From contig CAMNUC010000006.1 in the NCBI GenBank assembly GCA_946560015.1, positions 1 through 32,938 on the forward strand: a stretch of 32,938 nt of DNA. The letters are read 5' to 3'. How positions within the stretch are numbered: the stretch's first letter is position 1; each line of letters starts with the position of its first letter. Positions 1 to 32,938 of the stretch are shown piece by piece. The stretch comes from an uncultured Candidatus Saccharibacteria bacterium (GTDB lineage Bacteria > Patescibacteriota > Saccharimonadia > Saccharimonadales > Saccharimonadaceae). The notes beneath the pieces are model-generated. The model did no database searches. It was not told the origin of the DNA and worked only from the letters and a program-made list of their open reading frames with translations. The position numbers were made by a program, and so were the translations under genes.

Positions 1-1887
1 GAGGCTGCCGCGGATTCTCTTAAACACGAGTTAGCTGAGCTTGAAAAAGCCTTCCCGGATTTAATTACCCCAGATTCGCCAACTCAGCGTGTAGCCGGCA
101 AGCCACTTGACAAGTTTGAAAAAGTTACTCATGCCGAACGCATGATCTCACTCACGGATGTCTTTTCAGAAGACGAGATTCGCGATTGGATTAATAGCAA
201 TGAAAAATTAGCTGGCAGAATCACAGAGTTCTTTACCGATATTAAGATGGACGGCTTGGCTTGTGCTCTGCACTATGAAAATGGGATATTCGTACAGGCA
301 GTTACGCGTGGTGACGGTCTAGTGGGTGAAGATGTTACGATGAATGTGCGCACAATTGAAAATGTTCCACTCAGTATCTCGGAAAAAGGGCATGTTGAGG
401 TGCGTGGAGAAATCGTAATTTTCAAGAAAGACTTTGATGAACTCAACGCAAAACAAGAACGCGCTGGCGAAAAGCCTTTTGCTAATCCGCGCAACTTAGC
501 CGCAGGTAGTATTCGTCAACTTGATCCAAAAGTTGCCGCTAGCCGCAAATTGAAGTTCATGGCATATGACCTAGTGTCACCTAACCTACCCAAAAATAAC
601 GCAGCCTACACCAAACTTAGAGAGCTTGGTTTTCGTACTAGCGGTGAAGATAAAGTCTTCACAAAAGTCGAGGATGTCTTTCGGGAGATTAAGCATCTAG
701 AAGAATATCGTAAGACTTTGCCTTTTAATACGGATGGCATAGTAATTAAAATTAATGACCGCAAGATCTATCAGAGACTTGGTATTGTCGGCAAAACCCC
801 GCGTGGTGCGGTGGCCTTTAAATTCCCAGCTGAGGAGAATACTTCTATTGTAAAGGATATCGTTATCTCAATTGGCCGTACTGGTGCAGCTACGCCGGTT
901 GCGATTTTTGATCCTGTCCAACTTGCCGGCAGCACAGTCAAGCACGCTAGCCTGCACAACGCAGATGAAATTAAACGCCTTGATGTGCGTATTGGTGATA
1001 CGGTGATTGTATATAAAGCCGGCGATATTATCCCGCAAATTAAAGAAGTTCTTAAAAGCTTACGGCCAAAAGATACGACGGAATTTAATTATGAACAAGC
1101 CCTGAAACTACAGTACCCAGAGCTAGAATTTGAGCGTCCGGAAGGTGAAGCCGTCTACCGCGTGAAAGGCGAAAATTCAGATCTCATATTAAAACGTACT
1201 ATTGAATATTATGCGTCAAAGCCTGCGCTTAATATTGATGGACTTGGCGAAAAGAATGTTGTCGCACTAGTAGATTCAGGGCTCGTCAAGGGCATCCCAG
1301 ACCTTTATCGTCTCAAAAGCTCACGCCTAATGCAACTAGAGCGTTTTGGCGAATTATCCGCCCAAAACTTAGTCCAAGCCATCACCAATAGTAAGCAACC
1401 GCAGCTTAATAAATTCATTACCGCCCTTGGCATTCGACATGTTGGTGCGCAAACCGCCGCCACCCTGGCTCGTGGGTTTAAGGATATTGAAAAGCTTGCT
1501 AACGCTACCGAGTCACAATTGCTCGAGATGCAAGATATTGGTAAAGTCGTTGCAGAATCAATTTTAGCCTATTTCGCTGATGAGGATAATCTTAAGATGC
1601 TCCGAGAACTAAAAGAGCTAGGGGTGAGGCCCGAGGTAGTGAGCGTACAAGGTCTACCATTGGTTGGCAAAAGCTATGTCGTAACAGGCACTCTTGCAAG
1701 CATGGGGCGTGAGGAGGCTGAAGACAGGCTCCGTGCGCATGGAGCAACGGTAACTAGCGGTGTCACTAAAAATACCACAGCTTTGATTGCTGGAGAAAAA
1801 CCTGGTAAAAGCAAAACTGAAAAAGCTACTAAACTCGGTATCGCCGTAATTAGCGAAACAGACTTATTGCAGCTAATTAGCCCATAA
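1..1887 (+). CDS. ligA: NAD-dependent DNA ligase LigA (5' end outside window)
   Basis: LigA seals nicks in duplex DNA using NAD+ in replication and repair. The frame is open from base 1, so the start and most of the N-terminal Ia domain lie upstream; the ATG at 142 is internal (residues just before it read SPTQRVAGKPLDKF, a conserved LigA stretch). The adenylated lysine is in KMDG (codon 244-246), followed by the nucleotidyltransferase and OB domains, the helix-hairpin-helix region (roughly 1380-1600) and a C-terminal BRCT domain (about 1655-1880). Oddity: the Cys4 zinc finger between OB and HhH has no cysteine. The usual CPxCG and RCxNxxCPAQ are replaced by YPELE and RVKGENSDLI (about 1117-1180), while flanking GEAVYR and the IDGLG segment are normal. 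The visible part contains a single Cys. The identification is secure. Confidence 0.97.
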   Translation, partial: EAAADSLKHELAELEKAFPDLITPDSPTQRVAGKPLDKFEKVTHAERMISLTDVFSEDEIRDWINSNEKLAGRITEFFTDIKMDGLACALHYENGIFVQAVTRGDGLVGEDVTMNVRTIENVPLSISEKGHVEVRGEIVIFKKDFDELNAKQERAGEKPFANPRNLAAGSIRQLDPKVAASRKLKFMAYDLVSPNLPKNNAAYTKLRELGFRTSGEDKVFTKVEDVFREIKHLEEYRKTLPFNTDGIVIKINDRKIYQRLGIVGKTPRGAVAFKFPAEENTSIVKDIVISIGRTGAATPVAIFDPVQLAGSTVKHASLHNADEIKRLDVRIGDTVIVYKAGDIIPQIKEVLKSLRPKDTTEFNYEQALKLQYPELEFERPEGEAVYRVKGENSDLILKRTIEYYASKPALNIDGLGEKNVVALVDSGLVKGIPDLYRLKSSRLMQLERFGELSAQNLVQAITNSKQPQLNKFITALGIRHVGAQTAATLARGFKDIEKLANATESQLLEMQDIGKVVAESILAYFADEDNLKMLRELKELGVRPEVVSVQGLPLVGKSYVVTGTLASMGREEAEDRLRAHGATVTSGVTKNTTALIAGEKPGKSKTEKATKLGIAVISETDLLQLISP

Positions 1888-1907
1888 AACTTAGCAGCAA
1901 AATAAAA

Positions 1908-1931
1908 GAGGCGTACCGGTTGGTGCGCCTC
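1908..1931 (-). terminator. Intrinsic terminator between convergent genes
   Basis: The arms GAGGCGTACC and GGTGCGCCTC pair over 10 bp with one G-T wobble. Read on the minus strand the hairpin is followed by TTTTATTTT, so it best terminates the minus-strand JAMM gene. The plus side has only a weak T run, so termination of ligA here is less certain. Confidence 0.8.
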
Positions 1932-1939
1932 GTATTTCG

Positions 1940-2896
1940 TTAGAAGACTAAAAAATCCCAAGCTAAAGCAGAGAAAGGCCTCGTCGCTATTGATGACGTC
2001 AAAGCCGCGTCGGGCTCTCTAGATTCCGGCTCCGGCGGCGCTACATTCGTCATGGCTTCTTCATCCAGCTTTGTCGTGAAGGCTCCATGCGGGAGAAAAA
2101 TCTTCGGGTTCGTCGCATCAAACTCATCCGTTACGTATCGATGATACTCCATCTGGAATTTCTCCGCTACATCCAACATTGTATGGTGCGAATTCCATAA
2201 GCCGATGTCGATCCATACCAGTTGCTCGGGATCTTCTTTCACTGACTTCCATACCTCATAATCACAAAACCATTTCAGGCTGCCATCATCGGTAGGGAAT
2301 TCTTCAATTGCCAAAAGTGCTTTGGTACTCGGGCGATAGGTTTCGAAGAATGCATCAGAATAAGCCACATAGTAATTATGTCGCTCCGTCCAATAATCAT
2401 TCATCGCAGTTGGCTCACCCCAGCCCGCGTCGGTTTGCTCAAGCGTATAAATGTATTCATCGCTGATTATCATCGTCCGTTCAAACTCATTCTCGGCGGC
2501 TGATTTGAGATCCTGGCCAGAAAACGCTGAGCCACTAGGGTGGTTATGGATAAAAAGTGTTCCTCCATCTTTAGTAAAATCGGTACGCATGGAATGGGTA
2601 GTATAAACTTTCGTCTCCATATTGCTGGTCACTTCAAACGCTTTTTGCCCGTTCTGATAAAAGCCGCAGGCGAACTCGATTTCTTTACCGCGCAAAGCGC
2701 GAATAATTTCGGCAAGAGTGTCACCATTATCAGTAGGATAAATTGGCTGAGTTTTGCTCAAGGACGCGGGTGAGCTGGACTCAGTTGACGCTGCGTAAGC
2801 TGCCGCAACTACTACATTGCTCGCACTCACAGTGGTAAACAATATCCACGCGAGTAATACGCTAAAGACTTTGCTAATAACTTTACTCTTTTGCAT
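1940..2896 (-). CDS. Exported JAMM/MPN-motif protein, function unknown
   Basis: A 318-residue protein with a signal peptide or N-terminal anchor (basic start, then hydrophobic residues about 7-37 ending in an Ala-rich stretch). The start was set at the third in-frame ATG, because GGAGGTG sits 6-7 nt before it; the two upstream ATGs lie before or within that site. Residues 117-129 read HNHPSGSAFSGQD, matching the JAMM zinc signature HxHP..SxxD, with a candidate upstream Glu at E74 (KEIEF). This arrangement resembles RadC and other JAMM metallopeptidase-fold proteins, but RadC is cytoplasmic and the rest of this protein (about 150-318) is not recognised. Inference: a zinc-dependent hydrolase or isopeptidase acting outside the membrane. 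It is monocistronic, divergent from uvrB and convergent with ligA. Confidence 0.75.
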   Translation of the reverse strand: MQKSKVISKVFSVLLAWILFTTVSASNVVVAAAYAASTESSSPASLSKTQPIYPTDNGDTLAEIIRALRGKEIEFACGFYQNGQKAFEVTSNMETKVYTTHSMRTDFTKDGGTLFIHNHPSGSAFSGQDLKSAAENEFERTMIISDEYIYTLEQTDAGWGEPTAMNDYWTERHNYYVAYSDAFFETYRPSTKALLAIEEFPTDDGSLKWFCDYEVWKSVKEDPEQLVWIDIGLWNSHHTMLDVAEKFQMEYHRYVTDEFDATNPKIFLPHGAFTTKLDEEAMTNVAPPEPESREPDAALTSSIATRPFSALAWDFLVF

Positions 2897-3096
2897 GAAA
2901 AACACCTCCATTATCTCGCGCAAAAGACTACTTGGTTGCCTTCTAACTCACTATATCTTAAAGTACGCGACGCCCCGGCAACGTCGAATACGGTATAGCC
3001 TTGTTTTATCACAAACTTTTTCACACAACAAGACTTGACAATACAAGCAACTAACATACCATTAAGTAAAAGACGAATATTATTATCAAATTATAC

Positions 3097-3102
3097 TATA
3101 AT
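3097..3102 (+). promoter_or_regulatory. -10 box giving leaderless uvrB mRNA
   Basis: TATAAT ends 7 nt before the uvrB ATG, within a very AT-rich stretch (an overlapping TATACT is at 3092-3097). Transcription would start at or next to the start codon, and no Shine-Dalgarno lies between. No good -35 is seen at the standard distance. Confidence 0.6.
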
Positions 3103-3109
3103 ATAATAT

Positions 3110-5200
3110 ATGCCCAAGTTCGAACTAGTTTCCAAATACCAGCCTACCGGCGATCAGCCTCAAGCTATCGCTCAGCTTGCTGCTGGGCTAGATGCTAATG
3201 TCCGCGAGCAGACTTTGCTTGGCGTGACTGGCTCCGGCAAAACTTTCACCATGGCAAACTTGATTCAACACTATCAACGCCCTACTTTAATTCTTGCGCA
3301 CAATAAGACTCTTGCCGCTCAACTATACTCAGAGTTCCGAGAGTTTTTCCCTAAGAATGAAGTACATTATTTCGTTTCTTACTTCGATTATTATCAACCG
3401 GAAGCCTATATCGCCTCCACGGATACTTATATTGAGAAAGATTCCGCCATCAATGAAGAAATTGATCGCTTGCGTCACGCTGCTACCGTCGCACTCTTGA
3501 CACGCCCTGATACGATTGTGGTTGCGTCGGTCTCCTGTATCTATGGTATTGGCTCGCCAGATCATTACACCGAGATGTCGTTGCCGCTCATGAAGCAAGA
3601 TGGGCGTTGGACGGTCATCGGTAAGGACGCTCTTACCAGCATCCTCGCACAAGCCTCTCCCGACACTATGCCAAACGCTCCGCTCATCAATGTTAGCACA
3701 CAAAGCGATAATTCGCTTAGCCAGCAGAACTTCATCATTTACCTAATCGCCATGCAGTATCATCGCAATGACCTTGCCTTTGAGCGTGGTAATTTCCGTG
3801 TTATGGGCGATACCATTGACCTATTTCCCGCCAGTGGGGAATGGGCCTACCGTTTTGAGTTTGGCTTTGATAACCTCGAAACGGTCCGCATTATTGACCC
3901 GCTCACCGGCGAAACTCGTGAAAAACCTGATCGTATCCATATCTTTCCGAATACACATTATGCTACGCCCAAAGATCAACTCACTCGCGCCATCGACGGC
4001 ATCAAAGCTGAGTTTGACCTGCGCATGAAATACTTTGAGAAGCACGAAAAATACCTCGAGGCTCAGCGCCTCAGCCAGCGCACCAAATACGATCTCGAAA
4101 TGCTCGAAGAAACTGGCTTCGTCAAGGGAATCGAAAATTACTCACGCCACCTCGACGGTCGCAAAGCTGGTGAGCCGCCTGCTACCTTAATCGATTTCTT
4201 CCCAGAAGATTTCTTGCTCCTCGTCGATGAAAGCCACATGACTTTGCCGCAGGTGCGCGGTATGTATAATGGCGACCACGCTCGTAAAGAGACTCTAGTA
4301 GAGTATGGTTTCCGTTTGCCGAGTGCATTAGACAACCGCCCGCTTATCTTTACTGAATTTCAAAGTCATATTAAACATGCAGTTTATGTTTCTGCTACCC
4401 CTGGTCCATACGAGCTTGAGCATTCTCCCGAGCCAGCCCAGCAGGTCATCCGCCCCACTGGCCTCCTTGACCCAGAGATTGAAGTACGCCCTTCTGAAGG
4501 TCAAATTGACAATCTCATGGAAGAAATCGACAAGCGTATTGCTAAAGGTCAGCGCACTCTCGTCACGACGCTCACTAAACGCATGGCCGAAGATCTCACA
4601 GACTACCTCAAAGAACGCGATGTTAAAGTCGCCTATATCCACTCCGACATTGATACTTTGGAGCGTGGTGACATCTTGCGCGATTTGCGCACTGGCGTCT
4701 ATGACGTACTAGTCGGTATTAACCTTCTACGCGAAGGGCTAGATCTTCCCGAAGTATCTTTGGTGGCGATTCTCGATGCTGATAAAGAAGGCTTTCTACG
4801 TTCCGAGAGTGCTCTCATCCAGACTATTGGCCGCGCCGCTCGCCATGTCGAGGGCCACGTCATTATGTATGCTGACAATATCACCGAAAGTATGCATAAA
4901 GCCATCGATGAAACCATGCGTCGCCGTGACATCCAGCAGGAGTACAATAAGAAGAACGGTATCGTTCCGCGTTCTGTCCAGAAAGAAATTGGCGCTGGTC
5001 TGCGCGCCATCATCCCGCAAAAAGAAGAAGCTACCAAGCTGGATCTCAAACGTATTCCGCCAGAGGAGATTCCTAGCCTTATCAAGGAGCTCCAATCTCA
5101 AATGCAGCTTGCTGCCGCTAACCTTGACTTCGAGCAGGCCGCCTTCCTCCGTGACCAAATAGCGGAGATTAAGGGCGAGGCCAGTAAGAAAAAGAAATGA
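3110..5200 (+). CDS. uvrB: Excinuclease ABC subunit UvrB
   Basis: The helicase-like damage-verification subunit of nucleotide excision repair: it is loaded by UvrA, opens DNA at the lesion and recruits UvrC. Complete at 696 residues (E. coli 673). Visible are Walker A GVTGSGKT (38-45), the beta-hairpin and following segment [15 protein letters not shown], the Walker B/DExx region [10 protein letters not shown], motif [14 protein letters not shown], and the C-terminal UVR motif (about 655-690) that contacts UvrC. The start is the ATG immediately after the -10 box, and the conserved [11 protein letters not shown] begins at residue 10. The stop overlaps the start of the next gene as ATGA. No convincing SOS box was identified. 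Confidence 0.98.
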
Positions 5201-5841
5201 TTAAACATCTGCCCAAATTCGCCATTGTGTCACTTACTATCATAATCATTGGGGTCCCCTACGGTTTGTATATCATTCCACACCGCCAATACTCTAATGC
5301 TGATTTTGGCATAGAAACTTACCAAAGCTCTCGTGACCAAGACGCTGATGGTATTGACGACCAGACCGATATTCTCGAGAGCGCCCGCGCCTATCTCGCC
5401 ACCAAGCCCAAGTATAAAAGTATTTACTATGCCACCGGCTATCCCGATGACAACCATGGCGTCTGCACTGATGTCGTAGCTTTTGCCCTAAAGGGCGCTG
5501 GCTATGACCTGCGTGAATTACTTGATGCTGACATCGAGGCTAGCCCTTCTGCCTACGATATCGAAGTCCCCGATAAGAACATCGATTTTCGTCGCGTCAA
5601 AAACCTCCAGGTCTGGTTCTCACGCCACGCCCAGAGTCTTACTACCGACACTAGTCAAATCTCCGAATGGCAAGGCGGCGACATTGTTGTCTTTCCAGAT
5701 CATATCGGCCTCATCTCCAACCACCGCACCAGGGAAGGTAAACCTTTCCTGATTCACCACTACAGCCCCTTTCAGGTTACCTACGAAGAGGACGTGCTTG
5801 ACCGCTACGGTCAGATCATTGGGCATTTTCGCATGAGCTAA
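5197..5841 (+). CDS. DUF1287-family membrane-anchored protein
   Basis: A 214-residue protein with one N-terminal hydrophobic segment (about 8-27), so probably anchored with its domain outside the membrane. The rest matches DUF1287: GVCTDVV with Cys90, [14 protein letters not shown] (129-141), [15 protein letters not shown] (about 160-174, His169) and a C-terminal GHFRMS. The Cys...His order resembles NlpC/P60-like papain folds, so a cell-wall or amidase role is possible, but the family has no firmly known activity. It overlaps uvrB by ATGA and is therefore translationally coupled to it; a functional link to repair is not evident. Confidence 0.85.
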
Positions 5842-5960
5842 TCCCAGTTCCAGCCTCTAGAGCATCATTGCAATTATTACCCCGCAGCTACCTTCTCAAC
5901 GAAAACCGCCCTAGCTGGTACAAGGATCCTTGCCAAATCCCTCAAAATCCAAAATAACCA

Positions 5961-5989
5961 TTGACATTTTGGGAAATGTGTGCTACAAT
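5961..5989 (+). promoter_or_regulatory. Near-consensus promoter with extended -10
   Basis: TTGACA (5961-5966), 17-nt spacer, TACAAT (5984-5989). The spacer ends in TGTGC, giving an extended -10. It belongs to a set of similar promoters at 6854, 14557-14585 (minus) and 29955, plus a weaker relative at 31023. Confidence 0.85.
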
Positions 5990-5995
5990 GGAAGT

Positions 5996-6086
5996 ATAGG
6001 GTGTAAACGTACCCCTAGCACCTATCTATTTTTATAGAGAATTTAGCGATTCTTAATTCTGTCATTTTTGAAGGAGGAATTCTGTT
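5996..6086 (+). promoter_or_regulatory. Structured 5' leader of the 6087 gene
   Basis: About 90 nt lie between the predicted transcription start and the ATG, unlike the leaderless housekeeping genes nearby. ATAGGGTG (5996-6003) can pair with CACCTAT (6019-6025) with one bulged G; a competing GGGT/ACCC pairing overlaps it. A strong Shine-Dalgarno AAGGAGG is at 6071-6077. No known riboswitch class is recognised. Confidence 0.45.
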
Positions 6087-6737
6087 ATGAACCCTAATGT
6101 CACTCTCTCGGCGCTCCTGAATAAGGCGAAACGCGCTGGCTCATCCGAAGATACCGCACTCCAGGAAGCCTTAGGATCCCACCTGTCCACCCTCAAAAGC
6201 TACGGTTTCGACGCGTCATTGGAGGATACTACTTTTGGTCCGATGATATCCATCGCCAAAGACAACGAATCCTATATGAATGAGGCTTTCGTGCTGAGCT
6301 GGGATTCTGTCGCAAAGGTAGCTCGCCTTACTGAGCAGGCTTGCTTCTGCGCTGAGCTGCATGAGCTGATGCCTCGTATGGCATTGCTGGGTTGGACTGT
6401 ATCCCACAGCGATATAGCCTCCAATTCGAGACTGAGCGTCAACATCCAATATCGCGACGGTCTGGCGACCGATTATAGCCCTACTTATACAGATCTTCTC
6501 AAAATCCGTCGCACCCTGGATGTCGCCGAGGTAGACTACGTCATCGCCACCGCCATGCCGCTCTTCAAGAAGTTGGGGTGGGAGCTCAAGTACTGCAAGG
6601 ACTGCTACGCCATCCTTGAAGCTGACAAGAAAAATCTCCACCATGTACCGTTCAACAGCCCCGATGTCGCCCATAAAGTCGTCGCTGCCGCCCGCGCTCA
6701 GAAAGAGGCAAATCACATTGCCGAAGAATTTTGCTAA
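6087..6737 (+). CDS. Unrecognised 216-residue protein, single-gene unit
   Basis: I do not recognise the family. It is soluble, with no signal peptide or membrane segment, and appears mixed alpha/beta. Cysteines occur as CFC (about 92-94), CKDC (about 171-174) and the last residue; too few and too scattered to assign a metal site. The start is supported by AAGGAGG 9 nt upstream. It has its own strong promoter, a folded leader and a GC-rich intrinsic terminator, so it is an independent transcription unit and probably well expressed. It lies beside another orphan gene (6979) of identical design, suggesting a common regulon. Function unknown. Confidence 0.8.
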   Translation: MNPNVTLSALLNKAKRAGSSEDTALQEALGSHLSTLKSYGFDASLEDTTFGPMISIAKDNESYMNEAFVLSWDSVAKVARLTEQACFCAELHELMPRMALLGWTVSHSDIASNSRLSVNIQYRDGLATDYSPTYTDLLKIRRTLDVAEVDYVIATAMPLFKKLGWELKYCKDCYAILEADKKNLHHVPFNSPDVAHKVVAAARAQKEANHIAEEFC

Positions 6738-6745
6738 GCCTAAAC

Positions 6746-6769
6746 AAACCCCCGGTCCGCCGGGGGTTT
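6746..6769 (+). terminator. Intrinsic terminator of the 6087 gene
   Basis: AAACCCCCGG and CCGGGGGTTT form a perfect 10-bp stem with a TCCG loop, beginning 8 nt after the stop codon. The T run is short (TTTA). Confidence 0.85.
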
Positions 6770-6853
6770 ACCCTTGTCGAAGCCTATAATCGTGTAAATA
6801 AGAACTTTTACAAATCCATAGCATCAATCAACCAACCAAAAGCCAAAACAACC

Positions 6854-6882
6854 TTGACTTTATAGCTAAAGTGTGCTACAAT
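6854..6882 (+). promoter_or_regulatory. Strong extended -10 promoter
   Basis: TTGACT (6854-6859), 17-nt spacer ending GTGTGC, TACAAT (6877-6882). The segment AGTGTGCTACAAT is shared with the promoter of the minus-strand operon at 14.57 kb; the 5961 promoter has ATGTGTGCTACAAT. Confidence 0.85.
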
Positions 6883-6888
6883 AGAGAA

Positions 6889-6978
6889 ATAAGCCTCGCA
6901 GAGGTTCAATCTGTAGTGGCTTGGTACGCACCTTACAGGTAGTCTCAGTGAGGCAAAATCTTCAAAGGAGTGATCAAA
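6889..6978 (+). promoter_or_regulatory. Structured leader with alternative pairings
   Basis: GCCTC at 6893-6897 can pair with GAGGC at 6950-6954, closing the whole leader, or locally with GAGGT at 6901-6905; the two are mutually exclusive. Inside, CTGTAGTG (6911-6918) pairs with CAC...TACAG (6929-6938) with a 2-nt bulge. AAAGGAG follows at 6964-6970. The loop contains TGGTACGCACC, nearly repeated in the RNA at 31064-31073. Confidence 0.45.
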
Positions 6979-7434
6979 ATGGGTTGGATTCTCACCCATA
7001 GTACTTCAGAGTCCGCAGCGCTTGATCTGATGCAATCTCGGAGCAAGCCCCCGGTCGGTATCATCTTTATTGGCGGTAGCGACAACACCATCAAAACAAT
7101 TGCGACCGCTATCAGTAGCCGCAGTCTCAGCACCCGTCCCCACACAACCTACGACATTATCGCGTCTTCCGAGCTAGCATCTTTGCCGCAGGACATTTTT
7201 GAAGTCAATCATTTTGTAATCATCAACCTCCTCAGCGGTCTCAGCGGTAACCCCCGCTTCCGCCATGAGGTTGTTCGGGAGCTGCGTCAGCGTGGTGCTA
7301 AAAATGTCATCATGATCTGGATCAGGGGAAACCTCAAGAGTGACAACCTCGTCGCCTGTGCCATCGACGAAGCACTCCGCCAGAACCCGCCCACCGTTGA
7401 TGGTCTCGACTACCTTTTCACCCTGGAGCCCTAG
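6979..7434 (+). CDS. Unrecognised 151-residue protein, possible Rossmann-like fold
   Basis: I do not recognise the family. The start is the ATG at 6979, because AAAGGAG lies 8 nt before it; the in-frame GTG at 6970 overlaps that site. Hydrophobic strands VGIIFIGGS (about 26-34), HFVIINLLSG (about 79-88) and NVIMIWIRG (about 111-119), each followed by a small-residue turn and helix, suggest a doubly wound alpha/beta fold such as a flavodoxin- or receiver-like domain. No catalytic motif is identifiable. It is an independent unit with strong promoter, folded leader and terminator, placed just downstream of the similarly organised 6087 gene. Confidence 0.75.
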   Translation: MGWILTHSTSESAALDLMQSRSKPPVGIIFIGGSDNTIKTIATAISSRSLSTRPHTTYDIIASSELASLPQDIFEVNHFVIINLLSGLSGNPRFRHEVVRELRQRGAKNVIMIWIRGNLKSDNLVACAIDEALRQNPPTVDGLDYLFTLEP

Positions 7435-7444
7435 CTCCACAACA

Positions 7445-7468
7445 CCCCCGGCTTAGCCGGGGGCTTTT
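7445..7468 (+). terminator. Intrinsic terminator of the 6979 gene
   Basis: CCCCCGGC and GCCGGGGG form a perfect 8-bp stem around TTA, followed by CTTTT, 10 nt after the stop codon. Confidence 0.9.
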
Positions 7469-7518
7469 GCACCGCATAGCAGAACTAAAGCTAGTTGGCT
7501 AAGGCCTCTCCAACTATA

Positions 7519-7546
7519 AAAATCCCCCAGTTAACCGGGGGATTTT
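7519..7546 (-). terminator. Bidirectional terminator
   Basis: AAAATCCCCC (7519-7528) pairs with GGGGGATTTT (7537-7546). Both sides carry T runs when read outward. On the minus strand it serves the gene ending at 7610; on the plus strand it is a backup for the 6979 unit. Confidence 0.8.
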
Positions 7547-7609
7547 AAAGCATCGATGAAGGTATAGCCAATCATTAAGCGGGCGCAACTAGCGGTACTA
7601 AGCATGGCT

Positions 7610-8281
7610 TCAGGTTATGTCAGCGGGAAACTCCCACGCCTCTAACAACGCAAACTGTTCCGCTAGTTCTGTTCGGCGCTCTCTATCATTGGCCTCTCGG
7701 TAGGCCTGGTCTTTCCATTCTAGATAACCTAAGTCATCTTCCAGCTCCTTGAGAGATAGTTCGCAAAACGTATAGTATCGCACTGCGTTCTTTAGCTTGT
7801 ATGCCTTGCGGGATTCTAAAAACCCATCAGGCAAATATAACTCAGCTGAAAACAAGGTAATATCAAGCGTCAACCCTAACCCCGAAACTCGTTTCTGCAA
7901 GGATCTAAATTGCTCTACATATTGTCCCCACCTTTCAAAAACACATCGTAGCCCCCTTAAATATCCGTTCACATAATAATCGCCGTTAGGGTCAGTGTAT
8001 GCTACGGTTATTTGATGTAAATCCGAGTAGAGACATGATGGACGCTCCTGCCAAGTATAATCAGCCTCTCGACATTCAATCAAGCTTACTGCCTGATATC
8101 CGGTCGCTTGGCGGATTTTCTGGATCTCCCAGTTTACGGAGTCAATAGAGCTTTTCATCTCCTCAACCAATTTTTCGTAAGTAATTTCGCCATTACGGTA
8201 TAATCTCGCCATATATTCCATATGCATAAAGAAACCACTCTCTTTCCTGAAAATATCCTTCATCAACCTGATAATGTACAA
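7610..8281 (-). CDS. Unrecognised protein, about 205-223 residues
   Basis: I do not recognise the family. The protein is soluble, rich in Tyr, Glu and Arg, and largely helical in appearance, with no evident signal peptide or metal motif. The start is uncertain: 8281 gives the longest form, while ATGs at 8263 (MKDIFRKESG) and 8227 (MHMEYMARLYRNGEITYEKL) are possible, each with only a weak purine-rich site upstream. The segment from MHMEYM onward looks the most protein-like. It is monocistronic, divergent from the nucleotidyltransferase at 8385, and followed by a clear terminator on its own strand. Confidence 0.7.
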   Translation of the reverse strand: MYIIRLMKDIFRKESGFFMHMEYMARLYRNGEITYEKLVEEMKSSIDSVNWEIQKIRQATGYQAVSLIECREADYTWQERPSCLYSDLHQITVAYTDPNGDYYVNGYLRGLRCVFERWGQYVEQFRSLQKRVSGLGLTLDITLFSAELYLPDGFLESRKAYKLKNAVRYYTFCELSLKELEDDLGYLEWKDQAYREANDRERRTELAEQFALLEAWEFPADIT

Positions 8282-8333
8282 TCTTCTTCATATCTTACCA
8301 TAAAATACTATATGATGCAAGAGTATTGCGGTC

Positions 8334-8362
8334 TTTACTATTTACTAAAACTCAAGTATTAT
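8334..8362 (+). promoter_or_regulatory. Promoter of the 8385 gene
   Basis: TTTACT (8334-8339), 17-nt spacer, TATTAT (8357-8362), 22 nt before the start codon. Only a weak AAGG site lies in the short leader. Confidence 0.6.
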
Positions 8363-8384
8363 ACAAATAAGGTATTTAATCAAA

Positions 8385-9731
8385 ATGGAAAAGATCCCCA
8401 GTTTTCACCAACCGGAACAAGAACCCGGTACTAGGCCAGATGTTTGCCCACCACTTACAGACATTTTGCAAAGCCCGGAGCAAGCTGAGCGGATTTGGCC
8501 AGAGTACGCCGCTGAGCTTCTTCCACAAATTGAAAAGCATACCCAGGATGCTCACGCTATCGCCGAATATCTTGACGTCCTCAAACAAGGTGTTCTTGAC
8601 ACGGATACACGGGGGCGCTTCTATGAATCGGCTAGCAATTTGTTAAATAACCCTGAGCAAGAGCGTATTGCGTTATTTTTGCCATTTGAGAGTTTTCCGA
8701 CCCCCGACGACCATGGCCATGCAGCGGAGCAGTTCCGCTCAAGCTATCTTACTGCTTGGAGCAATCTTCTACACGTACAAGATGTCAGGGCGAGCTTTGT
8801 GGATGGCGACGTTTTGGAAGTGGATGCACGCCCAGGCGACCCCGAGCGAGTTGTTAAGGCAGCGCATTTGGCACCATGGCTAGTCCAGCATGGGCTCATT
8901 ATGGCGCAAGATGTTATTTCGATTGCCAGCGGGAATGATCAACTTTTAACGCGCAGCCTACTCGAAACCAAAGGTCTCATGCTAGATATGGGGCTGCTCT
9001 CCACAGCGGAACAACGCTCTCTAGAGAGGATAGAGCACAGCCTCCCCGAGCGCTCTCCTACTGCTCCGCCAAGGTATATTACACTAGCTCGCCAAGCTTG
9101 GCTAGCAGAAAAAGCTCGCGGTATTGAGCGCCCTGCTATCGCAACGCACGATCTAGATATGTCGTTTTCTGAACGCTTAGCTGGGCTAGAGGAGGAGATT
9201 GCTGTTGCTAGGGAAATTACCGACAGTATTGACCCCAATGTGAGTTATGGAGTAGCATGGCTTGGTGGATCGCGACTCAAAGGTTATAGCCAAGATAGCT
9301 CCGACCTCGACCTCTATATCCCAGTCAAATCTACAGAGTATGGGGAAGGTCTAATAGCCGTTGATGGCGCTAGTACGGTGCCAGTGTTAGATATTAAAGA
9401 CGACTTGCCCAGCTATGCGCACGAAGTGTTTAATATGGCGTGGGTTGGCGAACCGCAAAAGATCACCGCATTACAGTGGTTACTTGCGCCAGAGTATTTC
9501 AAAGAAGCCGACCTCCAAACCCGCAAGTGGACTACGGAACGCCTCGAACAAGATTTATTGGAATACCGGCTACTACATAAAGGCTACCCTCGCTTGTGCC
9601 CGGACACTAACCCAGAGTACAAGAAGTATATTTCGATGGATGGTCAAAGTGCTTTTTATGAAAGCGGGTATCGCATTCTTGCCACTAGAATTTTCGCAAA
9701 TTCTATATTCATACCACAAATTAGAGAATAA
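8385..9731 (+). CDS. Protein with C-terminal Pol-beta-fold nucleotidyltransferase domain
   Basis: A 448-residue soluble protein. The first roughly 260 residues are helical and not recognised. Residues 290-315 contain LGGSRLKGYSQDSSDLDLY, matching the nucleotidyltransferase signature GS..(S)DxD (Gly295-Ser296, Asp307, Asp309), and Asp336 in VPVLDIKDD is a plausible third metal ligand. These residues are those used to transfer NMP groups in the DNA polymerase beta superfamily (MNT-type, aminoglycoside and CCA-adding enzymes). The substrate cannot be read from sequence. The long N-terminal region argues against a simple MNT toxin/antitoxin protein. It is a single-gene unit next to the accessory operon. 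Confidence 0.75.
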   Translation: MEKIPSFHQPEQEPGTRPDVCPPLTDILQSPEQAERIWPEYAAELLPQIEKHTQDAHAIAEYLDVLKQGVLDTDTRGRFYESASNLLNNPEQERIALFLPFESFPTPDDHGHAAEQFRSSYLTAWSNLLHVQDVRASFVDGDVLEVDARPGDPERVVKAAHLAPWLVQHGLIMAQDVISIASGNDQLLTRSLLETKGLMLDMGLLSTAEQRSLERIEHSLPERSPTAPPRYITLARQAWLAEKARGIERPAIATHDLDMSFSERLAGLEEEIAVAREITDSIDPNVSYGVAWLGGSRLKGYSQDSSDLDLYIPVKSTEYGEGLIAVDGASTVPVLDIKDDLPSYAHEVFNMAWVGEPQKITALQWLLAPEYFKEADLQTRKWTTERLEQDLLEYRLLHKGYPRLCPDTNPEYKKYISMDGQSAFYESGYRILATRIFANSIFIPQIRE

Positions 9732-9740
9732 TGCAATACT

Positions 9741-9763
9741 CCACCGGTAGCTGTTACCGGTGG
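9741..9763 (+). terminator. Hairpin after the nucleotidyltransferase gene
   Basis: CCACCGGTA and TACCGGTGG form a perfect 9-bp stem with a 5-nt loop, 9 nt after the stop. It is not followed by a T run, so it may be a weak terminator or an mRNA 3'-end stabiliser. Confidence 0.55.
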
Positions 9764-9830
9764 AATAGCAACCAACGGGCGATTTTTGCCAACGAAAAAG
9801 CGCATAATTACACCCAGTTGACAAATTTAC

Positions 9831-9864
9831 AAAAAAAATGGGTGGAGCCGTAGGCTCCACCCAT
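9831..9864 (-). terminator. Strong intrinsic terminator of the four-gene operon
   Basis: ATGGGTGGAGCC and GGCTCCACCCAT (9838-9864) form a perfect 12-bp stem with a 3-nt loop. On the minus strand it is followed by an eight-T run. It lies about 50 nt beyond the stop of the last gene of the minus-strand operon. Confidence 0.92.
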
Positions 9865-9916
9865 ACCTTACTGTAAGGTGCGATAAAAATTTGATAAACC
9901 GAGAGAATGTGACGCA

Positions 9917-11128
9917 TCACAGAGTGTCGCCACTTAAGGTGGTGAACGGCCCGCCATCGTCAGGTTTACTGACAGCCAGTCCCAACTGCGACCAGCTAAT
10001 CTGGCTTCCCAGTGTGAACAGCGCTGTATAGTAGCCGATCTCGTTATCGGCAGCAATGCCGTCCGTCTGCACAAAGCCCATGATGAACTTTACGATATTC
10101 ATCTCCGCCCGAATCATGCTGGCGTCGACCGTCAGCCCCAGACGCTTGTACATCTGTTCGCGATTGGCGGCACCAATCTTGGCGGGCAAGGAAGAATCTT
10201 CCAATACCGACTTGATCTGCCGGTAGTCATAGGCCATCGCCGATGCGACTACGCTGCCCGGACCAGCTAGAGTTTTGTTCAGAGCATTCCGCAGATCGTC
10301 ACCAACGTCATGCAGCGGGCTGGTATCAGGAGCCTGTCCCATGCCAGGCGGCAAAGCAACGCCGCCACCCGGTATATAACTGGCCATAATCAAACTGGGG
10401 TTAAACCCGTTCACCCAGGCCTGCTGCCAGGCATTCAGCTGCTGATAGCAGTGTGCCACGGCAGGCCACAGGTAAGTATTGATGCGGCTCAGTAGCTCCT
10501 TCTTGCGCTTTTCGCTGACAAAGGTGCCATTCAGTCCATCGATAGCGGAGAACAGATCGCCGTAATTGCGCCGGGTCAGCTGATTCATCAGCTTATAGAA
10601 GTCGGCAGATACCGGCTCGTCAGCGTCGTAGGCGAACTTTTCCAGCGCTTCGACCAGTTTTTGCGGTACCTGATAAAGCTGCGTCCGGTCTGCCAAAGCA
10701 GCACGAATTGCGGCAATATAGGTTGCCTGGTCAACTTTCAGCACGCCACCAGTCTTCAGGATCGACAGCCAGGCATCATCAGCCGGTACTGTTGGCAATA
10801 CAGATTCCATCGACAGCACCGTCATCGGCTGGTTTTCGCGTGCTGGAGTTGCAGGGGCACCCTCAGCAGGCGCAGGTTCGACCGGGTTGATTGCCAGGAT
10901 CAGTTTACGTGCCACCAGGGTCGGCACCCCAGCGCTAGTCAGGTCTGCCTCTTTCAACATACTCAGATCGTCGGGGGCGACGGCGCCCAGGCTGCGCACT
11001 TTCTGCACAATCTCAGGCGTTGCACCCAGTTCGGTCAGTTTTTGCTCCAGAGCATCCATCTCGGGGGCGGCCGTTTCGACCGCGTCCTCGGTTCCAGTAC
11101 GCTTATCCATGTTCATCTCTTCTGCCAT
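9917..11128 (-). CDS. SAM-like domain protein of the VWA/PurA-like operon
   Basis: A 403-residue soluble protein. The start is the ATG at 11128, preceded by GGAGGTT; an in-frame upstream ATG at 11143 overlaps that site. Residues about 25-80 resemble a sterile-alpha-motif (SAM) domain, with LKEADLTSAGVPTLVARKIL-like spacing (the protein reads ARKLILAI at the end); such domains mediate oligomerisation. A Pro/Ala-rich linker follows, then about 300 helical residues I cannot assign, including a Gly/Pro-rich stretch SYIPGGGVALPPGMGQ. It is the last gene, 14 nt after the PurA-like gene. Inference: scaffold or structural partner. Its codons look GC-richer than those of the PurA-like gene. Confidence 0.75.
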   Translation of the reverse strand: MAEEMNMDKRTGTEDAVETAAPEMDALEQKLTELGATPEIVQKVRSLGAVAPDDLSMLKEADLTSAGVPTLVARKLILAINPVEPAPAEGAPATPARENQPMTVLSMESVLPTVPADDAWLSILKTGGVLKVDQATYIAAIRAALADRTQLYQVPQKLVEALEKFAYDADEPVSADFYKLMNQLTRRNYGDLFSAIDGLNGTFVSEKRKKELLSRINTYLWPAVAHCYQQLNAWQQAWVNGFNPSLIMASYIPGGGVALPPGMGQAPDTSPLHDVGDDLRNALNKTLAGPGSVVASAMAYDYRQIKSVLEDSSLPAKIGAANREQMYKRLGLTVDASMIRAEMNIVKFIMGFVQTDGIAADNEIGYYTALFTLGSQISWSQLGLAVSKPDDGGPFTTLSGDTL

Positions 11129-11142
11129 TTTGATAACCTCCA

Positions 11143-12486
11143 TTAAAGTAAGATTTTATCCTGATCGCTCGGTCCGAGCGAAATCAGCCTAACGGGTACT
11201 CCAAGCTGTTGGTAGAAAACTTCGCAACACTTTTGCATCATCTCATGCTGAGAGCTATGGATAGTGGTGATATTTGGGTTGATGCGCCCATCTTTTATAC
11301 ACGATAATAGATTCTTGCAATTCAAACAGTCGCAAATCACATCATTGCAAATTGGGCATTCCACTGTGTAGCTATCACAAATTTCCCAGACATTGTCTTT
11401 CAAAATTTGGTCAAAACACGTAACGCAGATCCCATCAAATGCAGTGCTGCCGCCACAGAGGTTAATTGCATGTCTGAGCAACTTGAAGTCGACTGCTCCC
11501 ACCCTAACTTCACCTTGCCACCTATTGGTGTCTTTGTGGCTTCTAGGTAGTAAACGGCCACGCAGCTCAGAATCAGCCGTTGGCAATGGCCCTGCGCCGT
11601 GTCTAATAGCGTAGGCACGGGTAACACCTAGACGCACTACTTTGCCCGTATATCCCGCATTTGACAATGTTTCAAGCGGGAATTGCGGCAAGGTGCGGAT
11701 TGCGCTCACATGCGGCTTAAAGCCGTATTCAACGTCCGTTAAGACGCCATGCGAGCATTCCGCTATGGCTATGCCAGAGCATTGTTGTAAGATTTCATCA
11801 AACATCCGCAAAGTTATTCCACAAGACATTAGTCTAGCGTATTGTTCCAGCGTCCATTCGACGTATCTCGGGTCGTGTAGTAGATCTAGTAACTCATTGG
11901 CGGCGTCTTGGTCTGCCGTTAAGAAATCTTTTGCTAATGACAGATTGGCGAACTTGTTTTGATAATAGGATATAATTTTCTCCAAAACTTGTCGCACCTT
12001 TGCTGTATTATCTAGATCCCTTACTCGCAAGCTCAATCCACCAGAGAACTTACGCTCCAAGCGATAAGCTTCACCAGCTCCAGTTCCTACAGTGCCTCGC
12101 GGTGCGTCTTTACGATAAAGTTCAGACAACTGCGAAGCAATCTTATGGAACGGTGTCGCGCAAAGCGTACATGGGTCAATGCTAAGCAACGCATAGGGAT
12201 TATTTAGTCCCATTCGTTGCAAAGCCTGGCCTTCGTTAAGGATGGCGTGCGGGATCGCGATAAAGCTAGGCGCAATCGCCGTTGGTATCGCTTCCAGTGT
12301 TCCGCATCCCCAATGTGAGAATGCGAACTTTTCTCCGCCATCAGTGACTATTCCATGAGAACCCTGCCCGCCACCAAACTTCAGTATTACGTCGGCATGG
12401 AAAATGTTGGCGAGTTTGTGTACTACGCCACCTTTCCCACCGTCGCCAGGACCAAGGTCGGTTACGAGATAGATTTTCTCAATCAT
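11143..12486 (-). CDS. PurA-like (adenylosuccinate synthetase paralogue) with Cys-rich insertion
   Basis: A 447-residue divergent member of the adenylosuccinate synthetase family, which joins a purine nucleotide 6-oxo group to aspartate using GTP. Conserved: P-loop region GPGDGGKGG (Asp15 and Lys18 match E. coli Asp13 and Lys16; Glu14 is Gly), catalytic His44 in GGGQGSHGIV, GTVGTGAGEAY (about 131-141), VTRAYAIRHGAGPLPT (about 288-303), and the C-terminal GVPVRLISLGP. Changed: the guanine-recognition TKLD is TCFD (356-359), and residues 354-396 hold nine Cys, including CPIC (377-380) and CDCLNC (385-390), probably binding zinc. The start is the ATG overlapping the VWA stop as ATGA. It is unlikely to be the housekeeping PurA; a modified nucleotide or ligation substrate is possible. 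Phage PurZ is another divergent paralogue, but it lacks this genomic context. Confidence 0.85.
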   Translation of the reverse strand: MIEKIYLVTDLGPGDGGKGGVVHKLANIFHADVILKFGGGQGSHGIVTDGGEKFAFSHWGCGTLEAIPTAIAPSFIAIPHAILNEGQALQRMGLNNPYALLSIDPCTLCATPFHKIASQLSELYRKDAPRGTVGTGAGEAYRLERKFSGGLSLRVRDLDNTAKVRQVLEKIISYYQNKFANLSLAKDFLTADQDAANELLDLLHDPRYVEWTLEQYARLMSCGITLRMFDEILQQCSGIAIAECSHGVLTDVEYGFKPHVSAIRTLPQFPLETLSNAGYTGKVVRLGVTRAYAIRHGAGPLPTADSELRGRLLPRSHKDTNRWQGEVRVGAVDFKLLRHAINLCGGSTAFDGICVTCFDQILKDNVWEICDSYTVECPICNDVICDCLNCKNLLSCIKDGRINPNITTIHSSQHEMMQKCCEVFYQQLGVPVRLISLGPSDQDKILL

Positions 12487-13622
12487 AGCCACTCGACTCC
12501 GCCACTCTGCGTGATAGTTGTCGTCCGGTCGTCAGAAATAGGCCAAAGATCGGTCTTCTGTTGGAAGATGTCTCCTGCCTTGGGCAAAGGCCGTTCCAAC
12601 TTATCCCGAAGCAATGCCTGCGCACCCAGCGGAATTCGTGCCAGCTGGTCAGCCAAACGCAGCGCTTCAAAACGCTCTACGCGGTGCTGCACCAGCCAGT
12701 CGGCGGTCTCGGAGAGCGTTAAGGTGCCCTCTGTCAGACCTACGATCGCTGCCTGCACTTGTGGCAGATAATCTGTCGAATCGATAATAATAATGCGATC
12801 GCTGCCATAGATCTCCGCCCAGAAGCTACTAACATAACTATCGTCTTCCACCTGGACGAAGAACGCATGTGACAGCTTCAGCAGGTCGGCTACTACATCG
12901 CCGATTCTCAGTGATGCGATTTTCGATTCGCTAAAATGCTTATTATTGCCGTAGCATTTCTTAGCATTCTCGTTCACGACATCCAGTGCTGAGTCACCAA
13001 ATACCCGGCGCAAATCACCCATCGTAAAACGATTATGTGCAGTAGCGTCAGAGACGCAAAAGTGGTATCCCTTCAGCCCAATCCGGTTGATGTAGGCGTC
13101 AGTCAGATATGCCGCTGCGAACAGCCCATACTGCGGGTCTTCCGGAGAATCGCCGCCATTTCTCTCGGGTACCATATCTTTCAGGTAGCCCACGATAGCC
13201 TTGGCGGTCATCTCGAACTGTGGCCGCTGGAAGATAAAATTATCCGACACATCGCCGAAAATCCCCAGCGCCAACTGCGGGTCATACCCATCCAGTACTT
13301 CTGCCGACAGTTCATAAGTGTCGGGTAGGTTCTTCATGAAAGTGTCAACGTTGCCGCCCATGCTGCCGGTAGTGTCCACATCAGACTCGATTGGCATCGG
13401 TACACCCACGGTAACAATCCAGCCGTCGCCGCCAGGATTCTTATCGAATCGCATCAGCGAACGCCGGATTGCACCACCAGCGGCGGGGTCCACGCTTTCC
13501 AGCAGTTTACCAGTCTTCATGGCCTGCTGCTCAGCGCGGGCGGTTACGCCGTGGTCTCGTGTAATACCGAAATCACGTTTGGCCTCGCTGTAGCTTGATC
13601 TTGAAAATACTTCTCTACCCAT
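12483..13622 (-). CDS. VWA (von Willebrand factor A) domain protein
   Basis: A 379-residue soluble protein with a metal-ion-dependent adhesion site: DTTGSM at 83-88 gives the DxTxS signature (Asp83, Thr85, Ser87), GGDSPED occurs near 155, and VSDATAH near 185-195 supplies the late Asp. Intracellular VWA proteins usually assemble complexes with kinases, phosphatases, AAA ATPases or substrates through the Mg2+ site. The C-terminal half (about 240-379) is helical and ends in a predicted partner-binding tail of unknown type. The start is supported by AAGGAGG about 11 nt upstream. It lies 16 nt after the pseudokinase-like gene and overlaps the PurA-like gene by ATGA, so the three are coupled. Confidence 0.85.
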   Translation of the reverse strand: MGREVFSRSSYSEAKRDFGITRDHGVTARAEQQAMKTGKLLESVDPAAGGAIRRSLMRFDKNPGGDGWIVTVGVPMPIESDVDTTGSMGGNVDTFMKNLPDTYELSAEVLDGYDPQLALGIFGDVSDNFIFQRPQFEMTAKAIVGYLKDMVPERNGGDSPEDPQYGLFAAAYLTDAYINRIGLKGYHFCVSDATAHNRFTMGDLRRVFGDSALDVVNENAKKCYGNNKHFSESKIASLRIGDVVADLLKLSHAFFVQVEDDSYVSSFWAEIYGSDRIIIIDSTDYLPQVQAAIVGLTEGTLTLSETADWLVQHRVERFEALRLADQLARIPLGAQALLRDKLERPLPKAGDIFQQKTDLWPISDDRTTTITQSGGVEWL

Positions 13623-13638
13623 AATTGATTAACCCTCC

Positions 13639-14454
13639 TTAATCCGACATGTTGTAGGTCGTGAACGTATGGAACTTTTTGCCCCACAAGCTATCAACCG
13701 TCTCATAAAAGGCGGTATGAGCTTGAAGTGCGTCGGTGTAGTCTCCGCGATGTAGGCTCTGCAGGCACTTGATGTACTGTAGTTCGCCTTCTTCTAGCGG
13801 GTATTGGTAATGCCACGCCCCGTCGTGATACTCTGCTCCTAGGAGCAATAGTATACACTCTGCAGCTTGTTTGATGACAAAGCCTTGTTGTGCCGGAGTA
13901 GGAACGTCGCCCAGTGTCGCAGTCGTCCAGTTGAGCATCAATAATCTATGATTGTCCGGCTCAAGCAGGAAGTTGCTGGTCAAGATAGGTGCCATTACGT
14001 TACTTTCGTATAGAAACGCCAGTAACTTCAGTAGCCGCCCCATCATCCAAGCACTGCTTTTAAGATCTACGCGTTGCTTTCTTTCTGTGATTTGCATCAA
14101 GGCAAAGGACTTTTGCAGATTTGCGTCTAAGAAGGACAGCACAATCACCTTGCGATTATTCTGTTCGTGCAGCGTCAGCCGATCTATGACTTGCGGGAAA
14201 AGCCAGTCATAGTGGACGCGTCGGTCCGAACCTGTCTGCTCAGCGTGTTCTTGCTCGTACTTCTCGGATTTCTCTGCCAGCTGACGTAATAGGTACTCTA
14301 CGCGGTCAACCACGGCATTTTGCGCAGTATCGGTAGCGATAGCTAGAATGTGCCAATTTCCTGCCGTATCACGACAGATGTGGTAATTCATGTGCCCGTC
14401 TTTACCGAGTAGGCGCAAAGTTTCGTAGTTGCCGTTTTGGCCTGTAATGACCAA
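13639..14454 (-). CDS. Pseudokinase-like protein, first gene of the operon
   Basis: About 272 residues. The start is probably TTG at 14454: GAGGAG lies 8 nt before it, whereas the in-frame GTG at 14463 overlaps that site. The C-terminal half resembles the C-lobe of a protein kinase: a helix GRLLKLLAFLYESN, then MAPILTSNFLLEPDNHRL and LMLNWTTA, which align by pattern with the catalytic loop (HGDxxPxNxL) and the DFG/DW strand. The catalytic Asp is missing, though the Asn is kept (TSN), and the metal-binding Asp of DFG is replaced by Asn. The N-lobe shows beta-strand pattern but no clear VAIK lysine. Inference: an inactive kinase-fold regulator paired with the VWA protein. The fold call is by eye and needs profile confirmation. 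Confidence 0.55.
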   Translation of the reverse strand: MVITGQNGNYETLRLLGKDGHMNYHICRDTAGNWHILAIATDTAQNAVVDRVEYLLRQLAEKSEKYEQEHAEQTGSDRRVHYDWLFPQVIDRLTLHEQNNRKVIVLSFLDANLQKSFALMQITERKQRVDLKSSAWMMGRLLKLLAFLYESNVMAPILTSNFLLEPDNHRLLMLNWTTATLGDVPTPAQQGFVIKQAAECILLLLGAEYHDGAWHYQYPLEEGELQYIKCLQSLHRGDYTDALQAHTAFYETVDSLWGKKFHTFTTYNMSD

Positions 14455-14550
14455 AAGTCTCACTCCTCTCTATCAAATTTTTAAAAATCTAGTAAGTTGG
14501 TTACCGAAAGCTCGGTAGCGCCAATGTCTAGCACCCAAAAACCAACCCCT
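14455..14550 (-). promoter_or_regulatory. Structured leader of the four-gene operon
   Basis: Read on the minus strand, GTTGGTT near the 5' end pairs with AACCAAC, enclosing a TACCGA/TCGGTA hairpin with a GCTT loop. An AT-rich inverted repeat (ATTTTT/AAAAAT) precedes the GAGGAG ribosome site. No known riboswitch class is recognised. Confidence 0.45.
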
Positions 14551-14556
14551 GTTACC

Positions 14557-14585
14557 ATTGTAGCACACTTTTGCAAAAATGTCAA
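14557..14585 (-). promoter_or_regulatory. Promoter of the four-gene operon
   Basis: On the minus strand: TTGACA (14580-14585), 17-nt spacer ending AAGTGTGC, TACAAT (14557-14562). It is a near-consensus extended -10 promoter, almost identical in its 3' half to those at 5961 and 6854. Confidence 0.88.
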
Positions 14586-14616
14586 TGGTAAAGTATAAAA
14601 TCGTTGCTAAAACCCC

Positions 14617-14645
14617 TTTACTTTCCACTAGAAATCAGATATTAT
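14617..14645 (+). promoter_or_regulatory. tuf promoter
   Basis: TTTACT (14617-14622), 17-nt spacer, TATTAT (14640-14645), leaving about 60 nt of leader before tuf. It is divergent from, and about 30 nt away from, the accessory operon promoter. Confidence 0.65.
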
Positions 14646-14712
14646 ATATAGGTAGAGTTGGAGCTGGTAGATATTAGTGCTCTGACATATTAATAATATA
14701 AAAGGAGAAAGA

Positions 14713-15897
14713 ATGGCAAATTTTGACCGTTCCAAACCGCACATCAACGTCGGTACTATGGGCCACGTCGATCACGGTAAAACTACTTTGACGGCTGCGA
14801 TTACTAACGTTCTCGCAAAAAAGCTTCCTACCGAAGTCAACAAAGCTGTTGCTTATGATCAAATCGATAACGCTCCAGAGGAAAAAGCTCGTGGTATTAC
14901 GATTGCTACTTCCCACCAGGAGTATGAATCCGAAGGTCGTCACTACGCACACGTAGATATGCCAGGTCACGCCGACTACATTAAGAACATGATTACCGGT
15001 GCTGCCCAGGTTGATGGCGCTATCCTCGTAGTCGCTGCCAATGATGGTCCGTTGCCACAGACCCGTGAGCACGTGCTCTTGGCTCACCAGGTGAACGTTC
15101 CTAAGATCATCGTTTTCTTGAACAAGATGGACTTGGCTGATCCAGACCTAGTCGAGCTTGTCGAGATGGATGTTCGCGAACTTTTGAACAAATATGGTTA
15201 TGATGGTGATAACACCCCAATCATCAAAGGTTCTGCTGCTAAAGCTCTCGAAGGCGATGCTGCCAACGAAGACGCTATTATGGAGCTCGTCAAGGCTATG
15301 GATGACTACTTTGAGGTCCCAGAACACGATCTTGACAAACCTTTCTTGATGCCAGTTGAAGACGTCTTCTCAATTAAGGGTCGTGGTACAGTTGCTACCG
15401 GCCGTATCGAACAAGGCACCATCAAGCTCAACGACGAAGTTGAAATCGTCGGTCTTAAAGACACTCAAAAGTCCGTCGTGACCGGTATCGAAGCCTTCCA
15501 CAAGACTCTCGATCAAGGTCAAGCTGGTGATAACGCTGGTCTCTTACTTCGCGGTATCGAACGTGAACAAGTCGAGCGTGGTCAAGTGATTGCTGCTCCT
15601 GGTAGCATTACCCCACACACCGAATTTGAAGCTCAGGTTTACATCTTGAAGAAGGAAGAAGGCGGTCGCCATACTCCATTCTCCAAGGGTTACAAGCCAC
15701 AGTTCTACTTCCGTACTACTGATGTGACCGGTGAAGTCGAGCTCCCAGCTGACAAAGAGATCGTCATGCCTGGTGATACCGTCACCTTCAAGGTGAAGTT
15801 GCTTGCTCCTATCGCTATGAACAACAACGACCGCTTCGCTATCCGCGAAGGTGGTAAGACTGTTGGTTCTGGTGTTGTGACCAACATCATCAAATAA
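14713..15897 (+). CDS. tuf: Elongation factor Tu
   Basis: EF-Tu is the GTPase that delivers aminoacyl-tRNA to the ribosomal A site. The full length of 394 residues matches the family. GTPase motifs are visible: GHVDHGKT (17-24), switch I ARGITI, DMPGH (G3), NKMD (G4) and GSAAKAL (G5 region), followed by the two beta-barrel domains ending in [11 protein letters not shown]. The common Cys of DCPGH is Met here. The start is supported by AAAGGAG six nt upstream. It stands alone with its own promoter and terminator, not beside rpsG/fusA as in a classical str operon. Confidence 0.99.
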
Positions 15898-15922
15898 TCG
15901 ATAGCTTGCGGCTATAGAGTAG

Positions 15923-15951
15923 AAAAGCTCCCCAGTATAGGGGAGCTTTTT
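15923..15951 (+). terminator. Intrinsic terminator of tuf
   Basis: AAAAGCTCCCC and GGGGAGCTTTT form an 11-bp stem with a 6-nt loop and a TTTTT tail. A small ATAGC/GCTAT hairpin (15901-15915) precedes it. The following stretch to 16174 shows no gene that I can support. Confidence 0.93.
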
Positions 15952-16174
15952 GGCGTTTGATTCCTAGGAATAGAGAATCACCATTCGCTTTTCGACAGTT
16001 AGCCAGGTATGGTATATACTCGGCAGGATTCGAAAGGAATTACCGCCTATTTTAGTGATTAGCTGAGAATACCGAAACGCTTAGTATAGGTTTCGAAATG
16101 CTCTGTATAGATTCTTACGTCATTAGCGACAACTTCTGCAAGTATATCCAGTTCTGTCCTCTAAAGCCTAGAAT

Positions 16175-17461
16175 TTATCTCCCAAACGGTTCTGCCAAGC
16201 GCAAATCCGGGCGATCCTCTGCGATACGGATTAGTTCGTTGTATTTTGCGATTCGCTCCGAACGCGAGAGGGAACCAGTCTTAATCTGACCTGTACCCAA
16301 GCCTACTGCCAGATGCGCAATCGAAGTATCTTCCGTTTCACCCGAGCGGTGTGACATCACCGTGCGGTAACCGGCACCCTTTGCCATCTTTACGGCCGCA
16401 ATCGTCTCCGTCAAGGTGCCAATTTGATTTGGCTTGATCAAAATTGCATTGCCAGCATGCTCTGAGATGCCATACTCTAACAATTTTACGTTCGTTACGA
16501 AAAGATCATCGCCCACCAGTTGGATACGGTTACCCAACCGCTCGGTCAAGGCTTTCCAGCCCGCCCAGTCGTGTTGGTCGAGACCATCTTCAATACTTAC
16601 CACGGGGTAATTTTCTACAATCCAAGTGTACCAATCAATCATATCCGCCGAAGTCTTCCATGAACCGTCCGTCTTCAGCTCATAATGATCGTGGTTCCAA
16701 AACTCTGATGATGCCACATCCAACCCCATCACCACATCCTGACCAGGCTGATAGCCTGCCGCCGTGATTGCCGCCATGATACATTCTAGAGGTTCGTTAT
16801 TGCCCTCGCGCACTCGCGGACCATAGCCACCTTCATCACCAACCGTTACCGGGTAGCCACGCTCTTTCAATATGCGTTTCAGCGCCTGGAATACTTCTGA
16901 GCCCATTCGCACCGCCTCGCCAATCGAACCTGCACTGCGCGGAATAATCATATACTCTTGAAAGTCTGTTGCCCAGTCGGCATGAGCGCCACCGTTCATC
17001 ACATTCATCATTGGTAGAGGCAAGCACATATCACGAGTCGTACCAGCGATACTTGCTACGTACTGATAGAAAGGTAAGTTCTTTGCCTTCGCAGCCGCCT
17101 TTGCTGTAGCAAGTGATACCGCTAGTATGGCATTCGCGCCAAGCTTACTCTTATTCTCGGTACCATCGAGTTCTAGCATTAATTGATCAACTTGAGCCTG
17201 ATCGGCGGAATTTCCCACCAAGACATCATGAATTTCGTGATTAACATTCCAAACTGCTTTTGCCACGCTCTTGCCGTTATAATATTTTGGGTCACCATCG
17301 CGCAGTTCCAGTGCTTCACCGTCTCCGGTTGAAGCCCCAGACGGGACAATTGCCCTTGCTGCATGCCCAGAATTCAAGAAAACATCAGCTTCTACAGTCG
17401 GATTACCGCGACTATCAAGCACCTGCCGGGCTCTAATATCTTTAATCACAAAACTATCCAT
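16175..17461 (-). CDS. eno: Enolase
   Basis: Enolase converts 2-phosphoglycerate to phosphoenolpyruvate in glycolysis. The 428-residue length is normal. Visible: the substrate loop SGASTG, GGAHADW, VGDEGGYGP (catalytic Glu), metal ligands in GLDVASSEF, SIEDGLDQHDW and LVGDDLFVTN, the catalytic Lys in LIKPNQIGT, and the SHRSGETEDT loop. The start is ATG at 17461 (MDSFVIKDI), with a TATAAT box ending 6 nt upstream, implying a leaderless mRNA; six extra upstream in-frame residues overlap the -10 box and are rejected. It is divergent from the membrane-protein gene at 17575. Downstream to the tuf terminator no clear terminator for eno was found. Confidence 0.98.
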   Translation of the reverse strand: MDSFVIKDIRARQVLDSRGNPTVEADVFLNSGHAARAIVPSGASTGDGEALELRDGDPKYYNGKSVAKAVWNVNHEIHDVLVGNSADQAQVDQLMLELDGTENKSKLGANAILAVSLATAKAAAKAKNLPFYQYVASIAGTTRDMCLPLPMMNVMNGGAHADWATDFQEYMIIPRSAGSIGEAVRMGSEVFQALKRILKERGYPVTVGDEGGYGPRVREGNNEPLECIMAAITAAGYQPGQDVVMGLDVASSEFWNHDHYELKTDGSWKTSADMIDWYTWIVENYPVVSIEDGLDQHDWAGWKALTERLGNRIQLVGDDLFVTNVKLLEYGISEHAGNAILIKPNQIGTLTETIAAVKMAKGAGYRTVMSHRSGETEDTSIAHLAVGLGTGQIKTGSLSRSERIAKYNELIRIAEDRPDLRLAEPFGR

Positions 17462-17467
17462 AAGTAG

Positions 17468-17473
17468 ATTATA
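17468..17473 (-). promoter_or_regulatory. Extended -10 box of leaderless eno
   Basis: On the minus strand TTGTGCTATAAT precedes the eno ATG by 6 nt. The TGTGC element recurs in many promoters of this window. No recognisable -35 is present. Confidence 0.65.
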
Positions 17474-17525
17474 GCACAAAAAATCTAACGCAGCGTATTT
17501 TGTTCATGCTTTTCTGACAAAACCC

Positions 17526-17554
17526 TTAACTTTATTTATGGCTCGTGATATAAT
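17526..17554 (+). promoter_or_regulatory. Promoter of the 17575-19008 operon
   Basis: TTAACT (17526-17531), 17-nt spacer ending in TGA, TATAAT (17549-17554). An AAGGAG ribosome site follows at about 17565-17570. Confidence 0.65.
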
Positions 17555-17574
17555 CAAGAAAAGTAAGGAGAACT

Positions 17575-18978
17575 ATGAACAAGAATCCCGAGATGCAGGG
17601 AGATGCCACAACAGAAAAAGCTACTCATCCAGCTGGAACTGTTGAGGCTAAAGAAGAAACTGTCGAACTCGGACCAAATGATAACCTCGTGATGGCAGAA
17701 GCTACCATCGAGACTAAAATGCCGGACGGCAGCGTAGTAGAAACCACAGTTGTACCCAAGAAAAAGAAGCATACTGGGCTAATTATTCTTATCGTCGTTC
17801 TCATTTTGACTCTCCTAGGCGCAGGCGGAGTCGCTGCATGGTATTTCTTATATCACAACAATCCAGAAAATGTCGCCTACAGTGCAATTAATGGGCTCCT
17901 ACAATCTAAAGACGTCACAGTCAGCGGTGCGTTTAGTAGTATTATAGAAAACGAGGGAGGTAATGACCTCAAACTCTTGGCTACGTTTGAGCCAGATCAA
18001 AATGGAGCGACTGGAGAAACCAAACTCACAGTAATGCTATCGCAACTGGATGCCAATGGCAGCGTAATAGGCGCTGAACCATATCGTTTTGAGGTGGGCA
18101 GTGTTATTATGTCAGATGGAGTATTCTATATTCGTGTCGACGAGCTAGCAGAAACATTCGATAAGCTAATCGCTGAAGGTAACCTTTCTGAAGACGATAT
18201 TTACGGCATTACAGATGCTGTAGCAAAAATTCTTGATACTGTCGATGGTGAATGGTGGCAAATTTCTGTGCCAGATCTGGCCGATCTAACCATAGAAGAT
18301 ACCACCGATGCACAGGTTGCCAAGAACCTCTACACTTGCCTGGTCAACGTCGCACACCAAGACATCAAAGGTGAGCTTGCCAAAATCTACAGCAACAATC
18401 GTTTTGTCAATGTTGCTAAGCCTGAGAGTACCGCTGGTTTAGCCTATGCAGAAGGCAACACTCTATACAATGTTAGCTTCGACTATGATAAAATGGCTAA
18501 TTTCGTCAACGCATTGCCAAGTAGCGAAACCGCACAAAGTATCTATAATTGTTATAATCGCTACCTAGACAGCATGGGCGATACCAACGCCAAGCGCCTC
18601 TCTGCCGACAGTATGGGAACGGTAACCGCCGATGACTTACGTGAGGCTATCCCAGAAGACGCGGACATCAATGTGCAAATCACCAACTGGGAGCACAAGC
18701 TCAGCCAAGTCAACATCCGTAGCAATGATGGCTCAGAGGCTTTGCTTAGCCTAGTCTTCGAGTATAAAGGTATTGAAGTAAAAGCCCCAGAAAACTACCG
18801 TCCTATTTCGGAGCTATTTGAAGAGCTTGTTCAGGTCGTCGCCGGTATCCTCGACTCCATTCAATCCGGCACTGGGGGAGGCGTCACATATGACCCAGAG
18901 ACCGAAATGATCTATGACCCTATCACCAATGCCTGGTATGATATCGAAGATTACCTAGCAATGTATCAAACAACATAA
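17575..18978 (+). CDS. Single-pass membrane protein upstream of the FtsA-like gene
   Basis: A 467-residue protein I cannot assign to a family. It has an acidic cytoplasmic N-terminus (about 1-60), a KKKK stop at 62-65, one membrane helix (about 67-92), and an external domain of about 370 residues with two Cys (LYTCL, YNCYN) that could form a disulfide. The C-terminus holds two imperfect aromatic repeats, TYDPETEMIYDPITNAWYDI. The start is supported by AAGGAG. It lies 29 nt before the FtsA-like gene and is presumably co-transcribed. Inference: an envelope component connected to that ATPase, perhaps its membrane partner. Confidence 0.8.
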   Translation: MNKNPEMQGDATTEKATHPAGTVEAKEETVELGPNDNLVMAEATIETKMPDGSVVETTVVPKKKKHTGLIILIVVLILTLLGAGGVAAWYFLYHNNPENVAYSAINGLLQSKDVTVSGAFSSIIENEGGNDLKLLATFEPDQNGATGETKLTVMLSQLDANGSVIGAEPYRFEVGSVIMSDGVFYIRVDELAETFDKLIAEGNLSEDDIYGITDAVAKILDTVDGEWWQISVPDLADLTIEDTTDAQVAKNLYTCLVNVAHQDIKGELAKIYSNNRFVNVAKPESTAGLAYAEGNTLYNVSFDYDKMANFVNALPSSETAQSIYNCYNRYLDSMGDTNAKRLSADSMGTVTADDLREAIPEDADINVQITNWEHKLSQVNIRSNDGSEALLSLVFEYKGIEVKAPENYRPISELFEELVQVVAGILDSIQSGTGGGVTYDPETEMIYDPITNAWYDIEDYLAMYQTT

Positions 18979-19007
18979 TCAAGGTAGATAAAGTTAAGGA
19001 AATAGCC

Positions 19008-20366
19008 ATGGGATTTTTCTCAAAAACTGTTAATGTCACTAAGGCCAAGGTTAAAGCTGCTGCCGATGCAGTTAAAGCTACTGGAGCTGAAGGCATCCCA
19101 ACTGATGTTGAGCGTGAGTTAGAAACCAAGCGTAATCGCGACGACACTATTTTGGCTCTGGATATTGGTACAGAGTTTGTTAAGGCGGTCATCGCCAAAC
19201 AGCCCAAAGACGGCAACCTAGAAGTCATTGGTGTCGGCAAAGCCCATCAAGGTGCTAGTAACATGTATGCTGGCGCAATCGCTGACATTCCAGCTGTGGT
19301 TGAGGTGTGTGAAAAAGCCCTTAATCAAGCCGAAAAAATGGCAGGCGTCACGAGCAAAACCGTAGTAGTTGGTATTGCTGGCGAGCTCATTAAGGGTAAC
19401 ACTAGCACTGTGCGTTATCGTCGTAAAAATGGCAATAAGCCTCTTACCGAGCAAGAAATGGCGCTCATTATCAAGCGTGTTCAAGACCGTGCTGGCGAAC
19501 AAGCCCGCAAAGATATTGCCGATGAGACTAATAACCCCACAGTAGAAGTACGGCTCATCAATTCTGCGATCGTTAGTATCACCATTGATGGCTACAAGAT
19601 TTCTAATCCAGTTGGGTTCAAAGGTACAGATGTCGTAATCCAATTCTACACGGCTTTTGCACCATTAGTTCATATTTCTGCAATTGAGAAAGTTTGCGCC
19701 GAGCTGCAACTCGATTTACTAGCGGTGGCTGTTGAGCCTTTCGCGGTTTGTCGTGCTTGTCTTGGCGATGAGCTGGATGGCAACTTTTCTGCCATCGTAA
19801 TGGACATTGGAGGCGGGACTACTGATATAGCTGTGATTGATGATGGCGGCGTTGAGGGAACGAAGATGTTTGGTATCGGTGGCCGCAGCTTCACTCATCA
19901 GATTGCCGAAGCTCTTAACGTAGATTTTGATACCGCCGAAAAATACAAGCTTAGCATCAACAACCCCACCAAAGTCCCTGCTGACATGCGTGATAAAATG
20001 GCGCTCGCTATCCAGCGCAATTTAGCAGTATGGCTTTCTGGTGTACAGATTACTTTGGAAGAATTCAAACTCAACGAAATGCTCCCAAATAAAATCTTCC
20101 TCTGTGGTGGTGGTGCTGGTCTGGCTGAGTTGCAAGACGTTTTGAGCACTACAGATTGGTTTAAAGAGCTGCCTTTCGCGCGCCGTCCAGTCATTCACCT
20201 AGTCAATTCTAGTGACATTCCGGGCATCGAAAACCGCACCAGTATCAGTCTTGACCATTCTTACGTCACAGCGCTCGGGCTACTTAGGGTGGCTTTGGAC
20301 ACATTAGTTGGTATGCCCGATGACGGCGGAATTAAGGGCAAAATTGCCAAATTGCTTCAAAACTAG
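19008..20366 (+). CDS. FtsA/PilM-like actin-fold ATPase
   Basis: A 452-residue cytoplasmic protein of the actin/HSP70 ATPase superfamily. Phosphate-1 motif ALDIGTEFVKAVI (about 50-62), phosphate-2 MDIGGGTTDIAVID (about 265-278) and adenosine motif FLCGGGAGL (about 364-372) are visible. The segment ITIDGYKISNPVGFKG resembles the FtsA 1C/SHS2 region (DG...DPVGM.G), favouring FtsA over PilM. FtsA tethers FtsZ at the division site; PilM serves type IV pili. The C-terminal KIAKLLQN is amphipathic and could be a membrane-targeting helix. The start is supported by AAGGAA. The preceding membrane protein is probably its partner. Confidence 0.85.
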   Translation: MGFFSKTVNVTKAKVKAAADAVKATGAEGIPTDVERELETKRNRDDTILALDIGTEFVKAVIAKQPKDGNLEVIGVGKAHQGASNMYAGAIADIPAVVEVCEKALNQAEKMAGVTSKTVVVGIAGELIKGNTSTVRYRRKNGNKPLTEQEMALIIKRVQDRAGEQARKDIADETNNPTVEVRLINSAIVSITIDGYKISNPVGFKGTDVVIQFYTAFAPLVHISAIEKVCAELQLDLLAVAVEPFAVCRACLGDELDGNFSAIVMDIGGGTTDIAVIDDGGVEGTKMFGIGGRSFTHQIAEALNVDFDTAEKYKLSINNPTKVPADMRDKMALAIQRNLAVWLSGVQITLEEFKLNEMLPNKIFLCGGGAGLAELQDVLSTTDWFKELPFARRPVIHLVNSSDIPGIENRTSISLDHSYVTALGLLRVALDTLVGMPDDGGIKGKIAKLLQN

Positions 20367-20425
20367 CAAGACTGGCTCTGTTGCTATATTGTGAGCGACG
20401 TGGCATTGTACTACATATATTGAGC

Positions 20426-20487
20426 TTCACAATTGTGCCATGATGTGCTATACTAAGTACAGCTAGTTTGGCAAAACTACATATAAT
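20426..20487 (+). promoter_or_regulatory. tRNA-Thr promoter region
   Basis: TTCACA (20426-20431), 17-nt spacer ending TGTGC, TATACT (20449-20454). A second TATAAT (20482-20487) lies only 4 nt before the mature tRNA 5' end, so transcription might also start almost at the tRNA itself. Confidence 0.6.
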
Positions 20488-20491
20488 ATAG

Positions 20492-20566
<75 letters not shown>

Positions 20567-20584
20567 TAAACTATTGAACTCTAG

Positions 20585-20614
20585 AGTTTTCGACATCTAT
20601 GTCGAAAACTTTTT
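20585..20614 (+). terminator. Terminator after tRNA-Thr
   Basis: AGTTTTCGACAT and ATGTCGAAAACT form a perfect 12-bp stem with a CT turn, followed by TTTT. It shares its stem sequence with the next inverted repeat. Confidence 0.85.
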
Positions 20615-20639
20615 GTTGCTAACAGGGGTAGAACAGTCA

Positions 20640-20667
20640 GAGTTTTCGACACGCCGGTCGAAAACTC
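20640..20667 (-). repeat. Second AGTTTTCGAC inverted repeat
   Basis: GAGTTTTCGAC and GTCGAAAACTC form a perfect 11-bp stem with a 6-nt loop. The 10-nt arm AGTTTTCGAC is identical to that of the tRNA terminator 55 nt upstream, so the pair are related copies. It lies downstream of the minus-strand Nudix gene and could end that operon, although no long T run follows on the minus strand. Confidence 0.6.
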
Positions 20668-20724
20668 AATCCTCCAATAGTCGAAGATTTGAGGACAGTA
20701 CCCATTTATTTTAATGGCAAAATC

Positions 20725-21270
20725 TTAGCTCGTCTGTTTCTCTAAGACCTCAAACAACGCTCCGTACTGCTTGTGATGACGCAACATATCGCGAGTTTCA
20801 GGATTTTCTAACATCTGCTTGAGCTTTCGCCAATCAATATAGCGAATCTCAGATAGCTCCTCGGTCTGGATCTTGAAGTCCTCTAGCGTCTTATTAGTGC
20901 GCAGTAAGTACACTTGCTCAAAGCTATTGTTAATAAAACCTGGTGCTGGTTGAGCGCTAGTCTTAAAATACCCAATCACTTGCAAGTCTGCTGGCTTCAC
21001 CTCTACCCCTAGTTCTTCCTTGAGCTCGCGAATCGCCGAGCCGAGATAATCTTCTCCTGCAACTACGTGCCCGCCACAAGACAAGTCCCACATGTTTGGG
21101 TAGCTATCTTTGTTTGGCGAGCGCCGCTGCTGTAAGACTTCGCCCTGCTGGTTCACGATAAAAACATTTACTGCTGCATGCCAATCGCCATCACGATGTA
21201 CCTCGTTGCGAAGTTTAATTTTGCCAGTCTTCTGACCGTTCTCGTCTAAAACATCAAAGTATTCTTGCAC
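20725..21270 (-). CDS. Nudix hydrolase, IPP-isomerase/YfcD-like
   Basis: A 181-residue protein with an exact Nudix box at 67-89, GHVVAGE-x7-RELKEELGV (pattern Gx5Ex7REUxEExGU), which binds Mg2+ and cleaves nucleoside-diphosphate-linked substrates. The N-terminal DVLDENGQKTG and GDWHAAVNVF resemble the YfcD/isopentenyl-diphosphate isomerase branch. True isomerase also needs a catalytic Cys; Cys65 just before the box (LSCGGH) is in a suggestive place, but the assignment stays open. The start is a GTG with no Shine-Dalgarno; a TATAAT overlapping the upstream gene's stop (21284-21289) lies about 13 nt before it, so it may have a near-leaderless mRNA besides read-through from the operon. Confidence 0.85.
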   Translation of the reverse strand: MQEYFDVLDENGQKTGKIKLRNEVHRDGDWHAAVNVFIVNQQGEVLQQRRSPNKDSYPNMWDLSCGGHVVAGEDYLGSAIRELKEELGVEVKPADLQVIGYFKTSAQPAPGFINNSFEQVYLLRTNKTLEDFKIQTEELSEIRYIDWRKLKQMLENPETRDMLRHHKQYGALFEVLEKQTS

Positions 21271-21284
21271 TGTTTTGCATCCAA

Positions 21285-21968
21285 TTATACCTTTTTCACT
21301 TCAATATATTCGCCTAGCGCAAGTCCGCTCAGCTGGTATGGACCAAAAACCGTGCGATGTAGTCCTACCACCGTATAGCCCAGTGCGCCAAAGGTCCGAC
21401 GTATCTGACGATTCCGCCCCTCGCGCAAAGTCACAAACCAGCGCTTCCGCCCCTCGTCCATTTTTGCTAGCCCCATCCTTGATACCCCATCTCCGATTTC
21501 AATCCCAAAATCTGCAATTTCTTGCTGATGTAATGGTTCAAGCGGATGATCTAACTCCACTTCATACACCTTCGTCTTACTGAACTTCGGGTGCGTCATC
21601 TGGAAGGCGAAATCACCATCATTAGTCAACAGGATCAAACCTGAAGAATCTTTATCTAGGCGCCCTACGGTTTTTAGTGCTTGGTATTTCTCTGGCAGCA
21701 ACTCATAAATCGTCGGAATATCACCTTGGCGCTTGCGCGAGCAAACATAGCCAGCCGGCTTGTTCATACCAACATATACCAAATCTCGGTCATGATCAAC
21801 TAGCTTGCCGTTACAATATACTTTGTCATCATCAACAACCTTCGCTCCCAAAACAGCGACTCGGTCATTAACTTTGACTTTTCTAGCGGCAATCAAATCA
21901 TCCGCCTGACGGCGCGAAAGTCCCAGCTGCTCTGCCAAAAACTTATTCAGACGCACACTCTCACCCAT
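21285..21968 (-). CDS. rluB: RsuA/RluB-family pseudouridine synthase
   Basis: A 227-residue enzyme converting a uridine of ribosomal RNA to pseudouridine. An N-terminal S4 RNA-binding domain (about 5-60, VRLNKFLAEQLGLSRRQADDLI) is followed by the catalytic domain with GRLDKDSSGLILLTNDGD (103-120), Asp105 being the expected nucleophile, and the family motif EGRNRQIRR. Family membership is firm. Whether it targets 23S (RluB-like) or 16S (RsuA-like) cannot be decided here. It starts 4 nt after the response-regulator stop and continues the kinase operon. Confidence 0.92.
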   Translation of the reverse strand: MGESVRLNKFLAEQLGLSRRQADDLIAARKVKVNDRVAVLGAKVVDDDKVYCNGKLVDHDRDLVYVGMNKPAGYVCSRKRQGDIPTIYELLPEKYQALKTVGRLDKDSSGLILLTNDGDFAFQMTHPKFSKTKVYEVELDHPLEPLHQQEIADFGIEIGDGVSRMGLAKMDEGRKRWFVTLREGRNRQIRRTFGALGYTVVGLHRTVFGPYQLSGLALGEYIEVKKV

Positions 21969-21972
21969 TGCC

Positions 21973-22512
21973 TTATACCTGCTGAAACGGTGGCTGCGTA
22001 GTAAGCGGTTGTTGCATCGGTGCGTTCACGGGTTGCTGCATTTGTGCGGCTTGCGCGGTAGGGATTGGCTGTTGGGCTGGTGCTTCCATTACGGGTTGGA
22101 CTGCCGGAACAGCTGGAATTGGGTTTACCGCCCCGTCAGTATTACGATCGCCCAGCACTTCGTGTACGACGTTTACTACATCCTCGATACCCACCTGCGA
22201 TTTTACTAGGTATCGGTCAGCACCTAGATTCTCACCACGTTCACGCTGATCGTCCGATGATAGAGCTGTCATCATGATTACTTTGATATTGCGGGTTTCT
22301 GGTGTAGAACGCAAAATATCCAGCATATCAAACCCTGAAATCTTCGGCATCATTACGTCCGACACGATCAAATCTGGGCGTTCGCGCACCGCCACTGCTA
22401 GAGCCTCCTCGCCATCGTGCGCCGACACCACGACATAACCTTCAGCAGTCAAGCGAATACTGTAAATCTCCCTTAGGCTTTCGTCATCTTCGACAATCAT
22501 TACTTTACTCAT
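21973..22512 (-). CDS. Receiver-only response regulator with Pro/Gln-rich tail
   Basis: A 179-residue protein with one REC domain (1-122): acidic pocket EDD (8-10), phosphoacceptor Asp52 in VSDVMMP, Thr82 and Lys104 in YLVKSQ. No DNA-binding or enzymatic output domain follows, only about 50 residues rich in Pro, Gln and Ala that look disordered. It therefore probably signals by protein contact. It overlaps the histidine kinase gene by 8 nt, so the two form a coupled pair. Confidence 0.93.
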   Translation of the reverse strand: MSKVMIVEDDESLREIYSIRLTAEGYVVVSAHDGEEALAVAVRERPDLIVSDVMMPKISGFDMLDILRSTPETRNIKVIMMTALSSDDQRERGENLGADRYLVKSQVGIEDVVNVVHEVLGDRNTDGAVNPIPAVPAVQPVMEAPAQQPIPTAQAAQMQQPVNAPMQQPLTTQPPFQQV

Positions 22513-23953
22513 GGTTCTCCTCCTGATTATTGATTAACATTTGACGCTTTTTAACTACAGAACTAGATGGCTGCTCTGGCCGGATGGCTGCTCCAGTATT
22601 TAGCGGGCGTATTCTAATATGAGAGGTGCCGGTCACGGTGCGTTGCAATTCTCCTCTTTGCAGTACTGAAGTGCCATCTGGTGTTTGTGTGGCTGGAACC
22701 ACTTGCTGCGAAGCTGCAGTAGGAGCTACAGTCCCTACTACAGGCGCCACGAACGGCGTCTTTACCATTTTTTCGTTGCCATAAGCAATGCGCATTTTCT
22801 CGTACTCTGATTCCGTGATACGTGGCAACTCCACATAAAATATCGAACCATGTCCAAAATCACTCTCTGCCCAAACCTTACCGTCCATTGCCTCAGCCCT
22901 GCGCTTCACAAGGTAGAGACCAAGTCCAGTGCCGCCGATTTGTCGAGTTTGTGAATTATCAACACGGTAAAATTTCTGAAAAATATGCACCAAATCGTCA
23001 GACGGTATACCTATGCCGCTATCAGCTACGGAAATCACCACTTTATCGCTATCGCCTCGCACGCTAATTTTAATTTCGCCACCTTCTGGAGTGTATTTAA
23101 TAGCATTACCAAGCAAGTTGTTGATAATTTCACGCAAAAAATCATAATCCACCGCCATAAAGATCTTTGGAGCCAAATGTTTCTTGTCCATAAAACTGCT
23201 TGTCTGACCAAAGGAATAACGCAGATTCTTTTCTTGGATTGCCTCAGCCTGCTCATTAGCGATGTACTCCACTGCTTGCACCGCATCTACGGGCACCAAA
23301 TGCAATTTAGCCCGATCGTCATCAAATTTTGTAACATCCAGCAAGTCCTTAAACAAGCGTCCCAGGTGTTGACTAGAAGCATGGGCTGCCTCCAGATACT
23401 TTTTTGCACGCTCGTCGATAGTAGCGGTCTGCGGGTTTAGCGCTAGACCGAGATAACCTTCAATCGAGGCCACTGGCGTACGCATTTCATGGCTCGCAGT
23501 AGAAATAAATTCCGCCTGCTCACGCTCTTCAGCTAGCTCCTTGGTGATATCGCGAAAATTAATAATTCTATCCGCGTGCTCATCACCAGTAGGAATACAT
23601 ACTAGATCTAGCGAAATTCTTCGCTCACTCTGGGCGGATATCAAGACATAATCCCTTGTGTGCAGAGCGCGGTTTAATTTTAAGGCGGTAAAAAGTTCCG
23701 TCTGCATCGGATCAAGCGGCGTACCCTGAGCGTCTTCAAGATGCACCACAAGTGAATAATCTAGGCCAGTCAAATTATCTGGCTCGCCAAAACCAGTCAT
23801 CGATGCTGCGGCTGGATTCGCGAATTTGATCATACCATGCTCATCTACAACCAGCACTGCCTCAGCAATGAAGTCCAAAGACCTCAAAGCCAGAGACGCT
23901 GCATTAGCTTCAGACAGGCGATTCTTACCCTTGCTTTTACCAAACAAACCCAT
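22505..23953 (-). CDS. Soluble PAS-domain sensor histidine kinase
   Basis: A 482-residue protein that autophosphorylates on His and transfers phosphate to the partner receiver. PAS domain about 20-137, HisKA with H-box STASHEMRTP (His155), HATPase with N-box NNLLGNAIKYTPEGG, G1 DSGIGIP, F-box FQKFYRVD and G2 GGTGLGLYLV. There is no membrane segment, so it senses a cytoplasmic signal. A low-complexity tail of about 100 residues follows the catalytic domain. The start is set at ATG 23953 (MGLFGKSKGK), preceded by AGGTG and a TGTGCTAAAAT box; a 20-residue N-terminal extension in frame crosses that promoter and is rejected. Confidence 0.93.
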   Translation of the reverse strand: MGLFGKSKGKNRLSEANAASLALRSLDFIAEAVLVVDEHGMIKFANPAAASMTGFGEPDNLTGLDYSLVVHLEDAQGTPLDPMQTELFTALKLNRALHTRDYVLISAQSERRISLDLVCIPTGDEHADRIINFRDITKELAEEREQAEFISTASHEMRTPVASIEGYLGLALNPQTATIDERAKKYLEAAHASSQHLGRLFKDLLDVTKFDDDRAKLHLVPVDAVQAVEYIANEQAEAIQEKNLRYSFGQTSSFMDKKHLAPKIFMAVDYDFLREIINNLLGNAIKYTPEGGEIKISVRGDSDKVVISVADSGIGIPSDDLVHIFQKFYRVDNSQTRQIGGTGLGLYLVKRRAEAMDGKVWAESDFGHGSIFYVELPRITESEYEKMRIAYGNEKMVKTPFVAPVVGTVAPTAASQQVVPATQTPDGTSVLQRGELQRTVTGTSHIRIRPLNTGAAIRPEQPSSSVVKKRQMLINNQEENHE

Positions 23954-23963
23954 ATCTACACCT

Positions 23964-24037
23964 ATTTTAGCACAAGCAAGTCCAAAACGTTCATAAAAAC
24001 TAAAATTTAGCACAAGCGCATGAATATATGCTATTAT
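23964..24037. promoter_or_regulatory. Divergent promoter region with duplicated element
   Basis: Minus strand: TGTGCTAAAAT with its -10 at 23964-23969, serving the histidine kinase. Plus strand: TATTAT at 24032-24037, 8 nt before the next gene's ATG, with no ribosome site, so that mRNA would be leaderless. TTTAGCACAAGC occurs twice about 40 bp apart and could hold alternative -10 boxes or a regulator site. Confidence 0.5.
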
Positions 24038-24045
24038 AGAGTCAT

Positions 24046-25785
24046 ATGAATAAGGAAGTTATTTATCTGGAGCCAGAGGATGATATCACAGATATTTTGA
24101 CTAAGCTTCAGCAGGCTGAACAAAAAGTCGTGGCCCTCGTGCCACCCAAAAAAGCATCAATCTTGCGTAGTGCAGTAAATATGAAGCTAGTTGCACGCGT
24201 TGCTAAAGAATGCGAAAAAGTCGCTGTTATTGTTACCGCTGATCCAGCCATCGTAAAAATGGCTATGACCGCCAAAATCCCTGTCGCCAAGACTTTGCAG
24301 TCACGTCCAGTTGTCCCCAATGAAGAAAATCTCAAAAAAGCCGAAGCTTTGGAGGACGTCATAGACGAAGACATCCTAGAAGGGAAAAAGTCTGACAAAA
24401 AGTCAAAAAAATCGGACGAAGAAGCGGATATTAATAACGAAAAAAAGCCTGAAAACAACAAAAATGAAATTCAACTAGACGAAGATAGTCTCGAAGATGC
24501 TGAGGCTAAAGACAAAGCTAAGCAAAAGGCCAAGAAAAAAGCCCAAAAAGAAGCCGCCGAACAAAATTTCTTCCAAAAATATCGCAAATGGATTTTTGCT
24601 GGATCATTTGCGGCGGTTATTTTGGCGGTAATACTGGTCTGGGCTTTCGTATTTGCGCCTGCCGTCAAAATCACAGTTGCCATCAGCGGCACACCTAATA
24701 ACTTCTCTGAGAATGTTCGTTTTACTACTGATGTAAACGCCCAAAACCTTGAAGAAAACCTTCTCTTCGCCGAACAGATTACCTTAGATAAGAGCTACAA
24801 GACTGACCTCTCCGCCACTGGTGAGGAAGACCGTGGTGAAAAGGCCACTGGCCGTGTCACTGCCACTGTCAGCTTTCGCCCCTCTGAGTACATGGGGTAC
24901 GGCGGTTTCGGTATCACTATCGCTGTCGGAGAGCGCTTCAAGAATGAATCCAATGGTTTGACCTACATAGCTACTTCCTCTGACTCTAAAGGTTGGGATG
25001 GCGAGGAGGCGTCGATTAAATGCGATAATGGTACACTAGTATCTGGTTCCGGTTTTCGCCAAATGTGTCAATTCAGCATCTCTGTATCTGTAGAAGCCGA
25101 GCGTGGCGGTGAAGAGTATAATATTGGTGCCAATAGTAACTGGTCGCCGCTTAGCATTGGCAATGCCACCGTCACTAATGGTGGGCCAATTGCCGGCGGT
25201 ACTACCAAAATGGTTAAAGTAATCAGCGAAGACGACATCAATAAAGCCAAAGAAACCCTCCTAGCTGAGCATACTATTGAAGGCAAAGAAGATATCCTAA
25301 GCGATTTGGGTGATGATCTAATCGCAATTGAAGCTAGCTTTAAGGACGAAATTACTGAGGTCAAGACTTCCCCCGAGCAAGGTCAAGAAGTCAAAGACGG
25401 CGACAAACCCAGTGCGGATATAAAGATCACTTACAGTATCTATGTAGTCAAAAAATCTACCATTGAAGCCTACATTAATTCCAAGACTAATGTCGCCGAA
25501 GATCAAAAGATCTATTCTTATGGTGAGCCATATTTTGAACGCTTCACAGATATTGAGAACGAAGCTCGCCTCAAGAGTACTTACGAAACTGGCCCAACCG
25601 TCACTAAGGAAGACATCCTCGAAAAAGTCAAAGGTAAGAAAACTGGTCAAGTTTCTTCCATCCTTAAGTCAATCAATGGCGTCAGCTCAGTCAATATTGA
25701 AACTTCCTACTTCTGGGTATGGTCGGTACCCAACAATCCTAACAAAATTACAATTGAGCTAGTTGGGGAGGGTAGTCAAGAATGA
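24046..25785 (+). CDS. Single-pass membrane protein with large external domain
   Basis: A 579-residue protein of unknown function. The N-terminal about 90 residues form an alpha/beta domain (VVALVPPKKASILRSAVNMK, VAVIVTADP) resembling segments seen in Patescibacteria baseplate-J-like proteins; that resemblance is from memory and weak. A highly charged Lys/Glu/Asp-rich linker follows (about 95-172), then one membrane helix (182-204) and about 370 external residues, beta-rich with two close Cys (IKCDNG, RQMCQF). The start codon follows a -10 box by 8 nt and lacks a Shine-Dalgarno. It overlaps the RuvX-MltG gene by ATGA. Inference: an envelope protein working with the adjacent wall-active enzymes. 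Confidence 0.75.
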   Translation: MNKEVIYLEPEDDITDILTKLQQAEQKVVALVPPKKASILRSAVNMKLVARVAKECEKVAVIVTADPAIVKMAMTAKIPVAKTLQSRPVVPNEENLKKAEALEDVIDEDILEGKKSDKKSKKSDEEADINNEKKPENNKNEIQLDEDSLEDAEAKDKAKQKAKKKAQKEAAEQNFFQKYRKWIFAGSFAAVILAVILVWAFVFAPAVKITVAISGTPNNFSENVRFTTDVNAQNLEENLLFAEQITLDKSYKTDLSATGEEDRGEKATGRVTATVSFRPSEYMGYGGFGITIAVGERFKNESNGLTYIATSSDSKGWDGEEASIKCDNGTLVSGSGFRQMCQFSISVSVEAERGGEEYNIGANSNWSPLSIGNATVTNGGPIAGGTTKMVKVISEDDINKAKETLLAEHTIEGKEDILSDLGDDLIAIEASFKDEITEVKTSPEQGQEVKDGDKPSADIKITYSIYVVKKSTIEAYINSKTNVAEDQKIYSYGEPYFERFTDIENEARLKSTYETGPTVTKEDILEKVKGKKTGQVSSILKSINGVSSVNIETSYFWVWSVPNNPNKITIELVGEGSQE

Positions 25786-27344
25786 AATTAATTGCCCTTG
25801 ATGTTGGCAGTAAACGCATTGGCATTGCTAAAGCTGATTCTAGTGTTCGCATTGCCATTCCGTATAGCGCAGTCGAAGTCGATGGAACCGAATTTAAGAA
25901 AATCGCTTCGCTAGCTAGAGCCTGGGATATTAATAGTTTCGTGATTGGCTTACCGCGCAATTCTAAAGGCGAAGAAACTGAGCAAAGTAAATACGTTCGC
26001 AAGTTCGCCGCCCAGCTTAAACGCGAAATCGAAGGCGCCAAAGTCTGCTTCCAAGACGAATCACTCACTTCTGTAGAGGCTGAGAAGCGCCTCAAAAGTC
26101 GCAAAAAGGGCTACAAAAAAGGCGACATTGATTCTGAAGCGGCTGCTATTATTCTCCAAGATTTCTTAGAGCAAAAGACCGGCAAGCCGACCACACGCGC
26201 GGCGGCTGCCAAACACAAAAGCATCAAGGGCGCTAAAAAATCCAACCGTCTAGCAACTGTCATTATCGCAATTGTTGTACTCTTGGGTATTGCGGCGGCA
26301 GTCAGCTATGGCTATTATCGTTACAATCTGCGCTCAGTTGCGGGCGTCGATCTTGATTGTAGTGACAGCGGTAATGTTGTCGCCGATGAATGTGAAAAAA
26401 CCAAGTTTGTCGTCGAGAGCGGCTCCAGTGTAGATCTAATTGCCTCTAATCTTAAGGAGGCTGGACTCATTCGCGATCGCTTGGTTTTTCAGGTTTATGT
26501 TCGGCTCAATTCTGGGCACAAGTCTCTCAAGGCTGGAGAGTACAACCTTTCTAAGGCTATGTCCGTCGCGGAGATCACCGATTTACTTCTACAAGGGAGC
26601 GGTGGCAATGTTTTTGGTCTCACCATTTTACCTGGCGAGACCGTCATCCAGATCAAGAAAAAACTAGTTGATCTCGGCTATGACGCGGAGACAGTCAATG
26701 CTGCCTTTGCCAAAAGTTACACCGATGGCGAGTACAGCTGGATTTTTGAAGGCAAGCCTGAGAATACATCTCTAGAAGGTTACATATACGGCGAGACCTA
26801 CGAGTTTTATCGTGATGAAAATGTAGAAGCTATCATCGAACGTACGCTGGAAGAGATGGCACATGTTCTCAAAGAAAACGACCTCAAAGCCAAATTTGAA
26901 GCTCATGGGCTCAACCTCTATCAAGGGATCACACTTGCATCGATCGTCCAGCGTGAAGCTAACAGTAGCGAAGCCCAAGCCAAAGTCGCTCAGATTTTCT
27001 ACAACCGCTTGCGTGATAGTATCCCGCTCGGTAGTGATGTCACTGTCAAATATGCCGCCGAACTCGCCGCCGAAAACGGCGAAGTCTACGAGAGTAACGC
27101 CGAAGTATTAGGTATCGATTCTCCATACAACACGCGTAAATATCCCGGTTTACCTATCGGACCCATCTCTAACCCTGGGCTGAGTGCGCTTCTCGCCACT
27201 GCTGAGCCCGACGAATCTGCTAGTGAATACCTCTTCTTCTTGACAGGAGATGATGGTTTGATGTATTATAGTACTACAGATGCTGAGCATCAACAGAATA
27301 TTATAGACCATTGCCAACAGCTCTGTAACGTACCGCTATACTAA
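25782..27344 (+). CDS. RuvX (YqgF)-MltG fusion protein
   Basis: One continuous 520-residue frame joins two usually separate proteins. Residues 1-133 are a RuvX/YqgF RNase H-fold domain (MKLIALDVGSKRIGIA with Asp7, VIGLPRN, QDESLTS, GDIDSEAAAIILQ), associated with Holliday-junction resolution or 16S rRNA 5' maturation. A basic linker and membrane helix (about 157-178) lead to an external MltG domain, the lytic transglycosylase that terminates nascent glycan strands: LPGETV, LEGYIYGETYEF, ASIVQREANS with Glu392 in the place of the catalytic Glu, FYNRLRDSIPLGSDVTVKYA, and PYNTRKYPGLPIGPISNPG. The two genes are neighbours in many bacteria (yrrK/yrrL in Bacillus), so the fusion is plausible. It overlaps the upstream gene by ATGA. 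The first Glu of the usual IVEKE is Gln. Confidence 0.93.
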   Translation: MKLIALDVGSKRIGIAKADSSVRIAIPYSAVEVDGTEFKKIASLARAWDINSFVIGLPRNSKGEETEQSKYVRKFAAQLKREIEGAKVCFQDESLTSVEAEKRLKSRKKGYKKGDIDSEAAAIILQDFLEQKTGKPTTRAAAAKHKSIKGAKKSNRLATVIIAIVVLLGIAAAVSYGYYRYNLRSVAGVDLDCSDSGNVVADECEKTKFVVESGSSVDLIASNLKEAGLIRDRLVFQVYVRLNSGHKSLKAGEYNLSKAMSVAEITDLLLQGSGGNVFGLTILPGETVIQIKKKLVDLGYDAETVNAAFAKSYTDGEYSWIFEGKPENTSLEGYIYGETYEFYRDENVEAIIERTLEEMAHVLKENDLKAKFEAHGLNLYQGITLASIVQREANSSEAQAKVAQIFYNRLRDSIPLGSDVTVKYAAELAAENGEVYESNAEVLGIDSPYNTRKYPGLPIGPISNPGLSALLATAEPDESASEYLFFLTGDDGLMYYSTTDAEHQQNIIDHCQQLCNVPLY

Positions 27345-27410
27345 TAGCAAAGATATAAGGAGAATATTTCAGGGGGTGTAGCAGGAGTGGAGTCTACAGT
27401 TTACTAAATT

Positions 27411-28526
27411 ATGAGAAAAAAGGCTAAAAAATCAGGTTTTTTCAGCAAAATCGCTCGTGTAGTGCCGTATTTGGCGTCAGCAGCGCTGATTTTTGCGGTC
27501 GCGGTCTTTGGTTCTGAGGATAAAAGCGGTTTTGGTAACGCTAGCCTCAATATGAGTGCCATGGCTGCCAGCAATAGTGTCTCCGCCGATCAGCTTTCAG
27601 AGCTTTACGTTGTGGCTAGCTTGTCAAGCTCATTTAGCTTGGCTAGTACTGATTCGGTATCTAGTAACTATGTTGCAGCATCGGTTCTCAAAGAAATCAG
27701 CCAGACTAGTACCGACAAGATCGAAAAACCAGGCTATGTGGCTGTGACCTATTCGCCAGGCATTGAAACCTACATCGTTGCCGAGGGCGACACAATGGAA
27801 TCCATTGCTAGTAAGCTCTCCGCCGAATATCGTACCAATCTCACCACTGATCTTATCCGTTGGTCTAACGGTCTCAAGGGTACTGCTGTCTCAGTAGGGC
27901 AAGCCCTCTCCATTCCAAAAACAGCAGGAATTATTTACACAGTCAAATCTGGCGACACTCCAGAGTCTCTTGCTAGCCGCTATGGGGCACAAGCTGATCG
28001 CATCATCTCATATAACAATCTCGAAGAAACCGGTTTAGTCGATGGCATGTCAATTGTTCTGCCAGGTGGAACTTTGCCGCTCACCGAACGTCCAGAGTAT
28101 GTTCCAGTCTACAATTATTCATACTATGGCTCTACTTCTGATCGCCAAGATATGCGCGTCGTATATGAAGCCGTCACTAATGGCTACGGTAACCGCATGG
28201 CATGGGGTCAGTGTACCTACTACGCTTGGTGGTGGCGTGCAACCAGCCCTTATAGTCTGGGCGCCCTACCAGCTGCCTTGACTGGTGATGCTAAGTATTG
28301 GGCTAATAACGCTCGCGCTATCGGTATGCGTGTTGATCGTACTCCAGAAGTTGGCGCCGTCTTCCAGACTACAGCCGGCTGGTACGGTCATGTCGGTGTA
28401 GTCCTACGCATTCTTGATGATGGCTCTCTGGTCGTCCGCGAAATGAACTATGGCTACCGTGCCAATGTCATTACTGAATCTACCATTCCTGCTAACGTTG
28501 TCGGTAACTTCATGTACATTCACTAA
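27411..28526 (+). CDS. Secreted LysM-LysM-CHAP peptidoglycan hydrolase
   Basis: A 371-residue protein with a basic N-terminus and hydrophobic segment (about 17-34) for export. Two LysM peptidoglycan-binding repeats follow, 120-168 (YIVAEGDTMESIASKLS) and 175-217 (YTVKSGDTPESLASRYG), then a CHAP amidase/endopeptidase domain with Cys268 in WGQCTYYAWWW and His327 in WYGHVGVV. CHAP enzymes cut peptidoglycan cross-links or stem peptides. No good ribosome site precedes the ATG: AAGGAG at about 27358 is too far, and the 66-nt gap after MltG shows no other clear signal. It lies between MltG and obg. A role in daughter-cell separation, or in attacking a neighbour's wall, is inference. Confidence 0.92.
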   Translation: MRKKAKKSGFFSKIARVVPYLASAALIFAVAVFGSEDKSGFGNASLNMSAMAASNSVSADQLSELYVVASLSSSFSLASTDSVSSNYVAASVLKEISQTSTDKIEKPGYVAVTYSPGIETYIVAEGDTMESIASKLSAEYRTNLTTDLIRWSNGLKGTAVSVGQALSIPKTAGIIYTVKSGDTPESLASRYGAQADRIISYNNLEETGLVDGMSIVLPGGTLPLTERPEYVPVYNYSYYGSTSDRQDMRVVYEAVTNGYGNRMAWGQCTYYAWWWRATSPYSLGALPAALTGDAKYWANNARAIGMRVDRTPEVGAVFQTTAGWYGHVGVVLRILDDGSLVVREMNYGYRANVITESTIPANVVGNFMYIH

Positions 28527-28535
28527 GGCGACCCA

Positions 28536-29852
28536 ATGTTTGTTGACGTTGCAAAAGTCAAACTTCAAGCCGGCAAGGGCGGTGACGGGGCAGTATCGTT
28601 TCGGCACGAGATTTATATTCCTAAAGGTGGTCCAGATGGCGGTGACGGAGGTAAGGGTGGATCAGTTATCTTTAAGGCAGACAAAGACACTAACACTCTG
28701 TTAGATTTTCGTTATAACCCAGAACTCACCGCTGAAGATGGTAAAAAAGGTGCTGGCCAGCGCTCAGCTGGGCGATCTGGTAAAGATCTCATTGTTGAAG
28801 TGCCGATTGGTACGGTCGTCAAGCGTGACGATACGGTAATTGCTGATCTCACCTATGACCAGCAGGAAGCCATCATTGCCAAGGGTGGCGATGGTGGTTT
28901 TGGCAACGCGCATTTCAAATCCTCCACTCGCCAAGCCCCACTCATTGCTGAAGTCGGCGAGCCTGGCGAAGCTTTTGAAGCTGTACTTGAACTTAAGCTG
29001 CTTGCCGATGTTGGGCTAGTCGGTTTGCCAAATGCTGGCAAATCGACCTTTCTTAGCGTCGTCAGTAATGCCCGACCCGAAATCGCTAACTATCCCTTCA
29101 CTACGCTCACTCCGCAGCTCGGCGTTACCACTATCGACCACCAAGACATTTTGATTGCCGATATTCCCGGCCTCATTGAAGGTGCTGCTGAAGGTCGCGG
29201 TCTTGGGCACGACTTTTTACGCCATGTCGAGCGCACCGCAGTTTTATTACACCTTGTAGATGTCTACAGTGACGACGCCGGGGAAGCTTACCGCGTCATT
29301 CGCCATGAGCTTGAGAAGTACGGTGATCTAGGTAGCCGTCCTGAAATCGTTGCTCTCACCAAATGTGAAGGCGTGGATGACGAAATTATCGACATGCAAA
29401 AATCCAGTATCCTTGAGGCTAATCCTAAGGCTCATATTTTTGCCATTTCCGCGCAGTCTGGTATGGGCGTAAAAGATCTCCTGCGTGAGCTTATAAAAGT
29501 CAAGGCCACATCGCAAAGTAATAGTGAACCAAAAGTAACACACCCAGTATCCCAGAAGAAATCACCGGAGGTTACAGCCGAGGAAAAAGCCATTCCCGTC
29601 ATTACCCTCACTTCCGAGCAACTCAGTAAGGCCTGGAAAGTCGAGAAGCAAGCTGATAAGTATATTGTCACCGGCCCCAAAATTGAAAAATTTGCCCGTC
29701 GCACCGACCTTGGCAACTATGAATCTGTTAACCGTCTTCGTGACATCATGAAAAAAATGGGCATTCGCGCCGAGCTCACCTCCCAAGGCGCTCAGCCCGA
29801 ATCAATCATTTCTATTGCAGGTAAAGAGTTTACTCTCGTCGAAGATTGGTAA
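28536..29852 (+). CDS. obgE: Obg-family GTPase
   Basis: A ribosome-associated GTPase needed for large-subunit assembly and stress control. The complete 438-residue protein has the glycine-rich Obg fold (1-157, GKGGDGAVSFRHE, GGPDGGDGGKGGSV), the G domain with G1 GLPNAGKS (163-170), switch NYPFTTL, G3 DIPG (209-212), and a C-terminal OCT domain (about 360-438). Oddity: the guanine-specificity motif NKxD reads TKCE (275-278). A spacer rich in Ser, Pro and Lys links the G and OCT domains. It begins 9 nt after the LysM-CHAP gene with only a weak AAGG site and is probably co-transcribed with it. Confidence 0.97.
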   Translation: MFVDVAKVKLQAGKGGDGAVSFRHEIYIPKGGPDGGDGGKGGSVIFKADKDTNTLLDFRYNPELTAEDGKKGAGQRSAGRSGKDLIVEVPIGTVVKRDDTVIADLTYDQQEAIIAKGGDGGFGNAHFKSSTRQAPLIAEVGEPGEAFEAVLELKLLADVGLVGLPNAGKSTFLSVVSNARPEIANYPFTTLTPQLGVTTIDHQDILIADIPGLIEGAAEGRGLGHDFLRHVERTAVLLHLVDVYSDDAGEAYRVIRHELEKYGDLGSRPEIVALTKCEGVDDEIIDMQKSSILEANPKAHIFAISAQSGMGVKDLLRELIKVKATSQSNSEPKVTHPVSQKKSPEVTAEEKAIPVITLTSEQLSKAWKVEKQADKYIVTGPKIEKFARRTDLGNYESVNRLRDIMKKMGIRAELTSQGAQPESIISIAGKEFTLVEDW

Positions 29853-29954
29853 TCACTACATCCCAGAATGCTCTAGGCGATAGTCCACCCCTACTGATGG
29901 TCATAGAATAGCTACTACCCACACCCATTAAAGCCGTCAAATTACAAAATAAGC

Positions 29955-29983
29955 TTGACAATTTCGATAATCTGTGCTATTAT
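29955..29983 (+). promoter_or_regulatory. Strong extended -10 promoter of the 30057 gene
   Basis: TTGACA (29955-29960), 17-nt spacer ending CTGTGC, TATTAT (29978-29983). Same architecture as the promoters at 5961, 6854 and 14557-14585. The 100 nt between obg and this promoter show nothing recognisable. Confidence 0.85.
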
Positions 29984-29989
29984 GGAAAG

Positions 29990-30056
29990 ATAAAGGCATA
30001 AAACTCAAGCGCCTTAAGCACCTTTCGTTTCAAATTTTGTAAAAAGGAGTATCATT
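29990..30056 (+). promoter_or_regulatory. Leader with competing stems
   Basis: AAAGGC at 29992-29997 can pair with GCCTT (30011-30015, using AAGGC) or with CCTTT (30021-30025, using AAAGG), but not with both. A GGAG ribosome site (30046-30049) stands 7 nt before the ATG. Confidence 0.4.
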
Positions 30057-30884
30057 ATGTCTGAACATCTGAAAAAAATTACTACCCTCCAAGAAGCCGA
30101 ATGGTACCTATCCTACTATGGCGACCGGTTCGAGCTCCGCTCCGACGGTAAGATCAATGCCATTTGCGATGAACTGCCGCTGCGGTTCATCCTGCCGGGT
30201 GCGCTGCCCTATGATAGCAACGGCGATCTCTTTGCTCCTGGCGATACGACTGAGAACCTCCCGTCCGACCATCCTATCTATGCTCAGCTGGGCGTAGACC
30301 CGCTTTGCGAGGCCACCTTAGTGACTGGATGCTTCCATGCCCAAGGAGATGAGGTTAAGCTGGAGTTTGCTGACCCCAGCCAAGCTACTCATGTAGCTCT
30401 TGTCATCTGCTGGTATCCCGAGCGGAAGCCGACTGTCGATGATGTGAATCATCAGTTTGATGGACTGACGCCGGTCTGGTACCATCGCATTGACCGCGGA
30501 AGCGACATGATTGGACATGATATCTGGATCTTTTCTGGCAAGCCAGCTATGTTTGGCGGCGAGTTGACTCGGCTAACCATGGCTACTCAGAGGGAACTGG
30601 CTGCCGGGCGCGTCTTCTGTGAGCTTCACCCTAAAACCGCGCCGACGTATCGTGCGTACATGGAAGAGTTGGCTCAGCCGCTTTTGGACGGCTATAGCGA
30701 CTGGTTCTCCATCAAATTTGGTGATGAAGAAGTCGTTCTGGCAATCGTCAACAGCCAAAACGGTTCGTCCACCCAAATCGGACATTATCGGTACACCCTT
30801 CAGGGTGCACAGAACCTGGCTGCTACCGTTGACAGGCAGTATCGGCAAGTGCACAAGCTTAGCTCCAGCCAGCCGCAGAAGTAA
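30057..30884 (+). CDS. Unrecognised 275-residue protein, single-gene unit
   Basis: I do not recognise the family. It is a soluble, acidic, aromatic-rich protein with no signal peptide or membrane helix. Only four Cys are present, with no paired metal motif. It is predicted mixed alpha/beta with several short strands (FILPGALPY, HVALVICWYPE, VVLAIVNSQNG). The start is well supported by GGAG 7 nt upstream. Strong promoter, folded leader and terminator make it an independent, probably highly expressed unit, matching the orphan genes at 6087 and 6979, although no sequence similarity between the three proteins is obvious by eye. Codon use appears GC-richer than in flanking obg and trmD. Confidence 0.8.
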   Translation: MSEHLKKITTLQEAEWYLSYYGDRFELRSDGKINAICDELPLRFILPGALPYDSNGDLFAPGDTTENLPSDHPIYAQLGVDPLCEATLVTGCFHAQGDEVKLEFADPSQATHVALVICWYPERKPTVDDVNHQFDGLTPVWYHRIDRGSDMIGHDIWIFSGKPAMFGGELTRLTMATQRELAAGRVFCELHPKTAPTYRAYMEELAQPLLDGYSDWFSIKFGDEEVVLAIVNSQNGSSTQIGHYRYTLQGAQNLAATVDRQYRQVHKLSSSQPQK

Positions 30885-30959
30885 TAAGCGGCCAGGGAAC
30901 GAACTCAGCTAAGCAATACTCAAAGCCCATTTTAGGGACTATTTGCAAAATTCATTTCG

Positions 30960-30989
30960 CCCCAGCCAACAACGGCTGGGGTATTTTTT
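30960..30989 (+). terminator. Intrinsic terminator of the 30057 gene
   Basis: CCCCAGCC and GGCTGGGG form a perfect 8-bp stem with a 6-nt loop followed by TATTTTTT. Confidence 0.93.
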
Positions 30990-31022
30990 ACAACATTTGG
31001 CATAAAAAGTTGCTTAAAATCA

Positions 31023-31051
31023 TTGACGTTTTGCCAAGAGCGCGATACAAT
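31023..31051 (+). promoter_or_regulatory. Promoter of a structured RNA
   Basis: TTGACG (31023-31028), 17-nt spacer, TACAAT (31046-31051). It lies between the 30057 terminator and trmD, which has its own separate promoter, so its product is not simply trmD mRNA. Confidence 0.7.
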
Positions 31052-31057
31052 AAACAT

Positions 31058-31250
31058 AAGCTGGTACGCTCCAGGGGTTCCATTAGCTAAAGTCTAGTGG
31101 AGTGTGGAGATGAAACTAAAGACAAAAACAGCGGATTAAAACAAAAATTCATTTGTGCCCCATAGGGTGGGCGCGCATCAGCAGAAAACTGGTCTTGCAA
31201 AAGACCAGTTCCTTGTGTGGTGCAGTGTAAAGTCGGATCGTGTACGATTC
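31058..31250 (+). ncRNA. Candidate structured non-coding RNA
   Basis: About 190 nt follow the promoter with two strong folds and no convincing ORF. Fold 1 (31069-31109): outer CTCCA/TGGAG and inner CCATTAG/CTAGTGG; CTCCA could alternatively pair with a second TGGAG at 31098-31102. Fold 2 (31175-31223): outer GCATCA/TGGTGC and inner perfect 10-bp AACTGGTCTT/AAGACCAGTT capped by GCAA, a GNRA tetraloop. A small hairpin follows at about 31236-31248. It does not match the motifs I know for tmRNA, RNase P, SRP or 6S RNA. The 3' end is uncertain because no clear terminator is seen. It might instead be a decayed leader that lost its gene. Confidence 0.5.
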
Positions 31251-31293
31251 ACAAACAACCTATAATGCGCAGACCAAAAATAAATAACGCCCC

Positions 31294-31322
31294 TTGATAC
31301 TCAATAAATATCATGATATAAT
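31294..31322 (+). promoter_or_regulatory. trmD promoter, leaderless mRNA
   Basis: TTGATA (31294-31299), 17-nt spacer ending TGA, TATAAT (31317-31322). The ATG is 10 nt after the -10 box, leaving only 3-4 nt of leader and no ribosome site. Confidence 0.75.
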
Positions 31323-31332
31323 ATAAACAAGT

Positions 31333-32019
31333 ATGCCAAAAATCAAATTCACCATTATCACTCTATTCCCAGAGGCATTGAAGCCCTATCTGGATAGTTC
31401 TATGCTCTACAAAGCCCAGGATCGAGGAATTATCGATATAGAATACGTTAATCTTCGTGATTTTGGCATCGGCCCACATAAATCTGTTGATGACACGCCT
31501 TATGGAGGTGGCGACGGTATGCTGTTACGCTGTGAACCAGCTTTTGCGGCCATTGAAAGTGTTAAATCTCAGAATCCCAACGCTGAGGTGATTATCCCTA
31601 CACCGGTTGGCAAAGTTTGGAATCAAGCTCTAGCCAGGGAATTTGCAAATTCAGAGGGCGCTACGAGTGGCGATTTGAAGCACTATATCATCTTTTGTCC
31701 GCATTATGAGGGTTATGACGAGCGTATTCTTTCTATTGTTGATCACAAGATCTCTCTTGGCAACTATGTCCTCACTGGTGGGGAATTACCAGCGCTTATT
31801 TTAATCGATTCAATTACACGCTTATTGCCAGGGGTGCTCGGCGGCGAAACCTCCGCCGAGATTGAGAGCTTCTCCGATGGCGACAACCTAGAATACCCTC
31901 AATACACCAAACCTGCTGAGTTCCGCGACATGACGGTACCTGAGGTGCTGCTCTCTGGTCACCATGGCAAAGTCGCTGAGTGGCGTCGAGAACACAGTGG
32001 GCATCAGGGCAAAGCCTAA
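31333..32019 (+). CDS. trmD: tRNA (guanine-37-N1)-methyltransferase TrmD
   Basis: TrmD methylates G37 next to the anticodon using S-adenosylmethionine and so prevents +1 frameshifting. Complete at 228 residues. SPOUT trefoil-knot motifs are clear: TLFPEAL near the start, DDTPYGGGDGMLL, FCPHYEGYDERI, NYVLTGGELPALILIDSITRL (knot and cofactor site) and YTKPAEFRDMTVPEVLLSGHH in the C-terminal domain. It is transcribed alone from its own promoter, not within the common rpsP-rimM-trmD-rplS operon. No terminator is evident after the stop; the convergent gene begins 35 nt later. Confidence 0.98.
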   Translation: MPKIKFTIITLFPEALKPYLDSSMLYKAQDRGIIDIEYVNLRDFGIGPHKSVDDTPYGGGDGMLLRCEPAFAAIESVKSQNPNAEVIIPTPVGKVWNQALAREFANSEGATSGDLKHYIIFCPHYEGYDERILSIVDHKISLGNYVLTGGELPALILIDSITRLLPGVLGGETSAEIESFSDGDNLEYPQYTKPAEFRDMTVPEVLLSGHHGKVAEWRREHSGHQGKA

Positions 32020-32054
32020 GCTTAGAGCTTGGTTTCCCACACGACGCGCCTGGA

Positions 32055-32938
32055 CTACCTTGCTACACAGCGCATAACGTAGGCGGCAGCAATCTCAGGA
32101 ACGCAGGGATCGCAAGCCCGTGCATACGCTTCGAAACTAATTTCACTCCCATCATTAGTCCAGGCATAATATCTCCGGCATCCACAGCTTCCACCATATA
32201 TATTGCTGCTACCAACGTTGCCGATACCCGTAATAAAGAAATTATATGGTGCTGCGCCTAGCTGTGAAGCAGTTAGTCCGTCCTTCATCGTATTGTACTG
32301 CGCTGTCGATGGTATTGTCCACCCCTTCGGGCAAATGCTTGTAGGCGTGGCTTGTCCACTAGACAAGTTCTTGTCACCTTTCGCTGTCGCTGCTGACCAG
32401 CTATAAAATGTAGAGTCTTTTTGCAATATATATCCAGCCTGCGCGTTGACGTAACCAAGATATAAGCCATCTACCAATGATACTTTGCCGTCTGTGAGAT
32501 TTGGCGTCCAATTGCTCGTAATATCCGTATCATTTGGTGTGAGTGTAATATTAGTTAAGGCAAGCTTTAAGTTCTGCGTAATCCAGCACTTGTTATCTTT
32601 AAGTTTAGCTACTGAGTAGGTCTTATTATCTCTTTTGTCTATTAGGGTCCTACTAGCGTTGGCTGCTGCCTCGCTACAGATCTCTGGGGTCATTTCTTGT
32701 AGATAAGTGATATTATCCCAAGCAGCAGTTATTTCCGCTGGCTGCACTGCCAGTGATAGCAGCACATTAGTAGTATAATGCCCTGCTACTGCCTTATCAC
32801 CAAACTTCACTGCAAAGGCTAGTTTACCAGTCATATCTAACTTGTTATTGGCAAGATTAGTACTCTCTGCCAATGTCGCTATACTATTCTTACTAGGCAC
32901 TGTCTTATAGACCATGGTTGTACTATCTACGTTAGTAT
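32055..32938 (-). CDS. FISUMP-type surface protein (5' end outside window)
   Basis: The frame is open to the right edge of the window (seven further codons upstream of the ATG at 32915), so the start and any signal peptide are missing. At least 294 residues are visible. The C-terminal about 190 match the Fibrobacter succinogenes major paralogous (FISUMP) domain: DKRDNKTYSVAKLKDNKCWITQNLKL, YSWSAATA, SICPKGWTIPS, and a VMRCV ending. Several Cys (SCGC, ACDPC) suggest disulfides, fitting an extracellular place. The upstream part is Ala/Thr/Asn-rich and beta-like. These domains occur in secreted or cell-surface proteins, but their ligand is unknown; an adhesin role is inference. Confidence 0.8.
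   Translation of the reverse strand, partial: TNVDSTTMVYKTVPSKNSIATLAESTNLANNKLDMTGKLAFAVKFGDKAVAGHYTTNVLLSLAVQPAEITAAWDNITYLQEMTPEICSEAAANASRTLIDKRDNKTYSVAKLKDNKCWITQNLKLALTNITLTPNDTDITSNWTPNLTDGKVSLVDGLYLGYVNAQAGYILQKDSTFYSWSAATAKGDKNLSSGQATPTSICPKGWTIPSTAQYNTMKDGLTASQLGAAPYNFFITGIGNVGSSNIYGGSCGCRRYYAWTNDGSEISFEAYARACDPCVPEIAAAYVMRCVAR

Follow-up and report, generated by a model that had tools for sequence, protein, structure and literature searches.

A PurA-like clade that has an altered acceptor site and accompanies vWA and kinase-like genes in Saccharibacteria, phages and plasmids

Adenylosuccinate synthetase, PurA (E. coli structures 1ade and 1cg1; Pfam PF00709), is a GTP-dependent enzyme of AMP synthesis in which Asp333 reads guanine. 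PurZ and PurZ0 (S-2L, 7odx; phiVC8, 6fm1; PurZ0, 7vf6) belong to the same superfamily, occur in a mobile-element setting and have a changed acceptor specificity, and PurZ0 is said in its 2023 description to use GTP. PMC12884076, by contrast, words the nucleotide preferences of PurZ and PurZ0 the opposite way round. R303 and R305 of PurA belong to its L-aspartate site (Wang et al. 1995, as relayed in part by PMC8342488, which gives the role of R303). A third kind of PurA-like gene lies in the Bxz1-group mycobacteriophage LRRHood, where gp256 accompanies a kinase-like gene (gp253) and gp254. Pairs of vWA and kinase proteins also occur in the TerY-P type triads, which Anantharaman et al. reportedly described in 2012 as consisting of a vWA protein, a PP2C and a Ser/Thr kinase.

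Here we analysed a 32,938-nt stretch of DNA (the window) from an uncultured Saccharibacteria bacterium that carries a PurA-like gene on the minus strand (11143..12486; 447 aa; it begins with an ATG at 12486 and its stop codon finishes at 11143, with an alternative GTG also open two codons upstream of the ATG). It is the sole PF00709 gene of the window genome (831 kb, 82% complete, 6.4% contamination), and a relative from another member of the Saccharibacteria shows 54% identity. Like PurA, the protein has the full-length fold and the counterparts of Asp13, Lys16, His41, Asp333 and G416. It differs from PurA in acceptor-side residues changed throughout its clade, in scores below the equivalog cut-offs, and in a gene setting that lacks the purine pathway and is linked instead to vWA and kinase-like genes. 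It shares the three-gene core and the diagnostic residues with LRRHood, in which, unlike in the window, the kinase-like protein bears a J-domain-like region and the two further genes of the Saccharibacteria cassette described below do not adjoin. The likeness to the TerY-P triads is limited to the pairing of a vWA protein with a kinase-like one: the kinase is degenerate here, the constant companion is a PurA-like enzyme, and no PP2C was found among the cassette genes.

Fold, phylogeny and active-site residues

The motifs on which the initial annotation was built all lie where it had placed them: GDGGKG at residues 14–19, with Asp15 and Lys18 and with Gly in place of E. coli Glu14; QGSHG at 41–45, with His44; TNRWQG, in the aspartate loop, at 320–325; and TCFD at 356–359, followed by Gln. 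The protein matched PF00709 over nearly its full length (E 9e-33), and its AlphaFold2 model, built from 45 sequences, reached a pLDDT of 93.1. All top PDB matches of the model were PurA structures (E 4.8e-27; Z 41.9), whereas the PurZ0 and PurZ structures matched more weakly (Z 34.4 and 33.6). Scores against the PurA equivalog models fell far short of their cut-offs (TIGR00184, 82.9 bits versus 395.6; NF002223, 94.4 bits versus 402). The PurZ model NF038379 gave no match to the window protein, and four of its relatives scored 29–57 bits against a cut-off of 300. Against the curated PurA and PurZ models alike, scanned clade members stayed far under the cut-off.

A phylogeny with PurA and PurZ, which the initial annotation had proposed as a check, separated the PurA-like proteins from PurA and PurZ together with support of 100/99; the tree was rooted by choice, and the claim is limited to this split. 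PurZ formed its own clade (100/100) on the PurA side, and the Saccharibacteria-type proteins likewise formed one clade (100/100). The PurA-like proteins thus constitute a third deep branch of the superfamily beside PurA and PurZ, distinguished by an active-site code and by fixed partners of its own.

To define this code, we tabulated active-site residues in an alignment of 116 sequences with E. coli numbering, 79 of which were clade members (28 of the Saccharibacteria type, 44 viral and 7 from plasmids or phages). The catalytic residues Asp13, Lys16 and His41 are kept in 79/79 and the guanine-recognising Asp333 in 78/79. On the acceptor side, N38 is replaced by Gln in 78/79, V273 by His in 79/79 and T301 by Gln in 77/79, R303 is lost, almost all members have a hydrophobic residue in place of R305, and T129 changes too; the L-aspartate-binding loop of PurA (T301, R303, R305) is not preserved. 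An independent hhalign comparison (E 7e-56) agreed, aligning R303 with a variable residue or a gap and R305 with a hydrophobic residue. Because the changed residues are kept in orthologues, they are not the product of chance or sequencing error, and the divergent paralogue with a changed acceptor site that had been proposed from the window protein is borne out across the clade. An Arg conserved close to the position of E. coli R143 (residue 142 of the window protein, within 'ETxxR' in phages) may, judged from the alignment, replace R143, which makes a loss of acceptor-phosphate binding uncertain.

The retention of Asp333 together with the loss of the aspartate-loop arginines makes GTP the likelier donor, as far as residues can tell, and places the alteration on the acceptor side. 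The initial annotation had instead read a loss of guanine specificity from TCFD. The Lys331 position of that motif is not decisive for guanine reading, because it is also His in 3/29 ordinary PurAs, and with Asp333 retained a switch from GTP to ATP is not supported. In the same table Asp333 is absent from ATP-using PurZ and present in PurZ0.

Nor did the cysteine-rich segment (residues 354–396; 11299..11427, minus strand) fare well as a zinc site. Its nine cysteines (354, 357, 370, 377, 380, 385, 387, 390 and 396) are unique to the window copy: between TCFD and a point 45 residues before the end, the window protein has 8 Cys and 26 Saccharibacteria-type relatives have 0–3. Residues 381–387, inside the segment, are the sole stretch of at least three residues with pLDDT < 50 in the model. 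A zinc site near the GTP pocket is therefore not supported, the cluster being unconserved and disordered in the model.

The same residues bear on whether the clade makes 2-amino-adenylosuccinate from (d)GMP as PurZ does. Among PHROGs the best match is phrog_1211, which bears the name 2-aminooxy adenylosuccinate synthetase, and RefSeq gives mycobacteriophage relatives that name. However, PurZ has Ser in place of Asp13 (6/6), keeps T301 and R305, and keeps N38 and V273 (Ala in PurZ0), whereas the clade shows the reverse at each of these positions; the tree groups PurZ with PurA, NF038379 scores are absent or low, and PurB, which would process the product, is usually missing from the hosts. On residues, tree and profile we reject identity with PurZ, and we regard a PurZ-type activity as quite improbable. 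The parallel with PurZ drawn in the initial annotation holds for a changed acceptor specificity and fails for the residues involved and for the place in the tree. The database name 2-amino(oxy)-adenylosuccinate synthetase, carried by many members, wrongly implies Z-DNA; L117 and other Mycobacterium phage records bear the 2-aminooxy form in RefSeq although Asp13 is kept and they are not PurZ.

Could the fold instead be enzymatically dead, or a GTP sensor that serves the vWA protein as switch or scaffold? The acceptor-site residues are lost, the Saccharibacteria-type group additionally carries E14G, T42G and Q224H (28/28 each) and G40S (27/28), and the kinase-like partner is a pseudokinase. A dead fold would be expected to drift, and the invariant catalytic residues argue against it, as does the retention of E14, T42 and Q224 in most viral members. 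A phage copy (L090:3403-5925) also has an intein-like insertion of several hundred residues exactly at the conserved His41 loop (QAGH^...HN^TV), and such sites are typical of conserved active sites. On balance a dead or purely sensing protein seems rather unlikely, if the most serious competitor to a catalytic one.

Gene partners in phages, plasmids and Saccharibacteria

In the window, the PurA-like start codon is overlapped by the stop codon of a vWA gene (12483..13622, minus strand; 379 aa), and a kinase-like gene lies upstream of both (13639..14463, minus strand; 274 aa). The model of the vWA protein (pLDDT 83.5) matched integrin beta-I/vWA domains (Z 15.2), and the protein carries a MIDAS-type DxTxS motif, DTTGSM. 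The kinase-like family has a protein kinase fold by profile comparison (E 1.7e-10), and a phage member exceeds the Pfam cut-off; the window protein by itself had no Pfam match. Its catalytic motifs are degenerate, and none of 18 members has the HRD and DFG catalytic aspartates together. In many relatives outside Saccharibacteria, the N-terminal part is J-domain-like and contains an HPD motif.

Cassette profiles recovered the order kinase-like, vWA, PurA-like in phages, including LRRHood, as well as in plasmids of Rhodococcus, Tsukamurella and Acetobacter. When viral contigs were scanned with the PurA-like alignment, 57 loci emerged. In the collection searched, tblastn found 213 phage records, of which 189 are from Mycobacterium phages, and 72 plasmid records, ordinary PurA included among the latter; the branch extends over mycobacteriophages, numerous large phages from the environment, plasmids and the host-dependent Saccharibacteria. 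With wider profiles, a vWA gene was found upstream on the same strand in 47/51 viral loci, directly adjacent in 41, and in 11/11 wide Saccharibacteria loci, and a kinase-like gene in 20/51 viral loci (about 40%). Within 1.5 kb, a vWA gene accompanied 41/51 viral PurA-like loci, whereas neither a vWA nor a kinase-like gene accompanied ordinary PurA (0/27 loci). When 1244 neighbouring ORFs from phage and plasmid loci were clustered de novo, the analysis returned only the vWA (52 loci) and kinase-like (21 loci) families as widely shared. Conversely, the vWA profile matched three of 286 other Patescibacteria genomes sampled, and a PurA-like gene adjoins in 3/3. The 45 kb S-2L record gave no vWA or kinase-module match in 44 kb. 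We found no description of PurA with vWA or kinase genes in the open-access full-text literature; subscription papers may hold one. Bxz1-group mycobacteriophages offer a tractable laboratory system for the module.

Eight phage loci (for example L075:6399-7109) have a Met-rich protein of about 230 aa, with no Pfam match, upstream of the vWA gene. In some Patescibacteria an extra protein of about 310–370 aa, related to the pyruvate kinase barrel (PF00224), lies in or beside the module (L030:5347-6288, L180:7403-8338, L179:6824-7777 and L178:10150-11256).

In the Saccharibacteria the module is part of a five-gene cassette, seen in wide loci from 12 related genomes. The two further genes are c1 (9917..11143, minus strand; 403–408 aa), whose N-terminal region weakly matches the helix-hairpin-helix (HhH) of the Rad51 N-terminal and RpoA C-terminal domains, and a Pol-beta-type nucleotidyltransferase gene (8385..9731, plus strand; 448 aa; motif GGSxLKGYxxxxSDxD), on the strand opposite to the other four; a relative of the latter in L060 matches Pfam Polbeta (E 1.4e-4). 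The contig L060 itself (IMGVR_UViG_3300000976_000008; 408 kb), which is classified as viral, has the full five-gene cassette in one direction. The c1 proteins end in Leu in 23/25 cases, and most vWA proteins of the Saccharibacteria have [WY]L at the C terminus, following variable linkers; these ends are possible C-terminal recognition tags.

A relative of the PurA-like gene was found in 14/151 sampled genomes of the family and in 24/295 of the class (about 8%; 23/285 among the most complete), and the neighbours of the cassette differ from genome to genome. G+C content is 0.50–0.53 in the central part of the cassette versus about 0.45–0.49 for most of the window. The PurA-like and vWA genes are under purifying selection (dN/dS 0.04–0.22; 0.10–0.22 for the PurA-like gene). 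Flanks around EF-Tu were too rearranged among related genomes to show an insertion site, and PADLOC returned generic kinase matches and no fitting defence family. One genome carries a second, shorter PurA-like copy without the GAGP-Asp loop region (L032:8117-9169; G089:C9), which is probably a decaying paralogue. The accessory, mobile distribution of the module points towards conflict or a phage-related function and away from basic metabolism.

Metabolic setting and possible chemistry

No ordinary PurA was found in the window genome or among the Saccharibacteria of the phylum sample; one contig of G003 (L031), from the same family as the window genome, has one. PurB is likewise lacking in the window genome, at 82% completeness. 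Among 18 other carriers, one had a PurB match over the cut-off, one a weak partial match and 16 (93–99% complete) none, so that 17/19 carriers, the window genome included, show no PurB, and the purine-pathway context is generally missing. With ordinary PurA not found and PurB usually absent, AMP synthesis by the PurA-like enzyme is very unlikely, and its product is probably something other than AMP. The PF00709 match, the fold and the conserved D13, K16, H41 and D333 would fit a fast-evolving but otherwise ordinary GTP-dependent adenylosuccinate synthetase. The clade-wide loss of R303, R305 and T301, the low equivalog scores, the usual lack of PurB in the host, the patchy accessory distribution and the fixed vWA partner make that reading scarcely credible.

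From the observed residues, partners and distribution we infer a chemistry and a role, and give about an even chance to the following: the PurA-like protein would be a GTP-dependent ligase of the PurA family with a changed amine or acceptor, serving as the catalytic part of a vWA–pseudokinase–PurA module. The reaction plan of PurA would be kept, with transfer of the GTP gamma-phosphate to a carbonyl oxygen followed by displacement by an amine. This amine would be something other than free L-aspartate in its customary binding mode and, given the N38Q, V273H and T129 changes, the acceptor, a purine or another group, would be held differently. The vWA protein and the pseudokinase could form a metal-dependent adaptor or scaffold that presents the substrate or target. 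The addition of an HhH protein and a nucleotidyltransferase in Saccharibacteria suggests that the product there is a nucleotide or nucleic-acid modification. If the module does make a new nucleotide or conjugate, it would add to the chemistry of phage–host biology.

A bolder version of this ligase would take a protein as the amine acceptor, joining the GTP-activated purine or carbonyl to the N-terminal glycine of the vWA protein in place of free L-aspartate. We consider it a long shot; if true, it would be a new protein–nucleotide conjugation derived from a purine-biosynthesis enzyme. As an observation on the vWA family itself, called starts read MGxGx[FW] in 68/76 members, and M1 and G2 are invariant in the alignments, marking a constrained N-terminal glycine.

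A different substrate, namely NAD, NAD precursors or ADP-ribosyl groups, is hinted at by neighbourhoods in several separate lineages. In G591 (L179, G591:C31:1-15000) the module lies within an NAD salvage/ADP-ribose cluster that encodes NrtR, a nucleotidylyltransferase, an isochorismatase-family protein, an NAD-kinase-domain protein, DraG and NAPRT. NAPRT, DraG and NrtR-like genes adjoin it in the Saccharibacteria genomes G043 (L022, G043:C22) and G139, NAMPT adjoins the vWA–PurA pair on either side in five phage contigs, and a NUDIX gene follows the module in the Rhodococcus and Tsukamurella plasmids. NAPRT, however, is present in 6/30 carriers versus 2/30 non-carriers, which is not convincing, and is missing from most carriers, the window genome among them, so the NAD link is a hint only and an NAD-linked enzyme is unlikely. 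NAD synthetase (NadE) is encoded close to the cassette on its contig in G043, where it is thus not replaced; together with the NAPRT missing from most carriers, this leads us to reject the idea that the PurA-like enzyme stands in for NAD synthetase. The loci with NAD salvage or ADP-ribose genes directly around the module include L179, L022, L071, L075, L087, L090 and L095.
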